From Streptococcus alactolyticus (GTDB taxonomy: Bacteria > Bacillota > Bacilli > Lactobacillales > Streptococcaceae): 64,000 bases of DNA. Position 1 is the stretch's first letter. The number at the start of each line of letters is the position of its first letter. The position numbers were made by a program, and so were the translations under genes. The notes under the pieces are model-generated. The model had not been told where the DNA came from. It was given only the letters and a program-made list of their open reading frames with translations, and did not search any database. Shown piece by piece: positions 1 to 64,000 of the stretch. Location: positions 1 to 64,000 of the forward strand of contig NZ_JAAXMT010000005.1 of the NCBI RefSeq assembly GCF_012277075.1, given 5' to 3'.

Positions 1-315
1 CCAATCGGTGAAGAAGATGACAGCCACTTAGGTGATTTCATTGAAGATGAAGTGATTGAAAATCCAGTGGACTACACAACGCGTGTCGTTCTTCGTGAAC
101 AATTGGATGAAGTGTTAGACACCTTGACTGACCGTGAAGAAAATGTCTTGCGCTTGCGTTTTGGATTGGATGATGGTAAAATGCGTACTTTAGAAGATGT
201 CGGAAAAGTCTTTAACGTTACGCGTGAACGTATCCGTCAAATTGAAGCGAAAGCTCTTCGTAAATTACGCCATCCAAGCCGTAGTAAACAACTACGTGAC
301 TTTATTGAAGACTAA
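1..315 (+). CDS. rpoD: RNA polymerase primary sigma factor, C-terminal part (5' end outside window)
   Basis: The reading frame is open from the first base, so only about the last 104 residues are present. They carry sigma region 4: the segment [20 protein letters not shown] followed by the helix-turn-helix [20 protein letters not shown], which contacts the -35 element, and the terminal KQLRDFIED typical of RpoD/SigA. The protein directs RNA polymerase to housekeeping promoters. It is followed 18 bases later by a DUF59 gene, probably co-transcribed. The family assignment is very secure; only the truncation by the window edge limits the description. Confidence 0.97.
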
Positions 316-333
316 TGAGTGAGAGGTTTGCCT

Positions 334-669
334 ATGTTAGAACAAAAGTACACTGAGGAAGAAGTTGCTAAAATCAAAGATCGTATCCTTGAAGCTTTGG
401 AAATGGTTATTGATCCAGAGTTGGGAATTGATATTGTGAATCTTGGCCTTGTTTATGAAATTCGTTTCAACCAAGATGGTCATACAGAAATTGATATGAC
501 CTTAACAACAATGGGTTGCCCTTTGGCTGACCTTTTGACAGACCAAATTCATGATGCGATGCGTGATATTCCTGAAGTCACTAAGACAGAAGTGAAGTTG
601 GTTTGGTATCCTGCTTGGACAGTTGATAAGATGAGCCGCTATGCTCGCATTGCTCTAGGCATTCGATAA
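334..669 (+). CDS. MIP18/DUF59 (PaaD-like) iron-sulfur cluster assembly protein
   Basis: This 111-residue protein has the compact DUF59 fold, with VIDPELGIDIVNLGLVYEI near residue 30 and the conserved cysteine in TTMGCPLAD near residue 65. Relatives (SufT, PaaD, MIP18) help deliver or mature Fe-S clusters, but the client here is unknown. A GTG lies 15 bases upstream in frame. I chose the ATG because GAGAGG sits 7 bases before it, whereas the GTG overlaps that ribosome site. It follows rpoD closely and is closed by a strong terminator. Confidence 0.85.
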   Translation: MLEQKYTEEEVAKIKDRILEALEMVIDPELGIDIVNLGLVYEIRFNQDGHTEIDMTLTTMGCPLADLLTDQIHDAMRDIPEVTKTEVKLVWYPAWTVDKMSRYARIALGIR

Positions 670-678
670 TAGATGAAA

Positions 679-707
679 GAACAGCAAGAGCCTTGCTGTT
701 CTTTTTT
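679..707 (+). terminator. Intrinsic terminator after rpoD-DUF59
   Basis: A perfect 10-bp stem (GAACAGCAAG / CTTGCTGTTC) with a 3-base loop is followed by six T. Confidence 0.9.
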
Positions 708-778
708 GAATTATTAGTGCTTTTTTCAGTAAAATAGTGTAAAATGAAAGGGAATGAAGTAAAGGAGAAAGACTTGTT

Positions 779-1633
779 ATGATTTTAATTACAGGTGCTA
801 ATGGTCAATTAGGTTCAGAAATGCGTCATTTATTGGACGAACGTGATGAAGAATACGTTGCAGTTGACGTTGCCGAAATGGACATCACAGACAGCGAAAA
901 AGTGGATAAAGTATTTGCTGAAGTAAAACCAACTCTTATTTACCACTGTGCTGCCTACACTGCAGTTGATGCGGCAGAAGATGAAGGTAAAGAATTGGAC
1001 TACGCCATCAACGTGACAGGAACTGAAATTATTGCTAAAGCAGCTGCAAAATACGGCGCAACACTTGTTTACGTTTCTACAGACTACGTTTTTGATGGTG
1101 ACAAGCCAGTCGGAGAAGAATGGGAAGTTGACGACAAAGCGAACCCTCAAACAGAATACGGTCGCACAAAACGTTTGGGTGAAGAAGCAGTTGAAAAATA
1201 CTTGGATAACTACTATATCATCCGTACAGCTTGGGTATTTAGTAACTACGGTAAAAACTTTGTCTTTACCATGCAAAACCTTGCTAAAACACATGATACC
1301 TTAACTGTCGTTAATGACCAACATGGTCGCCCAACATGGACACGCACCCTGGCAGAATTCATGACTTACTTGACTGAAAACCAAAAAGCATTTGGTTACT
1401 ACCATTTGTCAAATGACGCTGATGAAGACACTACATGGTATGATTTCGCAGTTGAGATTTTGAAAGATACAGATGTGCTTGTTAAACCAGTTGATTCAAG
1501 TCAATTCCCAGCAAAAGCAAAACGTCCATTTAACTCAACACTTAGCCTTAAAAAAGCCAAAGAAACTGGTTTTGTGATTCCAACATGGCAAGATGCCTTG
1601 AAAGAATTTTACAGACAAGAAGTGAAAGAGTAA
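779..1633 (+). CDS. rmlD: dTDP-4-dehydrorhamnose reductase
   Basis: This 284-residue SDR enzyme makes dTDP-L-rhamnose, the last step of the pathway that feeds the rhamnan locus downstream. The Rossmann motif GANGQLG is at residues 6-12, the STDYVFDG strand near residue 100, and the catalytic YxxxK as EYGRTK near 128-132. The start has AAAGGAG 11 bases upstream. It is the gacA/sccA position of the streptococcal rhamnose polysaccharide locus. A terminator separates it from rgpA. The rmlA, rmlB and rmlC partners are not in this window. Confidence 0.95.
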   Translation: MILITGANGQLGSEMRHLLDERDEEYVAVDVAEMDITDSEKVDKVFAEVKPTLIYHCAAYTAVDAAEDEGKELDYAINVTGTEIIAKAAAKYGATLVYVSTDYVFDGDKPVGEEWEVDDKANPQTEYGRTKRLGEEAVEKYLDNYYIIRTAWVFSNYGKNFVFTMQNLAKTHDTLTVVNDQHGRPTWTRTLAEFMTYLTENQKAFGYYHLSNDADEDTTWYDFAVEILKDTDVLVKPVDSSQFPAKAKRPFNSTLSLKKAKETGFVIPTWQDALKEFYRQEVKE

Positions 1634-1655
1634 TCACTACCTTTTGAACAGGGTA

Positions 1656-1690
1656 GGAATCTGGTGAATAATCAGATTCCTTTTTTATTT
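1656..1690 (+). terminator. Intrinsic terminator after rmlD
   Basis: Stem GGAATCTG / CAGATTCC (8 bp, 9-base loop), followed directly by TTTTTTATTT. Confidence 0.88.
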
Positions 1691-1709
1691 AGCCAGCCTA
1701 TGTAAAATG

Positions 1710-1718
1710 TGGTATAAT
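1710..1718 (+). promoter_or_regulatory. Extended -10 promoter of the rgp polysaccharide operon
   Basis: The bases TGGTATAAT form a TGnTATAAT extended -10 with no good -35. It lies 38 bases before the rgpA ATG at 1756 and overlaps an upstream in-frame ATG at 1717, which therefore cannot be the start of the mRNA's coding part. Confidence 0.75.
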
Positions 1719-1755
1719 GGAAAATGATTGTATTTTAAAGATAGAGAGGTCTGCT

Positions 1756-2910
1756 ATGCAACACGTTTTTATCATTGGAAGTCGCGGGCTGCCTGCAAAA
1801 TATGGTGGCTTTGAGACTTTTGTTGAGGAATTGGTTACACATAAACAAAGTGCAGACGTGTATTACCATGTGGCCTGTCTAAGCGATAAAGAACATCATA
1901 CACATTTTCAGTATGCGGGTGCAGATTGTTTTACCATTAAGGCGCCTAAGCTTGGTCCAGCGCGTGTCATTGCTTATGACATGATGGCTATCAATTATAG
2001 TCTTCAAATGGTGAAAAAAGAACAGATTGCGCATCCTATTTTTTATGTTTTGGGAAATACGATTGGCGCTTTTATTGATCCTTTCATTCGAAACATCCAC
2101 GCTGTCGGAGGGCAGTTGTTTATCAATCCAGATGGTCTTGAATGGAAACGGTCAAAATGGTCAAAACCCGTCCAATGGTATTTAAAACAGTCTGAAAAAA
2201 TTATGGCAACATCAGCTGATTTGGTGATTTCAGATAACGTTGGTATAGAGGAGTATATTAAAACCTCTTATCCTAGTGCCAAAACAACCTTTATTGCTTA
2301 CGGAACAGACTTACAAAAATCGGCATTAAGCCCTGAGAGTGCTAAAGTGCAGGAGTGGTTTCAGCAATGGCACATTAAAGAGAAGGGGTATTATCTGATT
2401 GTTGGGCGTTTTGTGCCTGAAAACAATTACGAAACAGCTATCCGTGAATTTATGGCGTCAGATACCAAGCGTAAACTAGTCATCATTTGCAACCACGAGG
2501 GCAATGATTATTTTGACACCTTGAAACGCTTGACGCATTTTGACAAGGATGAGCGAATTCGCTTCGTGGGAACGGTTTATGACCGTGAGTTGTTGACCTA
2601 TATTCGTGAAAATGCTTTTGCTTACATTCATGGTCATGAGGTTGGTGGTACCAATCCAGGCTTGTTGGAAGCTTTGGGGCACACGAATCTTAATCTGGTT
2701 TATAATGTTCCCTTTAACCAATCAGTGGCAGCTGCTAGTGCCCTGTATTGGACAAAATCGTCTGGCAATCTTGCGCAGTTGATTAACGATGTGGACCAAC
2801 ACCAGGATTTTGCCGAATACGGCAGGCGTGCGCGTGCGATTATTACAGAACATTACACGTGGGAAAAAATAGTAGGAGAGTATGAGGCACTGTTTTTAAA
2901 TGAAAATTAA
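1756..2910 (+). CDS. rgpA: Rhamnosyltransferase RgpA/GacB (first polyrhamnose-committing transferase)
   Basis: A 384-residue glycosyltransferase with the DUF1972 opening IGSRGLPAKYGGFETFVEEL and a GT4-like C-terminal half (LIVGRFVPENNYETAIREF near 210; EALGHTNLNLVYNVPFNQSV near 310). In group A streptococci the homologue GacB adds the first rhamnose to the undecaprenyl-linked GlcNAc acceptor at the inner membrane face. I set the start at 1756, with GAGAGG just upstream, because the earlier ATG lies in the -10 box. The end overlaps rgpB by 11 bases, indicating translational coupling. Confidence 0.9.
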   Translation: MQHVFIIGSRGLPAKYGGFETFVEELVTHKQSADVYYHVACLSDKEHHTHFQYAGADCFTIKAPKLGPARVIAYDMMAINYSLQMVKKEQIAHPIFYVLGNTIGAFIDPFIRNIHAVGGQLFINPDGLEWKRSKWSKPVQWYLKQSEKIMATSADLVISDNVGIEEYIKTSYPSAKTTFIAYGTDLQKSALSPESAKVQEWFQQWHIKEKGYYLIVGRFVPENNYETAIREFMASDTKRKLVIICNHEGNDYFDTLKRLTHFDKDERIRFVGTVYDRELLTYIRENAFAYIHGHEVGGTNPGLLEALGHTNLNLVYNVPFNQSVAAASALYWTKSSGNLAQLINDVDQHQDFAEYGRRARAIITEHYTWEKIVGEYEALFLNEN

Positions 2911-3835
2911 TATTCTCATGTCCACCTACAATGGGGAGATGTTTTTAGCCGACCAAATCAAAAGTATTCAAAATCAAACGGTTAAGGACTGGACATTATA
3001 CATCCGCGATGATGGCTCGAGTGATAAGACAAGAGATATTATTAACGCATACGCCCAAGCCGATTCACGGATTGTCTTTATCAATCCCGAACATCAAAAC
3101 AATTTGGGAGTGATTCGAAATTTCTACACGCTTTTAAAACATAGCGAAGCAGATTATTATTTCTTTTCTGATCAGGATGATATTTGGTTAGAAAACAAGC
3201 TTGAGGTGACATTAGCAAAAGCCAAAGCGTATCCGTCTGATAAGCCTTTGTTGGTTTATACGGATTTGAAAATTGTCAATCAGGAATTGACCGTGCTGCA
3301 CGAGAGCATGATTAAGACGCAGTCTGACCATGCTAATACCGAACTTGTTCAAGAATTGACTGAAAATACGGTTACTGGCGGAACCATGATGATCAATCAC
3401 GCTCTTGCCCAGTATTGGAATGAGGCAGATCATCTGTTGATGCATGATTGGTATTTAGCACTTGTGGCTAGTGCAATGGGGTTGCTTATTTATATTGATA
3501 CCCCGACTGAATTGTATCGCCAACACGATCACAATGTGCTTGGAGCCCGCACATGGACCAAGCGCATGAGGAACTGGTTAAGACCTCATAAGCTTGTGGC
3601 GAAGTATTGGTGGCTGATTGATTCGAGCCAAGAGCAGGCAAAGTTATTGTTACATTTACCTTTGTCGCCTGAAAATAGGCAATTGGTCAATGCTTTCACA
3701 ACGCTTTTAGAACAGTCTTTATTTCAGCGCATAGCCATCTTAAGAAAATATAATTTACGAAAAAATAGAACGTTTCATACTCTTGTGTTTAGAACATTAA
3801 TCATTACCAAATTTGGTTATAGGAGAAAACGATGA
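2900..3835 (+). CDS. rgpB: Rhamnosyltransferase RgpB/GacC (GT2)
   Basis: This 311-residue GT2 enzyme begins with the nucleotide-sugar fold MSTYNGEMFLADQIKSIQ and the acidic motif RDDGSSD near residue 37. The metal-binding acidic cluster is SDQDDIW near 95. Homologues extend the rhamnan chain in the cytoplasm from dTDP-rhamnose. It overlaps both neighbours, rgpA by 11 bases and rgpC by 4, as part of a tightly packed operon. Confidence 0.92.
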   Translation: MKINILMSTYNGEMFLADQIKSIQNQTVKDWTLYIRDDGSSDKTRDIINAYAQADSRIVFINPEHQNNLGVIRNFYTLLKHSEADYYFFSDQDDIWLENKLEVTLAKAKAYPSDKPLLVYTDLKIVNQELTVLHESMIKTQSDHANTELVQELTENTVTGGTMMINHALAQYWNEADHLLMHDWYLALVASAMGLLIYIDTPTELYRQHDHNVLGARTWTKRMRNWLRPHKLVAKYWWLIDSSQEQAKLLLHLPLSPENRQLVNAFTTLLEQSLFQRIAILRKYNLRKNRTFHTLVFRTLIITKFGYRRKR

Positions 3836-4638
3836 CATTTTTTAGCAAAAAAAACAGAATATTACTAAATGAAATGGTCAAAACGGATTTTAAACTGCGT
3901 TATCAGGGGAGTTTGGTTGGTCATTTGTGGTCAATTTTGAAACCTTTGATGCTGTTTACCATCATGTATTTGGTCTTTATCCGTTTTTTACGTCTAGATG
4001 ATGGGACACCGCACTATGCCATTGGTGTCTTGCTTGGGATGGTGACGTGGTCATTTTTCCAAGAAGCAACTAGTATGGGAATGGTTTCCATTGTTAGTCG
4101 AGGTGACTTGCTACGGAAACTGAACTTTTCAAAGGAAATTATTGTTATTTCATCTGTTGTTGGGGCTGCTATCAACTACGGTATTAACTTGCTAGTTGTG
4201 TTTGTCTTTGCCTTGATTAATGGGGTGCAACCAGACTGGAAATTCTTGGTGATCATTCCCTTATTTATTGAATTAGCCTTACTTTCAGCAGGGATAGCCT
4301 TTATTTTATCAACCTTATTTGTTAAATACCGCGACTTGGGTCCTATTTGGGAAGTTGTCATGCAAGCTGGTATGTATGCAACCCCTGTTATCTATTCTTT
4401 AACATTTATTCTTCAAAAAAATCAAGTGACTATTGCTAAGTTAATGATGCTTAATCCGTTAGCTCAGATTATCCAAGATTTGCGTCATTACATTGTTTAC
4501 TCAGGAAGCATGCGTGGTTGGGACTTGTATAACCACCATATTTGGGCACTTATCCCATACTTATTGCCGATTGTTATTTTTGCGATTGGGTATGCTATTT
4601 TCCATAGAAATGCTAAGAAATTTGCGGAGATTTTATAA
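3832..4638 (+). CDS. rgpC: Polysaccharide ABC exporter, membrane subunit
   Basis: A 268-residue ABC-2 permease with about six membrane segments (for example MLFTIMYLVFIRFL near 45 and the last helices IPYLLPIVIFAIGYAIF). With RgpD it flips undecaprenyl-linked polyrhamnose to the outer face. It overlaps rgpB by 4 bases, and its TAA shares a base with the rgpD ATG. Equivalent to gacD/sccD. Confidence 0.93.
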   Translation: MTFFSKKNRILLNEMVKTDFKLRYQGSLVGHLWSILKPLMLFTIMYLVFIRFLRLDDGTPHYAIGVLLGMVTWSFFQEATSMGMVSIVSRGDLLRKLNFSKEIIVISSVVGAAINYGINLLVVFVFALINGVQPDWKFLVIIPLFIELALLSAGIAFILSTLFVKYRDLGPIWEVVMQAGMYATPVIYSLTFILQKNQVTIAKLMMLNPLAQIIQDLRHYIVYSGSMRGWDLYNHHIWALIPYLLPIVIFAIGYAIFHRNAKKFAEIL

Positions 4639-5876
4639 TGTCAGAGAAAGAAATTGCAGTAAAAGTTGATCATGTTAGTAAAGATTTTAGATTACCAACA
4701 GAAGCAACTCAAAGTTTACGTACAGCGTTAGTTAATCGTTTCAGAGGAATTAAAGGTTACCGTGAACAACATGTTTTGAAAGACATTTCATTTGATGTTT
4801 ATAAAGGTGATTTCTTTGGGATTGTTGGTCGAAATGGTTCAGGAAAATCAACGCTTTTGAAAATCATTTCTCAAATTTACGTTCCTGAAAAAGGGACTGT
4901 TACCGTAGATGGTAAAATGGTGTCTTTCATTGAATTGGGTGTTGGTTTTAACCCTGAATTAACAGGACGTGAAAACGTGTATATGAACGGTGCGATGCTT
5001 GGTTTTACAACTGAAGAAATTGATGCCATGTATGGCGACATCGTTGAATTTGCAGAACTTGAATATTTTATGAACCAAAAACTCAAAAATTATTCAAGTG
5101 GTATGCAGGTGCGTCTAGCCTTTTCTGTTGCGATTAAAGCGCAAGGAGATGTCCTAATCCTTGACGAAGTGCTTGCGGTTGGTGACGAAGCCTTCCAACG
5201 AAAATGTAACGATTACTTCATGGAGCGTAAAGCCTCAGGTAAAACAACCATTTTGGTAACGCATGACATGGGAGCCGTTAAAAAATACTGTAACCGAGCT
5301 GTTTTGATTGAAGATGGTTTGGTGAAAGCGTATGGTGATCCAGAAGATGTTGCCAACCAATACAGTTTTGATAATGCCGTGTCATCAGCACCACAAGAAG
5401 TGATGACAGAAGAAGATGACGAAACTGAAAAAGAAGAAAAAAAAGTTGAACCTTACGTGGACAATTTAACCGTTGAATTGTTGACACCAAATAAAATCAG
5501 GCCAACAGATAAGATTGAATTTGAGATTTCTTACGATGTTTTGAAAGATGTTGAAACGCATATTGTCTTTTCTTTGACGGACATTGATCGCAGAATTTGG
5601 ATGTACAATGACAATGCCACAAACATTCCGACAACAGGAACAGGGCATAAGTCCTATCGTTACACTTGCTCTTTAGGTCAGGTCAACAACATGAAACTGC
5701 GCCTAGAAGTAACGATTCTTGGTAAGTCAAAAGAAATGTATGCCTTTGCCAATTCAGAAAACTCACCTCTTATTGTGGTTAACCGAGATGATATTCCGTT
5801 AGATGATTTATCTGCCTTGGATTCAGCAACAGGAATCATTCAACGAAACGGAAAATGGGATATTTTATCAGAATAA
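4638..5876 (+). CDS. rgpD: Polysaccharide ABC exporter, ATP-binding subunit with Wzt-like tail
   Basis: A 412-residue ATPase. Walker A GRNGSGKST is at 64-72, the signature SSGMQ near 153-157, and Walker B VLILDE near 172-177. After an acidic linker (EEDDETEKEEKK, about 258-270) the last 140 residues form a Wzt-like domain that in related exporters recognises the glycan. It partners RgpC. Family equivalents are gacE/sccE. Confidence 0.94.
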   Translation: MSEKEIAVKVDHVSKDFRLPTEATQSLRTALVNRFRGIKGYREQHVLKDISFDVYKGDFFGIVGRNGSGKSTLLKIISQIYVPEKGTVTVDGKMVSFIELGVGFNPELTGRENVYMNGAMLGFTTEEIDAMYGDIVEFAELEYFMNQKLKNYSSGMQVRLAFSVAIKAQGDVLILDEVLAVGDEAFQRKCNDYFMERKASGKTTILVTHDMGAVKKYCNRAVLIEDGLVKAYGDPEDVANQYSFDNAVSSAPQEVMTEEDDETEKEEKKVEPYVDNLTVELLTPNKIRPTDKIEFEISYDVLKDVETHIVFSLTDIDRRIWMYNDNATNIPTTGTGHKSYRYTCSLGQVNNMKLRLEVTILGKSKEMYAFANSENSPLIVVNRDDIPLDDLSALDSATGIIQRNGKWDILSE

Positions 5877-5909
5877 TAGATCGTATTTTTAGAAAGGATG
5901 GGATGATCG

Positions 5910-7328
5910 ATGTCTTTTGACAAAAATCCAACAGTTTCGATTGTTTGTACGGTTTATAATAAGGAAAAATGGATTGGGCAGGCTATCGACAGTTTCTTAA
6001 GCCAAAAAGATGTCGATTTTGAAATCCTTCTGATCGATGATGCTTCAACAGATGCGTCACGCGACATTATCCAAAAATACGCTGAGCAGTATCCTGATAT
6101 AATCCGCACCTTATATAATGACCACAATCTAGGGATTGCTGAAACTTGGTATAGAGCTTGCCTTGCTACAAAAGGTGACTACATTGCCCGTTGTGATGGG
6201 GATGATTACTGGATTGACGAGTGTAAATTAGCCAAACAGCTAGCTTTCTTAGAAAAGAATCCTGAATCCAAATGGTGTGGGACAGATATTGATTTTGTCG
6301 ATGTGGATGGTAAAACCGTCGAACATAACGTTTTTACGCGACAGATTGTTGATTTATCAGATTCTTATGAAAAAATGATTGCCACGCGTGGTTTCACCGC
6401 ACCATCTACTTGGTTAATTCAGCGCGATGTGATGCTTTTGGTCAATGATATGCTAAAAGATGACATGAGAACGGCTGATGATACCTTTAACTTGCAGTTG
6501 GACCTCTTCAATCATACGCAATTTTGCTTTTTGCCAGAAGTAACAGTGGCTTATCGTGTCAATCAGGGATCGGATTCACGACCAAATAGTAAAGAAAAAT
6601 TAGATAAGCGTTTTGATTCTTTATTGAGAACCCAGTTGGCTTATTTGGATAAATACCCCAACACGAATTATAAAAAAGTGCTTCGTATCTTATTAGAGCG
6701 TCATAATAATTTTGAAAAAGAGTTATCTCAGAGAGATTTCCGACACTCTAATGTCAACTCGCAAAAGGTTACGATTTATTATAGCAATCAAGAAAATGTG
6801 TTCACGCAAGAGCAGACCTTGGAATTTCAACTTCAGTATCAGGATACTATATCTTTTGAGGTACCTGAAGAAACAGTTGCCTTACGGGTGGATTTATCGG
6901 AACTGCCTAGTTTCTATCAATACGTAACCCTTGTAGCAAAAGATTATCGCACAGAAGTTTTGCCTTCTTCGACAAATGGAACGGTGTTCAAACAGTCTAT
7001 AATGTTTGAACACCCAGACCCGCAAATTTGTTATGATATTTCAATACTAGACAGCACTGCCTTTGAATTATCGTACAAAATGTTTAATGTTGACCATATT
7101 AACCAAAACGATTATATTGCTAATGTGTTGACTCAGGAAATGCTAAAACTCGAAAAGCAAGTCCAGACGCTGCAAGAGTACAAGTTTAAGTTTAGACAGG
7201 CTAACGATAAAAAACGGTATTATAAGCACGAATTAGAACGTATGGTCGTTGCCTATAATTCCGTTACACATTCACGCCGTTGGATCATTCCAACTGCGAT
7301 CATTAACTTTTTTAGGAGAAAAAGATGA
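5910..7328 (+). CDS. rgpE: Glycosyltransferase RgpE (GT2)
   Basis: A 472-residue protein. The N-terminal GT2 domain (CTVYNKEKWIGQAIDSFLSQ, then IDDASTD near 43-49 and the metal site DGDDYW near 97) covers about the first 270 residues. The rest has no clear catalytic motif and ends with a charged, probably coiled-coil stretch (about 410-445). It sits in the rgpE/sccF slot; its exact linkage cannot be read from sequence. The stop overlaps the rgpF start by 4 bases. Confidence 0.85.
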   Translation: MSFDKNPTVSIVCTVYNKEKWIGQAIDSFLSQKDVDFEILLIDDASTDASRDIIQKYAEQYPDIIRTLYNDHNLGIAETWYRACLATKGDYIARCDGDDYWIDECKLAKQLAFLEKNPESKWCGTDIDFVDVDGKTVEHNVFTRQIVDLSDSYEKMIATRGFTAPSTWLIQRDVMLLVNDMLKDDMRTADDTFNLQLDLFNHTQFCFLPEVTVAYRVNQGSDSRPNSKEKLDKRFDSLLRTQLAYLDKYPNTNYKKVLRILLERHNNFEKELSQRDFRHSNVNSQKVTIYYSNQENVFTQEQTLEFQLQYQDTISFEVPEETVALRVDLSELPSFYQYVTLVAKDYRTEVLPSSTNGTVFKQSIMFEHPDPQICYDISILDSTAFELSYKMFNVDHINQNDYIANVLTQEMLKLEKQVQTLQEYKFKFRQANDKKRYYKHELERMVVAYNSVTHSRRWIIPTAIINFFRRKR

Positions 7329-9091
7329 AACGTTTATTATTGTACGTTCATTTTAACAAGTATAATCGTATCAGTTCACACGTCTATTATCAATTAACCA
7401 AAATGCGTCCGCTTTTTTCGAAAGTGGTCTTCATTTCAAATAGTTTAGTGACAGAGCAAGACCAGCAAAAATTGTCAGATTTACGTTTGATGGATAGCTT
7501 TATCCAGCGTGAAAATAAAGGTTTTGATTTTGCTGCTTGGCGTGATGGAATGGCTAAGGTCGGTTTTGATGAATTAGATACCTATGATTCTATCACTATT
7601 ATGAATGATACCTGCTTTGGACCACTTTGGGATATCAAGGATTACTATTTGAAGTTTGAAGCTGATGAAACGGTTGACTTTTGGGGCTTGACCAATAATC
7701 GTGAAACGCCAAAATCTCGCTACACACAAGGTTTTCGTGAGCATATTCAAAGTTATTTCATTACCTTTAAAAAGCCTGTCATTCTTTCGCATACCTTTAG
7801 AGAATTCTGGGAAAATGTCAAAGAATACACAGATGTCCAAATGGTTATTGATGAATACGAAACGCAAGTAACAACCAAATTTGTTGACGCAGGCTTCCGC
7901 TATGGTGTGGTGTTCAATACAGTTAATGAAGACGCAAGCCATATGCTTCACGCTGATTTTTCATTCTATCATCCGACAGCCATTTTGGACCACAAGGTGC
8001 CATTTATCAAAGTCAAAGCCATTGATAACAATCAGCACATCGCTCCCTATCTTTTAGATGATATTGCTAGAAAATCAGACTATCCTGTTGATTTGATTGT
8101 ATCGCATATGTCTGAAATCAATTATCCAGACTTTAAGTATCTTTTAGCTCGCAAATACCTCAAAGAAGCGCCAGCCGTTTCCTTGGATGACAAAAAAATA
8201 GCTGTGCATCTTCACGTTTTCTATGTGGATTTGTTGGAAGATTTCTTGAAAGCCTTTGAGCATTTCCATTTTCAGTATGACTTATTGATAACAACAGATA
8301 TTGATGCTAAAAAGGTTGAAATCGAAGAGATTCTCACCCAAAATGGCAAGACAGCTCAGATTTTTGTAACAGGAAATATTGGCCGTGACGTTTTACCAAT
8401 GCTAAAATTAAAAGACCATTTGTCACACTATGATTATGTTGGGCATTTCCACACGAAAAAATCAAAAGAAGCAGACTTTTGGGCAGGCGAATCTTGGCGA
8501 CATGAGTTGATTGATATGTTAATCAAACCTGCGGATAATATCTTGGCTAATTTTGCCAATGCTAAATTAGGCTTGGTCATTGCTGATATTCCAACCTTCT
8601 TTAGATATAATAAGATTGTTGACGCGTGGAACGAACATTTGATTGCTCCTGAGATGAATGATTTATGGCAAAAAATGGGCATGACTAAACCGATTGATTT
8701 TAATAGTTTTCACACCTTTGTCATGAGTTATGGGACTTTTGTGTGGTTTAAATATGATGCTTTAAAACCGCTGTTTGACCTAGGTCTAACAGACGAAGAT
8801 GTGCCAGAAGAGCCATTGCCACAAAACTCTATTTTACACGCGATTGAACGTTTATTGGTTTACATTGCATGGAATGAACACTATGATTTCAGGATTGTTC
8901 AAAATCCAATTGCTATCACGCCATTTGTCGATAACAAATTATACAACGAACGTGGCGACAGTGCCCCACATACCTTTATTGACTTTAATCACCTAGGTGG
9001 TATAAGAGGAGCATTGAAATACATTGTCATTGGTCCAGCAAGAGCCATCAAATACATCTTTAACAGAACATTAGAAAAAGTAAGGACATGA
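7325..9091 (+). CDS. rgpF: Rhamnan synthesis protein RgpF (two-domain rhamnosyltransferase)
   Basis: A 588-residue RgpF-family protein. The first half opens with RLLLYVHFNKYNRISSHVYYQL and has a GFDFAAWRDGM motif. The second half restarts with KIAVHLHVFYVDLLEDFL near residue 290 and contains HFHTKKS. Homologues (GacG) polymerise the alternating rhamnose backbone. It overlaps rgpE and the next gene by 4 bases each, so the operon continues. Confidence 0.92.
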   Translation: MKRLLLYVHFNKYNRISSHVYYQLTKMRPLFSKVVFISNSLVTEQDQQKLSDLRLMDSFIQRENKGFDFAAWRDGMAKVGFDELDTYDSITIMNDTCFGPLWDIKDYYLKFEADETVDFWGLTNNRETPKSRYTQGFREHIQSYFITFKKPVILSHTFREFWENVKEYTDVQMVIDEYETQVTTKFVDAGFRYGVVFNTVNEDASHMLHADFSFYHPTAILDHKVPFIKVKAIDNNQHIAPYLLDDIARKSDYPVDLIVSHMSEINYPDFKYLLARKYLKEAPAVSLDDKKIAVHLHVFYVDLLEDFLKAFEHFHFQYDLLITTDIDAKKVEIEEILTQNGKTAQIFVTGNIGRDVLPMLKLKDHLSHYDYVGHFHTKKSKEADFWAGESWRHELIDMLIKPADNILANFANAKLGLVIADIPTFFRYNKIVDAWNEHLIAPEMNDLWQKMGMTKPIDFNSFHTFVMSYGTFVWFKYDALKPLFDLGLTDEDVPEEPLPQNSILHAIERLLVYIAWNEHYDFRIVQNPIAITPFVDNKLYNERGDSAPHTFIDFNHLGGIRGALKYIVIGPARAIKYIFNRTLEKVRT

Positions 9092-11577
9092 ACGAAAGGA
9101 TAAAGAAGACTTTTCTAGAGATAAATTGGCTAAGTGTTTTACACTATATTGTTTTATTTATCTTTTTATTTTATACTAATTTAGCACTGGTTAATGCGTC
9201 ATTATTAAAAAATAGTGGTTGGCGTTTAACAGAATCGTTTGTAACGCTTAATGTTTTTAATATTGTGGCTTACACCGTATCTGTTTTAGGACTTGCCGTT
9301 TATTTATCGAATGGTATAAGGAGAAGCTTTTTCATCAACCTTGTTAAGGGGTATCTTGTTTATTTAGTGGTTTCTTATTTCTTAGTTGTCACGAGAAACC
9401 TAAACAATGACCAGTTTATTTGGTGGAAGCTTTTCAGCAATGGCTTTTTCCAAATATCCTTTTTGTCGACACTGGTTCCTGTTCTTGGAATAGCTGCTTT
9501 AATTGCTCGAACGTCGGATAGGCTTCATTTAAGTAACCGAATAGAGGCTTATTTGGATAGTTTTGATGGTTCCAAAGTCATTTTGACAGGTTTGATTGCC
9601 TCTTTTGCTTTAAATGGGCCGCTATTTTTAGATATGTTATCAGAAAAAGTAGCTGATTTCATTGAAAACAAAGACTACGTTGCCTATTTCTTAACGGTTT
9701 CAGGTTGCGTTATAACAACCTTAGTCTTATGTGGTCTAGTAGTTGCGATTCTTTTTAAGGCTTATAAGGCTATTCGGAAAAAGACAATTAATTACTCTGT
9801 GGCCCTTGGTTTTAGCCTTCTATTAGCTGTGATTTTTAACTATTTATTCCAGTATGGTATAAAAAGTTATGGTGAAGTGCTAGGACATTATATTTTTCCG
9901 TCTGCCACCCTCTTTCAAATCGGTGCATTGACCTTATTTAATGTCTTGCTTTATGTGAGTATTAACCATTTCTTACGCACAACAACTCTAATTGTTGCCT
10001 TAGGAAGTGTTATTACGATTGTCAATAGCATCAAATTTAGCATGCGCAATGAACCGCTGTTGTTTAGTGACTGGGTTTGGATAAAGGATATTAGGCTTGT
10101 TGTTTCTTATATTGACATTAAAGTTATTCTTTATTTTCTACTTGCTGTGGCTGCTGTAGCTGTTTTCTTCTATTTCTTTAAGAACCGTTTACTGCAGGGG
10201 CGCATTATGACAAGTTGGCGTTTAAGAGTGGCTAATGTCGTTGCCATTTTAGCGGTTTTCCTTTTTACCTTGGGAGTCTTTTTCCACCAAGAAGATGGCG
10301 ATATCGCTGACAATATTCCTGTCTTATCGCGATTAAATAATTATGAAAATATCGAGTGGATGGGACAAGGAACGGTTGCGCGTGAACGTTCATTAACATT
10401 TGTTTGGCTGAAACAGGTTACTTCAAAAACAATGGAAAAACCAAAGGATTACAGTCAAGAAACGATGGAAAAAATTGCTCAAAAATACACAGAGCAAGCA
10501 CAACTCATCAATGCGTCGCGCACAAACAACATTGCGGACCAAACGGTTATTTATGTCCTAAGTGAAAGTTTTGCGGATCCATCTCGCATTACCAGTGTCA
10601 ATTTAACCACGGATCCTATTCCTGTTATCCGTTCGGTTAAAGACTCTACAACCAGTGGTTTAATGAAATCTGATGCCTACGGTGGTGGAACAGCTAATAT
10701 GGAATTTGAAACGTTGACAGGTTTGCCGATGTATAACCTCTCAAGTTCTGTTTCGACTTTATACACAGACGTTGTGCCTAAGATGAAATACATTCCATCT
10801 ATTAGTGATTTTTACGCTCCTGATGATAGATACGTCATTCATTTAGGAGATGCCTTGACCTATTCGCGTAACGACGTGTATCGGAAACTTGGTTTTGATA
10901 CCTTTATTGCAGCGAAAAATGGGACTGAAGATACCACACATTTAGAGCAATATGGTGTTTATCCAAGTGATGCCTCAACTTATCAAACTGTGCTAGATAA
11001 CATTGATACCAATAAAAATCAATTCTTCTCAGTTATTACTTACCAAAACCATTCCCCATGGAATTTGGACGAAGAATCAGATGTTGGCGGTTCAGGAGAT
11101 GGTTTTTCTCCTAACGAAAATTATTACATGAATAATTACGCCAAGTTATTGTATCAAACAGATTTAGCAACTCAAGAGTGGTTACAAGAGTTATCACAAA
11201 TGGACAAGAAAATTACGGTTGTCTTTTATGGCGATCATTTGCCTGGCTTTTATCCTCAAAGTGCTTTTGCTGATAATCCAGCTGGTCAATATCAAACCGA
11301 TTATTTTATTTGGAGCAATTATCCGACAGAAGTGCTGTCATATCCTCTAGTCAATTCCAGTGATTTTCCAGCAGAATTGTTAGCGGTAACCAATTCTAAA
11401 GTATCGCCTTATTATGCCTTGCTTACAGATGTTTTAAATAACGCCAGTGTTGACAAGGACCAATTAACAGACGAACAAAAAGAAATGGCTAACGATTTAA
11501 AACTAGTTGAGTATGATTTGGTTTCAGGAAAAGGGTATTTGAAAAAACACGACAATTTTTTTAAAGTGAGTTATTAA
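9088..11577 (+). CDS. Membrane glycerol-phosphate transferase, GacH/SccH-like (LTA-synthase fold)
   Basis: An 829-residue protein. About ten N-terminal membrane segments (to residue about 430) precede an extracellular sulfatase-type domain. Visible active-site elements are the metal ligand in YVLSESFADPS, the nucleophile Thr535 in GGGTANMEFE, and YGDHLPG. In group A streptococci and S. mutans the homologue transfers glycerol phosphate from phosphatidylglycerol to the side-chain sugar of the rhamnan. Length and position directly after rgpF match that family rather than LtaS, which is encoded separately at 24207-26378. Confidence 0.85.
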   Translation: MNERIKKTFLEINWLSVLHYIVLFIFLFYTNLALVNASLLKNSGWRLTESFVTLNVFNIVAYTVSVLGLAVYLSNGIRRSFFINLVKGYLVYLVVSYFLVVTRNLNNDQFIWWKLFSNGFFQISFLSTLVPVLGIAALIARTSDRLHLSNRIEAYLDSFDGSKVILTGLIASFALNGPLFLDMLSEKVADFIENKDYVAYFLTVSGCVITTLVLCGLVVAILFKAYKAIRKKTINYSVALGFSLLLAVIFNYLFQYGIKSYGEVLGHYIFPSATLFQIGALTLFNVLLYVSINHFLRTTTLIVALGSVITIVNSIKFSMRNEPLLFSDWVWIKDIRLVVSYIDIKVILYFLLAVAAVAVFFYFFKNRLLQGRIMTSWRLRVANVVAILAVFLFTLGVFFHQEDGDIADNIPVLSRLNNYENIEWMGQGTVARERSLTFVWLKQVTSKTMEKPKDYSQETMEKIAQKYTEQAQLINASRTNNIADQTVIYVLSESFADPSRITSVNLTTDPIPVIRSVKDSTTSGLMKSDAYGGGTANMEFETLTGLPMYNLSSSVSTLYTDVVPKMKYIPSISDFYAPDDRYVIHLGDALTYSRNDVYRKLGFDTFIAAKNGTEDTTHLEQYGVYPSDASTYQTVLDNIDTNKNQFFSVITYQNHSPWNLDEESDVGGSGDGFSPNENYYMNNYAKLLYQTDLATQEWLQELSQMDKKITVVFYGDHLPGFYPQSAFADNPAGQYQTDYFIWSNYPTEVLSYPLVNSSDFPAELLAVTNSKVSPYYALLTDVLNNASVDKDQLTDEQKEMANDLKLVEYDLVSGKGYLKKHDNFFKVSY

Positions 11578-11579
11578 AA

Positions 11580-12851
11580 ATGAAAAAGAAAAACATAATT
11601 TTACCACTCTACTATACTTTTGTTAGTCTTCTATTTACACTAGAGTCTATCATTTATATTAACGACGCTGGTGACCAAATCGATTTTGCTCGTATGGCAC
11701 AAAAATTTGGCTTCTTTGAATTTGCTATTCATCGTTACCAAACGTGGTCTAGCCGTCTGCTTATTGAGTCGGTTACCATGTTTATGTCTAGCCACTATCT
11801 GATTTTTGATATCACCATGTTGGTGTCGTTAGCGGTATTCTTTTACTGTTTCAATGGTATCTTTTTGAATAAGCAGAAGTATTGGTTATTGCAGTTTGTA
11901 ACCCCAATTTTGTTCTTGATTGCCTTTCCTAGTATCTTTTTCACTGGAGCAGGCCTCATTGCAACAGTCACAAACTACCTCTTCCCAATGATTGCTTTTA
12001 TCATTGCTTGGTATTGCTTGCTACAAAAGAAACAAAGCTATACCATCATTGCCTTGCCATTTTTGCTTTTTGCTTGTATGCAAGAACAATTTACGGTTTA
12101 TAGCTTTATTTTATTCCTTTACTTCTGCATCAGTGCCTATATTAAAGACCGAAAAGTGGATATGACTTATCTGCTGGCAACGGCCATCTCTTTCTTGGGT
12201 ATTCTTTCAGGTTTATTGGCACCTGGTTCTGATAACCGTGTCGCCATTGAATCAGAAATGTGGTACCCTGGATTTGAAAAATTATCTTTGCTTATTAAAA
12301 TCTTAAAAGGTTATCTGGAAACCAATCGCGTGCTCTTGGTAACCTCTGAATTAAGCATTGTCTTCATTTTCCTAGGCATTCTTGTCATTGCAACAATTGT
12401 TAAAAAGCAATATTTCTCTGCCTTTCTTTCAGGAGCAGTCATCTACACTGTTGTTGCTCACAAACTTGCCTTAGGAAGCCTCTTGACAGCTGTTCAAAGG
12501 GGTATTGATGACCAAAATAAGAGAGGGGATGTCACTTATTTTAGCATCAAGGAAAATCTCTATCCTTTGATTGTTTATACTTTGATTTTATGCGTACTTG
12601 CTGCAGTTGTCTTTTTCATTTTTAGAAATAGAGCTGAGGGCTTGTCTGCAGTTATCGTTTTAATTGCTGGCTATGCTTCTCGAATGGCGGTGTCATTATC
12701 ACCAACAATCTATGCTTCAGGAATTCGAACTTATACACCACTTATCTTATCTTTATTGATTGTCGTTGTGATGATTGCAAAAGAGTTAGATAGTGATTTT
12801 CAAAAACGAGCTTTTGTTGGTAATGATACCCGTAACATTGAAAAAAGTTAA
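11580..12851 (+). CDS. Polytopic membrane protein of the rhamnan locus (possible GT-C glycosyltransferase)
   Basis: A 423-residue protein with about ten hydrophobic segments. An early loop reads INDAGDQIDFARMA, followed by YQTWSSRLLIES; an acidic loop-1 motif of this sort is common in GT-C lipid-phosphosugar transferases. It starts 2 bases after the GacH-like gene. I infer that it helps attach side-chain sugars outside the membrane using lipid-linked donors made by the product of 14532-15458. No enzyme name can be assigned with certainty. Confidence 0.65.
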   Translation: MKKKNIILPLYYTFVSLLFTLESIIYINDAGDQIDFARMAQKFGFFEFAIHRYQTWSSRLLIESVTMFMSSHYLIFDITMLVSLAVFFYCFNGIFLNKQKYWLLQFVTPILFLIAFPSIFFTGAGLIATVTNYLFPMIAFIIAWYCLLQKKQSYTIIALPFLLFACMQEQFTVYSFILFLYFCISAYIKDRKVDMTYLLATAISFLGILSGLLAPGSDNRVAIESEMWYPGFEKLSLLIKILKGYLETNRVLLVTSELSIVFIFLGILVIATIVKKQYFSAFLSGAVIYTVVAHKLALGSLLTAVQRGIDDQNKRGDVTYFSIKENLYPLIVYTLILCVLAAVVFFIFRNRAEGLSAVIVLIAGYASRMAVSLSPTIYASGIRTYTPLILSLLIVVVMIAKELDSDFQKRAFVGNDTRNIEKS

Positions 12852-12862
12852 TTAACGATTTT

Positions 12863-12881
12863 GGGGTCCTAGACCCCTTTT
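12863..12881 (+). terminator. Short GC-rich hairpin inside the rhamnan operon (attenuator candidate)
   Basis: Stem GGGGTC / GACCCC with a 3-base loop and TTTT behind it, 5 bases before the ribosome site of the next gene. It resembles a weak intrinsic terminator and could lower expression of the downstream membrane protein. Confidence 0.5.
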
Positions 12882-12898
12882 GTATAAGGAGAAATCTT

Positions 12899-14449
12899 TT
12901 GAAATTTCTTGCGTTTTTAGGGCAAAAAGCAGTTCTGATATGGTCATTCTTGCTATTTCTTCTTTTAGGCCTATCGAGTCTTTTTGTCAGAACCAATATG
13001 CCAATGGATGGGTCAGAATTGGCCAATATGCAAGCAAACGGACCAATTTTTTTCGTGAGTTTAGTGCTTTTTATTGGCTTACTCTATCTTTGCTTGCGTT
13101 CGTTGGCATTTGTTAAAGAATCTTATTTATTCTTATTTGGGACGCTTTTTTATCTTGCTTTAGGAGCTTATGTGATTCTTCACCAAAATGATGTGCTTCG
13201 TCACGATGCTTTGGCAGTCCTAGAAGCTGCTAAGGCGCTTAATCGTGGGGATTACAGTATCTTGACAGAAGTATCAGGTTACCTTCATAAGTACCCTCAC
13301 CAACTTGGTTTAGTTAGTTTTGAACGCCTCATTTTAACCCTATTTGGTGAAAGCAATGTTAAAGTATTCTTTATCATCAACTTAGTGATGGCGATAGCTG
13401 ATAATTTCTTTCTTTGGAAAATCACACAAAATCTCTTTAAAAAAGATAATATTTCAAAAATCGTTCTATTATTGTCCTTTGTTTTTTTACCCCATTTATT
13501 TAACATCTTGTTTGTTTATGGGCTAACTTACGGCTTGTTCTTTGCCTTGATCGGTTTGTATTTCCTGCAATTATATTTTGATAAGAAATCATGGTCTAAC
13601 TTGTTACTAAGTACTGTTTTCTTATCCTTATCAGATATTATTAGAAATAACTACATCATTCTCATCATAACCGTTCTCATTGTTTTAATGTTAGATTTTC
13701 TCTATCACAAAACAAAGAAAAACCTAGCTTTTATGGTGATTCTTTTGGCTTCGATCATTGCAGGAAACCGTGCGATCTCAAGCTACTACCAGCAGGTTGC
13801 CCGAGTAGATCATTTAGATGGGGAACCCAAGGTTGCTTGGATAGCTATGGGATTGAATGACACTCCAATATACAATCGTGTAGCGGGTTGGTATGATGCT
13901 TATGTTGAAACAGTGTACAATGAATATCAAGGTGATGCTGAAGCGATTGAAGAAGCTAGCGAAAGACAGATTGTATCTCGTGTCACTTATATGGTGAAGC
14001 ATCCAGACTACGCTTGGAATTTCTTTAAAAATAAATTTCTATCGACATGGACAGATAGCTTATTTGAATCCATTTGGTCTGGTCCTGTTACAAAGATGCC
14101 TGTTGAGGGACAAAAAATCACAGGTCGCTTAATGACCAGTATTTATCAAGGAAAATTAGCCTATCAGATCATTTATTATTTCTCTGCCTTATTATTGGTG
14201 GTGATATATGTGAGTGTTCTTCCAAGTATTTGGACGCAATACCGTCAAAAAAATGGCATGACAGTCTTTCTTTTGATTCCGTTGATTTACTTAACAGGTG
14301 GTTTCATCTTCCATTTGATTTGGGAAACTAAGAGTCAATACGTCTATCCATATGTTTATCTATTATTGCCATTATCAGCATTAGGACTGGATTATATGAT
14401 GACTTTGGTAATAAAAAAAGAAGACATGATGATTAAAATGACGAAATAA
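12899..14449 (+). CDS. Polytopic membrane protein, GT-C/PMT-like, rhamnan locus
   Basis: A 516-residue protein with about eleven membrane segments. A soluble loop after the second or third helix carries RHDALAVLEAAKALNRGDYS, resembling the first extracytoplasmic loop of GT-C transferases. The start is TTG with AAGGAG 7 bases upstream; no ATG precedes the first helix. With its upstream neighbour it occupies the place of the side-chain transferase genes in S. mutans and group A streptococcal loci. Function is inferred from position and topology. Confidence 0.68.
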   Translation: MKFLAFLGQKAVLIWSFLLFLLLGLSSLFVRTNMPMDGSELANMQANGPIFFVSLVLFIGLLYLCLRSLAFVKESYLFLFGTLFYLALGAYVILHQNDVLRHDALAVLEAAKALNRGDYSILTEVSGYLHKYPHQLGLVSFERLILTLFGESNVKVFFIINLVMAIADNFFLWKITQNLFKKDNISKIVLLLSFVFLPHLFNILFVYGLTYGLFFALIGLYFLQLYFDKKSWSNLLLSTVFLSLSDIIRNNYIILIITVLIVLMLDFLYHKTKKNLAFMVILLASIIAGNRAISSYYQQVARVDHLDGEPKVAWIAMGLNDTPIYNRVAGWYDAYVETVYNEYQGDAEAIEEASERQIVSRVTYMVKHPDYAWNFFKNKFLSTWTDSLFESIWSGPVTKMPVEGQKITGRLMTSIYQGKLAYQIIYYFSALLLVVIYVSVLPSIWTQYRQKNGMTVFLLIPLIYLTGGFIFHLIWETKSQYVYPYVYLLLPLSALGLDYMMTLVIKKEDMMIKMTK

Positions 14450-14467
14450 TCCTTCGTCATTTTTTTT
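14437..14467 (+). terminator. Intrinsic terminator ending the rgp operon
   Basis: Stem AATGACGAA / TTCGTCATT followed by about seven T. The stop codon of the preceding gene lies within the hairpin. Confidence 0.88.
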
Positions 14468-14479
14468 GTAAAGACTTTA

Positions 14480-14488
14480 TGATATACT
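14480..14488 (+). promoter_or_regulatory. Extended -10 promoter of the undecaprenyl-phosphate sugar transferase gene
   Basis: TGATATACT, an extended -10, lies 43 bases before the ATG at 14532. Together with the terminator just upstream it makes this gene a separate transcription unit. Confidence 0.65.
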
Positions 14489-14531
14489 AGAATCGATATG
14501 TAAACTAGCTGGTGAAAGGCTTAGGAGTAAA

Positions 14532-15458
14532 ATGAAAAAATTATCTATTGTCGTTCCTTGTTACAATGAACAAGAAACTATTTATCCATTTTTAGAAGCA
14601 ACTCAAAAGGTTGAGCAGCAGATGAAGGATCAGCTTATTTTTGATTACATTTTTGTTAATGACGGATCAAAAGATGATACCTTGACTATTTTACGAGATG
14701 TTGCTAAGCGTTTTGACAATGTACATTATTTGTCATTTTCACGTAATTTTGGGAAAGAAGCAGGACTATTGGCAGGTCTTGAGGCTGCTGATGGGGATCT
14801 TGTTACTGTGATGGACGCTGATTTGCAAGATCCGCCAGAACTATTGATCGATATGTATCAAAAGATTTTGGAAGGTTATGATGTCGTTGGGACACGTCGT
14901 GCTGACCGTAAGGGCGAACCTGTTATTCGTTCATTCTTTTCTAAGATGTTTTATAAAATCATAAATGCAGTATCAGATACTGAAATGGTTGACGGTGCGC
15001 GTGATTTTCGCTTGATGACAAGACAAGTTGTCGATAGCATTTTAGATTTAGGAGAAGTCAATCGCTTTTCTAAAGGGATTTTCTCATGGGTTGGTTACAA
15101 TGTGACTTACATTGCTTATGAAAACCGTGAGCGTGTGGCTGGTGAGACATCTTGGAACTTCTGGAGTTTGTTGAAGTACTCGATGGAAGGTTTTATCAAC
15201 TTCTCTGAAGCACCACTTAATATGTCTCTTTGGGCAGGTGCGGCTTCATTTTTAGCTTCTATATTAGGTGTTATCTTCATTATCGTGCGTAAATTGACGG
15301 TTGGAGGCAGTGTAGATGGCTGGGCAAGCCTGGTGTGCATTATCTTGTTCATCGGTGGAATCCAGCTGTTATCACTTGGTATTATTGGAAAATACATTTC
15401 CAAAATTTTCCTTGAAACCAAAAAACGTCCCGTTTATATCGTGAAAGAAAAAGGATAA
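14532..15458 (+). CDS. Undecaprenyl-phosphate hexose transferase (GT2, DPM1/GtrB-like)
   Basis: A 308-residue GT2 enzyme with SIVVPCYNEQETI at the start, VNDGSKDDT near 41, the acidic DADLQDPP near 95-102, and two C-terminal membrane helices (about 235-255 and 270-290). This architecture belongs to enzymes that load a sugar on undecaprenyl phosphate, including GacI-like and SccN-like proteins of streptococcal rhamnan loci. It probably supplies the donor for the GT-C-like membrane proteins upstream. Which sugar it uses cannot be read from sequence. Confidence 0.82.
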   Translation: MKKLSIVVPCYNEQETIYPFLEATQKVEQQMKDQLIFDYIFVNDGSKDDTLTILRDVAKRFDNVHYLSFSRNFGKEAGLLAGLEAADGDLVTVMDADLQDPPELLIDMYQKILEGYDVVGTRRADRKGEPVIRSFFSKMFYKIINAVSDTEMVDGARDFRLMTRQVVDSILDLGEVNRFSKGIFSWVGYNVTYIAYENRERVAGETSWNFWSLLKYSMEGFINFSEAPLNMSLWAGAASFLASILGVIFIIVRKLTVGGSVDGWASLVCIILFIGGIQLLSLGIIGKYISKIFLETKKRPVYIVKEKG

Positions 15459-15466
15459 CAACAGAC

Positions 15467-15525
15467 AAGCTATTTTCCGAATTAGTATAGTGTAACCACT
15501 ATACCAAAAGGAGAATAGCTTTTTT
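15467..15525 (+). terminator. Nested hairpin: terminator-like, embeds the ribosome site of the next gene
   Basis: An outer 12-bp stem pairs 15467-15478 (AAGCTATTTTCC) with 15510-15521 (GGAGAATAGCTT, one G-U). It is followed by a T-run to 15525 and encloses a perfect inner hairpin, GTATAGTG / CACTATAC (15485-15504). The 3' arm contains the GGAG of the following TTG-started gene, and the T-run overlaps that TTG. It can act as terminator for the transferase gene and also hide the downstream ribosome site. Confidence 0.65.
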
Positions 15526-17434
15526 GAATAAACTAAAAACGGCATTGTTATCAACTGCTGTGTTGTCAACGGCTTACTTGTCGCCGTCTGTCCTGGCTAG
15601 TCAGCTAGATGAAGCAACGGTTTCCAAAACGGATTTTAATTCAGTGAGTAAAACATTTGACATCACTGCACAGCAATCCACTAACGGTAAAGGTATTAAG
15701 CAGATAGATGTCGCTATCTGGTCAGAAGAAAATGGTCAGGACGACTTAAAATGGTATTCCGCGAACGCGATCACCGAAGATCAAGCCAGTGTTCAATTTC
15801 ATTTAGCCAATCATGGCAATCGCGCTGGAAATTATGTGACGCACGTTTATACCACTTACCTTGATGGAAGTCGTTCAGGACTTGTTTTAGATAATACTAA
15901 GATCACTCCTAGTGCGCCTCAAGTTTCGGTCAAAGATGGGGTCATTCAGCTGACGACAGAAATTTATGCCCCGTCAAATGGCCAAGTGAAATATGCCATT
16001 TGGTCTGAGGAAAATGGCCAAGATGATTTAAGGTGGTACGACGATAACGGCAAAGGGCTGACGCAGATTGCTTTAAAAAATCATAAAGGTTATGGCAAGT
16101 ATTTCGTACACACCTATCTCTCACAAAATGGGCAGATGATTGGTATTAATGGTCAAGAATTTACAGTTGATCGACCTGAACTTTCTTATCAGATTACTAA
16201 AGTCAACGGAAATAGCTTTGATGTTTTAATACACAATGTTCCTGAGTATATCACGTCTGTTTCGGTACCGACTTGGTCTAATGTTAATGGTCAAGATGAT
16301 ATCAAGTGGTATAGTGCTAGTAAAATCGGAGAAGGCAGCTACACTTACACTTTCTACGCGAAAAATCATAACTTTGAATCAGGCCACTACAACGTTCACG
16401 TTTACGGTGTCAGCGAAGTAACACATTCCCTTGTTGGTTTAGCTACTACTTCAGGGATTGATTTAACCTTTAATCAAAACTTGACAGCACCAACGGTTAC
16501 CGTGCAAAATCATGATGCTGACAAGGGAACTTTACAAGTTAAGGTGTCAGAATGCACGACAAGTAAGGTTATCCAAGTCATTCGTGTGGCAGCATGGTCA
16601 GAAAGCGATTAATCAAACCTTCATTAGTACACAACGTCAAATCTTGTCGATGGTTCGGCAACTGTGACCGTGGATGAAAAATACCATGGTTACATCAAGG
16701 GTGATTATACCGTCCATGTTTATGTTGATTTCAAAGATGGAACAACATCAAGCTTTAACCTAGGACAATACAATTTCAATGCAGAGAAACCTGTGGAACA
16801 AACAGCTTCTTACTTCGTTGATATTAGTAGCCACAACGGTGTCATTTCTGTCAATGAATTTGTGTCGCTTAAAAATCAAGGCATCACAGGAGTTGTTGTC
16901 AAATTAACAGAAGGAACATCTTACACAAACCCATACGCCAGTGCTCAAATCAAGAATGCTCAATATGCTGGCTTGAAAGTGTCTGCTTACCATTATTCAC
17001 ATTACCAAACCGAAGCAGAAGCGAAAGCAGAAGCAAAATACTTTGTGTCAGCAGCACAATCACTAGGCTTGTCAAACGCGACAGTGATGGTAAATGATAT
17101 GGAATCCCCTGAAATGGTTACAGGTGGTGACATCAATAAAAACACCCAAGCTTGGAAAGAAGAGATGATTCGCCTAGGCTATGCAGATTTGGTTTATTAC
17201 ACTATGGCAAGCTGGTTAGACACTAAAGGTGGTGCCGTTAATACATCACAATTTGGTATGGATAATTTCTGGGTTGCTCACTATGTGTATGGCTACAACT
17301 ACCCAGACCAAGAAACCGCTAAAGATTTGTCTTACTATTCAGATGCGGCGGCTTGGCAATACACAAGCGTATCACCGAAACTTCCTCATGCTTTAGATGA
17401 AAACATTGATTACACAGGTCGTTTCACTTTGTAA
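15524..17434 (+). pseudogene. Secreted GBS-Bsp-repeat / GH25 lysozyme-like cell-wall hydrolase, two nonsense codons
   Basis: A frame of about 636 codons encodes a signal peptide (to about residue 26, ending SVLAS), then four Bsp-like repeats (WSEENGQDDLKWYS, WSEENGQDDLRWYD, WSNVNGQDDIKWYS and a fourth), then a GH25 muramidase domain from about residue 430 (FVDISSHNG, KLTEGTSY, VNDMES). The fourth repeat is interrupted in frame by TAA at 16610-16612 and TAG at 16625-16627. By analogy with the other repeats these were CAA (Gln) and TGG (Trp), each one transition away. The catalytic domain is therefore not translated from the normal start. The start is TTG with AAAGGAG upstream. Confidence 0.85.
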
Positions 17435-17449
17435 TGGGAGATAAGACTT

Positions 17450-18034
17450 ATGCAGGGAAAAAGAATCGTTCGTTATAGCTTTTTCGCTTGGTTATTGGTG
17501 TTATTAGCAGCGTGTTCGACAACTGCTCAACAATCTACCAACCAAAGTTCGTCCTCTCAACAAGTCAGCACTGAAAACATTAAAAGTACCACAGGATCAA
17601 CTACTTCTACACTTTCTGAGGCCTCAATAACTTCTTCTGAGAATGCTACGGTTGTGGCGTCATCGACAACAGAATCAGACCTGCCCTTAGTCAATACAGG
17701 TGCTGTTTTAAAAGCAGACTACACCAGTATGGCAGGAACATGGTAAAATGCTTCTGGAGATGAATTGGTGTTTGATGACAAGGGTCTGGCAACAGAAGGT
17801 CTAACCGCAGACTTTTTGGATATAGACCAAAATGGGATTTTATTGCTTAATGTGCAAACAGGAACTAAAATAAACGAAACGGTTTATATTATTCCAGCCA
17901 ACACCATCTTTCCAGAATCGTATTTGAATGGGAATCAAGACACTTCAGATACCAGCAAAGACCGATTGATTATCTCTGAAGATATTTCTTCTCAAGACTT
18001 GGCAAACAAGGTTTATTACCATGTGACAAACTAG
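17450..18034 (+). pseudogene. Lipoprotein with Ser/Thr-rich linker and DUF6287-like domain, nonsense codon
   Basis: The N-terminus has a lipobox (LLVLLAACSTT, Cys near 22) and a long Ser/Thr/Gln linker to about residue 85. A domain beginning YTSMAGTW then meets TAA at 17744-17746 and continues in the same frame as NASGDELVFDDKGLATEGLTADFLDID, ending at 18034. CAA to TAA (Gln) would explain the stop. The total would be 194 residues. It follows the hydrolase by 15 bases, so both genes of this small unit are inactivated. The substrate or role is unknown. Confidence 0.8.
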
Positions 18035-18060
18035 TGGATTCTTTTTTAAAACTCACTTAA

Positions 18061-18089
18061 AAAAAACAGCCCATTTGGCTGTTTTTTTT
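18061..18089 (+). terminator. Intrinsic terminator before pepT
   Basis: Stem AAAAAACAGCC / GGCTGTTTTTT with a 5-base loop. The T-run overlaps the start of the pepT promoter. Confidence 0.9.
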
Positions 18090-18097
18090 GCTATAAT
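18089..18097 (+). promoter_or_regulatory. Extended -10 promoter of pepT
   Basis: TGCTATAAT, 26 bases before the pepT ATG, directly abutting the preceding terminator. Confidence 0.75.
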
Positions 18098-18123
18098 AGG
18101 AATGGAAAAATTAGAGGTGAAAG

Positions 18124-19341
18124 ATGTCTTACGAGAATTTATTAAAACGTTTTTTAACGTATGTTAAAGTCAATACGCGTAGTAATCCGAACAGCACAAC
18201 AGTGCCGTCAACGCAATCCCAAGTGGATTTTGCTTTGAACGTGCTAAAACCTGAAATGGAAGCTGTCGGTTTGCAAGATGTGCATTATTTGCCTAATGGC
18301 TACTTGGTTGGAACATTGCCTGCCAATGATGCGACTAAAACCCGTAAAATTGGGTTTATTGCACATATGGATACGGCTGATTTCAATGCTGAAGGGGTTA
18401 ACCCGCAAGTGATTGATAACTATGTTGGTGGATCTATTGAACTTGGTCAATCAGGTTACACACTAGACCCAGCAGAATTTCCAAATCTTAATAACTACCT
18501 TGGTCAAACCTTGGTGACAACTGATGGGACAACTTTGCTAGGTTCTGATGACAAATCAGGGATTGCTGAAATTATGACAGCAATTGAGTATTTGGTGGCT
18601 CATCCTGAAATCAAACACGGGGAAATTCATGTTGGTTTTGGTCCAGATGAAGAAATCGGTGTTGGTGCTAATCATTTTGATGTGGATGATTTTGATGTGG
18701 ATTTTGCCTACACCGTTGATGGTGGTCCACTTGGTGAATTGCAATACGAAACCTTTAGCGCAGCAGCTTTAGAAGTTGATTTTAAAGGGCGTAATGTTCA
18801 CCCAGGAACGGCTAAAAACCAAATGATTAATGCTTTGCAATTAGCTATTGATTTCCATAATCAATTGCCAGAAGCTGACCGTCCTGAAAATACGGAAGGA
18901 TATGAAGGCTTCTTCCATCTTCACGGAATGGAAGGAACAGTTGATGAAGCGCATAGTTCCTATATTATCCGCGATTTTGAAGATGCTTCTTTTAAAGGGC
19001 GTAAGGCTCTCGTACAAGAGATTGCGGACAAGATGAATAAAGCCCTCAGCAAAGAATGTGTTTTTGTTCATTTGAATGACCAATATTACAACATGAAAAA
19101 AGTCATTGAAAAGGATATGACACCAATTGAATTAGCCAAAGAGGTCATGGAAGATTTAAACATCAAACCTGTTATTGAGCCAATTCGTGGTGGAACAGAC
19201 GGTTCAAAAATTTCATTTATGGGCATTCCAACACCAAACTTGTTTGCTGGTGGTGAAAACATGCATGGTCGTTTTGAATTCGTCAGTCTTCAAACAATGG
19301 AAAAAGCAGTTGATGTGATTATTGGAATTGTCCGAAAATAA
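18124..19341 (+). CDS. pepT: Peptidase T (tripeptide aminopeptidase)
   Basis: A 405-residue M20 metallopeptidase releasing the N-terminal residue of tripeptides in the cytosol. Metal and catalytic motifs are visible: HMDTADF (near 80), [10 protein letters not shown] (near 142), [17 protein letters not shown] (near 177), and the C-terminal [12 protein letters not shown] and [11 protein letters not shown]. Length matches the family. GAGGTGAAAG precedes the ATG. Confidence 0.96.
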
Positions 19342-19398
19342 GCTCATTTAAGCGTTGCATAAGCATTAGTTGATAAAATCAAACGGTGGAGGAACATT

Positions 19399-19887
19399 GT
19401 GATTAAAATCTTTGGAAAGATGCGATACCATTGGCAACCTGAATTATCATGGCTGATTACGTATTGGTCAATTGCTCTTGCGCCGATGTTTATTGCATTC
19501 TCATTGTTATTTGAACGAACTAAAATACCCAACCATTTCTTTGTATTGTTTGCGACTTTTGTGATTCTAGTTGGGCTAGGTTTTCACCGCTATTTCATCA
19601 TTGAAGATGATGGAAAATTAAGAATTGTGGCCTTAAATCCATTTAGACGCTCAAGAGTAGCGATAGCGCAAATTCAAACGATTGAGGTTAATAAATCTGG
19701 TATTGTGATGAAAATCAAAAACCAACCCGATCGTATCTTTTATATGCGAAAATGGCCGAAAAAATACTTCTTAGATGCTTTAGTGTTACGTCCAGAGTTT
19801 GCTGGCGAGGTCGTTTTAACAGATAATTTGATTAAGTTGGATTATTTTGAAGCTTACCATAATGAGACAAAAGCTCCTACGAAATAG
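19399..19887 (+). CDS. ebsA: EbsA family membrane protein
   Basis: A 162-residue protein with two membrane helices (about 18-35 and 45-62), then a soluble domain resembling a PH-like fold (RIVALNPFRRSRVAIAQIQTIEV). It corresponds to the EbsA family, long annotated as pore-forming without firm evidence. The order ebsA, fer, LysM protein, cmk is typical of streptococci. The start is GTG with GGAGGA 5 bases upstream. Its 3' end overlaps fer on the other strand by 11 bases. Confidence 0.75.
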   Translation: MIKIFGKMRYHWQPELSWLITYWSIALAPMFIAFSLLFERTKIPNHFFVLFATFVILVGLGFHRYFIIEDDGKLRIVALNPFRRSRVAIAQIQTIEVNKSGIVMKIKNQPDRIFYMRKWPKKYFLDALVLRPEFAGEVVLTDNLIKLDYFEAYHNETKAPTK

Positions 19888-19901
19888 TAAGAGCTTTTGT
19901 C
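19866..19901. terminator. Bidirectional hairpin across the ebsA/fer 3' overlap
   Basis: A perfect 11-bp inverted repeat (GACAAAAGCTC / GAGCTTTTGTC, 14-base loop) spans the convergent ends of both genes. There is no clean T-run on either side, so termination relies on the U-rich 3' arm or on simple mRNA 3'-end protection. Confidence 0.6.
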
Positions 19902-20074
19902 GGGCAGTTTTTAACGGCTGTTATGGTATCAACATCTGTGCTAGGAATAACTTTTTCTAAGCTATCAGAATCAGTAAACTTAACAATGCCATCGTCGTGG
20001 TAGTCAAATACCGAAGAATAGGTCTGACATAATCCGCAGGCGATACATTGTTTTGGTATTATTTGTACTTTCAT
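19877..20074 (-). CDS. fer: Ferredoxin, single [4Fe-4S]
   Basis: A 65-residue electron carrier. Cluster ligands appear as CIACGLC (residues 10-16) and a distant Cys in NCPTKAL near 55, the pattern of a single 4Fe-4S ferredoxin. It could be the partner of the ferredoxin-NADP reductase domain at 59136-60134, but that is inference. Confidence 0.9.
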   Translation of the reverse strand: MKVQIIPKQCIACGLCQTYSSVFDYHDDGIVKFTDSDSLEKVIPSTDVDTITAVKNCPTKALTIS

Positions 20075-20118
20075 AGTATTATTGTAATATGAATTGATTG
20101 ATTTAACAAGGGGACATT

Positions 20119-20664
20119 ATGACAAAACAACCATGGGAAGAAAAAGTCGTAGAGGATAAAGACCAATCTGCTAATCGTAAAACAAAGGGCTCAGTAGTGA
20201 GCACACCTTTGTTGACCGGTTTGCTTAGTGTGTTCTTTGTGATCATTGTGGCTATTTTATTTGTTGTCTTTTACACTTCAAATCGAAGTGGTGACAAGGT
20301 ATCTGAAACCTCTAATTTTTACGGGGCTTCTACAAGCAGCAGTGTCAGCACGTCATCAAGCACTGAAACATCAGAAACAACTTCTGAGGAAACACCTTCA
20401 GAAAGTGATTCGACCTCAGAGGCGCCAGCTGAGAGCACAGAAGAAACACCAGCGACTAGCCAAAGTACAGATACAACGCCTTCTTCATCAAGTATAGATA
20501 CGTCTAGCAACGGTGGGACTATTACCGTATTGCCAGGTGAAGGAGCTGCATCTATTGCCGCACGTGCTGGTATTTCAGTCGACACGCTTTACCAACTCAA
20601 TCCAAGTCACATGACATCAGGTTACTGGTATGCTAACCCAGGTGATGTCGTTAACGTTAACTAA
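20119..20664 (+). CDS. Membrane-anchored LysM peptidoglycan-binding protein
   Basis: A 181-residue protein. One N-terminal membrane helix (about 35-55, LLTGLLSVFFVIIVAILFVVF) leads into an extracellular Ser/Thr/Glu-rich spacer (about 65-135), ending in a LysM domain (ITVLPGEGAASIAARAGISVDTLYQLNP). It probably sits in the membrane and touches peptidoglycan through LysM. It has no catalytic domain. It lies 15 bases before cmk and is probably co-transcribed with it. Confidence 0.85.
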   Translation: MTKQPWEEKVVEDKDQSANRKTKGSVVSTPLLTGLLSVFFVIIVAILFVVFYTSNRSGDKVSETSNFYGASTSSSVSTSSSTETSETTSEETPSESDSTSEAPAESTEETPATSQSTDTTPSSSSIDTSSNGGTITVLPGEGAASIAARAGISVDTLYQLNPSHMTSGYWYANPGDVVNVN

Positions 20665-20679
20665 GAAAGACAGAGGAAT

Positions 20680-21360
20680 ATGAAATCAATTAGAATTGCG
20701 ATTGATGGTCCTGCTTCAAGTGGAAAGAGTACAGTAGCCAAGATTTTAGCACATAATCTTGGCTATACTTATCTAGATACTGGGGCTATGTACCGTTCAG
20801 CTACTTATCTCGCTTTGAAAAACAATCTCCAAATAGATGATGTGCAGGGCATTTTAAAAGCCTTGTCTGACAATCCGATCTCTTTTGGACGTGCCAAAGA
20901 TGGTAGCCAAACCGTTTTTGTTGGTCAGACAGAAGTCACACGTGCCATTCGTGACAATGATGTGACGGCTAATGTGTCACATATTGCAGCTATTCCAGAA
21001 ATTCGTGAAGAATTAGTTGAGCAGCAGCGTCGTATTGCCAAAGACGGTGCCATTATTATGGATGGTCGTGATATTGGGACAGTTGTCTTGCCTGATGCAG
21101 AATTGAAAATCTTTTTAATTGCGTCAGTGGAAGAACGTGCTCAACGTCGTTTCAAAGAAAATCAAGAGCGAGGAATTGCGACCGATTTTGAAACTTTGAA
21201 AAAAGAGATTGCAGAGCGGGATTATAAGGACAGTCATCGTGAGGTTTCTCCTTTGAAACCAGCTTCTGATGCCATTACATTTGACACGACAGGTGTTGAC
21301 ATTGATGGTGTTGTCGCATTTATTCAAGAAAAAGCAGAGAAAATGATTGACATGGCTTAA
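20680..21360 (+). CDS. cmk: Cytidylate kinase
   Basis: A 226-residue enzyme phosphorylating CMP and dCMP with ATP. The P-loop [11 protein letters not shown] is at 7-17, [10 protein letters not shown] at 31-40, the NMP-binding [19 protein letters not shown] near 128, and the lid arginines follow in EERAQRR. The ribosome site GAGGAAT lies just before ATG. Confidence 0.96.
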
Positions 21361-21366
21361 CATTCG

Positions 21367-21375
21367 TGCTATAAT
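21367..21375 (+). promoter_or_regulatory. Extended -10 promoter of the infC operon
   Basis: TGCTATAAT, about 160 bases before the infC ribosome site, so the operon has a long untranslated leader. Confidence 0.75.
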
Positions 21376-21381
21376 TTAAAA

Positions 21382-21520
21382 CAATGAGAAAAGCAGAAGT
21401 GAGAACTTCTCGCCTTGCGACTACGGTTGTCTGGCCCAACATGTCAAACATTCCTTATGGAATATTACGTGTGTGCGGGCTTGTTTCTCAAGTCCGTTTC
21501 GTTTTTCTCTAAAAAAATAA
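21382..21520 (+). promoter_or_regulatory. Structured 5' leader of infC-rpmI-rplT, probable L20-type autoregulatory element
   Basis: The leader of about 140 bases has an early hairpin (AGAAGT / ACTTCT) and a late one, GGGCTTG / CAAGTCC (21477-21495, one G-U), followed by a broken T-run (GTTTCGTTTTT) that looks like an attenuator. In Firmicutes this operon is controlled by L20 binding the leader. Assignment rests on position and the terminator-like hairpin, not on a covariance match. Confidence 0.6.
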
Positions 21521-21533
21521 AGAGGTGAAGATC

Positions 21534-22055
21534 ATAGCTAAGAAAGATCTATTCATTAACGATGAAATCCGCGTTCGCGAAGTTCGTCTCGTTGGTCTTG
21601 ATGGTGAACAGTTAGGAATTAAACCATTATCAGAAGCTCAAGCAATTGCTGATGATGCTAATGTGGATTTGGTTTTAATTCAACCACAAGCTACGCCACC
21701 TGTTGCAAAAATTATGGACTATGGAAAGTTCAAATTTGAGTATCAAAAGAAACGTAAGGAACAACGTAAAAAACAAAGCGTTGTGACTGTGAAAGAGGTT
21801 CGTCTTAGCCCAGTTATCGATAAAGGTGACTTTGAGACTAAACTTCGTAACGGCCGTAAATTCCTTGAAAAAGGAAATAAGGTCAAGGTCTCTATTCGCT
21901 TTAGAGGTCGTATGATTACTCACAAAGAAATTGGAGCAAAGGTATTGGCGGAATTTGCAGAAAGAACGCAAGACATTGCTATTATTGAGCAAAGAGCTAA
22001 GATGGATGGACGCCAAATGTTCATGCAGCTTGCACCAATTTCTGACAAAAAATAA
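21534..22055 (+). CDS. infC: Translation initiation factor IF-3, probable AUA (or AUC) start
   Basis: IF-3 (173 residues from 21534) binds the 30S subunit and checks start-codon pairing. Both domains are visible: N-terminal [16 protein letters not shown], linker [20 protein letters not shown], and C-terminal [18 protein letters not shown]. The only standard start nearby, GTG at 21525, lies inside AGAGGTGA, the ribosome site itself. With that site, ATA at 21534 is best spaced and gives a protein starting AKKDLFIN, like mature IF-3s. Non-canonical infC starts are known and let IF-3 repress itself. If GTG is used the protein has three more residues. Confidence 0.93.
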
Positions 22056-22094
22056 TTGTCAATTTTAAACTATTTTAAGAGGAGAATTTTTAAA

Positions 22095-22295
22095 ATGCCA
22101 AAACAAAAAACACACCGCGCATCAGCTAAACGTTTCAAACGTACAGGTTCTGGTGGATTGAAACGCTTCCGCGCCTTCACATCACACCGTTTCCACGGTA
22201 AAACTAAAAAACAACGTCGTCATCTTCGCAAAGCCGCTATGGTGCACTCAGGAGATTTCAAACGTATTAAAGCAATGCTTTCAGGTCTTAAATAA
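22095..22295 (+). CDS. rpmI: Ribosomal protein bL35
   Basis: 66 residues, very basic, with [20 protein letters not shown] at the start and KAMLSGLK at the end. An upstream ATG at 22056 is in frame, but AGAGGAGA precedes the ATG at 22095 and the mature family starts there. Second gene of the infC operon. Confidence 0.96.
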
Positions 22296-22346
22296 GTCTA
22301 AAGCATTTACTCAATATTATTAAGAATTATTTGGAGGAGAATATAA

Positions 22347-22706
22347 ATGGCTCGTGTTAAGGGTGGCGTTGTATCACGCAAACGTCGTAAACGTGTATTG
22401 AAACTTGCTAAAGGTTACTATGGTGCAAAACATATCTTGTTCCGTACTGCAAAAGAACAAGTAATGAATTCTTACTACTATGCATATCGTGACCGTCGTC
22501 AGAAAAAACGTGATTTCCGTAAACTTTGGATCACTCGTATCAATGCGGCAGCTCGTATGAACGGTTTATCATACTCACAATTGATGCATGGTTTGAAATT
22601 AGCTGAAATCGAAGTTAACCGTAAAATGCTTGCTGATTTAGCAGTTAACGATGCAGCAGCTTTCACAGCTCTTGCAGATGCAGCTAAAGCTAAACTTGGT
22701 AAATAA
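22347..22706 (+). CDS. rplT: Ribosomal protein bL20
   Basis: 119 residues. [28 protein letters not shown] is the basic N-terminal tail that enters 23S rRNA, and the globular domain follows ([26 protein letters not shown]). In Firmicutes L20 also represses its own operon through the leader. GGAGGAG precedes the start. Confidence 0.97.
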
Positions 22707-22712
22707 TGAGTT

Positions 22713-22743
22713 AAGAGAGAACATTAAACGTTCTCTCTTTTTC
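22713..22743 (+). terminator. Intrinsic terminator after rplT (IS110 target site)
   Basis: Stem AAGAGAGAAC / GTTCTCTCTT with a 7-base loop, then T. The T-tract (22738-22742) is where the first IS110 copy joins the chromosome, leaving the terminator intact. Confidence 0.9.
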
Positions 22744-22918
22744 TACCTTTTGTCAAGCATATCAACGATTTCTAGAAGAAATCATTATCAGAAGCTACTT
22801 AATTCAACCAGTAGAGAAGTTATTTCTTTGACTTAACAGAGAAAAAGTGCACAACTAAATAACACCTTAGCTAGCTACATTTTTGAAAAGGTGTTACAAT
22901 AATATGGCATACACAATT

Positions 22919-23888
22919 TTAGCGATTTTGGGTTGAAGTGTAATCGTAAAGCTTGTTATGCGTTATGAGGTAATACATTGTCCGAATAAGGCGATGTATA
23001 GAGGCAATCGTATGTGGCTTCGTTGAAGTTGTTTGCGATTGTCTTTTTCGTATCCCATAGAAGTCTGCAATATGGCAAGGATTAGTATGGCTAGCCGCAG
23101 CGATGTTGTGAATACACTTAAACAGAATCTTTCTAGCGTAGGGCTTACCACGCTTGGTAATGTGTTCCTTAACGAGGAAGTTTCCAGACTCATAGTGCCG
23201 TAAGTCGATACCGATAAAAGCATTGATTTGATTGGCAGACTGTAAACGGCGGATATCTCCAAGTTCACCAATCATACTTGTCGCAGTTGTCTCAGCGATG
23301 CCAGGAATAGAAAGCAGAATCTCATACTCTGGTAAAGGCTGAGCTAATTCCACCATTTGCTCAAGAACAGCTTGTCTTTGTTCAGAAAGTCTGAGTAGTT
23401 CTTTGGCATAGTAACGAACTTCTTCAAGTATTGGAGAGTTTTTCTTGACGGAACAATAAGACTGAGTGGCTAGTGCTGCAAGCTTTTGTGCTAAGTAAGC
23501 CACGCGTTTCGTAATAACTTATAGCATACATTATACGAAGTTATACGAGCTTACGATTCAGTACAAATTGAGATATCGCTAATGTTTCGGCATTGATTTT
23601 ATCCGTTGTACGGACACGCAAACTGTCTAATTGCTTTTTAGCTTCCAAAGGAGTTAGCTGTGTATAATCGTATCCATTTTCTTCAAGAAATGCTTGAAGA
23701 CGATGCGAATAGACACCTGTTGCTTCAAAAATGATCTCGGGCTTTTGAACGTTTTTTAAATCATCTAATAGGCGAGTAAAACCGATAGCGTCATTTGGCA
23801 TGGTGTATCCATGAATTTTCTCGCCATTGATGACAATAGCCACCTCTGAACTTGCCTTACTTACATCAATTCCAAATACTGTACGCAT
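22919..23888 (-). pseudogene. IS110-family transposase, copy 1, interrupted by linker sequence
   Basis: The N-terminal part (from MRTVFGIDVSKASSEV at 23888) runs to FVLNRK. It is then replaced by the 39-base linker and resumes at RVAYLAQKL, continuing to the normal end at 22919. Compared with copy 2, roughly residues 114-205 are missing. Because the inserted bases look like a library linker, the gene in the living strain is probably intact; as assembled it is split into two reading frames. Confidence 0.85.
23510..23548. other. loxP-type 454 paired-end linker sequence (assembly artefact)
   Basis: The 39 bases contain the loxP spacer GCATACAT and the arm TATACGAAGTTAT exactly, a left arm shortened by three bases (ATAACTT then ATA), and the flanking CGTA and ACGA of the circularisation linker used in 454 Titanium mate-pair libraries as I recall it. 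It replaces 272 bases present in copy 2 (52065-52336). Confidence 0.88.
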
Positions 23889-23918
23889 CATATTACCTCT
23901 TTGTCTTGAATGATTCCT

Positions 23919-24092
23919 TGTTTTAGTGATTTCATTTTCAATACTCAACATCTTGTGTCCTACATACTTTGATAACATTCTTCCTAAAACAGGTGTCTTG
24001 CCAGTTTTTGATACGACGTCTAGCGTCAAAAGAGAACTCGACTTAACAAGACACCACTACTTTAACATAAAAGAAAAAGTAGAGAGTACTTT
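23919..24092 (-). ncRNA. Candidate bridge RNA of IS110 copy 1
   Basis: Same architecture as the copy 2 RNA at 52707-52880. The target-loop stem is GGTGTCTTG / CAAGACACC (23992-24000 and 24047-24055). The guide-like arm reads TTCTCTTTT on the transcript (24028-24036 region), slightly longer than in copy 2, where it reads TTCTCTTGT. The other arm, TCAAAAA, is at 24005-24011. The site occupied by this copy reads TCTCTTTTTG, matching both arms. Confidence 0.6.
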
Positions 24093-24159
24093 CTCCCGTC
24101 GGAGATTTTCTCACTACTAATCTTAGTATGTTTTTGCTATTTTTTGGAATATAAGAATA

Positions 24160-24197
24160 AAAAAGCTCTTACTCCTAAATAGGAGTAAGAGCTTTTT
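24160..24197 (-). terminator. Intrinsic terminator of ltaS
   Basis: A 17-bp stem (arms containing AAAAGCTCTTACTCCT / AGGAGTAAGAGCTTTT, 4-base loop) lies 10 bases beyond the ltaS stop. The minus-strand transcript ends it in a run of U. Confidence 0.92.
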
Positions 24198-24206
24198 GGT
24201 GTGGTA

Positions 24207-26378
24207 TCATTCTGATGACGAGGCTTCTGTTGATGATGATTCAGAACTTGTTGTGCTAGTTGAGCTTTTGTGAAGTTGCATGTAGCTAGGTGCTTTGAAC
24301 AAGTCTGCTGTTGATTTGTTGCCGTTTTGGCTATATAGACTGGTTGAATCGTCGCCCAGTTTTTTCTCAATAGCTTTCAAATCTTTAAGCGAATGTGTAT
24401 ATGAAATTGATGACGCATCAACTGTTTTAAGACCAGTGTCTTTATCAAAACGTAACAGGTCACCTGTTTGAATCTCGTCGCTGATAGCTAATTGCTCAGC
24501 TGCCGCATCACGAATTTTCTTCGTGGCTTCGACGGTATTTTCATCAGGGTTAGTGATTTCTTCGCCAGTTGCGGTGTAATAAAGGTGTCCACCGTAGCTA
24601 GTATAGGTTGGTGTGATGTAGTAACCAGATGTTCTAAGAGCAACGATTTGATTGTTCTCAGGTGAGAGCAAATCTTGTCCAAGTTCAACAAAGTGGCTGG
24701 TATCAACACCAAGCAAGTGAAGAAATGTTGGTAAAGCATCAACTTCACCGCCATAAGTATCACTAATGAAACCATCAGTATAACCAGGAATATGAATCAT
24801 GAACGGAACACGTTGCAACATGGCATTGTCGTATTCGGTCCACGTTTCTGAATCCTTGCCAAGCAATGGTGCTAAGCTTGGATTACGTGAATTAGAGATA
24901 CCGTAGTGGTCTCCGTAAAGAACAACGATAGTATTATCATATAAACCAGATGCTTTTAAGTAATTGAAGAAGGCTTCAACAGAAGCATCAAGGTAGTTGG
25001 CAGTGGCGAAGTAGCCGTTAATGGTTTCGTCATCGGTTTTAGCGAGTGGGAAACCTTCTTCGTCAGATTCGCCATTTAAGCTAGTATAAGGATAATGGTT
25101 ACTTACGGTAATGAATTTCGTATAGAATGGTTGTTGCATATGCTCAAGGTATTTGATTGAGTCTGCAAACATATACTTATCATTTAGACCGTATTGGAAG
25201 GAGTTTTTATCGGTTTGTTCTTGGAAATAAGAAGAATCAAAGAAATAATTGTAACCCCATTGTTTATAAGCGTTGTTACGATTCCAGAAAGAACCGACGT
25301 TTCCGTGGAATACGGCGCTGGTGTATCCGCCAGTTTGTGCCAAGATAGATGGAGCGGCATAAGCGGTATTGTCACCACCGTAGTTAACCATGTAAGAACC
25401 GCTGCTCAGTCCAAAGAGTGAGGTTTCCATCAACGTTTCGGCATCGGATGTTTTACCAGCCTTAACTTGGTTAAAGAAATTAGCAAATGAAAAGGTTGAT
25501 TTTGAATGGTAAAGCGAGTTTAAAAATGGTGTGACTTCGTAGGATTGCCCATCAACATCTAACTTGTAGTCAATCAGAAATTGTTGGAAACTTTCCAAAT
25601 GCAGCACGATAACATTCTTGCCTTTAGCGATACCAAAGTATTTAGGATCGGGAGCGGCGTAATGCTCTTTGACATAATCTTCTACCTTGACCAAATCATC
25701 AGCAGTAGCTTCGCTTCGTTCTTTTTCAGCACGGTAGGTTTGATTGGCACTATAAACGGTGAACGATGGCAAACCTAAGGCTCGAACGACATAAACGTTT
25801 GAAAAACCACGTGTGAGCAACTCAGGACGGTCAATTTCTGCCATAAAGAGGTTAATTGAAAAGAGCAACCCTGAAAGTGCTGTAATCGCAAAACTTGCTC
25901 TCTTGTTAAATGGACGCGGGTCCATGCTGATTTTCTTCGTCGCAAAAAGCGTAATAAGAATAATATAATCTAGAATATAAACAATATCCCAGACACGCAG
26001 TAAGTTAACAGCAGAATCCCCTAGACCAGCCGACACCTTGCTACTTGCTAGCATGGCACTGACGGTAATAAAGTCAGAGAATTCACGGAAATAAATGACA
26101 TTAGAAATGAGTAGGATATTTAAAATCGTGTAAGTAATCCAACTCACAATATAAAAGGTTCGGGTTCGTTTGATATAAAGGCTTAACCCTAATAAGAACA
26201 AACCAAATGGGATGGGATTTAAAATGGATAGGATAACTTGATAGAAATTTCCTAAATCAAGGGTAAAATCAATATGATAAGCCCACATGGTTTTTAGCCA
26301 ATAAAGCAATAAAAGTGTTAAAATGAATCCCAAACGTGTACTCAACACGTGTGAGATAACCTGTTTCAATTTTTTCAC
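24207..26378 (-). CDS. ltaS: Lipoteichoic acid synthase family phosphoglycerol transferase
   Basis: A 723-residue protein. Five N-terminal membrane helices (to about residue 180) precede an extracellular sulfatase-fold domain. The catalytic Thr is T310 in GKTSDAETLMETS. Metal-site elements are HLESFQQ near 260 and VLYGDHYGISN near 480. It polymerises glycerol phosphate from phosphatidylglycerol onto the glycolipid anchor. The C-terminus is Ser/Thr-rich. The start is GTG with AAGGAAG upstream. It is transcribed alone, opposite to its neighbours. Confidence 0.93.
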   Translation of the reverse strand: MKKLKQVISHVLSTRLGFILTLLLLYWLKTMWAYHIDFTLDLGNFYQVILSILNPIPFGLFLLGLSLYIKRTRTFYIVSWITYTILNILLISNVIYFREFSDFITVSAMLASSKVSAGLGDSAVNLLRVWDIVYILDYIILITLFATKKISMDPRPFNKRASFAITALSGLLFSINLFMAEIDRPELLTRGFSNVYVVRALGLPSFTVYSANQTYRAEKERSEATADDLVKVEDYVKEHYAAPDPKYFGIAKGKNVIVLHLESFQQFLIDYKLDVDGQSYEVTPFLNSLYHSKSTFSFANFFNQVKAGKTSDAETLMETSLFGLSSGSYMVNYGGDNTAYAAPSILAQTGGYTSAVFHGNVGSFWNRNNAYKQWGYNYFFDSSYFQEQTDKNSFQYGLNDKYMFADSIKYLEHMQQPFYTKFITVSNHYPYTSLNGESDEEGFPLAKTDDETINGYFATANYLDASVEAFFNYLKASGLYDNTIVVLYGDHYGISNSRNPSLAPLLGKDSETWTEYDNAMLQRVPFMIHIPGYTDGFISDTYGGEVDALPTFLHLLGVDTSHFVELGQDLLSPENNQIVALRTSGYYITPTYTSYGGHLYYTATGEEITNPDENTVEATKKIRDAAAEQLAISDEIQTGDLLRFDKDTGLKTVDASSISYTHSLKDLKAIEKKLGDDSTSLYSQNGNKSTADLFKAPSYMQLHKSSTSTTSSESSSTEASSSE

Positions 26379-26428
26379 TGTAGGAACTTCCTTTTTTTAT
26401 TTTTCCTAAAGACAAAATCTCAGTTAAG

Positions 26429-26437
26429 ATTATAACA
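26429..26437 (-). promoter_or_regulatory. Extended -10 promoter of ltaS
   Basis: On the minus strand TGTTATAAT, a perfect extended -10, lies 51 bases upstream of the GTG start. Confidence 0.7.
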
Positions 26438-26497
26438 TAAATTTATTTTAGGGAGCCAGAAGAAATGCAAAAAATAGTAGGAAAACGCACAAAATTT

Positions 26498-26506
26498 TGA
26501 TATAAT
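26498..26506 (+). promoter_or_regulatory. Extended -10 promoter directly before the methyltransferase ATG
   Basis: TGATATAAT ends 7 bases before ATG at 26514, so the predicted transcript begins at or next to the A of the start codon. Confidence 0.75.
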
Positions 26507-26513
26507 AAGCCTT

Positions 26514-27677
26514 ATGAATAAACTATATGTAGGCTCTTCTACAGAAAAAAAAATAAAACGTGGGGTTCAGCTTTTAGATGATAAAGATTGTTATCAGGCT
26601 AAAGGCGATGACCAGTTGGTGGGGCTTTATAATCAATCGCACCAGTTTTTAGGGACAGCTTATCTTTCTCGACAAAATAAGGGGCGTGGTTGGTTCTTGA
26701 GCCCTAAAAAAGTAACACTAACGGAAGCTTATTTTTTTAATCTGTTTCGAATAGCCAAAGAACGGCGTCAACCGTTTGAAAATTCTGATTTTACGACATC
26801 TTATCGGCTATTTAACCAAGATGGAGATAATTTTGGTGGTATAACGGTTGACCGTTATGCTGATTTTGCTGTATTCTCATGGTACAATCCCTTTGTTTAC
26901 CAACACCGTGACACGATTGTGAAGGCTTTTCAACAAGCTTATCCTGAAATCAAGGGCGGTTATGAGAAAATTCGATTCAAAGGGTTGAATTATGAATCAG
27001 CTCACCTTTACGGCCAAGAAGCACCAAGCCATTTTACTATTTTGGAAAATGGGGTTAAGTACAGTGTTTTCATGAATGACGGTTTGATGACAGGTATCTT
27101 TTTGGACCAACATGATGTTCGCAATGCCTTGATTAACGAGCTGGGTTTGGGAAAACGTGTCTTAAATATGTTTTCTTACACAGCAGCTTTTTCCGTTGCG
27201 GCAGCCATGGGTGGTGCTGTTGAAACCACGTCTGTGGATTTGGCCAAACGTTCTCGTGAACTCTCAAAAGCGCATTTTGAGAGCAATGGATTGGATTTAG
27301 CAGCTCACCATTTTGTGGTCATGGATGTTTTTGAGTATTTCAAATACGCTAAACGTAAGCACTTGACCTTTGATGTTATTGTTATCGACCCACCAAGTTT
27401 TGCCCGTAATAAAAAGCACACTTTTTCGGTCGCTAAAGATTATCATCGACTTATTAGTCAAGCTTTAGATATTCTAGCAGATAACGGCGTCATTATTGCC
27501 TCTACCAATGCGTCAAATGTCTCAGTAGCACAGTTCAAAAAGCAATTGGAAAAGGGCTTTGCTTCTGTTAAGCATGACTACCTCCGCTTACAACAATTGC
27601 CAAGTGATTTCACAGTCAACGAGGCAGACGCTGTTAGCAATTATTTGAAAGTATTTACAATAAGGGTTAAAAAATGA
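26514..27677 (+). CDS. Class I SAM-dependent rRNA methyltransferase (RlmI/YccW family), likely leaderless
   Basis: A 387-residue protein: N-terminal PUA domain ([28 protein letters not shown]), the linker motif [17 protein letters not shown] near 185, the SAM-binding strand [19 protein letters not shown] near 220, and the catalytic VIDPPSFAR near 300. RlmI methylates a cytosine of 23S rRNA; the exact target here is inferred from family. There is no ribosome site, and the -10 box almost touches the ATG. It overlaps aroD by 4 bases. Confidence 0.88.
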
Positions 27678-28351
27678 AAATAGTAGTACCTATAATGCCT
27701 AAAAGTTTAGAAGAGGCCCAGAATATTGACGCTTCAAAATTTGAAGGAGCTGATATTATCGAATGGCGTGCGGATGTTTTGAAAAAAGACGACATTATGA
27801 CCGTTGCCCCAGCTATCTTTGAAACCTTTGCAGGCAGAGAAATTCTTTTTACGATTCGTACCGATAAAGAAGGCGGTCAGATGCAAATATCTGATGAGGA
27901 CTATGTTGCCTTGTTAAAAGACATTAATGCCATTTATCATCCAGATTACATTGACTTTGAGTATTTCTCACATAAAGCAGCTTTTCAGGAAATGTTAGAG
28001 TTTTCAAATCTGGTTTTGTCTTACCATAATTTTGAAGAAACACCTGAAAATCTTATGGCTTCGTTTTCTGAGTTGACAGCTTTGGCACCGCGCGTGGTTA
28101 AGATTGCCGTGATGCCAAACAGTGAACAAGATGTTTTGGATTTGATGAATTACACTCGTGGGTTTAAAACCTTAAACCCAGAGCAAGAGTATGCCACCAT
28201 GTCAATGGGCAAACTCGGCCGTTCGTCACGTCTTGCGGTGGATGTTTTTGGGTCATCTTGGTCTTTTGCTTGCCTAGACCAAGCTAGCGCACCAGGACAA
28301 ATCGCCTTACAAGATTTGCGACATATCAGGGAGGTACTTAATGAAAATTGA
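27674..28351 (+). CDS. aroD: 3-dehydroquinate dehydratase, type I
   Basis: A 225-residue TIM-barrel enzyme, third step of the shikimate pathway. Visible are IEWRADVL near 31, TIRTDKEGG near 62, the catalytic His in [10 protein letters not shown] near 118, and the Schiff-base Lys in VVKIAVMP near 143. It overlaps its upstream neighbour by 4 bases and aroE by 11, so expression is coupled. Confidence 0.95.
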
Positions 28352-29210
28352 TGGACACACGCGGTTAGCAGCGGTGGTTGCAACTCCAATTAAGCACTCT
28401 ATTTCACCATTTATCCATAATTATGCCTTTGATAAGACAGGTGTCAATGGGGTGTATGTGGCTTGGGATATTCCAGAAGCAGACCTCAAAGTAACCTTGG
28501 AAAATGTCAAACGCTACGATATGTTTGGTGTCAATATTTCCATGCCCTACAAACAAAAAGTCATTCCTTACATGGATGAATTGACAGACTCGGCACAATT
28601 GATTGGTGCGGTTAATACGGTTATTCATCGTGACGGTAAATTGATTGGGCACAACACTGATGGCATTGGCTTCTTTAGAAGTTTAGCGACTTTTGCTGAT
28701 TTTGATGTCAAAGATAAGACTATGACCATCCTTGGAGGTGGCGGAGCAGCAACGGCGCTTATTGCACAAGCCGCACTTAATGGCGCTCGTCACATTAACA
28801 TTTTCAACCAAACAGCTTTTTTAGAAGCAACACGTCAAAAAGCACAAGAATTAGCAGATAAAACGGGCGTATCTATTGACGTTTACCCTGTTGAGGATGT
28901 TTCTTTGATTCAAGAGAAGGTTTTGGCATCGCAATTATTTGTGAACGCGACAAGCGTGGGAATGGACGGCATATCAATGCTTATCGCAGAAGATTTTACC
29001 TTCCCAGAAGGTATTCTGGTAGCAGATACCATTTACCAACCTTTTGAAACGCCATTTTTAGCCTTGGCACGCCGTCAAGGATTAACAGCGTTAAATGGTT
29101 TGGGTATGCTTTTGTTCCAAGCAGCTGAAGCCTTTGAATGTTGGACGAGAGAAACCATGCCAACTGCTGAAATTTGGTCAGCGCTTGAAGAAAAATACAA
29201 TACAAAATAA
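28341..29210 (+). CDS. aroE: Shikimate dehydrogenase
   Basis: A 289-residue NADPH enzyme reducing 3-dehydroshikimate. The substrate site [12 protein letters not shown] is near 19, the catalytic Lys in [10 protein letters not shown] near 70, NTDGIGF near 105, and the nucleotide loop GGGGAATA near 130. Second aro gene of the operon. Confidence 0.95.
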
Positions 29211-29232
29211 GAATAACAGGTAGGTGACGCGT

Positions 29233-30297
29233 ATGAAACTAAATGTTAATCTTCCAACCCCTTACGATATTGTGATTGAAAAGGGTGCCCTAGCAAAAGC
29301 GGGTGATTGGGTGGCGACATTGTGGCAACCACAAAAAATTGCTATTATCACGGACAATCGTGTGGGCAGTTTATATGCTGAAACAGTTAAATTAAGCCTT
29401 GAAAATGCTGGTTTTGAAGCTATTGTCTTTGATTTTTTAGAAGGTGAAGCGTCTAAAAATCTTAAGACAGTCAATAAGGCTTATGAATTTCTTGTTAAAC
29501 ACGAGATGACTCGCAGTGATGGCATCGTTGCTCTAGGTGGCGGTGTTGTTGGTGATTTGGCTGGTTTTGTCGCGTCAACTTATATGCGTGGAATTCATTT
29601 CTTGCAAATACCAACGAGTTTGACAGCTCAAGTGGATTCATCTATTGGTGGCAAGACAGGCGTCAACACATCTTTTGCGAAAAATATGGTCGGGACATTC
29701 ACCCAACCTGATGGGGTTTTAATTGATCCTGAAACTCTCCAAACCCTCGGAAAACGTGAACTTATCGAAGGTATGGGAGAGGTTATCAAGTACGGATTGA
29801 TTGATGATGTGGAACTTTGGGAAGAACTGTCTGCAATGGATGGTTCGCCTGAGAGCATTTTGGCCCATGCTGAAAGCATTATCTACCGTTCTTGTAATGT
29901 GAAACGCAAGGTTGTTGTTGAGGATGAGTTAGATAATGGTGTCCGCCTTTACCTTAATTTTGGTCATACCATTGGTCATGCGATTGAAGCAACCGCTGGT
30001 TATGGCAAAGTCATGCACGGTGAAGCAGTCGCGATTGGTATGGTACAAATCTCTCGTGTGGCTGAGAAAAAAGGCTTGATGCCACAAGGCATTACCCAAG
30101 CTATTGAGAACATGTGCCAAAAATTTGGCTTGCCAACGGATTACCAACCTTGGCAGGTTGATGAGCTTTATAATGCTTTAAAACATGACAAGAAAGCTCG
30201 CGGACACATGATTAAGACAGTCATTGTTCCTGAATTGGGGCGTGCAGCCATCAATCAGATACCACTTGAAGAGATGAAAGCGTATTTGGAGAAATAA
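29233..30297 (+). CDS. aroB: 3-dehydroquinate synthase
   Basis: A 354-residue enzyme cyclising DAHP with NAD and a divalent metal. [19 protein letters not shown] is the NAD site, [19 protein letters not shown] the central motif, and metal ligands lie in [11 protein letters not shown] and [14 protein letters not shown] nine bases upstream is in frame, but AGGTGA fits the ATG at 29233, which I chose. Confidence 0.95.
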
Positions 30298-30298
30298 A

Positions 30299-31465
30299 AT
30301 GAGATATTTAACAGCTGGTGAATCACACGGACCGCGTTTAACGGCTATTATCGAGGGGGTTCCTGCGGGGCTTCCTTTGACGGCTGAGGATATAAACGGC
30401 GATTTGAAACGTCGCCAAGGTGGCTACGGTCGTGGCGGACGCATGAAAATCGAATCGGATAAAGTGGAAATCACTTCTGGTGTGCGTCACGGAAAAACAA
30501 CTGGCGCGCCAATCACCCTTCATGTCATCAATAAAGACCACCAAAAATGGTTAGACATTATGGCGGTTGAAGATATCGAGGATAGGCTCAAAACCAAACG
30601 CAAAATCACGCACCCACGTCCAGGGCACGCTGACCTTGTTGGAGGCATGAAATATCGTTTTGATGATTTGCGTAATTCCTTGGAACGTTCGTCAGCGCGT
30701 GAAACCACGATGCGTGTTGCTGTTGGAGCGGTTGCTAAGCGTATTTTGGCAGAATTGGATATCGAGATTGCTAATCACGTGGTTGTTTTTGGCGGAAAAG
30801 AAATTGACGTTCCAGAAGGTTTGACCGTCGCTCAAATCAAGGAGTTGGCTAGCCAATCTGAAGTGTCTATTGTCAATCAAGAACGTGAGCAAGAAATCAA
30901 GGATTATATTGACCAGATCAAAAAAGATGGAGATACCATTGGTGGTATCGTGGAAACGGTTGTTGGTGGTGTTCCTGTCGGGCTTGGTTCTTATGTTCAG
31001 TGGGACAAAAAACTCGATGCGAAAATCGCAGCTGCCGTGCTATCCATCAATGCCTTCAAGGGTGTTGAGTTTGGGCTAGGTTTCAAGGACGGCTATCTCA
31101 AAGGTAGTCAAGTAATGGATGAAATCCTTTGGAATGAAGAAGAAGGCTACACACGTCGCACCAACAATCTTGGCGGATTTGAAGGTGGGATGTCCAATGG
31201 GCAACCCATTGTTGTACGTGGTGTCATGAAACCTATTCCAACGCTTTACAAGCCACTGATGTCAGTGGATATTGAAACGCACGAGCCATATAAGGCAACG
31301 GTTGAGCGTTCAGATCCAACAGCTCTACCTGCGGCAGGTGTTGTCATGGAGTCTGTTGTAGCAACCGTTATTGCTGATGAAATTTTAGATAAATTCTCGT
31401 CAGATAATTTGGAAGAACTAAAAGATGCGGTTGCTAGATACCGTGATTATGTCAAACATTTCTAA
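30299..31465 (+). CDS. aroC: Chorismate synthase
   Basis: A 388-residue FMN-dependent enzyme forming chorismate from EPSP. Signature motifs are GESHGPRL at the start, [12 protein letters not shown] near 38, HPRPGHADL near 105, and [12 protein letters not shown] near 130. It starts one base after the aroB stop. EPSP synthase (aroA) and shikimate kinase (aroK), which supply the substrate, are not in the window. Confidence 0.96.
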
Positions 31466-31506
31466 AAAACACAGAGATAGCTTGTGTGATGGGGGAAAAA
31501 TCAAGG

Positions 31507-32613
31507 ATGGAAAATAAAATCATTTCGATTATCGGTCTAGGCTTGATTGGCGGATCAATCGCCTTGGGCATTAAGCGTGCCCACCCTGATTACCAGGTCA
31601 TTGGCTATGATACGTCAGAAAAATCACGCACCATTGCAATGGAACGTGGGATTGTCGATGATTTAGTGACAGACTTGAAAGATTTAGCTCCTATCAGTGA
31701 TATCATTATCATAGCGGCACCAATAAAACCCACGATTGACATCCTGAAACAATTGGATGATTTGGATTTGAAGGATCAGGTCATTATTACAGATACAGGT
31801 TCAACCAAATCTGAGATTGTCGCTGTGGGGGAGTCCGTCTTCGCTAATCGTTCCATTCGTTTTGTGGGTGGGCATCCTATGGCAGGTTCACACAAATCAG
31901 GCCCCTTGGCAGCTGATGTGACCTTGTTTGAAAATGCCTATTACATTTTGACGCCGTCTGTCTTAACCTCAGAAGGAACGATAGAAGAAATCCAAGACCT
32001 TTTGACAGGGCTTAATGCACGATTTATAAGGATTGATGCGGACGAGCATGATCGTGTGACCAGCCAAATCTCCCATTTTCCCCATATTTTGGCAGCTAGT
32101 CTGATGGAACAGGCTGGGGATTATGCTCTTGAACACGAGATGACCAATCAATTTGCGGCAGGTGGTTTTCGTGACATGACGCGAATTTCAGAAAGTGACC
32201 CGTCCATGTGGACCAGCGTGCTTTTGAGCAATAAAACAGCCATTCTAGAACGCATTACGGATTTTCAAGACCGTTTGGACGCGGTTGCCAAATTGATTGT
32301 TCAAAGTGATGACCAAGCTATTTGGGATTATTTTTACCATGCGCGTGACACACGTCAACAGATGACCATTCACAAGCGTGGTGGCGTGGAAAGTAGTTTT
32401 GATATTTTTGTCGATATTCCTGACAAGGAAGACGTGATTTTGGATATTCTTGAATTGCTTCGAGGTATTTCGCTGGTGAATATCCATATTAACGAGAAAA
32501 ACCGCGAGGATATCAATGGTATTTTGCAAATCTCTTTCAAAAATAGGAAAGATTTAGAACGTGCCAAGCAAGCAATTAGCGAACACACAGATTATAATGT
32601 TTATATTAATTAA
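31507..32613 (+). CDS. tyrA: Prephenate dehydrogenase
   Basis: A 368-residue enzyme of tyrosine synthesis. The NAD-binding GLGLIGGSIALGIK is near residue 9, the catalytic region VGGHPMAGSHKSGP near 115, and the C-terminal 80 residues resemble an ACT regulatory domain (SSFDIFVDIPDKEDVILDILELL). Earlier in-frame GTG and ATG codons at 31486 and 31489 exist. I prefer 31507 because family members begin MENK followed by the nucleotide site; ribosome sites are weak for all options. Confidence 0.92.
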   Translation: MENKIISIIGLGLIGGSIALGIKRAHPDYQVIGYDTSEKSRTIAMERGIVDDLVTDLKDLAPISDIIIIAAPIKPTIDILKQLDDLDLKDQVIITDTGSTKSEIVAVGESVFANRSIRFVGGHPMAGSHKSGPLAADVTLFENAYYILTPSVLTSEGTIEEIQDLLTGLNARFIRIDADEHDRVTSQISHFPHILAASLMEQAGDYALEHEMTNQFAAGGFRDMTRISESDPSMWTSVLLSNKTAILERITDFQDRLDAVAKLIVQSDDQAIWDYFYHARDTRQQMTIHKRGGVESSFDIFVDIPDKEDVILDILELLRGISLVNIHINEKNREDINGILQISFKNRKDLERAKQAISEHTDYNVYIN

Positions 32614-32624
32614 GGAGAAGATTA

Positions 32625-32963
32625 ATGGCAAATGTTTATGATTTAGCAAATGAATTGGAACGTGGTATTCGTGCCCTTCCTGAGTACAAAAAAGCTGAAG
32701 AAAGTCGTGCGGCTATCGAGGCTGACCCAGTAGCTAAAGACTTGTTCAAGGAATTTACAGATTTCCAACAAGGCCTTTATGCTAAAATCCAATCTGGGCA
32801 AATGCCAACAGGTGATGAGCAAACCAAAATGCAAGAACTCGGTGCCAAAATTGAGGGTAATCCTGTTTTGAAAGATTACCTTGATGCCCAACAAGCCTTG
32901 TCTGTTTATGTAGCAGATATTGAAAAGATTGTTTTTGGTCCTTTGCAAGATTTAGTGAAATAA
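32625..32963 (+). CDS. YlbF/YmcA-like protein (UPF0342)
   Basis: A 112-residue, mostly helical protein (ANVYDLANELERGIRALPEYKKAEESRAAIEAD). The family includes YlbF and YmcA of Bacillus, partners in RNA processing and development, but no function is set for this branch. It sits 11 bases after tyrA with AAGGAGA before the ATG and closes the aro operon. Confidence 0.85.
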   Translation: MANVYDLANELERGIRALPEYKKAEESRAAIEADPVAKDLFKEFTDFQQGLYAKIQSGQMPTGDEQTKMQELGAKIEGNPVLKDYLDAQQALSVYVADIEKIVFGPLQDLVK

Positions 32964-32965
32964 AA

Positions 32966-32998
32966 AAAGAAACCTGACATGAGTTGTTAGGTTTCTTT
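32966..32998 (+). terminator. Intrinsic terminator after the aro operon
   Basis: Stem AAAGAAACCT / AGGTTTCTTT. The U-tract is short because the T-rich 3' arm is followed by CGTATTTTTT. Confidence 0.75.
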
Positions 32999-33020
32999 CG
33001 TATTTTTTAGCTGAAAGGGC

Positions 33021-33026
33021 TATAAT
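33021..33026 (+). promoter_or_regulatory. -10 box of the hydroxyacid dehydrogenase gene
   Basis: TATAAT, 30 bases before the ATG; no clear -35. AAGGAGG is the ribosome site. Confidence 0.6.
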
Positions 33027-33056
33027 GTGGAGTAATATCACAAGGAGGTAGGTTTT

Positions 33057-33974
33057 ATGTCGCGTAAGGTTGGAATTATTGGAATGGGACATGTCGGTTC
33101 AACGGTTGCTCACGGTTTGATTGCTCAAGGAGCATTTGATGACTATGTTTTGATTGATACAAATGAGAAAAAGGTGACGGCCGATGCTGTGGATTTCCGC
33201 GATGCAGCAGCCAATCTCAATCAGCACGCCAATATCGTGGTTAATGACTATGCGGCTTTGGCGGATGCAGATGTGGTGATTTCAGCCTTGGGAAATATTG
33301 CTTTGCAGGACAATCCAAATGCAGATCGCTTTGCAGAATTGCCATTTACAGCTAAAGAAGTGCCACAAGTAGCGAAACGCCTCAAAGAAGTTGGCTTTAA
33401 CGGCGTGATTATCGCCATTTCAAATCCTGTTGATGTGGTCACAAGTCTATACCAACACTATTCAGGACTACCTAAGGAACGTGTCATTGGGACGGGAACT
33501 TTGTTGGATACGGCGCGAATGAAACGTGCGGTGGCCGAACGTTTTGGTGTTGATGCTCGTAGTGTTTATGGTTATAATTTGGGAGAGCACGGCAATTCTC
33601 AATTTACGGCATGGAGTCAAGTCCGAGTGAAAGGGCAACCTATTGCAAGCTTCACTGACAGGGAAACTTTGGACGAGATTGCTCACGAAGCCATGATTGG
33701 TGGACACACTGTCTTTTATGGCAAAAAATACACCAGCTATGGCATTGCCAGCGCAGCCATTCGTTTGGCGCTTGCGGTTGTTTCAGATAGTCACGAAGAA
33801 TTGCCGGTTTCTAATTATTATGAACCGCTTGACACCTACCTCAGCTACCCTGCCATTGTCGGCCGTGCTGGTATTATTGAGCAAATCAGCCTAAGCTTGC
33901 CAGCAGAAGAAGAGGAAAAATTAGCTTATTCAGCTGATTTCATTAAACGTAAATTTGCAGAAAGTTTGCAGTAA
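33057..33974 (+). CDS. L-2-hydroxyisocaproate / L-lactate dehydrogenase family enzyme
   Basis: A 305-residue NAD enzyme of the LDH/MDH fold. [14 protein letters not shown] is the Rossmann loop, [12 protein letters not shown] and [16 protein letters not shown] follow, and the catalytic His is in LGEHGNSQF near 180. The sequence resembles lactobacillar L-hydroxyisocaproate dehydrogenase more than glycolytic LDH, which suggests reduction of branched 2-oxo acids from amino acids. Substrate is inferred. Monocistronic between a promoter and a terminator. Confidence 0.85.
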
Positions 33975-33980
33975 AAAAGC

Positions 33981-34009
33981 ATCTCCCACCTAGCAATCAG
34001 GTGGGAGAT
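33981..34009. terminator. Bidirectional terminator between the dehydrogenase and folC
   Basis: A perfect 11-bp stem ATCTCCCACCT / AGGTGGGAGAT with a 7-base loop. T-rich on the plus side and, read from the minus strand, followed by TTTTTT for folC. Confidence 0.92.
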
Positions 34010-34013
34010 TTTC

Positions 34014-35258
34014 CTATGCTTGCAATAAGTGATTTCTAACCTCGGAGATGAAGTAGAGGGAACCTGTCACTACAAATAAGTCCTCAGGATTGTCATTAAC
34101 CTGTGACAGCCAGTCTTTGTAATGGGAAACCTTGGTGTATGACGCTGGGTAATCCTCCAAGGCCTGTGCTTGATAAAAATCAAACGTGGTCACGGCTACA
34201 TCAAAGTCAGCCAATTCTTCCAGCAAATGTGCCAAAGGTTTACGGCGCAAGCCTGCAAATAAGATGTGTATAGTTTTATCGGCAAATTCCGTTTTGAGCA
34301 AGTCAACTAATTTCGCAATGGAATCTTCGTTGTGGGCGCCATCTAGCATGAGATTAGGACCTAGCCATTCACACCGACCAGCCCAAATAGTCTGTTCTAG
34401 CCCTTCTCTAATTGTTTTTAGCGAAATGGCAGAAAAGGACGGTTGCAACAATAGGGCGGTCATGGCTACCAAAGAAGCATTGCTTTGTTGGTGCTTGCCA
34501 AGCATTTTGAGTTGAATAGATGACAAATTATCCTTTGGACTCTTGAAATCAAAAGCTCTGCCATTTGAAACGATTGAAAAATCATGTCCCAGAGCATAAA
34601 TAGGGGAATGGGTCTGCTTTGCTTTTTCCTTGAAAACTTGTTCAACAGGCTCTGCCATTTTCCCAAAAATAAAGGGAACCCCTGTTTTTAGCACCCCAGC
34701 CTTGTGACTCGCAATCTCAGTCAGAGTATTTCCCAGCGTTTCTTGGTGGTCAAAGCTAATCGACGGGCAAATGACAGCTAGCGCCTTGAAAACATTGGTC
34801 GAGTCATAAGTGCCTCCAATGCCAGCTTCAATAACAGCGATATCCACGTTAGCCATGTTTGCAAAATAGTAAAACATCAAGGTGGTTACCAACTCAAATT
34901 CAGTCACTCTGCCAACTTTATGTTGAAAATCAGGACTATCCACAATCGGTCGAATGACTTTGGCAACGGCCACCAAAGCTTGGTCATCGATAGCTTTTCC
35001 ATCAATAGCAATGCGTTCATTGAAGCGCGTGATAAATGGGGATGTGAAGGTTCCTGTGTGGTAGCCAGAAGCCGTTAAAATGTGTTGCAAAAAGCTAGTT
35101 GTTGAACCTTTGCCATTTGTTCCAACAACATGGATAGCAGGAAAGGTGTCTTGTGGGTTATCCAGCAGAGTAAGTAAATAGCGCATTCGTTCAAGGCTAG
35201 GACGGCGCCCATTTGCCTTGAACGAATGAATCCAATCAAGTGTTTGTGTATAGTTCAT
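34014..35258 (-). CDS. folC: Folylpolyglutamate synthase / dihydrofolate synthase
   Basis: A 414-residue Mur-ligase-like enzyme adding glutamate to folates. The P-loop GTNGKGSTTSF is near 46, ISFDHQETLGNTLTEIASHKAGVLK near 172, and LMLDGAHNEDSI near 298. It is transcribed leftward after the small protein at 35326-35844, with a terminator between them. Confidence 0.94.
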   Translation of the reverse strand: MNYTQTLDWIHSFKANGRRPSLERMRYLLTLLDNPQDTFPAIHVVGTNGKGSTTSFLQHILTASGYHTGTFTSPFITRFNERIAIDGKAIDDQALVAVAKVIRPIVDSPDFQHKVGRVTEFELVTTLMFYYFANMANVDIAVIEAGIGGTYDSTNVFKALAVICPSISFDHQETLGNTLTEIASHKAGVLKTGVPFIFGKMAEPVEQVFKEKAKQTHSPIYALGHDFSIVSNGRAFDFKSPKDNLSSIQLKMLGKHQQSNASLVAMTALLLQPSFSAISLKTIREGLEQTIWAGRCEWLGPNLMLDGAHNEDSIAKLVDLLKTEFADKTIHILFAGLRRKPLAHLLEELADFDVAVTTFDFYQAQALEDYPASYTKVSHYKDWLSQVNDNPEDLFVVTGSLYFISEVRNHLLQA

Positions 35259-35279
35259 AGGTATTTTTAGCGATTGAAA

Positions 35280-35303
35280 AATGGAATAATTGCTTATTCC
35301 ATT
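35280..35303 (-). terminator. Intrinsic terminator after the Ser/Thr/Asn-rich membrane protein gene
   Basis: A 10-bp stem AATGGAATAA / TTATTCCATT with a 4-base loop, followed by TTTTC on the minus strand. Confidence 0.78.
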
Positions 35304-35325
35304 GGTATGATGTTACGAAGTGAGA

Positions 35326-35844
35326 TTAGTTTCCAGTCGTTGTGTCGGCATTACTGCTTGCAGTAGTGTTGCTAGAAGCTGGGGTTGAGCTAGATGGTGT
35401 GCTCGTGCTTTGTTGTGTATCAGTAGCACTAGAACTTGCGGTGTTATCTGTATTTGAACTGTAGCTACTGTTAGTGTTTCCATTAGTAATGGCATCAGAT
35501 GTTTTAGCGTTATTGGTTGTATTATTGTTTGCAGTGGCGGGAGCAGAGTAGTCATTATCATAATCTGACGTATCTGTTTTACTATCATCTCTGTCATCAT
35601 CGTCTTTTTCTTTAATCACAACGGTCGTCGTGGTTGTTGACTTGTGATTGGGTTTAGAACTTGATGAACTATTTAAGGCGTTATTGATGGTAATGCTAGC
35701 CACGATGATACTGAGTATCGAACCGACAAGGGCGACGGTTTTTTGAAGGGCAGAAAATCCCGTTTTAATATGTTTTGTTGGGGTAGCAGACTTTTCTTCT
35801 TTTTTCGTTTCTAAATGTTCACGTCTTGAATAATGTTGAGGCAT
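35326..35844 (-). CDS. Uncharacterised single-pass membrane protein with Ser/Thr/Asn/Asp-rich extracellular tail
   Basis: A 172-residue protein: a basic cytoplasmic start (MPQHYSRREHLETKKEEK), one membrane helix at about 34-55 (LQKTVALVGSILSIIVASIT), then about 110 low-complexity residues with TTTTT, DDDDRDD, and long Ser/Asn/Thr runs. It resembles short streptococcal surface proteins with no known role. AGGAG precedes the start. Low complexity makes homology searches unreliable. Confidence 0.75.
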   Translation of the reverse strand: MPQHYSRREHLETKKEEKSATPTKHIKTGFSALQKTVALVGSILSIIVASITINNALNSSSSSKPNHKSTTTTTVVIKEKDDDDRDDSKTDTSDYDNDYSAPATANNNTTNNAKTSDAITNGNTNSSYSSNTDNTASSSATDTQQSTSTPSSSTPASSNTTASSNADTTTGN

Positions 35845-36004
35845 AGTTTACTCCTTTTCACGTATGTTTCTATTATAGAACATTCTTTTTAAATGTCCAG
35901 CATTTAATCATGTTTTCAATAGCATCGCTAAGACACCACTATTATATTAACAAGAAAGTCTTATGGAAAACTAAAGAGAAATCTTTTCCACATATTTAAG
36001 ACTG

Positions 36005-36013
36005 TGTTATAAT
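36005..36013 (+). promoter_or_regulatory. Extended -10 promoter of the cysteine desulfurase-thiI operon
   Basis: TGTTATAAT, 32 bases before the ATG at 36046; divergent from the small membrane protein gene. Confidence 0.75.
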
Positions 36014-36045
36014 GATAGTATTGATTTTTTTTGAAGGAATAAGCT

Positions 36046-37191
36046 ATGATATATTTTGATAACGCAGCTACAACCATTCCGTACGATGAGGCTTTACGCA
36101 CTTATCAAGAAGTAGCGAGTAAAATTATTGGAAATCCCTCTAGTTTGCATAACTTGGGGACAAAATCGAGTCGTATTTTAGAAGCAAGTCGCAAGCAAAT
36201 AGCGGATTTACTGGGTGTCAACACCGATGAGATTGTCTTTACCTCTGGTGGAACCGAAGGGGATAACTGGGTATTAAAAGGTGTCGCCTTTGAAAAAGAG
36301 CCCCAAGGCAATCACATTATTGTGTCTGACATTGAGCACCCAGCTGTGAAAGAATCAGCCAAATGGTTGAGCCAGCACGGTTTTGATGTTTCTTATGCTC
36401 CTGTTGATGAGCGTGGGTTTGTGGATGTGGCGGCTTTAGCGGACTTGTTGCGTCCTGAGACAATCTTGGTTTCCGTTATGGCGGTCAATAATGAAATTGG
36501 TTCTATTCAGCCCATTGCAGCGATTTCAGATGTGTTAGCAGACAAGCCAGGTATTACCTTCCATGTGGATGCCGTCCAAGCTATTGGCAAAGTTCCAGTG
36601 GCAGATTATTTGACAGAGCGTGTGGATTTTGCCAGCTTTTCAGGGCATAAATTCCACAGTGTGCGTGGCGTTGGTTTTATTTACAAAAAAGCTGGGAAAC
36701 GTTTGAATCCTCTTTTGACTGGAGGAGGGCAAGAAGATGGCCTTCGTTCGACAACGGAAAATGTGGCTGGTATTGCTGCAACGGCAAAAGCGCTGCGCTT
36801 GACTTTGGAAAAAGAAACCGTGGCTCTACCACGTATTGCCAAAATGAAAGCTGTCATTTATGACGCTTTGGCTGTTTATTCAGATGTGGTAATCTTTTCT
36901 GAAAAAACCGATGACTTTGCTCCCAATATCCTAACCTTTGGCATCAAAGGGGTGCGTGGGGAAGTGATTGTTCACGCTTTTGAAGAACATGAGATTTACA
37001 TTTCAACCACATCCGCTTGTTCGTCTAAAGCAGGGCACCCAGCAGGTACCTTGGTGGCGATGGGCGTACCAAGCAAATTGGCCCAATCAGCTGTCAGAAT
37101 TAGCCTTGATGATGACAATGATATGAGTCAAGTCGAGCAATTTTTGACCATTTTCAAACAAATTTACCATAAAACACAAAAAGTGAGATAA
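36046..37191 (+). CDS. Cysteine desulfurase (NifS/NifZ type)
   Basis: A 381-residue PLP enzyme taking sulfur from cysteine. FTSGGTEGDNW is near 66, the PLP Lys in FSGHKFHSVRG near 203, and the sulfur-carrying Cys in TSACSSKAGHPAGT near 325. It is followed 42 bases later by thiI. In Bacillus such a paired desulfurase (NifZ) serves ThiI in 4-thiouridine formation, so that is the likely role here. Confidence 0.92.
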   Translation: MIYFDNAATTIPYDEALRTYQEVASKIIGNPSSLHNLGTKSSRILEASRKQIADLLGVNTDEIVFTSGGTEGDNWVLKGVAFEKEPQGNHIIVSDIEHPAVKESAKWLSQHGFDVSYAPVDERGFVDVAALADLLRPETILVSVMAVNNEIGSIQPIAAISDVLADKPGITFHVDAVQAIGKVPVADYLTERVDFASFSGHKFHSVRGVGFIYKKAGKRLNPLLTGGGQEDGLRSTTENVAGIAATAKALRLTLEKETVALPRIAKMKAVIYDALAVYSDVVIFSEKTDDFAPNILTFGIKGVRGEVIVHAFEEHEIYISTTSACSSKAGHPAGTLVAMGVPSKLAQSAVRISLDDDNDMSQVEQFLTIFKQIYHKTQKVR

Positions 37192-37233
37192 TTTTATAGA
37201 AAGGAATGAGAGCATTTCTCTCGTGACGTAGCA

Positions 37234-38448
37234 ATGGAATATTCAGAAATTATGGTTCGATATGGCGAACTTTCTACAAAGGGTAAAAATCGGATGCGCT
37301 TTATCAATAAATTAAAGCAAAACATCAAGCACGTCCTATCAATCTACCCTGATGTGACCATCACAGCCAATCGTGACCGTGCCCACATTTTCCTAAATGG
37401 TACGGATTATGTGCCTGTGGCAGAATCTTTGAAAAACATCTTTGGAATTCAAGCTTTTTCACCGTCTTACAAGGTTGAGAAAAACTTGGAAAGCATTAAA
37501 CAAGCTGTCCAAGAAGTGATGCAAGATGTTTACCATGACGGTTTGACCTTTAAAATTACTAGCAAACGCAGCGATCACACCTTTGAAATGGATAGTCGTA
37601 AGCTTAATCAATACCTCGGTTCAGCTGTTTTTGACGTCTTGCCAAATATCCAAGCTAAGATGAAAGGACCAGACATTAACCTGCAAGTAGAAGTTCGTGA
37701 AGAAGCTGCTTACTTGTCTTATGAAAACATCAAGGGAGCTGGCGGGCTTCCTGTTGGAACGGCAGGTCGTGGAATGCTTATGTTGTCAGGTGGTATTGAT
37801 TCGCCTGTTGCAGGTTACTTAGCCTTGAAACGTGGTGTTGATATTGAAGCTGTACACTTTGCTAGCCCACCTTATACCAGCCCAGGTGCTTTGAAAAAAG
37901 CACAGGATTTAACACGAAAATTAACCAAATTTGGTGGCAATATTACCTTTATCGAAGTGCCATTTACGGAAATTCAAGAAGAAATCAAGGAAAAAGCGCC
38001 AGAAGCTTACTTGATGACCTTGACCCGTCGTTTCATGATGCGTATTACAGACCGTATCCGTGAAGAACGCAGTGGCTTAGTCATCATCAACGGGGAAAGC
38101 CTTGGGCAAGTGGCTAGTCAGACCTTGGAAAGCATGCAAGCTATCAATGCCGTAACGTGCACACCAATTATTCGTCCTGTGGTGACAATGGATAAATTGG
38201 AAATCATTGATATTGCTCAAAAAATTGATACTTTCGACATTTCAATCCAACCGTTTGAGGATTGTTGTACCATTTTTGCACCAGACAGACCAAAAACCAA
38301 TCCAAAAATCAAAAATGTGGAACAATACGAAAAACGCATGGCAGTTGAAGAATTGGTTGAACGTGCAGTTGCTGGCATCAAAGTGACAACCATCACCCCT
38401 CAAGCTGATTCAGATGACGTTGATGACATGATTGATGATTTATTGTAA
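37234..38448 (+). CDS. thiI: tRNA 4-thiouridine synthase ThiI
   Basis: A 404-residue enzyme modifying uridine 8 of tRNA. It has the THUMP domain (about 60-165), the PP-loop [18 protein letters not shown] near 183, and [18 protein letters not shown] near 310. The rhodanese domain found in E. coli ThiI is absent, as in Bacillus, so sulfur is passed directly from the upstream desulfurase. The ribosome site is weak. A small hairpin (GAGAG / CTCTC) lies just before the start. Confidence 0.95.
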
Positions 38449-38453
38449 GGAGG

Positions 38454-38478
38454 AAGGCTATTTTCAATAGCTTTTCTT
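38454..38478 (+). terminator. Intrinsic terminator after thiI
   Basis: Stem AAGGCTATT / AATAGCTTT (one G-U) with a 3-base loop and T-rich tail. Confidence 0.75.
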
Positions 38479-38509
38479 CTTTTACATTTCGGTTTTCATC
38501 ACATTATCA

Positions 38510-38518
38510 TGATATAAT
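38510..38518 (+). promoter_or_regulatory. Extended -10 promoter of the capA-like gene
   Basis: TGATATAAT, 18 bases before the ATG, so the leader is very short and mostly ribosome site. Confidence 0.75.
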
Positions 38519-38536
38519 GGGCATGGAGGTGTGGTG

Positions 38537-39718
38537 ATGTATCGAAAAACAACAAGATGGTGTCTTGCTTTTATTGTCTTGAGTCTTTTGGGTTCTGGGA
38601 TTTACAGCCTGTTTTTTGAAAAAAGACAGACCAGTGCTCCCAAGGACGCATCAGCAGATAGTGTTCAAACAGCGCGTGTCATGGCAAATGGGGATATTTT
38701 AATTCACAATGGCTTATATGGAAGTGCTGAACAAGCCGATGGTAGTTATGATTTTCTGCCCTTTTTTGAATATGTGACCGATTGGATTTCCAGTGCTGAT
38801 TTGGCGATTGGGGATTATGAAGGAACGATCAGTTCAGATTATCCCTTAGCTGGCTACCCTTTGTTTAATGCGCCTGGTGAGATTGCCCTCGCCATGAAAG
38901 AAACAGGATACGATGTTGTTGATTTGGCACATAATCATATTTTGGATTCGGGCTTGTCAGGGGCTCTACAAACGGTCAATATTTTTGAAGACTTGGGTAT
39001 GGATTGCATTGGCATTTATCAAGAAAATCGTGATAAGGAAGATTTTCTGATTAAGGACGTCAATGGAATTAAAATTGCCATTTTAGGCTATTCTTATGGT
39101 TATAATGGCATGGAAGCGACCTTGACAGATAGTGAGTACAAAAAGCATCTATCGGATTTGTCAGAAGATAAGATAAAAGCGGAGATTCAAGAGGCAGAGA
39201 AAAAAGCCGATGTAACCATCGTCATGCCGCAAATGGGAACGGAATACGCTTTGGAACCAACCGAAGAGCAAGTGAAACTTTATCATAAAATGATTGATTG
39301 GGGTGCAGATGCTATTTTTGGTGGGCACCCACACGTTCCTGAACCTTGTGAAGTGGTTGAAAAAGACGGCGAAAAGAAAATCATTTTCTATTCAATGGGA
39401 AATTTCATTTCCAATCAACGACTGGAAACGGTGGATGACATTTGGACTGAGCGTGGTCTGTTATTGGATGTCACGTTTGAAAAACAAGAAGGGAAAACAC
39501 GCATTAAAAATGTGTCTGCCCACCCGACGATGGTTTGGGTTTGGAGCAAGGGCGTTGTTGGTTCTGAAGGTTTTACCTTGTCTGATTACCGCACGCTGGT
39601 TTTAGAAGACTTTATCGAGGGAGGCAAATACCGTCATCTGCTGGATAGCACTATGCAAGAAAAAGTGGATACAGCTTATGCAGAAACGAATGAATTGGTG
39701 AATTTACAATGGGATTAA
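38537..39718 (+). CDS. CapA-family (PGA_cap) membrane-anchored protein
   Basis: A 393-residue protein with an N-terminal anchor helix (about 10-26) and an extracellular metallophosphatase-like CapA domain: VMANGDILIHNGLY, DLAIGDYEGTIS, VDLAHNHILDSG, GHPHVPEPCEVV, and FYSMGNFISNQ. CapA of Bacillus acts in poly-gamma-glutamate export, but no capBC genes lie here and many streptococci have the orphan. The ATG at 38537 fits GGAGG best; GTG codons six and three bases upstream are alternatives. Confidence 0.85.
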   Translation: MYRKTTRWCLAFIVLSLLGSGIYSLFFEKRQTSAPKDASADSVQTARVMANGDILIHNGLYGSAEQADGSYDFLPFFEYVTDWISSADLAIGDYEGTISSDYPLAGYPLFNAPGEIALAMKETGYDVVDLAHNHILDSGLSGALQTVNIFEDLGMDCIGIYQENRDKEDFLIKDVNGIKIAILGYSYGYNGMEATLTDSEYKKHLSDLSEDKIKAEIQEAEKKADVTIVMPQMGTEYALEPTEEQVKLYHKMIDWGADAIFGGHPHVPEPCEVVEKDGEKKIIFYSMGNFISNQRLETVDDIWTERGLLLDVTFEKQEGKTRIKNVSAHPTMVWVWSKGVVGSEGFTLSDYRTLVLEDFIEGGKYRHLLDSTMQEKVDTAYAETNELVNLQWD

Positions 39719-40248
39719 CACGTCAAAAAGTGACTCTTTTTTCAAGACAGTACAGAGAAGTCAAGCAACTCTATCAAACGGCTTTTCCAAAAGTGGAGCG
39801 CCTACCTTATTTACCGCTAATTTTAAATACCTATCGTCCTTTGACAGACTGTTATGCCTATTATGACGGCGACTCTTTTGTAGGGCTAGCTTACCTACTG
39901 CAAAATAACGATTTGCTTTACCTTTTCTTTTTAGCGGTCAATACCAAGATTCGCTCACGTGGTTATGGTAGTGCCATTTTACAAGATATCAAAAAAGTAG
40001 CAGGCAATCGTCCCATCATTTTGGCTATTGAGCCTCTGGATGAGTCAGCAGATAATTATGCCCAACGCCAAAAACGTGTGGCGTTTTATGCCAAAAATGG
40101 TTTCCAGCTGACTGCTTATTATTATCATGAAGGCAAGGAAATCTACCAAGTTATGGCAACAGATCCGTCGTTAGATATCCATAAGGCAGATAGCCTGACC
40201 AAGCAAGCTTTGCTAGGCTTCATTAAAACCTCGTTTGACTTGACTTAA
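39709..40248 (+). CDS. GNAT family N-acetyltransferase
   Basis: A 179-residue protein overlapping the capA-like gene by 10 bases. The acetyl-CoA motif reads LFFLAVNTKIRSRGYGSAILQDI (about 80-102) and the C-terminal half has KRVAFYAKNGFQ. The substrate is unknown. Confidence 0.8.
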   Translation: MGLTRQKVTLFSRQYREVKQLYQTAFPKVERLPYLPLILNTYRPLTDCYAYYDGDSFVGLAYLLQNNDLLYLFFLAVNTKIRSRGYGSAILQDIKKVAGNRPIILAIEPLDESADNYAQRQKRVAFYAKNGFQLTAYYYHEGKEIYQVMATDPSLDIHKADSLTKQALLGFIKTSFDLT

Positions 40249-40277
40249 TTTTTCTATAAAAAATCAAGAGATATATC

Positions 40278-40306
40278 TTGCCTAATGAGATAAATCATGA
40301 TAAAAT
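40278..40306 (+). promoter_or_regulatory. Promoter of rplU-prp-rpmA
   Basis: TTGCCT, a 17-base spacer and TAAAAT preceded by TGA (extended -10). Confidence 0.8.
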
Positions 40307-40312
40307 GAGACT

Positions 40313-40436
40313 GTTGACTAAATGCACATCCTGTGCAACCGCGCGAACACCGTTTCATTAAGTAGCGTAGCTCACGGTGCAAGGCGAGTCTTCACAAAAC
40401 GGGATTTCCCGTAACTAATTTTATAGGAGGTGCACG
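40313..40436 (+). promoter_or_regulatory. L21 leader, structured 5' UTR of rplU
   Basis: The long leader begins with a hairpin (GCACA / TGTGC), has a larger pairing (CACCGT / ACGGTG) and a short late stem (ACGGG / CCCGT) before AGGAGGTG. Position and layout fit the Firmicute ribosomal protein L21 leader, where the protein product is thought to regulate its operon. No covariance search was possible. Confidence 0.7.
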
Positions 40437-40751
40437 ATGAGCACATATGCAATCATCAAAACTGGTGGAAAACAAGTTAAAGTTGAAGTAGGTCAAGCGA
40501 TCTATGTTGAAAAACTTGATGTTGAAGCTGGTTCAGAAGTAACATTTAACGAAGTTGTTCTTGTTGGTGGAGACAAAACTGTTGTAGGTACACCAGTTGT
40601 TGAAGGTGCTACTGTTGTTGGTACTGTTGAAAAACAAGGTAAACAAAAGAAAGTTGTTACTTTCAAATACAAACCTAAAAAAGGTAGCCACCGTAAACAA
40701 GGTCACCGTCAACCTTATACAAAAGTTGTTATCAACGCCATCAACGCTTAA
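40437..40751 (+). CDS. rplU: Ribosomal protein bL21
   Basis: 104 residues: [24 protein letters not shown] at the start and [21 protein letters not shown] near the end, both L21 signatures. AGGAGGTG precedes the ATG. First gene of rplU-prp-rpmA. Confidence 0.97.
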
Positions 40752-40760
40752 TTTATCCTT

Positions 40761-41096
40761 ATGATTCATGCAACCTTTATTCGCCGTAAAGGTAACCTAG
40801 AAAGCGTTGAGCTGACTGGGCATGCTGGCAGTGGCGAGTATGGTTTTGATATCGTATGTGCAGCCGTTTCAACCTTGTCGATTAACCTGGTTAATTCGCT
40901 AGAAGTGTTGGCAGATTGCAAGGCTGATTTAGCGATTGATGAAATTGATGGCGGTTATATGAAGATTGATATCTCTCATATAACGCGAAAGACGGATGAG
41001 AAAGTTCAGCTTTTATTTGGAAGCTTTCTTTTAGGGATGACGAACTTGGCAGAAAATTCTCAAGAGTTTGTGTCGGTTCAGGTCATCGCAAACTAA
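40761..41096 (+). CDS. prp: Ribosomal-processing cysteine protease Prp
   Basis: A 111-residue protease. The catalytic dyad is the His of TGHAGSGEYG near 21 and the Cys of DIVCAAVSTL near 34. In Firmicutes Prp removes the N-terminal extension of L27, encoded just downstream; the order L21-Prp-L27 is diagnostic. Confidence 0.95.
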   Translation: MIHATFIRRKGNLESVELTGHAGSGEYGFDIVCAAVSTLSINLVNSLEVLADCKADLAIDEIDGGYMKIDISHITRKTDEKVQLLFGSFLLGMTNLAENSQEFVSVQVIAN

Positions 41097-41117
41097 TTTG
41101 AAAAGAGGACACTATAT

Positions 41118-41411
41118 ATGTTAAAAATGAATCTTGCTAACTTGCAACTTTTCGCCCACAAAAAAGGTGGAGGTTCTACATCAAACGGTCGTGATTCACA
41201 AGCTAAACGTCTAGGTGCTAAAGCAGCTGACGGACAAACTGTTTCAGGTGGATCAATCCTTTATCGTCAACGCGGTACTCACATTTACCCAGGTGTAAAC
41301 GTAGGTCGCGGTGGTGACGATACACTCTTCGCTAAAGTTGAAGGTGTTGTACGTTTCGAACGTAAAGGTCGCGATAAAAAACAAGTTTCTGTTTACCCTA
41401 TCGCAAAATAA
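41118..41411 (+). CDS. rpmA: Ribosomal protein bL27 with cleavable N-terminal extension
   Basis: 97 residues. The first 12, [12 protein letters not shown], form the extension that Prp cuts before [15 protein letters not shown], the true start of mature L27 near the peptidyl-transferase centre. A second ATG nine bases in would shorten the extension; I kept the first because of GAGG spacing and family precedent. Confidence 0.97.
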
Positions 41412-41430
41412 GGCTAGAAATAGCATGAGA

Positions 41431-41461
41431 AAAGCTTTCTGAGAAATCAGGAAGTTTTTTT
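41431..41461 (+). terminator. Intrinsic terminator after rpmA
   Basis: A 12-bp stem with two G-U pairs (AAGCTTTCTGA / TCAGGAAGTTT core, 4-base loop) and a T-run. Confidence 0.85.
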
Positions 41462-41516
41462 GTACATTTTTGACTGTGTTACTAAAGTGCCTTGTTTCCA
41501 TAACTTAGTCATCAGA

Positions 41517-41543
41517 AAAAGCAAGCGTTTGGCTTGTTTTTTT
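41517..41543 (+). terminator. Second terminator-like hairpin upstream of the LysR gene
   Basis: Stem GCAAGC / GCTTGT with flanking A/T pairs and seven T. It insulates the LysR promoter, whose TG dinucleotide begins at the end of the T-run. Confidence 0.65.
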
Positions 41544-41551
41544 GATATAAT
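41543..41551 (+). promoter_or_regulatory. Extended -10 promoter of lysR-lspA-rluD
   Basis: TGATATAAT, 32 bases before the ATG at 41584. Confidence 0.75.
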
Positions 41552-41583
41552 GGAGAAGATGACTTTAGAAAGAATAAGGTAGT

Positions 41584-42498
41584 ATGAATATACAACAATT
41601 ACGCTATGTGGTAGCGATTGCTAACAGCGGGACCTTTCGAGAGGCAGCTTCGAAGCTTTTTGTGAGTCAGCCGAGTTTATCTGTTGCTATCAGAAATTTG
41701 GAAACGGAGTTGGGTTTTCAAATTTTTACAAGAACGACGACTGGGGCTATTTTGACGAGTCAAGGAATGAATTTTTATGAAAAAGCCTTGGATGTTGTGA
41801 AAACGTTTGATTCCTTTGAAAAACACTTTTCACAATCAGAGGATTCGCCTGAATTTTCAATTGCTAGTCAGCATTATGATTTTTTACCTCCGTTGATTAC
41901 CACTTTTTCCAAATTGCATCCTGAGCATCGCCATTTTCGTATATTTGAATCAACAACGATGAGGATTCTAGATGAGGTGGCACAAGGTGATAGTGAGATT
42001 GGTATCATTTATCTCAATAACCAAAATCGTAAAGGCTTATTGCAGCGTATGGAAAAGCAGGGCTTGGAATTTGTGGAGCTTATTCCGTTTCAGACTCACA
42101 TTTATTTGGCGAAAAATCACCCCTTGGCAGACAAAAGTAGTTTGCTCATGAGTGATTTAGTAGATTTTCCAACGGTGCGATTTACACAGGAAAAAGATGA
42201 GTATCTCTATTATTCTGAAAATTTTGTGGATACGACAGAAAGTCCTTGTATTTACAATGTTACTGATAGAGCGACTTTGAATGGTATTTTGGAGCGAACA
42301 GATGCTTATGCGACTGGGTCCGGCTTTTTAGATAGTCGCAGTGTGAATGGTATCACTGTGATACCGCTTGAAGATGATTTAGATAATAAAATGGTTTATA
42401 TTAAGCGTAGTGATAAGAATTTGTCGGCCTGTGCGCTTAAATTCGTTTCAGTGATGAAGGATTATTTCGCTGAATTTAGCCCAGAGGTAGTCAGATGA
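41584..42498 (+). CDS. LysR-family regulator, MtaR/CpsY type
   Basis: A 304-residue regulator with an N-terminal winged helix ([40 protein letters not shown]) and a C-terminal effector-binding domain. Position directly upstream of lspA and rluD matches mtaR/cpsY of other streptococci, which control methionine uptake and surface or stress genes. The target set here is inferred. Its TGA overlaps the lspA ATG. Confidence 0.85.
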
Positions 42499-42968
42499 AA
42501 CAATATCGATATCTTTATTTTTCACTTTTAATGGTCGTTTTGGTCGCCTTGGACCAATGGAGCAAATTATGGATTGTCAAGCACATTCCTTTAGGCAGCA
42601 TTCATAAGGGGTTGCCACCTATTTTTAGTTTGACCTATTTGCGCAATTATGGTGCGGCATTTTCTATTTTGCAAAATCAACAATGGTTTTTTGTGATTTT
42701 AACGATTGTGGTCGTGGGGGCTGCTATTTATTACTTTATCCGAAATCTTAATGGATCGTTCTGGTTCTTGTTGAGCTTGAGTTTGATTATTTCGGGTGGA
42801 TTGGGCAATTTCATTGATCGTGTGCGCCTTGGTTATGTGGTGGATATGGTACATTTGGATTTCATGGATTTTGCCATTTTCAATGTCGCCGATTCTTATT
42901 TGACCGTCGGTGTTGTGATGTTATTTATTGTGTTGTGGAGAGAAGGAGAAGATGGAATTAATCATTAA
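42495..42968 (+). CDS. lspA: Lipoprotein signal peptidase (signal peptidase II)
   Basis: A 157-residue aspartic membrane protease with four helices. Conserved motifs are [12 protein letters not shown] near 16, [10 protein letters not shown] near 50, [20 protein letters not shown] near 100 (first catalytic Asp), and [14 protein letters not shown] near 125 (second). It cleaves prolipoproteins before the lipidated Cys. It overlaps both neighbours. Confidence 0.96.
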
Positions 42969-43839
42969 AGAATCAGGGATTCGATTGGACAAGGCCTTGG
43001 CAGATTTGACCGAATTATCCCGCAGTCAAGCCAATGAAGCTATTAAAAATGGGAATATTTTGGTAAATGGCAAAGCTGTCAAAGCCAAATACAGCGTCAA
43101 AGAAGGGGATCTTGTCACTTACGACTTGCCTGAACCAGAAGTCTTAGAATACGAGGCAGAAGATATTCCGCTTGACATTGTGTACGAGGATGATGATGTT
43201 GCCGTGGTCAACAAACCACAAGGAATGGTTGTTCACCCTTCAGTAGGGCATACTTCAGGGACCTTGGTCAATGCCTTGATGTATCATATTCACGATTTAT
43301 CTTCAATCAATGGGGTTGTTCGCCCAGGTATTGTGCATCGTATTGACAAGGACACATCGGGCTTGTTGATGATTGCTAAAAACGATCGTGCCCACCAAGC
43401 ACTGGCTGAAGAGTTAAAGGACAAGAAATCATTACGCAAGTACTTGGCTATTGTGCATGGCAATATTTCAAATGATCGTGGCGTGATTGAGGCACCTATT
43501 GGACGTTCTGAAAAAGACCGCAAAAAACAAGCTGTTATGGCTAAAGGTAAGCCAGCCGTAACTCATTTTAAAGTCTTGGAACGCTTTGGCAATTACACCT
43601 TGGTAGAATTGACCTTGGAAACAGGACGTACCCACCAAATTCGGGTACATATGGCTTATATTGGTCATCCTGTGGCAGGGGATCCGCTTTATGGTCCTCG
43701 CAAAACCTTGAAAGGTAATGGGCAATTTTTGCACGCTCAAACCCTTGGATTTACCCACCCAACGACTGGCGAAAGCTTACGCTTTTCCGTAGAACCACCA
43801 GCTATTTTCCAAGAAACGTTGGAAAATTTGAGACACTAA
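42952..43839 (+). CDS. rluD: RluA-family 23S rRNA pseudouridine synthase
   Basis: A 295-residue protein: S4 RNA-binding domain ([22 protein letters not shown]) and the catalytic domain with the active Asp in [16 protein letters not shown] near 135, then [35 protein letters not shown] precedes this ATG; an earlier in-frame ATG at 42928 has no such site. It overlaps lspA by 17 bases. RluD-type specificity is inferred from genomic position. Confidence 0.9.
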
Positions 43840-43880
43840 GACTTGCGCTCATAAGCTTTAGGTTTAGGTTAGTAAAACGC

Positions 43881-43909
43881 TTGTCAAAATGGGATAGTTT
43901 TGGTATGAT
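43881..43909 (+). promoter_or_regulatory. Promoter of the pyrimidine operon
   Basis: TTGTCA, exactly 17 bases, TATGAT. Confidence 0.82.
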
Positions 43910-43914
43910 AAGAA

Positions 43915-44040
43915 AGTAGATATATCCTTTAATACTGTCCCGTGAGGCAGGCAAGGAGAGAACGATAAAAGAAGTGTGCATCTAGGGTTTGGTGTACCTA
44001 TATTTTGTGGAATCTCCTTGTTGTTAAGGAGATTTTTTGT
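43915..44040 (+). promoter_or_regulatory. PyrR-controlled attenuator leader
   Basis: The leader carries the PyrR binding-loop motif TCCCGTGAGG (43938-43947) followed by GCAAGGAGAG, then a terminator stem AATCTCCTT / AAGGAGATT (44011-44034) with four T, ending just before the pyrR ribosome site. When PyrR with UMP binds the first hairpin, the terminator forms and the operon is shut off. Both elements are read directly; the mechanism is the established Firmicute pyr attenuation. Confidence 0.88.
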
Positions 44041-44064
44041 ATATTTTTTAGTGAGGTTTACGAG

Positions 44065-44586
44065 ATGAAGACAAAAGAAATCGTTGATGATGTTACCATG
44101 AAACGTGCGATTACACGTATCACGTATGAGATTATTGAACGCAATAAAAATCTTGATAACATTGTTCTTGCGGGAATCAAAACACGTGGTGTTTACATTG
44201 CTCGTCGTATCCAAGACCGTTTGAAACAATTGGAGAATCTTGATATTCCAATCGGTGAATTGGATACAAAACCATTTCGTGATGATATTAAAGTGGAAGA
44301 AGACACAACAATCATGCCAATTGATATCACAGGTAAAGATGTGATTTTGGTGGATGATGTGCTTTATACAGGTCGTACTATTCGTGCTGCTATTGATAAC
44401 TTGGTTAGCCTTGGTCGTCCTGCGCGTGTTAGCCTAGCCGTATTGGTGGATCGCGGACATCGTGAATTGCCAATTCGTGCGGACTATGTCGGTAAAAATA
44501 TCCCAACAAGCGCCACAGAAGAAATCATTGTGGAAGTGATTGAAATCGACGGTAAAGACCGTGTTAGCATCGTAGATCCTAACTAA
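44065..44586 (+). CDS. pyrR: Bifunctional pyr operon regulator / uracil phosphoribosyltransferase
   Basis: A 173-residue phosphoribosyltransferase-fold protein with the PRPP loop [13 protein letters not shown] near 96. It binds the leader above and the motif before carA. An in-frame ATG at 44005 lies within the terminator region; GTGAGG places the start at 44065 with MKTKEIVDD. Confidence 0.95.
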
Positions 44587-44622
44587 TTTGTGTCTGGGGA
44601 TTATGAGAAAGGAAGTGGATTA

Positions 44623-45885
44623 GTGGATAATATCAAGTACGACGTTAATGAGATGCCCAAACCAGGGATGTTGGTTGGTTTATCATTCCAACACCTCTTT
44701 GCCATGTTTGGTGCGACGGTTTTGGTTCCGATTTTGGTGGGAATTGATCCAGCTATAGCCCTGTTTTCAAGTGGTTTAGGAACCTTGGCGCACTTAACAG
44801 TGACCAAGTATAAAATTCCAGCTTATATGGGGTCAAGTTTTGCTTACATCGCAACCATGCAAATGTTGATGAAAACAGATGGTATTGCAGCTGTTGCCCA
44901 AGGGGCGATGGCAGGAGGTCTGGTTTACTTGCTGGTTGCCTTGATTGTGCGATTTGTTGGTAATGCTTGGATTGATAAGGTTTTACCACCTGTTGTGGTT
45001 GGACCAATCATCGTTGTGATTGGATTGAGTTTATCAACAACTGCTGTCAATGATGTCATGTTAAAAGACGGCCAGTACAATTTTATCTACCTTTTGATTG
45101 GCTTGGTTACCTTGCTAGCGGTTATATTGTTTAATATGTATGGCAAGAAAATCGTTGCGGTAGTGCCTATCTTGCTCGGTTTAATTGTTGGTTATGTGTT
45201 TGCCATAGTTGTTGGTGCCGTGACGGGTCAAAACATTGTTGATTTTTCAGCTGTTTCCCAATCACCGTGGTTCCAAATTCCTGATTTTGACATTTTATTT
45301 ATTGATTATCATTTTAAAATCTATCCAAGTGCTATTTTAACCATGGCGCCAATTGCTTTTGTAACGATGACAGAGCATTTTGGACACGTAATGGTGTTAA
45401 ATAGTTTAACTGGTCGTGATTTCTTTAAGGATCCAGGTTTGGACCGCACATTGACAGGTGACGGTTTGGCACAAATCATCGCTGGTTTCTTTGGTGCACC
45501 GCCAGTAACGTCGTACGGTGAAAACATCGGGGTTATGGCGCTTAATAAAATTTATTCGGTTTACGTCATTGCTGGAGCTGCAGTGATTGCAGTGGTGATG
45601 AGTTTTATCGGTAAGGTGTCAGCTCTCTTGTCTTCAATCCCAACACCAGTCATTGGAGGTATTTCAATTGCCTTATTTGGTGTGATTGCCTCAAGTGGTC
45701 TGAAAATTTTAGTTGAAAACAAGGTAAATTTTGATAATAAGAAAAACCTGTTGATTGCAAGTGTTATCTTGGTATCTGGAATCGGTAACTTGACCCTACA
45801 AGTGGCTGGTTTGCAAATCACAGGTGTGGCACTTTCAACTCTTCTAGGAATTCTTTTATATCAAATTCTTCCAGAAAAGGATTAA
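44623..45885 (+). CDS. uraA: Uracil permease (NCS2 family)
   Basis: A 420-residue transporter with about 12-14 membrane segments. Family signatures are LSFQHLFAMFGATVLVPILVG, YMGSSFAYIATM, MTEHFGHVMVLN, and TSYGENIGVMALNKIYS. It imports uracil for salvage. I chose the GTG at 44623 because AAAGGA lies 9 bases upstream and the family begins near NIKYDVNEMPKPG; a GTG at 44590 lacks a ribosome site. Confidence 0.92.
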   Translation: MDNIKYDVNEMPKPGMLVGLSFQHLFAMFGATVLVPILVGIDPAIALFSSGLGTLAHLTVTKYKIPAYMGSSFAYIATMQMLMKTDGIAAVAQGAMAGGLVYLLVALIVRFVGNAWIDKVLPPVVVGPIIVVIGLSLSTTAVNDVMLKDGQYNFIYLLIGLVTLLAVILFNMYGKKIVAVVPILLGLIVGYVFAIVVGAVTGQNIVDFSAVSQSPWFQIPDFDILFIDYHFKIYPSAILTMAPIAFVTMTEHFGHVMVLNSLTGRDFFKDPGLDRTLTGDGLAQIIAGFFGAPPVTSYGENIGVMALNKIYSVYVIAGAAVIAVVMSFIGKVSALLSSIPTPVIGGISIALFGVIASSGLKILVENKVNFDNKKNLLIASVILVSGIGNLTLQVAGLQITGVALSTLLGILLYQILPEKD

Positions 45886-45888
45886 AAA

Positions 45889-46815
45889 ATGGCTATAATA
45901 GATAATATGGTATCGTTAAAACATTTGGTCACCATGGAAACATTGACCAATGAAGAAGTTTTAGGTTTGATTAAACGTGGCATTGCTTTTAAAAAGAACG
46001 AAGCCCATTTCACACCTGAAAGACAATATTTTGCGGCAAATCTCTTTTTTGAATCATCAACACGAACACACAAATCGTTTGAAGTGGCGGAGAAAAAATT
46101 AGGTTTGGACGTGATCGAATTTGACGCTAAAACAAGTTCAGTCAATAAAGGCGAAACCCTTTACGATACCATTTTAACGATGAGTTCTTTAGGCATTGAT
46201 ATCTGTGTGATTCGTCATGCCAAAGAAGATTATTACAAAGAGCTTATCGGCAGTCGTACCATTCAGACATCAATTGTCAATGGGGGCGATGGTTCAGGAC
46301 AACACCCAAGCCAATGCTTGCTAGACTTGATGACGATTTATGAGGAATTTGGTCGATTTGAACAGTTAAAAGTGGCTATCGTGGGGGACATTACGCATTC
46401 GCGTGTTGCCAAATCAAATATGCAAATTTTGAAACGCCTTGGAGCAGAGTTGTATTTTGCTGGTCCAGAACAATGGTATTCAGACGAATTTGATGTGTAT
46501 GGTAAGCACGTTGATTTAGATGAGATTGTGGATGAAGTTGATGTGATGATGATGTTGCGTGTGCAACATGAGCGTCATGACAGTGACAAAGGTTTTTCAA
46601 AAGAAACCTACCATAACCGTTATGGTTTGACTCAAGAACGTTACAATCGTTTGAAACCATCAGCAATTATCATGCACCCTGCTCCTGTCAATCGTGATGT
46701 CGAAATTGCATCACAATTGGTGGAAGCTCCTAAATCACGTATTGCCACACAAATGCAAAATGGTGTATTTGTTCGTATGGCAATTCTTGAAGCAGTCCTT
46801 AATGGCAAAGCGTAA
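45889..46815 (+). CDS. pyrB: Aspartate carbamoyltransferase catalytic subunit
   Basis: A 308-residue enzyme, first committed pyrimidine step. The carbamoyl-phosphate site SSTRTHKSF is near 51, [16 protein letters not shown] near 135, and [11 protein letters not shown] near 264. No regulatory chain (pyrI) is present. It starts 3 bases after uraA, with AAAGGA as ribosome site. Confidence 0.96.
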
Positions 46816-46848
46816 GACGGTATCTGCTAGTTAATAAACAACGTTAAA

Positions 46849-46875
46849 GTGCTCCCGTGAGAGCAAACGAGAGGA
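46849..46875 (+). promoter_or_regulatory. PyrR-binding-loop motif overlapping the carA ribosome site
   Basis: The 66-base pyrB-carA gap holds a hairpin GCTC CCGTGA GAGC with TCCCGTGAG (46853-46861), the same nine bases as in the pyrR leader, followed by CGAGAGG, the carA ribosome site. No terminator stem follows, which suggests PyrR control of carA translation rather than attenuation. Confidence 0.65.
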
Positions 46876-46881
46876 AAAAAT

Positions 46882-47970
46882 ATGGCAAAAAGACTTTTAA
46901 TTTTAGAAGATGGTACAATTTTCGAGGGAACAGCTTTTGGTGCTGACCTTGATGTGACAGGTGAGATTGTTTTTAATACTGGTATGACAGGTTATCAGGA
47001 ATCGATTACAGACCAATCTTACAACGGTCAAATTTTGACCTTTACTTATCCTTTGGTGGGAAATTATGGTATCAATCGTGATGATTACGAATCTATTACC
47101 CCAACTTGTAAGGGTGTGGTGGTTTCTGAAAATGCCCGTTTGGCTAATAACTGGCGTAATCAGATGACCTTGGATGAGTTTTTGAAAGCTAAAAATATCC
47201 CTGGCATTTCAGGAATTGACACACGTGCTTTGACTAAAATCATCCGTCAACACGGTACTATGAAAGCAACTCTTGCAAGCGATGGTGATTCTATTGAGCA
47301 CCTAAAAGTTCAATTGCAAGCAACTGTCTTGCCGACCAATAACATTGAGCAAGTTTCAACAAAAACAGCTTATCCAGCACCTGGTGTGGGGAAAAATATT
47401 GTTTTGGTTGACTTTGGACTAAAACATTCTATCTTACGCGAATTTTCAAAACGTAACTGTAATGTGACTGTCGTGCCTTACAATATCACAGCTGAAGAAA
47501 TTCTTCACTTGAATCCTGACGGAGTGATGTTGTCAAATGGACCTGGTAACCCAGAAGATGTGCCAGAAGCCCTTGATATGATTCGTGGTGTGCAAGGTAA
47601 AATTCCAATTTTTGGTATCTGTATGGGACACCAATTGTTCAGCCTAGCTAATGGAGCGACAACCTATAAAATGAAATTCGGTCACCGTGGTTTCAATCAT
47701 GCTGTTCGTGAAATTGCAACGGGACGTATTGATTTTACCAGTCAAAACCATGGTTATGCGGTGGATCGTGATACTCTACCAGATTGCCTCATGGTAACTC
47801 ACGAAGAAATTAACGACAAGTCTGTTGAAGGGGTTCGCCACCGCGATTTCCCAGCCTTTTCAGTGCAATTCCACCCAGATGCTGCACCAGGACCACACGA
47901 TGCAAGCTATCTGTTTGATGATTTCTTGGAATTGATTGATGCTTTTCAAAATGAAAAAGTCACTCGCTAA
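46882..47970 (+). CDS. carA: Carbamoyl-phosphate synthase small (glutaminase) subunit
   Basis: A 362-residue class I glutaminase feeding ammonia to CarB. The N-terminal domain starts [19 protein letters not shown]. The nucleophile Cys is in [10 protein letters not shown] near 246. The His and acidic residue of the triad lie in [12 protein letters not shown] near 330, where the usual FHPE has Asp instead of Glu. The linked carB starts 98 bases on. Confidence 0.95.
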
Positions 47971-48001
47971 ACAGATTTACTTGTGTCGCTAACTACTTAA
48001 T

Positions 48002-48021
48002 CTGACTGATGCAACAGTCAG
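48002..48021 (+). other. Hairpin in the carA-carB gap
   Basis: A perfect 7-bp stem CTGACTG / CAGTCAG with a 6-base loop and no T-run. Probably an mRNA processing or stability element; role unknown. Confidence 0.5.
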
Positions 48022-48067
48022 TCACATATTTAAAGTCAATCAGAGAGTTGACAAATAGGAGAAAACA

Positions 48068-51000
48068 ATGCCAAAACGTACAGATATTAAAAAAATTATG
48101 GTGATTGGGTCTGGTCCGATTATTATCGGTCAGGCAGCAGAGTTTGACTATGCGGGAACGCAAGCCTGCTTGGCCCTCAAAGAAGAAGGTTATAGCGTTG
48201 TTCTTGTAAACTCAAACCCTGCCACAATCATGACGGATAAAGAAATTGCAGATAAGGTTTATATCGAACCCATTACAACAGAATTTGTGACACGCATTAT
48301 CCGTAAAGAGCGTCCAGATGCCCTACTACCAACTTTGGGAGGGCAAACAGGTCTTAACATGGCAATGGAATTGTCAAAAGCTGGTATCCTTGATGAATTA
48401 GGTGTTGAATTGTTGGGGACTAAATTATCAGCAATCGACCAAGCCGAAGACCGTGACCTCTTCAAACAATTGATGGAAGACCTTAATCAGCCAATTCCAG
48501 AATCTGAAATTGTTAACACGGTGGAAGAAGCGGTTGATTTTGCAAATACGATTGGCTATCCTGTCATTGTTCGTCCAGCCTTCACCCTTGGTGGTACTGG
48601 TGGTGGTATGTGTGACAATGAAGACGAATTGCGTGAAATCGCTGAAAATGGTTTGAAATTGTCACCAGTAACCCAATGTTTGATTGAACGTTCTATCGCT
48701 GGTTTCAAAGAAATTGAATACGAAGTAATGCGTGATGCGGCAGACAACGCTCTTGTGGTTTGTAACATGGAAAACTTTGACCCAGTGGGTATTCACACGG
48801 GAGATTCAATCGTTTTTGCGCCAACACAAACCCTTTCAGATATTGAAAACCAAATGTTGCGTGACGCTAGCTTGAGCATCATTCGTGCCCTTAAAATCGA
48901 AGGAGGATGTAACGTTCAGTTGGCCCTTGACCCAAATAGCTTCAAGTACTATGTTATCGAAGTTAACCCACGTGTGTCACGTTCATCTGCCCTTGCCTCA
49001 AAAGCAACAGGTTACCCAATTGCGAAATTAGCAGCGAAAATCGCGGTTGGTTTGACACTTGATGAAATGGTCAATCCAGTTACTGGTACGACTTATGCCA
49101 TGTTTGAACCAGCTCTTGACTATGTGGTTGCAAAAATCCCACGTTTCCCATTTGATAAATTTGAACATGGTGAACGTCGCTTAGGAACTCAGATGAAAGC
49201 GACTGGTGAGGTTATGGCAATCGGTCGTAACATTGAAGAGTCACTTTTGAAAGCTTGTCGTTCGCTTGAAATCGGTGTTTACCACAATGAAATGCCTGAT
49301 TTGGCAAATGTAACTGATGATGCTTTGGTTGATAAAATTGTTCGTGCCCAAGATGACCGTCTTTTCTATCTTTCTGAAGCTATCCGCCGTGGCTACACCA
49401 TCGAAGAATTATCTAAATTAACCAAAATTGACCTTTTCTTCTTGGATAAATTGCTTCACATTTTTGAAATTGAGCAAGCCTTGGCTACTAACGTTGGGGA
49501 TATTGCATTGTTGAAAGAAGCCAAACGCAATGGTTTTGCAGACCGTAAAATTGCAGAGCTTTGGAACATGACAGCAGACGAGGTTCGCACACTTCGTACA
49601 GAAAACAAGATTATCCCAGTTTACAAAATGGTGGATACATGTGCAGCTGAATTTGAATCAGAAACACCTTATTTCTATTCAACTTACGAGTGGGAAAATG
49701 AATCTATCAAATCAGGTAAGGAATCAATCTTGGTTCTTGGTTCAGGTCCTATCCGTATTGGTCAAGGGGTTGAGTTTGACTATGCGACGGTTCACTCAGT
49801 GAAAGCTATTCAAGCAGCTGGTTACGAAGCGATTATCATGAACTCAAATCCAGAAACCGTATCAACGGACTTCTCGATTTCAGATAAACTTTACTTTGAA
49901 CCATTGACCTTTGAAGACGTGATGAACGTCATCGAATTGGAACAACCTAAAGGGGTTATCGTGCAATTTGGTGGTCAAACAGCTATTAATTTGGCAGAAC
50001 CATTGTCTAAAGCTGGTGTGAAAATCCTTGGAACACAGGTAGAAGACCTTGACCGTGCCGAAGACCGTGACCTCTTTGAACAAGCGTTGAAAGCCTTGAA
50101 TATCCCACAACCACCAGGACAAACAGCAACAAACGAAGAAGAAGCGGTTGAAGCAGCCCGCAATATTGGTTTCCCAGTGCTTGTTCGTCCTTCATATGTC
50201 TTGGGTGGACGTGCCATGGAAATCGTTGAAAATGAAAACGATCTTCGTTCTTACATGAGAACTGCCGTTAAAGCCAGTCCAGACCATCCAGTCTTGGTTG
50301 ACTCTTACATTATTGGTCGTGAGTGCGAAGTTGATGCCATTTCTGACGGCAAAGACGTTTTGATTCCAGGTATCATGGAACACATCGAACGTGCGGGTGT
50401 TCACTCAGGTGACTCAATGGCTGTTTACCCACCACAAACCCTTTCAAAAGAAATCCAAGAAACGATTGCGGATTATACAAAACGCTTGGCAATTGGTTTG
50501 AACTGTATCGGAATGATGAACATCCAATTTGTTATCAAAGATGAAACGGTATATGTTATCGAGGTAAATCCTCGTGCCAGCCGTACCGTGCCATTCCTTT
50601 CTAAAGTAACAAATATCCCAATGGCGCAAGTAGCTACCCAATTGATTCTTGGTAAATCATTAGCTGACCTTGGTTACAAAGATGGGCTTTATCCTGAGTC
50701 TGACTTTGTACACGTCAAAGCACCAGTCTTCTCATTCACCAAACTAGCCAAGGTAGATAGCCTTCTTGGTCCTGAAATGAAATCAACTGGTGAGGTTATG
50801 GGTTCAGACCAAACCCTTGAAAAAGCTCTTTACAAAGCCTTTGAAGCGTCTTACTTCCACTTGCCAGCCTTTGGTAACGTTGTCTTTACGGTATCTGATG
50901 ATAGCAAAGAAGAAGCTCTTAGTTTGGCGAAACGCTTTGCCAACGTTGGTTACAGCATCTTTGCAACACAAGGAACAGCGGACTTCTTTGCCAAACACGG

Positions 51001-51247
51001 TTTAGATGCAACAGTGGTTAATAAACTCGGTGAAGATGATGATAACGATATTCCTGCTCTTGTTCGTACAGGAAAAGTTCAAGCTATTATCAATACCGTT
51101 GGTACTAAGAGAAGTTGTGACGAAGATGGTGCTGCTATCCGTAGCTCTGCCATTGAACACGGTGTGCCACTCTTTACCGCTTTGGATACCGCAGATGCTA
51201 TGATTCGTGTACTTGAAAGCCTCAGCTTCACAACTCAAGCCATCTAA
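48068..51247 (+). CDS. carB: Carbamoyl-phosphate synthase large subunit
   Basis: A 1059-residue synthetase with two ATP-grasp halves: first [19 protein letters not shown] near 13 and [17 protein letters not shown] near 172; second [18 protein letters not shown] near 558 and [16 protein letters not shown] near 709. A C-terminal MGS-like regulatory domain follows ([17 protein letters not shown]). It is the last gene of the pyr operon and ends in a terminator that is the target of IS110 copy 2. Confidence 0.97.
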
Positions 51248-51266
51248 AGTTAATAAAACTATATCG

Positions 51267-51297
51267 AAAGAGGAGATTCTCAAAATCTTCTCTTTTT
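51267..51297 (+). terminator. Intrinsic terminator after carB (IS110 target site)
   Basis: A 12-bp stem AAAGAGGAGATT / AATCTTCTCTTT (one G-U), 5-base loop, T-tract at 51293-51297. The IS joins at this tract. Confidence 0.88.
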
Positions 51298-51473
51298 CTA
51301 CCTTTTGTCAAGCATATCAACGATTTCTAGAAGAAATCATTATCAGAAGCTACTTAATTCAACCAGTAGAGAAGTTATTTCTTTGACTTAACAGAGAAAA
51401 AGTGCACAACTAAATAACACCTTAGCTAGCTACATTTTTGAAAAGGTGTTACAATAATATGGCATAAACAATT

Positions 51474-52676
51474 TTAGCGATTTTGGGTTGAAGTGTAATC
51501 GTAAAGTTTGTTATGCGTTATGAGGTAATACATTGTCCGAATAAGGCGATGTATAGAGGCAATCGTATGTGGCTTCGTTGAAGTTGTTTGCGATTGTCTT
51601 TTTCGTTTCTCATAGAAGTCTGCAATATGGCAAGGATTAGTATGGCTAGCCGCAGCGATGTTGTGAATACACTTAAACAGAATCTTTCTAGCGTAGGGAT
51701 TACCACGCTTGGTAATGTGTTCCTTAACGAGGAAGTTTCCAGACTCATAGTGCCGTAAGTCGATACCGATAAAAGCATTGATTTGATTGGCAGACTGAAA
51801 ACGGCGGATATCTCCAAGTTCACCAATCATGCTTGTCGCAGTTGTCTCAGCGATGCCAGGAATAGAAAGCAGAATCTCATACTCTGGTAAAGGCTGAGCT
51901 AATTCCACCATTTGCTCAAGAACAGCTTGTCTTTGTTCAGAAAGTCTGAGTAGTTCTTTGGCATAGTAACGAACTTCTTCAAGTATTGGAGAGTTTTTCT
52001 TGACGGTACAATAAGACTGATTGGCTAGTGCTGCAAGCTTTTGTGCTAAGTAAGCCACGCGTTTGTTGGAAATGCGTTTTGAAGTAGATTGCCGAATACC
52101 TTCTAAGGGCTCATCTTTACTTAACTCAAGCACGAAGTCCTTGTAAGGAAACGTCATGACCAAGTTCCAGTATTGCTCCCTAGTTGGCGTTGATAAGATA
52201 TTTTCCATCTCAGGAAAGGTAACTTGTAAGACCTTGTGCAATCGATTCTTAGTGCGGACAATATCCTCCGTTAAGTTCTGATAGAATCTACTTAAATCGC
52301 GCAGTTCTTGATAGACTTCTTCTTGGATATAAGTTGGCTTACGATTCAGTACAAATTGAGATATCGCTAATGTTTCGGCATCGATTTTATCCGTTTTACG
52401 GACACGCAAACTGTCTAATTGCTTTTTAGCTTCCAAAGGATTTAGCTGTGTATAAGCGTATCCATTTTCTTCAAGAAATGCTTGAAGACGACGCGAATAG
52501 ACACCTGTTGCTTCAAAAATGATCTCGGGCTTTTGAACGGTTTTTAAATCATCTAATAGGCGAGTAAAACCGATAGTGTCATTTGGCATGGTGTATCCAT
52601 GAATTTTCTCGCCATTGATGACAATAGCCACCTCTGAACTTGCCTTACTGACATCAATTCCAAATACTGTACGCAT
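51474..52676 (-). CDS. IS110-family transposase (DEDD recombinase)
   Basis: 400 residues. The RuvC-like DEDD domain shows D8 in FGIDVSKAS, E55 in IFEATGVYS, and D96/D99 in KTDKIDAETLA. A helical middle section follows. The C-terminal Transposase_20 part has LLSIPGIAETTATSMIGELGDI and the candidate catalytic Ser312 in RHYESGNFLVKEHITKRG. The frame is open upstream for 47 codons, but that stretch is the bridge-RNA segment. AGAGGT sits 7 bases before the ATG I chose. It catalyses RNA-guided insertion if the upstream RNA is a bridge RNA. Confidence 0.92.
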   Translation of the reverse strand: MRTVFGIDVSKASSEVAIVINGEKIHGYTMPNDTIGFTRLLDDLKTVQKPEIIFEATGVYSRRLQAFLEENGYAYTQLNPLEAKKQLDSLRVRKTDKIDAETLAISQFVLNRKPTYIQEEVYQELRDLSRFYQNLTEDIVRTKNRLHKVLQVTFPEMENILSTPTREQYWNLVMTFPYKDFVLELSKDEPLEGIRQSTSKRISNKRVAYLAQKLAALANQSYCTVKKNSPILEEVRYYAKELLRLSEQRQAVLEQMVELAQPLPEYEILLSIPGIAETTATSMIGELGDIRRFQSANQINAFIGIDLRHYESGNFLVKEHITKRGNPYARKILFKCIHNIAAASHTNPCHIADFYEKRKRQSQTTSTKPHTIASIHRLIRTMYYLITHNKLYDYTSTQNR

Positions 52677-52706
52677 CATATTACCTCTTTGTCTTGAATG
52701 ATTCCT

Positions 52707-52880
52707 TGTTTTAGTGATTTCATTTTCAATACTCGACATCTTGTGTCCTACATACTTTGATAACATTCTTCCTAAAACAGGTGTCTTGCCAGTTTTTGAT
52801 ACGACGTCTAGCGTCACAAGAGAACTCGACTTAACAAGACACCACTACTTTAACATAAAAGAAAAAGTAGAGAGTACTTT
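52707..52880 (-). ncRNA. Candidate bridge RNA of IS110 copy 2
   Basis: Read on the minus strand: a 5' hairpin TACTTT/AAAGTA type (52864-52880), then loop 1 closed by GGTGTCTTG / CAAGACACC (52835-52843 with 52780-52788), then loop 2 closed by TGTTTTAG / CTAAAACA (52772-52779 with 52707-52714). Each loop holds an inner 4-bp hairpin with five loop bases (GACG-CGTC; GACA-TGTC). Loop 1 arms are TTCTCTT and TCAAAAA, matching the left half and complementary to the right half of the insertion site TTCTCTTTTTGA. Loop 2 has AGTATGT, equal to the element end at 52913-52919, and GAAAA, complementary to the TTTTC at the other end. Confidence 0.72.
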
Positions 52881-52939
52881 CTCCCGTCGAAGATTTTCTC
52901 ACTACTAATCTTAGTATGTTTTTGACGTTCAAAAGCAAA

Positions 52940-52957
52940 TCTTACAAAAGTGTAAGA
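52940..52957. promoter_or_regulatory. Operator-like inverted repeat upstream of the efflux operon
   Basis: TCTTACA AAAG TGTAAGA, a perfect 7-bp repeat with 4-base spacer, lies about 60 bases upstream of the operon -35. The cognate regulator is unknown. Confidence 0.45.
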
Positions 52958-53014
52958 TAGGTCAGATGTTTTTTAGCTATAATAGAATTGACAGATAGTT
53001 TTAACGTTTTAGCC

Positions 53015-53043
53015 TTGACACCCATTCTTATAAAACGTATAAT
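53015..53043 (+). promoter_or_regulatory. Consensus promoter of the efflux operon
   Basis: TTGACA, exactly 17 bases, TATAAT: a perfect vegetative promoter, 46 bases before the ATG. It completes the 414-base gap between the transposase start and this operon, which otherwise holds the bridge-RNA region and the inverted repeat. Confidence 0.88.
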
Positions 53044-53089
53044 TGTCTTATAAAAATAATACAAACCTATTGTGGAATAAAGGAGAATT

Positions 53090-54322
53090 ATGTCTAGAAG
53101 AAGTAAAACGACGATGTCGAAAAGAAACAAGGTGATTATTGGGGCAGCCATTGGTTTGTTTGCAGTCGCTGGAGCTGGTCTTCTATGGTGGCAACAGGGC
53201 AAAGACAGCAAAGAAGCAGAGGAAATGACTTACAAGACCAGTATGGTCACAGAAGGCTCTATTTCCTCATCAACCCTCTTAACAGGTACTGTTAAAGCCC
53301 TTCAGGAACAATATGTTTATTACGACAGCACCAAAGGGACAGAAGCTAGGCCAACCGTTTCAGTAGGTGACCAGATTACAACAGGGCAACAATTAGTGCA
53401 GTATGACACCACAACGGCGCAGGCTGCCTATGATGCCGCTGTTCGTAACCTTAACAAAATTGGCCGTCAAATTAATTACCTAAAAACATACGGTAATTTG
53501 CCAACCACGACAGCATCAACGGATGAAGAAACTGGTGAGCAAACGACTGTTACGCAAGCACCATCTGCTCAAGCAAATGCACAGTACAACCAACAACTGC
53601 AAGATTTAAATGATTCTTACGCCGATGCTCAAGGCGAAGTTAACAAAGCTCAACAAGCCTTGAACGAAACAGTTGTCGTGAGCGATGTTTCAGGAACGGT
53701 GGTAGAAGTCAACAGCGATATTGACCCATCTTCAAAAAACAGTCAAACCTTGGTTCATGTGGCGACAGAAGGTCAGTTGCAAATTCAAGGAACTTTGACA
53801 GAATACGATTTGGCAAACATCAAAACAGGTCAAACCGTTAAGATTAAATCAAAAGTTTACCCAGACCAAGAATGGACTGGTACCATTTCTTACGTGTCGA
53901 ATTATCCAAACCAAACTAGCGATACAGCCAGCGCAGCAAGTGCTTCGTCTGACTCAACAGCCAGTTCAACTTATGACTATAAAGTTGATATCAACGGTGA
54001 TATTTCAAACTTGAAACAAGGCTTTACCGTATCTGTTGAAGTGGTCAATGACACTAAAAACAAACTGGTTCCAGTGAAGGCAGTGATTGCTGAAGGTGAG
54101 AAAAACTACGTTTGGGTTTATGACAAAGACACGCAAAAAGTCAGCAAAGTTGAAGTCACTCTTGGTAGTGCCGATGCGAAAGAGCAAGAAATTTTGAGTG
54201 GCTTAGAAGTTGGTCAAACGGTTATTGCTAATCCTAACGATCGCCTAAAAGACGGTGAAACAGTTGATGATGTGGTTGCTGACAACGCGACTGTTTCATA
54301 TGAATCAGGGGAGAGTGAGTAG
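53090..54322 (+). CDS. MacA/HlyD-type efflux adaptor subunit
   Basis: A 410-residue membrane-anchored adaptor. One N-terminal helix (about 16-33) precedes a lipoyl/barrel-sandwich region with a coiled-coil hairpin rich in Gln/Ala (about 115-195) and a beta-barrel domain ([25 protein letters not shown]). In Gram-positive MacAB-like systems (YknX type) the adaptor links the permease to the cell wall side. GGAGAATT precedes the ATG. It shares its last base with the next gene's start codon. Confidence 0.88.
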
Positions 54323-55032
54323 TGACAGAAGAAAGAAAAGTTTTAATTGATCTTAAAAATATTGTCAAATCCTATAAGAACGGTGATCAAGAATTGCAGG
54401 TGCTAAAAGGTGTTGACCTAAAGGTCTATGATGGGGAATTTTTAGCCATCATGGGCCCTTCAGGGTCTGGTAAATCAACACTGATGAATATCATCGGATT
54501 GCTTGATAGACCAACATCAGGTGACTATGCCCTAAATGGCAAGCAGGTTGAAGAATTGAAAGAAAAGGAATTGGCCAAGGTTCGAAATGAAGAAATCGGC
54601 TTTGTTTTCCAACAATTCTTCTTACTTTCTAAATTAAATGCTTTGCAAAATGTGGAATTGCCACTGATTTATTCAGGTGTGGGGGCTGGGAAACGCCGCC
54701 AATTAGCCAAGCAATTTTTGGAAAAAGTCGAACTGGGTAATCGAATGCAACATTTGCCATCGGAATTATCAGGTGGACAAAAGCAGCGTGTGGCAATTGC
54801 CAGAGCCTTGGTTAACAATCCGTCTATCATTTTGGCGGACGAACCAACAGGAGCCTTGGATACGAAAACCAGTGAGCAAATCATGCAACTGTTGACAGAG
54901 TTAAATCAAGAAGGTAAAACCATTGTCATGGTAACACATGAGCCTGAGGTCGCTGATTTTGCAACGCGTAAAATCATTATCAGAGATGGTGAGATTACCA
55001 AAGATACGACTGACAGCGTCAGAATTGATTAG
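54322..55032 (+). CDS. MacB-like ABC transporter ATP-binding subunit
   Basis: 236 residues. Walker [10 protein letters not shown] is near 46, the signature LSGGQKQR near 149, Walker [11 protein letters not shown] near 172, and the H-loop VTHEPEVA near 208. It belongs to the LolD/MacB group that drives peptide or drug extrusion with FtsX-type permeases. The start is GTG. Confidence 0.93.
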
Positions 55033-55043
55033 GGGGAAAAGAT

Positions 55044-56273
55044 ATGGAAAATTGGAAATTCGCCCTAAGTTCAATCATGGGGCACAAAATGCGCTCGTTC
55101 TTGACCATGCTGGGAATTATTATCGGTGTGGCATCTGTTGTGGTGATCATGGCTTTGGGACAAGGCTTGACCAAGCAGATTACCGATATGTTTTCAGCTG
55201 ATACGCGAGATGTTCAGATTTATTATGTGACAAAAGATTCTGATAGTGATAGCTTTTTTGATGATACGGAATCGACTTCGCAAGATAAGGGGCCTAAGAT
55301 TCAAGAAGAATGGCTCCAAAAGATTGCTGCGGATGTGCCTGGTGTTCAAAATTATTATGTGACTAATTCGACCACTTCAACGGTTTCTTATGTCAATAAA
55401 AAAGCGAAAAACGTTAATATTACAGGGGTTAATCGCACCTATTTTGACGTTAAAAAGTACAAAATTGTAGCAGGACGTAGTTTCCGTGCCGATGATTATT
55501 CGCATTTTTCACGCATTATCATGCTAGACACCAAATTAGCGGTTAAATTATTTGGCAGCAACGACAATGCTTTAAACAAACAAGTATCTGTTGGTTCTAA
55601 ATCCTACTTGGTTGTTGGGGTGTATAAGGACCCTAATGCAGGTTCAGCTCTTTATGGTATGGCTTCTGGTGGAAATGCCATTATGACCAATACCCAACTG
55701 GCAGCAGAATTCCATATGAATGAGATTGAAGGGGCTTTTGTCCATGTCAATGATGCCAAGGAATCTACTGAGGTAGGTAAGCAAGCTGCTAAAATGATGA
55801 CCCAATTGTCAGGTGTCAAGGTGGGGCATTTCACCATCTATGACATGTCCAAACAAATTGACCAAATTAATTCGGCTTATGGCATGATGACGACGGTTAT
55901 CGGTGCCATTGCAGGTATCTCCCTCTTAGTTGGTGGTATCGGTGTCATGAATATCATGCTGGTATCCGTGACAGAACGCACACGCGAAATCGGCTTGCGT
56001 AAAGCTTTGGGTGCTACACGCCGAAAAATCTTGACCCAATTCTTGATTGAATCAATGGTCTTGACATTATTGGGTGGTTTGATTGGTTTGGGATTAGCGG
56101 TTGTTTTGACCAATATTCTGGGCAATAGTATCGCTGAAATCAAGCCATACATTTCGATCAATGTGGCTATCGGTAGCTTGATTTTCTCTGCTTTGATTGG
56201 TATGGTCTTTGGTATCCTACCAGCCAATAAAGCAAGTAAATTAGACCCGATTGAAGCTCTTCGTTACGAATGA
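55044..56273 (+). CDS. MacB-like ABC transporter permease (FtsX/MacB_PCD)
   Basis: 409 residues. One N-terminal helix (MLGIIIGVASVVVIMALGQG), a large extracellular MacB_PCD domain (about 45-275), then three C-terminal helices with the coupling motif TREIGLRKALGATRRKIL. It completes a three-gene efflux unit like those exporting antimicrobial peptides in pneumococcus; the substrate is not evident. Confidence 0.92.
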   Translation: MENWKFALSSIMGHKMRSFLTMLGIIIGVASVVVIMALGQGLTKQITDMFSADTRDVQIYYVTKDSDSDSFFDDTESTSQDKGPKIQEEWLQKIAADVPGVQNYYVTNSTTSTVSYVNKKAKNVNITGVNRTYFDVKKYKIVAGRSFRADDYSHFSRIIMLDTKLAVKLFGSNDNALNKQVSVGSKSYLVVGVYKDPNAGSALYGMASGGNAIMTNTQLAAEFHMNEIEGAFVHVNDAKESTEVGKQAAKMMTQLSGVKVGHFTIYDMSKQIDQINSAYGMMTTVIGAIAGISLLVGGIGVMNIMLVSVTERTREIGLRKALGATRRKILTQFLIESMVLTLLGGLIGLGLAVVLTNILGNSIAEIKPYISINVAIGSLIFSALIGMVFGILPANKASKLDPIEALRYE

Positions 56274-56284
56274 TATAAGCTTAG

Positions 56285-56318
56285 AAAAGGGACTCCAAAC
56301 ACTATTGGAGCCCTTTTT
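56285..56318 (+). terminator. Intrinsic terminator after the efflux operon
   Basis: Stem AAAAGGG(A)CTCCAA / TTGGAGCCCTTTT with one bulged A, 6-base loop and T-run. Confidence 0.88.
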
Positions 56319-56349
56319 CAATATTTTTAAACTCTGTCAAGTTTTTTTC

Positions 56350-56377
56350 TTGACACCCCTAGGTTTTATGTTATAAT
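56350..56377 (+). promoter_or_regulatory. Promoter of rpsP-khpA
   Basis: TTGACA, 16 bases, TATAAT preceded by TGT (extended -10); 67 bases before the rpsP ATG. Confidence 0.85.
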
Positions 56378-56444
56378 AAGTAAAGTGAGTTAGTGGCAAG
56401 GCTATTAACTTAGACAAAAAATATAGAAAAGAGACTTAATACTA

Positions 56445-56717
56445 ATGGCAGTAAAAATCCGTTTAACTCGTATGGGTTCTAAGAAAAAACCTTTCTACCG
56501 TATCAACGTAGCTGATTCACGTGCTCCACGTGATGGTCGTTTCATCGAAACAGTTGGTACTTACAACCCACTTGTAGAAGAAAACCAAGTAACTTTGAAA
56601 GAAGATCGTGTTCTTGAATGGTTGTCAAAAGGTGCTCAACCTTCAGATACAGTTCGTAACATCCTTTCACGTGAAGGCGTTATGAAAAAATTCCACGAAT
56701 CAAAATTTTCAAAATAA
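56445..56717 (+). CDS. rpsP: Ribosomal protein bS16
   Basis: 90 residues: [33 protein letters not shown] is the family signature. Small-subunit protein, here followed by khpA as in most streptococci. Confidence 0.97.
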
Positions 56718-56735
56718 TAGAGTAAGCTAAAGCCT

Positions 56736-56978
56736 ATGGATACCATTGAAAATCTAATTATCGCTATTGTGAAACCCTTGATTTCACAACCAGATAATCT
56801 TATTATCAAAATTAAGGATACACCTGAGTTTTTAGAATACCATCTTGATTTGGATGCTCAAGACATTGGTCGTGTGATTGGTAAAAAAGGTCGTACCATT
56901 ACAGCGATAAGATCGATTGTCTATTCGGTACCAACTCAAGGTAAAAAAGTAAGACTCGTTATTGATGAGAAAGAGTAG
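56736..56978 (+). CDS. khpA: KH-domain RNA-binding protein KhpA
   Basis: An 80-residue single KH domain with the RNA-contacting GxxG loop as [15 protein letters not shown] near 48. In pneumococcus KhpA pairs with KhpB/EloR and influences cell elongation and division. The stop codon lies in a terminator stem. Confidence 0.92.
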
Positions 56979-56996
56979 TTGTTTCTGCTCTTTTTC
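56970..56996 (+). terminator. Intrinsic terminator after khpA
   Basis: Stem AAAGAGTAG / CTGCTCTTT (one G-U), 6-base loop and T-run; the khpA stop is inside the stem. Confidence 0.82.
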
Positions 56997-57028
56997 TAAT
57001 TTTTTTTGAAAAAATATTCAAAAAGGTA

Positions 57029-57057
57029 TTGACACCTTAGCTAAACTAGGGTAAAAT
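57029..57057 (+). promoter_or_regulatory. Promoter of the tRNA-Gln/tRNA-Glu unit
   Basis: TTGACA, exactly 17 bases, TAAAAT; the first tRNA begins 15 bases after the -10. Confidence 0.85.
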
Positions 57058-57071
57058 AGTTTTTGTTGTTT

Positions 57072-57143
57072 TGGGGTATAGCCAAGCGGTAAGGCAAGGG
57101 ACTTTGACTCCCTCATGCGTTGGTTCGAATCCAGCTACCCCAG
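57072..57143 (+). tRNA. tRNA-Gln (anticodon TTG)
   Basis: 72 bases. The acceptor stem TGGGGTA / TACCCCA is perfect, the anticodon arm GGGA-CTTTGAC-TCCC has TTG, and the T-arm contains GGTTCGAATCC. CCA is not encoded. Confidence 0.96.
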
Positions 57144-57174
57144 TGAGTTCATTGGTGGTAACATCATTGATTTT

Positions 57175-57246
57175 GGTCCGTTGGTCAAGGGGTTAAGACA
57201 CCGCCTTTTCACGGCGGTAACACGGGTTCGAATCCCGTACGGACTA
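57175..57246 (+). tRNA. tRNA-Glu (anticodon TTC)
   Basis: 72 bases. The acceptor stem is GGTCCGT / ACGGACT with a G-U first pair, the anticodon arm CCGCC-TTTTCAC-GGCGG region gives TTC, and the T-arm contains GGGTTCGAATCCC. CCA is not encoded. 31 bases separate it from tRNA-Gln. Confidence 0.96.
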
Positions 57247-57325
57247 TCTTGACCAGTTGCGGTGGCAGCTGGTTTTTTATTGCCATCATAGTAAAATGAT
57301 AAAGATTAAGTTAAGTGGAGTAAGC

Positions 57326-57844
57326 ATGAATTATTTTAACGTTGGAAAGATTGTCAATACCCAAGGGTTACAAGGTGAAATGCGTGTCTTGTCAGTGACC
57401 GATTTTACAGAAGAGCGTTTTAAAAAAGGCTCAAAATTAGCAATTTTTGATGACAAGGACCAATTTCTTCTTGAGGTGGAAATTGCCAGCCATCGCAAGC
57501 AAAAGAATTTTGATATCGTGAAATTCAAAGGAATGTACCATATTAACGATATCGAAAAATACAAAGGTTGCACCTTGAAAGTTGCTGAGGAAAATTTGTC
57601 TGATTTGGATGAGGGCGAATTTTACTACCATGAAATCATCGGACTAGACGTTTATGAAAACGATGTTTTAATTGGTCAGGTGAAAGAAATCTTGCAACCT
57701 GGTGCCAATGATGTGTGGGTCGTAAAACGCCAAGGCAAACGTGACTTGTTGCTGCCTTACATTCCGCCAGTTGTGCTTAACGTTGATATAGCGGGTAATC
57801 GTGTGGATGTGGATGTCTTAGAAGGACTTGACGATGAAGATTGA
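57326..57844 (+). CDS. rimM: Ribosome maturation factor RimM
   Basis: 172 residues: N-terminal barrel ([23 protein letters not shown]) and C-terminal PRC-like barrel ([34 protein letters not shown]). It assists 30S head assembly. GTGGAG precedes this ATG; an in-frame ATG at 57257 has no ribosome site. It overlaps trmD by 11 bases. Confidence 0.95.
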
Positions 57845-58562
57845 TATTTTAACCCTTTTCCCAGAAATGTTTGCCCCGCTGGAGCATTCGATTGTTGGGA
57901 AAGCGACGGAAAAAGGCTTGTTGGAAATCAACTACCATAATTTCCGTGAAAATGCAGAAAAAGCTCGTCATGTGGACGACGAACCTTATGGTGGTGGTCA
58001 GGGAATGCTTTTACGCGCACAGCCTATTTTTGATACTATTGATAAGATTGATGCCAAGAAGCCGCGCGTGATTCTCTTAGACCCAGCAGGTCGGACGTTT
58101 GACCAAAGCTACGCCGAAGAATTAGCTCAGGAAGATGAATTGATTTTCATTTGTGGGCACTACGAGGGCTATGACGAACGTATTAAGACCTTGGTGACAG
58201 ATGAAATTTCCTTGGGGGATTTTGTCTTGACTGGTGGAGAGTTGGTAGCGATGACGATTGTGGATGCAACGGTTCGCCTAATTCCAAATGTTCTTGGAAA
58301 AGAAGCGAGTCACCAAGATGATTCGTTCTCATCTGGTTTGCTCGAGTTCCCACAATACACGCGTCCTTATGACTTCAGAGGTATGAAAGTTCCTGATGTT
58401 TTGATGAGTGGGCACCACGAAAATATTCGCAAATGGCGAATTGAACAAAGTCTTCGTAAGACTTTAGAGCGTCGACCGGATTTGTTGGAAGATTATGCTT
58501 TTACAAAAGAAGAAGAGGCTATTTTCCGCAAGATTCTCAAAGAGAGAGACGTGCAAGAATAG
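57834..58562 (+). CDS. trmD: tRNA (guanine-37 N1)-methyltransferase
   Basis: A 242-residue SPOUT enzyme. [10 protein letters not shown] opens the protein, then [17 protein letters not shown] near 51 and the knot region [26 protein letters not shown]. The ATG fits AGAAGG. Coupled to rimM by overlap. Confidence 0.96.
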
Positions 58563-58568
58563 AATATG

Positions 58569-58577
58569 TGATATAAT
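58569..58577 (+). promoter_or_regulatory. Extended -10 promoter of the GrpB-reductase gene
   Basis: TGATATAAT, 45 bases before the ATG at 58623, just after the trmD stop. Confidence 0.72.
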
Positions 58578-58622
58578 AGAGGACATGCAGGCTGTATGTC
58601 TCTTTATTTTTGGGGAGGTTTT

Positions 58623-60134
58623 ATGCGAACGAAGGAAGTCCTTGTTCTGTCTTATCAGGAAAGTTGGAAAGATGATTTTAAGAAGATTGCCAAAGAGCTT
58701 AAAGCTGCTCTAGGTGACTTAATTCTTAAAATAGAACATGTGGGAAGTACTTCTGTTCAAGGGCTTTCGGCAAAGCCAATTATTGACATCGATTTGGTGA
58801 TTGCTATAGACACAGACTTGTCTGAGGTGATTCAAGAATTAGCAGTGATTGGTTATGTTCATGAGGGAAATTTAGGGATCGAAGGTAGAGAAGCTTTTGC
58901 TTATTCAGGCAAAGAGCATCTTCAAGTTCATCATATTTATGTTTGTCCTGAAAATTCGCCTGAACTGAAGCGTCATCTTGCTTTTCGTGATTATTTACGT
59001 AGTCATCCTGAGGCTGTTTTGGCTTATGGCGAGGTAAAAGAAAAAGCAGCGAAGCTATTCCCTAAAGATATTGATAAATACATTGCCTATAAATCGTCGA
59101 TTATCGAAGAAATATACAAGGAGTTGGAGAGATTAATGTCAGAAAATCGTGAAATATATGATATCACTATTGTCGGTGGGGGTCCTGTGGGACTTTTTGC
59201 AGCCTTTTACGCAGGTTTACGTGGGGTTTCTGTAAAAATCATTGAAAGTTTATCGGAGCTTGGTGGACAGCCTGCCATTCTTTATCCAGAAAAAATGATT
59301 TACGATGTGCCTGGTTTTCCTGAAATTCCAGCTGCAGATTTGGTGGAAAATCTCATCAAACAATTGCAACGTTTTGAAGATAGAACAGCCATTTGTTTGA
59401 AAGAGGAAGTGAAGGCTTTTGAAAAAGAAGGGGATATTTTCACTATCGAAACTAGCAAAGGGCAACATTTTTCACGTGCTATCGTTATCGCTTGTGGTAA
59501 TGGTGCTTTTGCACCGCGCATGCTTGGGCTAGAAGGTGAAGATTTCTACGCGGACAATAATTTATTCTACAACGTGCACAAACTTGACCAATTTGCTGGC
59601 AAAGATGTGGTGATTTGTGGTGGCGGTGATTCTGCTGTGGACTGGGCTAATCATTTAGATGGTTTGGCAAATAGTGTGACTATCGTTCACCGTCGTGAGG
59701 CTTTCCGTGCCCACCAGCATAGTGTTGAATTACTGGAACAATCAAACGCCATCATTTTGACGCCTTATGTGCCACTGAATTTGGAAGGTGATGGTACTTT
59801 TGCTAATCGTTTGACTGTTCAAAAGGTAAAATCAGATGAAACCATTGATTTGCCATTAGATGCTTTGATTGTCAGCTTTGGTTTTTCAACGTCTAATAAA
59901 AACCTCAAAAATTGGAACGTGGACTATAAACGCTCTAGCATCAACGTTTCACCTTTGTTTGAAACCAGCCAGCCAGGGGTTTATGCTATTGGTGATGCGG
60001 CGAATTATGAGGGCAAAGTTTCTCTCATCGCGACAGGTTTTGGTGAAGCACCAGTAGCAATCAACCAAGCTATTCAATATATTTACCCTGACCGTGACAA
60101 CCGCGTTGTTCACTCAACATCTTTAATTGATTAA
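58623..60134 (+). CDS. GrpB-like domain fused to ferredoxin-NADP(+) reductase
   Basis: 503 codons without a stop. Residues 1-170 form a GrpB/UPF0157 nucleotidyltransferase-like domain ([23 protein letters not shown] near 35; [28 protein letters not shown] near 120). Residues 172-503 form a complete thioredoxin-reductase-like ferredoxin-NADP reductase: FAD site [23 protein letters not shown] site [17 protein letters not shown], and C-terminal [23 protein letters not shown]. An internal ATG at 59136 has GGAGAG upstream and would give a 332-residue reductase, near the usual length. Translation may therefore yield both a fusion and a free reductase. GGGGAGG serves the first ATG. Confidence 0.88.
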
Positions 60135-60142
60135 AACCAATC

Positions 60143-60174
60143 AGACCTAGGTAAACTTGCCTAGGTCTTTTTTT
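60143..60174 (+). terminator. Intrinsic terminator after the reductase
   Basis: Stem AGACCTAGG / CCTAGGTCT, extended by three more pairs, then seven T. Confidence 0.92.
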
Positions 60175-60206
60175 GATAAAAAATGATAGAATTTGATTGA
60201 AATCGC

Positions 60207-60234
60207 TTGACATCTTTTTATAAAAGAGTATAAT
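60207..60234 (+). promoter_or_regulatory. Promoter of the fru operon
   Basis: TTGACA, 16 bases, TATAAT. Confidence 0.82.
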
Positions 60235-60240
60235 ATAAAA

Positions 60241-60254
60241 TGTAAACGATTTCA
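60241..60254 (+). promoter_or_regulatory. cre site (CcpA operator) at the fru transcription start
   Basis: TGTAAACGATTTCA matches the catabolite-responsive consensus TGNAANCGNNNNCA at every fixed position and lies right at the expected start of transcription, where CcpA binding represses. Confidence 0.78.
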
Positions 60255-61012
60255 TGGAGGTGATTAAGATTCTTAAGTCTAAACGAAAACAGTTGATTAT
60301 GGCAAAACTTTCCAAGGATCAGTTTGTTAATATCGAAGACTTAGTGACCCTCTTAGACACCTCAGAATCCACTGTTCGTCGTGATTTAGATGAATTGGAA
60401 AGCGAGCATAAGTTGCACCGTGTTCATGGTGGGGCAGAGTTGCCTCGTTCTCTCAAAGAAGAATTTACCATTCAGCAAAAATCTATCAAAAACGTTCAAT
60501 ACAAGGAGTGTGTGGCTCAAAAAGCGGCTTCTTTTATTTCGGATAATGATGTGATTTTTGTGGATGCGGGGACGACAAATGAATTGTTGCTTAATTATAT
60601 TACACAAACAAATGTAACCGTTGTCACAAATTCCATTCATCATGCCGCGAAGTTGGTCGATAAAGATATCAAGACGATCATTATTGGGGGTCATGTCAAA
60701 CAGACGACAGACGCTAGTATTGGCACGATAGCTTACCAGCAAATCAAGCAATTGAACTTTGACAAAGCCTTTTTGGGAATCAATGGGATTGACGAGCAAT
60801 TTTTGACTACTCCAGATTTGGAGGAGGCTGTGATTAAAAAAACAGTGATTGAAAATGCTCGAAAGACCTTTATTGTGACAGATTCTTCCAAAATCGGTCA
60901 TGTGTCTTTTGCAAAAGTAGCTGCTATCGACAATCTTGGAATTATCACCAATCAATCCAACAGTACACTTATGAAAAAAATAAAAGAGAAGGCGAAGGTA
61001 ATTGAAGTATGA
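60254..61012 (+). CDS. fruR: DeoR-family fructose operon repressor
   Basis: Up to 252 residues: an N-terminal helix-turn-helix (SKDQFVNIEDLVTLLDTSESTVRRDLDELE) and a C-terminal sugar-phosphate sensor domain (FVDAGTTNELLLNYI; NGIDEQFLTTPDLEEA). It probably represses fruRKA until fructose 1-phosphate appears. The ATG at 60254 has no ribosome site. GGAGG at 60256-60260 is instead placed 8 bases before ATT at 60269, which would give a protein starting LKSKRKQL like relatives. The coordinates use the ATG, but an AUU start is likelier. It overlaps fruK by 4 bases. Confidence 0.9.
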   Translation: MEVIKILKSKRKQLIMAKLSKDQFVNIEDLVTLLDTSESTVRRDLDELESEHKLHRVHGGAELPRSLKEEFTIQQKSIKNVQYKECVAQKAASFISDNDVIFVDAGTTNELLLNYITQTNVTVVTNSIHHAAKLVDKDIKTIIIGGHVKQTTDASIGTIAYQQIKQLNFDKAFLGINGIDEQFLTTPDLEEAVIKKTVIENARKTFIVTDSSKIGHVSFAKVAAIDNLGIITNQSNSTLMKKIKEKAKVIEV

Positions 61013-61920
61013 TTTATACTGTAACACTTAATCCATCCATTGATTTTATTGTCCGTTTGGATACTTTAACCATTGGAGAAGTGAATCGTATGACAAGCGA
61101 TGACAAGTTTGTTGGCGGTAAAGGGATTAACGTTAGCCGTGTCTTGAAACATCTGGGAATTGACAATACTGCCACAGGTTTTATCGGTGGTTTCACAGGA
61201 CGTTTTATCACAGATGGCTTAGCTGCTGAAGGCATTGCGACACAATTTGTTGAGGTTGCTGACGATACTCGTATCAATGTCAAAGTCAAGGCTGGCGAAG
61301 AAACGGAAATCAACGGTGCCGGCCCACGTATCTCAGATGAGAAATTAGCTGAATTGGAAAGCATTTTGGCAGGTTTAACAAGTGATGATACGGTGGTCTT
61401 TGCGGGTTCTGCCCCAAGCAGCCTAGGTAACCAAGTGTACAATACCTTGATTCCAATTGCTAAACAAGTAGGGGCTGAAGTGGTGTGTGACTTTGAAGGG
61501 CAAACCTTGCTAGATGCCTTAAATTACCAACCGCTCTTGGTTAAACCTAATAATCATGAATTAGCTGCGATTTTTGATGTCACCTTAAATGGTCTTGCCG
61601 ATATTGAAAAATACGCTCGTGAATTGTTGGCAAAAGGGGCTAAAAACGTGATTATTTCAATGGCAGGAGATGGAGCTTTGTTGGTCACACCAGAAGCTGC
61701 CTACTTTGCCAAACCAATTAAAGGAACAGTTAAAAATTCTGTTGGTGCGGGTGACTCAATGGTTGCAGGATTTACAGGCGAATATGTCAAATCAGGTGAC
61801 CCAATTGAAGCCCTTAAATGGGGTGTCGCTTGCGGGACAGCAACTACATTTTCAGATGACTTGGCGACAGCCGAATTCATAAAAGAAACTTATCAAAAGG
61901 TAGAGGTGGAGAAACTATGA
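61009..61920 (+). CDS. fruK: 1-phosphofructokinase
   Basis: A 303-residue PfkB-family kinase making fructose 1,6-bisphosphate. YTVTLNPSIDFIVRLDTLTIGEVNR is at the start, VGGKGINVSRVLKHLG near 37, and the catalytic Asp in NSVGAGDSMVAGFTGEY near 245. It overlaps both fruR and fruA by 4 bases. Confidence 0.95.
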   Translation: MIYTVTLNPSIDFIVRLDTLTIGEVNRMTSDDKFVGGKGINVSRVLKHLGIDNTATGFIGGFTGRFITDGLAAEGIATQFVEVADDTRINVKVKAGEETEINGAGPRISDEKLAELESILAGLTSDDTVVFAGSAPSSLGNQVYNTLIPIAKQVGAEVVCDFEGQTLLDALNYQPLLVKPNNHELAAIFDVTLNGLADIEKYARELLAKGAKNVIISMAGDGALLVTPEAAYFAKPIKGTVKNSVGAGDSMVAGFTGEYVKSGDPIEALKWGVACGTATTFSDDLATAEFIKETYQKVEVEKL

Positions 61921-63881
61921 AAATTCAGGACTTGCTCAGAAAAGATGTCATGATCATGGATTTAAAAGCAACCACGAAAGAGGCTGCGATTGATGAAATG
62001 ATTACCAACCTTGTCAAACACGGTGTTGTAACAGACTTTGATGTGTTTAAACAAGGTATTATGAACCGTGAGGCGCAAACATCAACTGGTTTAGGAGATG
62101 GGATTGCCATGCCTCACAGTAAAAATGAAGCGGTTAAAGAAACAACAGTGCTTTTTGCCAAATCAAGCAAAGGTGTGGACTATGAATCATTGGACGGTCA
62201 ACCAACAGACTTGTTCTTCATGATTGCTGCTCCAGAAGGGGCTAATGACACCCACTTAGCAGCGCTTGCGGAATTGTCAAAATACCTTTTGAAAGATGGA
62301 TTTGCTGATACCTTACGAAAAGCGACAACGCCTGATGATGTGATTGCTGCCTTTGATGCGGTTGAAAAAGAAAACGAAGCTAAAGCAGCAGATAAAAGCA
62401 CGCCAGTTAGCAGCGAACGCCCACTGATTGTTGCTGTTACAGCTTGTACAACAGGAATTGCCCACACTTATATGGCAGAAGAAGCCTTGATTAAAAAAGG
62501 TGATGAAATGGGTGTAACCGTTCGTGTTGAAACCAACGGTGCCTCAGGTGTTGGTAACCGTTTGACTGGTGATGAAATTGCACGAGCAAAAGGGGTTATC
62601 ATTGCAGCGGACAAAGCAGTTGAAATGGGTCGTTTCAATGGCAAGCCATTGATTTCACGTCCAGTAGCTGACGGTATTAAAAAATCAGAAGAACTTATTA
62701 ATGAAATCCTTGACGGCAAAGCAAGCATTTACAACGGTGCTGGTGGTACTGCTGCAGAAGCCGAAGAAGAAAACCTCAGCTTGGGAGCAGCCTTCTACAA
62801 ACACTTGATGAGTGGTGTATCTCAAATGCTACCATTCGTTATTGGGGGCGGGATTCTCATTGCCATTTCATTCTTGATTGACCAATTTATGGGGGTGCCT
62901 AAAGACCAATTAAGTCACCTTGGTAACTACCATGAAATCGCTGCTGTATTTAACCAACTCGGAAATGCAGCCTTTGGCTTCATGATTTCTGTCTTTGCAG
63001 CTTACATTGCCTACTCTATCGCTGAAAAACCTGGTTTGGTAGCTGGTTTCACAGCTGGTGCGATGGCAACATCAGGGATTGCTTTTGGTCGTATCTCTTA
63101 TTACAGTGTCGCTAGTGCAGCAGAATTGTCTAGCAACCAAGTCGCTTCAGGTTTCCTTGGTGCCCTTGTTGGTGGTTTCTTAGCAGGTGGTGTTATTTTA
63201 GCCCTTAAGAAGGCGCTAGCATTCTTACCGAAATCACTTGAAGGAATCAAATCTATCCTTCTTTATCCACTTCTTGGTGTGCTTATCACAGGATGCTTGA
63301 TGCTCTTTGTCAACATCCCAATGGCCGCAATCAACACTGCTCTTTATGGTTTCCTTGATAGCCTATCTGGTAGCTCTGCTATTATCCTTGGACTTATCCT
63401 TGGTGGTATGATGGCCATTGATATGGGTGGACCTTTCAACAAAGCTGCTTATGTCTTTGGGACAAGTAGTTTAACAGCCGCAGCCCTTGCTAATGGTGGT
63501 TCAGTCGTTATGGCAGCCGTTATGGCAGGTGGTATGGTACCTCCTCTTGCAGTCTTTGTCGCTACACGTTTGTTCCAAAACAAATTTACAGAAGAAGAAC
63601 GTGACGCAGGTCTAACAAACATTGTTATGGGCTTGTCATTCATCACAGAAGGAGCTATTCCATTTGGTGCAGCTGACCCAGCTCGTGCCATCCCAAGTTT
63701 TATGGTTGGTTCAGCAGTAACGGGTGCCCTTGTCGGAGCATTTGACATCAAATTGATGGCACCACACGGCGGAATCTTCGTCTTTGCCTTGACAAGCAAC
63801 TGGGTTCTATACCTTGTCGCAATCATTATCGGTGCTATTATTTCAGGATTTCTCTTCGGTGCCCTTAGAAAAGCAAAATAA
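61917..63881 (+). CDS. fruA: PTS fructose-specific EIIABC
   Basis: A 654-residue transporter-kinase. EIIA (1-145) has the phospho-His in GDGIAMPHSKNEAV near 66. EIIB (about 165-270) has the phospho-Cys in VAVTACTTGIAHTYMAEEA near 178. EIIC (about 290-650) has about eight to ten helices and the conserved GGPFNKAAYVFG and GAIPFGAADPARAIPS. It imports fructose as fructose 1-phosphate, the substrate of FruK. Confidence 0.96.
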   Translation: MKIQDLLRKDVMIMDLKATTKEAAIDEMITNLVKHGVVTDFDVFKQGIMNREAQTSTGLGDGIAMPHSKNEAVKETTVLFAKSSKGVDYESLDGQPTDLFFMIAAPEGANDTHLAALAELSKYLLKDGFADTLRKATTPDDVIAAFDAVEKENEAKAADKSTPVSSERPLIVAVTACTTGIAHTYMAEEALIKKGDEMGVTVRVETNGASGVGNRLTGDEIARAKGVIIAADKAVEMGRFNGKPLISRPVADGIKKSEELINEILDGKASIYNGAGGTAAEAEEENLSLGAAFYKHLMSGVSQMLPFVIGGGILIAISFLIDQFMGVPKDQLSHLGNYHEIAAVFNQLGNAAFGFMISVFAAYIAYSIAEKPGLVAGFTAGAMATSGIAFGRISYYSVASAAELSSNQVASGFLGALVGGFLAGGVILALKKALAFLPKSLEGIKSILLYPLLGVLITGCLMLFVNIPMAAINTALYGFLDSLSGSSAIILGLILGGMMAIDMGGPFNKAAYVFGTSSLTAAALANGGSVVMAAVMAGGMVPPLAVFVATRLFQNKFTEEERDAGLTNIVMGLSFITEGAIPFGAADPARAIPSFMVGSAVTGALVGAFDIKLMAPHGGIFVFALTSNWVLYLVAIIIGAIISGFLFGALRKAK

Positions 63882-63901
63882 GTCTTTTATGAATCTAACA
63901 C

Positions 63902-63925
63902 AGAACTCCTACGGGAGTTCTTTTT
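63902..63925 (+). terminator. Intrinsic terminator of the fru operon
   Basis: Stem AGAACTCC / GGAGTTCT, 4-base loop, then T. Confidence 0.9.
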
Positions 63926-63936
63926 GCATCTCGAGA

Positions 63937-63953
63937 TATAGTTTAAAACTATA
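63937..63953. promoter_or_regulatory. Palindrome in the last intergenic stretch
   Basis: TATAGTTT A AAACTATA, a perfect 8-bp inverted repeat around one base, probably an operator for the gene beyond the window edge. Nothing else is recognisable in 63926-64000. Confidence 0.4.
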
Positions 63954-64000
63954 CTAAAGCATAAAAAGATAGAATGGATTAAAGTATTGAAAAAACTGTA

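Follow-up and report, generated by a model that had tools for sequence, protein, structure and literature searches.

The window analysed here, a stretch of 64,000 nucleotides from Streptococcus alactolyticus, carries on its minus strand an IS110-family element at 51289..52924, whose limits were placed where the alignment with copies from the same genome stops; the exact ends are uncertain to within a few A/T bases at the core that they share. The element encodes a DEDD recombinase (transposase) of 401 amino acids (51474..52679, minus strand), which matches both Pfam domains of the family (PF01548, E 5e-33; PF02371, E 1.4e-20) as well as the NCBIfam profile NF033542, named RNA-guided transposase, at 235.5 bits against a cut-off of 140. 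A search of the sequences of solved structures with the recombinase returned ISCro4 and IS621 only; compared with the 326 amino acids of the IS621 protein it is longer, and the two are 28-32% identical in the two main aligned parts. The SG of the G--P----SG motif is present, with GIDLRHYESG here aligned to GLTPRRYESG in IS621, and the P of the published motif is replaced by L. The left element end (LE) reads ACATACT (52913..52919, minus strand) and the right element end (RE) reads TTGACAAAAGGTAGAAAA (51294..51311, minus strand), which includes TTGACA. When the terminal 70 nt of both ends were compared, no sub-terminal inverted repeats beyond chance were found; the longest exact inverted match, the 8-nt CTTTTTCT, lies at unequal distances from the two ends and was equalled or passed in 38 of 500 shuffles.

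Beyond the right end lies a gene (48068-51247) that, from its sequence, we take to be carB. It is followed by a terminator-like hairpin on the plus strand (51266..51296; 13 pairs, -8.5 kcal/mol) that includes the RE-side half of the predicted target and whose T-run is completed by the element end. The core and the LE-side half of the target are at 52920..52926 (plus strand). With the element inserted, the hairpin at this junction still scored as terminator-like in a simple scan, in which 3 such sites were seen against 1.3 expected. The same genome holds 11 further matches to the element, whole or partial, two of which are the halves of one interrupted copy in the same window (22734-24136); that copy also sits in a terminator-like hairpin.

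Upstream of the recombinase gene, the minus strand is predicted to encode an RNA made up of a 5' hairpin, a target loop and a donor loop, in that order. The 5' hairpin is followed by a T-run (52861..52911) and its stem shows compensatory changes in relatives. The outer stem of loop 1 (5' strand 52835..52843, 3' strand 52780..52788) encloses target arm 1, TTCTCTT (52818..52824), which complements the RE-side flank as read on the transposase-sense strand; an inner hairpin, GACG-CTAGA-CGTC (52803..52815); and target arm 2, TCAAAAA (52793..52799), of the same sense as the LE-side flank. Both target arms were placed by covariation and permutation, as described below. Loop 2 follows the same plan, with an outer stem (5' strand 52772..52779, 3' strand 52707..52714), donor arm 1, AGTATGT (52750..52756), which is the complement of the left element end, an inner hairpin (52735..52747), and donor arm 2, GAAAA (52723..52727), of the same sense as the right element end GTAGAAAA; all of these features are on the minus strand.

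Folded alone, the RNA is modestly better than its shuffles (z -2.06; 4 of 200 shuffles as good). A consensus fold was also made of homologues: from 84 distinct RNAs of 132-146 nt, a length filter that removed leaders with deletions or insertions, four aberrant ones were taken out, and RNAalifold gave the remaining 80 a value of -19.9 kcal/mol against -4.6 (sd 2.6) in 30 column shuffles. The covariation term of this fold was +1.06, so that within-genus covariation support for the stems is absent, and the stems are conserved, not covarying, inside the genus. In an alignment of 11 deeply diverged RNAs, both partners had changed in 17 of 31 predicted pairs and pairing was retained. The 5' hairpin accounts for 11 of these, the first inner hairpin for 3 and the second for 2; the remaining one joins the left element end to donor arm 1. 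The outer stems are absent from the consensus of these 11 RNAs; within the genus, each of their pairs is formed in 74 to 80 of the 79-80 sequences compared. A preliminary description of this DNA had proposed the target-then-donor order and the 5' hairpin, and had named a lack of conserved outer-stem pairing among homologues as an argument against itself. Its sequences and coordinates, including AGTATGT at 52913-52919 and TTTTC at 51294-51298, were all correct on recheck, the order and the hairpin are borne out by covariation, consensus fold and deep alignment, and outer-stem pairing is conserved as above, with few two-sided changes. An Rfam search at a loose threshold gave five weak matches, none of them a bridge RNA (best 23.8 bits against a cut-off of 120.3), and Rfam may hold no such family. 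The simple scan also placed a terminator-like match at 52885-52870, inside the 5' hairpin region. This hairpin and its T-run have the look of an intrinsic terminator near the start of the predicted RNA, and may block outside transcription or attenuate a promoter at the circle junction.

Evidence that loop 1 addresses the insertion site comes from comparison of copies. From the same genome, genomes of the genus and named contigs we collected 178 copies, or 142 once identical entries were removed; the leader was matched in 98 of 284 genus genomes, some matches being short, and the 79 named loci of relatives are from Streptococcus. An LE flank was available for 140 of the 142 copies and an RE flank for 94, and five of the 142 may duplicate another entry seen with a different far flank. 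A mutual-information scan compared variable leader columns with 14 flank positions per side, the arms not being preselected. On the LE side (140 rows), the best four pairs, 52798/-5, 52799/-6, 52796/-3 and 52797/-4, are all same-sense and form one diagonal in arm 2, with signals of 0.82 to 0.40 and the next at 0.34. For the RE flank (94 rows), the top four, 52823/+9, 52824/+9, 52819/+5 and 52822/+8, are all complementary and lie in arm 1, with signals of 0.53 to 0.39 and a fifth, off-diagonal signal close behind at 0.35.

Permutation gave the same picture. Arm 2 agreed with the LE flank at 3.33 of 5 positions against 2.18 when shuffled (80 distinct pairs), and arm 1 with the RE flank at 4.02 of 7 against 2.61 (82 distinct pairs), rows with gapped arms being omitted (10 of 140 LE, 1 of 94 RE). 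The observed score was reached in 0 of 20,000 shuffles on each side, counts that are not exact probabilities, since copies related by descent are not independent observations. When each distinct arm was given a single randomly chosen flank, the excess persisted, at 3.54 against 1.78 for 27 LE-side arms and 4.17 against 2.61 for 26 RE-side arms. Since the arms covary with the flanks across copies, the target match is not an accident of one sequence, and the covariation of the loop 1 arms with flanking DNA, which the preliminary description had put forward as a check, is present in the scan and permutation of these 142 copies. Its other concern was that the same arms might sit at unrelated flanks. 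In the same genome, all six readable RE junctions read ...CTC then T; genus-wide there are exceptions, with no more than 3 of 7 positions matched in 35 of 93 RE rows and no more than 2 of 5 in 22 of 130 LE rows. It is possible that these misfit copies are old insertions or reflect exchange between copies.

The sites themselves share a feature that is absent from the preliminary description. In the S. alactolyticus genome, the six readable RE junctions are all hairpins cut in the T-run (-8.1 to -11.2 kcal/mol). Across the collection, a single hairpin of -4 kcal/mol or lower ending at a T-run was found at 42 of 88 distinct RE flanks, compared with 4 of 63 control stretches taken 100 nt further out, whether or not between genes; the other 46 of 88 RE flanks are without a single hairpin at -4 kcal/mol. 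Judged from these flanks, insertion is into the distal part of a terminator-like hairpin, and the usual target is predicted to be its 3' arm and T-run. Tn7 at attTn7 likewise inserts at a transcription terminator as a safe site; unlike the element described here, it relies on a DNA-binding protein to find the site, and it uses one site per genome.

Eight unoccupied exact 12-nt matches to TTCTCTTTTTNA are found in the same genome (reversed control, 3), six of them within open stretches of 123-756 codons. A strong hairpin is present at only one of the eight, and therefore a match to the arms is not enough to mark out a terminator; the pattern would fit either selection against insertions that hit genes or an additional preference for hairpins. 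The contrast between this count and the six hairpins at six occupied junctions lends something to the idea that a protein, or the structure of the terminator hairpin, chooses the site, and that the arms resemble it for another reason such as a captured flank. A preference for palindromes such as REP sequences is also described for other transposases in the accessible text of PMC1525189. Against this, the arms also track sites that lack a hairpin, as in the CAGTTGAC subgroup, and distinct arms pair with distinct sites among leaders that are mostly 80-93% identical to that of the window. We therefore regard site choice by protein or hairpin as very unlikely, and prefer the reading in which the RNA specifies the site.

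In the subgroup without hairpins, the target is CAGTTGAC-AAA-GAGCC; the LE-side half is found in 14 of the 142 copies, and GAGCC in 11 of the 13 CAGTTGAC copies that have an RE flank. The uninterrupted site, CACTACAGTTGAC-3 nt-GAGCC, occurred 22 times, in five of six genomes searched, consistent with insertion that entails no loss beyond a short core. In L271 an uninterrupted site directly follows a fragment of an ISL3 transposase (PF01610, E 2.3e-20), which suggests that the CAGTTGAC subgroup likely aims at ISL3-type ends. Near the subgroup elements of L066 and L085, no ISL3 open reading frame of at least 80 amino acids was seen; the gene upstream of each resembles, by eye, one for a penicillin-binding protein. 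The core was deduced from the CAGTTGAC subgroup because a query of joined flanks found no empty form of the window's own site in 59 genomes. This query matched 14 of the 59, one being the interrupted locus itself, and most of the others covered part of one side. Two short matches of 78% (query 131-178, E 9e-4; G007 and G019) span the junction coordinate; lying far from the flanking-gene matches of those genomes, they were rejected.

A second feature that the preliminary description overlooked is the sense in which the target arms are read. The 5' arm of the streptococcal RNA is the complement of the flanking sequence past the right element end; the 3' arm has the same sequence as the DNA that leads up to the left end. 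In the 83 copies with both flanks, the IS621 rule gave z of -1.6 and 0.8, compared with 10.9 and 7.8 for the inverted rule. The predicted arms are thus read in the opposite sense to those of IS621 and ISEc21. Along the plus strand of the window, the RNA fits the IS621 pairing rule, its 5' arm equal to the left half and its 3' arm complementary to the right half, but the gene and the RNA are on the opposite strand; the cassette is therefore inverted with respect to the target and donor frame of IS621. An ordinary IS621 arrangement, in which the 5' arm equals the LE-side flank and the inversion is an artefact of misplaced ends or low-complexity A/T matches, might be entertained given that short matches arise easily in A/T-rich targets and that the ends are ambiguous by a few bases. 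It is hard to reconcile with the z scores, or with arms containing G and C that match as well (TGAGTCC in L026, GGTGC in L053, GGCTC in L041, GAGGC in L224), and one E. coli IS621 copy compared alongside shows the ordinary order, its 5' arm being ATCGGGCCT. We consider an artefact of this kind exceedingly unlikely, and retain the inverted order. The IS621 copy itself (L127) is odd in having a partial second left end in tandem, the two left ends being directly preceded by ATCAGGCCT and ATCGGGCCT; the second end lies in the first RNA copy, inserted at its target-arm word ATCGGGCCT, as though the element had targeted its own RNA gene.

The inverted order extends beyond streptococci. Among 29 loci of wider relatives, 12 were searched for shared words, representing eight distinct elements of 26-50% identity from other genera of the order; left out of the search were L245 (a further copy of the same element), L251 (altered left end), L231 (layout unrecognisable) and the more distant lineages L232, L234 and L252-L263. 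Exact words of at least 6 bases were found at both arms in six of the 12 loci (L224, L225, L229, L244, L247 and L249), or five of the eight elements, and in these six the order is always inverted, down to 26% identity. L248 and L250 gave a match for the RE arm only, and L221, L222, L226 and L246 gave partial matches by eye or none.

These relatives also bear on loop 2. Within streptococci the element ends and donor arms are nearly invariant. In other genera, an LE end of ACATATT goes with a donor arm of AATATGT (L225) and ACAACCT with AGGTTGT (L229), and RE ends with TAGGAAA, AAGAAAT and TAGAAAA carry the same words in donor arm 2. The complement of the LE end was found at 7 of 7 positions in 10 of 13 elements and at 6 of 7 in L248, L045 and L033; in L045 this word is not at the donor arm and the RE end was not found, and in L222 the RE word lies outside donor arm 2. 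Loop 2 as predicted thus covaries with the element ends in distant relatives, and the donor match proposed in the preliminary description is upheld, both by the position of the arms and by the joint change of loop and ends.

Taken together, because loop 1 varies in step with the insertion site among related copies, the RNA likely guides the element. We estimate the probability at a little over nine in ten that the stretch upstream of the gene encodes a bridge RNA that guides the IS110-family recombinase, its loop 1 matching and covarying with the insertion site and its loop 2 matching the element ends. The bridge-RNA reading of the preliminary description is supported by the tracking of the target by loop 1, that of the ends by loop 2, and the conserved predicted structure.

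How such an element would move can be modelled as follows. Excision as a circle would join RE to LE, and in the modelled junction TTGACA from RE and TAAGAT from LE are separated by 17 nt, which would form a promoter with TTGACA as its -35 box. This promoter would transcribe the RNA and the recombinase, the RNA would base-pair with each strand of the target as well as of the circle junction, and strand exchange by the recombinase would take place at an AA/TT core; the steps from transcript to strand exchange are carried over from work on IS621 and seekRNAs. Insertion would be at TTCTCTTTTTGA. As is visible in the sequence, the T-run is preserved after insertion: the element end supplies T residues, so that the host hairpin keeps its T-run, which would limit harm to the host and stop host transcription from entering the element antisense. 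A reading in which the structured leader is chiefly a 5' UTR attenuator of recombinase expression, with the target match of secondary importance, draws on the hairpin and T-run just after the modelled junction promoter, and is scarcely credible given that a regulator alone would not covary with flanking DNA.

RNAs of this kind, bridge RNAs or seekRNAs, have been known since 2024, and in the accessible text of the two principal sources (PMC11208160 and PMC11187229) the element shares traits with both described groups. Like IS621 (PMC11208160), it has a DEDD recombinase with PF01548 and PF02371, an RNA upstream of the gene, a 5' hairpin, and a target loop then a donor loop, each with two arms for two strands; the IS621 promoter at the circle junction is reported there, and its counterpart here is modelled only. 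The 5' arm of IS621 equals the LE-side flank, pairing with its bottom strand, in contrast to the 5' arm here, which is the complement of the RE-side flank's top strand; the IS110-type rule (5' arm to the LE bottom strand, 3' arm to the RE top strand) does not describe our element. IS621 targets REP elements (PMC11208160), whereas the element here sits at terminator-like hairpins. ISEc21, the one IS110-type element tested in PMC11187229, likewise has an upstream RNA and an IS110-type recombinase; its arm order is the reverse of the IS1111-type, the top-strand match being 3' of the bottom-strand match, the opposite of what is seen here. In the IS1111-type seekRNAs (ISEc11 and others, PMC11187229), the top-strand complement comes first and the bottom second, as here, but that RNA is usually downstream of the gene, whereas here it is upstream, and IS1111-type elements have sub-terminal inverted repeats of 7-17 bp (PMC11208160), here lacking beyond chance. 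Because of this lack and the upstream RNA we do not class the element as IS1111; as predicted, its RNA is placed as in IS110-type elements and its arms are ordered as in the IS1111 type.

It appears likely to us that this combination represents a third bridge-RNA architecture: an IS110-type clade, present both in streptococci and in other genera of their order, whose RNA lies upstream and whose target and donor order is inverted as in IS1111. In streptococci, natural reprogramming (27 distinct LE-side and 26 distinct RE-side arms) would have directed it to the hairpin-distal half of intrinsic terminators, where insertion would rebuild the T-run, and some side branches to the ends of ISL3 elements. 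Natural reprogramming has been reported for ISEc11/ISXne4 (PMC11187229). In the accessible text of the literature searched, we found neither the pairing of an upstream RNA with inverted order, which figures such as Extended Data Fig. 10 of PMC11208160 may already draw, nor terminators as targets of the IS110 family. If this architecture is real, RNA position and arm order are independent traits and not linked marks of the IS110 and IS1111 families, an independence that limits models of the origin of the two, and the geometry of recombinase, RNA and DNA can stay while the gene cassette turns round. The streptococcal copies also provide natural guide-target pairs on which mismatch tolerance and the rules of pairing could be studied, in a lineage distant from IS621. 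Terminators make an ecologically sensible target, being abundant, outside genes and seemingly left with their T-run.

Some leaders depart from the common layout. L071, L077, L083, L086, L112, L113, L120 and L124 have lost sequence between the two inner hairpins, which resemble each other; the single loop that remains combines target arm 1 with donor arm 2 and would match the integrated RE junction. The missing leader segment was not found in seven genomes with the deletion (best E 0.042), compared with a best E of 1.3e-10 or better in five genomes with intact leaders that served as a positive control. These may be dead copies or may use a single-loop guide; one strain holds four of them at four sites. 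L057, L063 and L065 carry insertions of about 100 bases within the loop-2 half of the leader. A more distant IS110 lineage, of 27-28% identity, is represented by L252-L256 (also L232 and L260). All five copies taken from G148 lie within a few bases of CAT (a start codon when read on the opposite strand), beside the Shine-Dalgarno-like CTTCCT, and the leader of this lineage has TTTCTTCCTT beside a hairpin. By eye, this has the appearance of a bridge RNA that targets ribosome-binding sites, with an IS621-like arm order.
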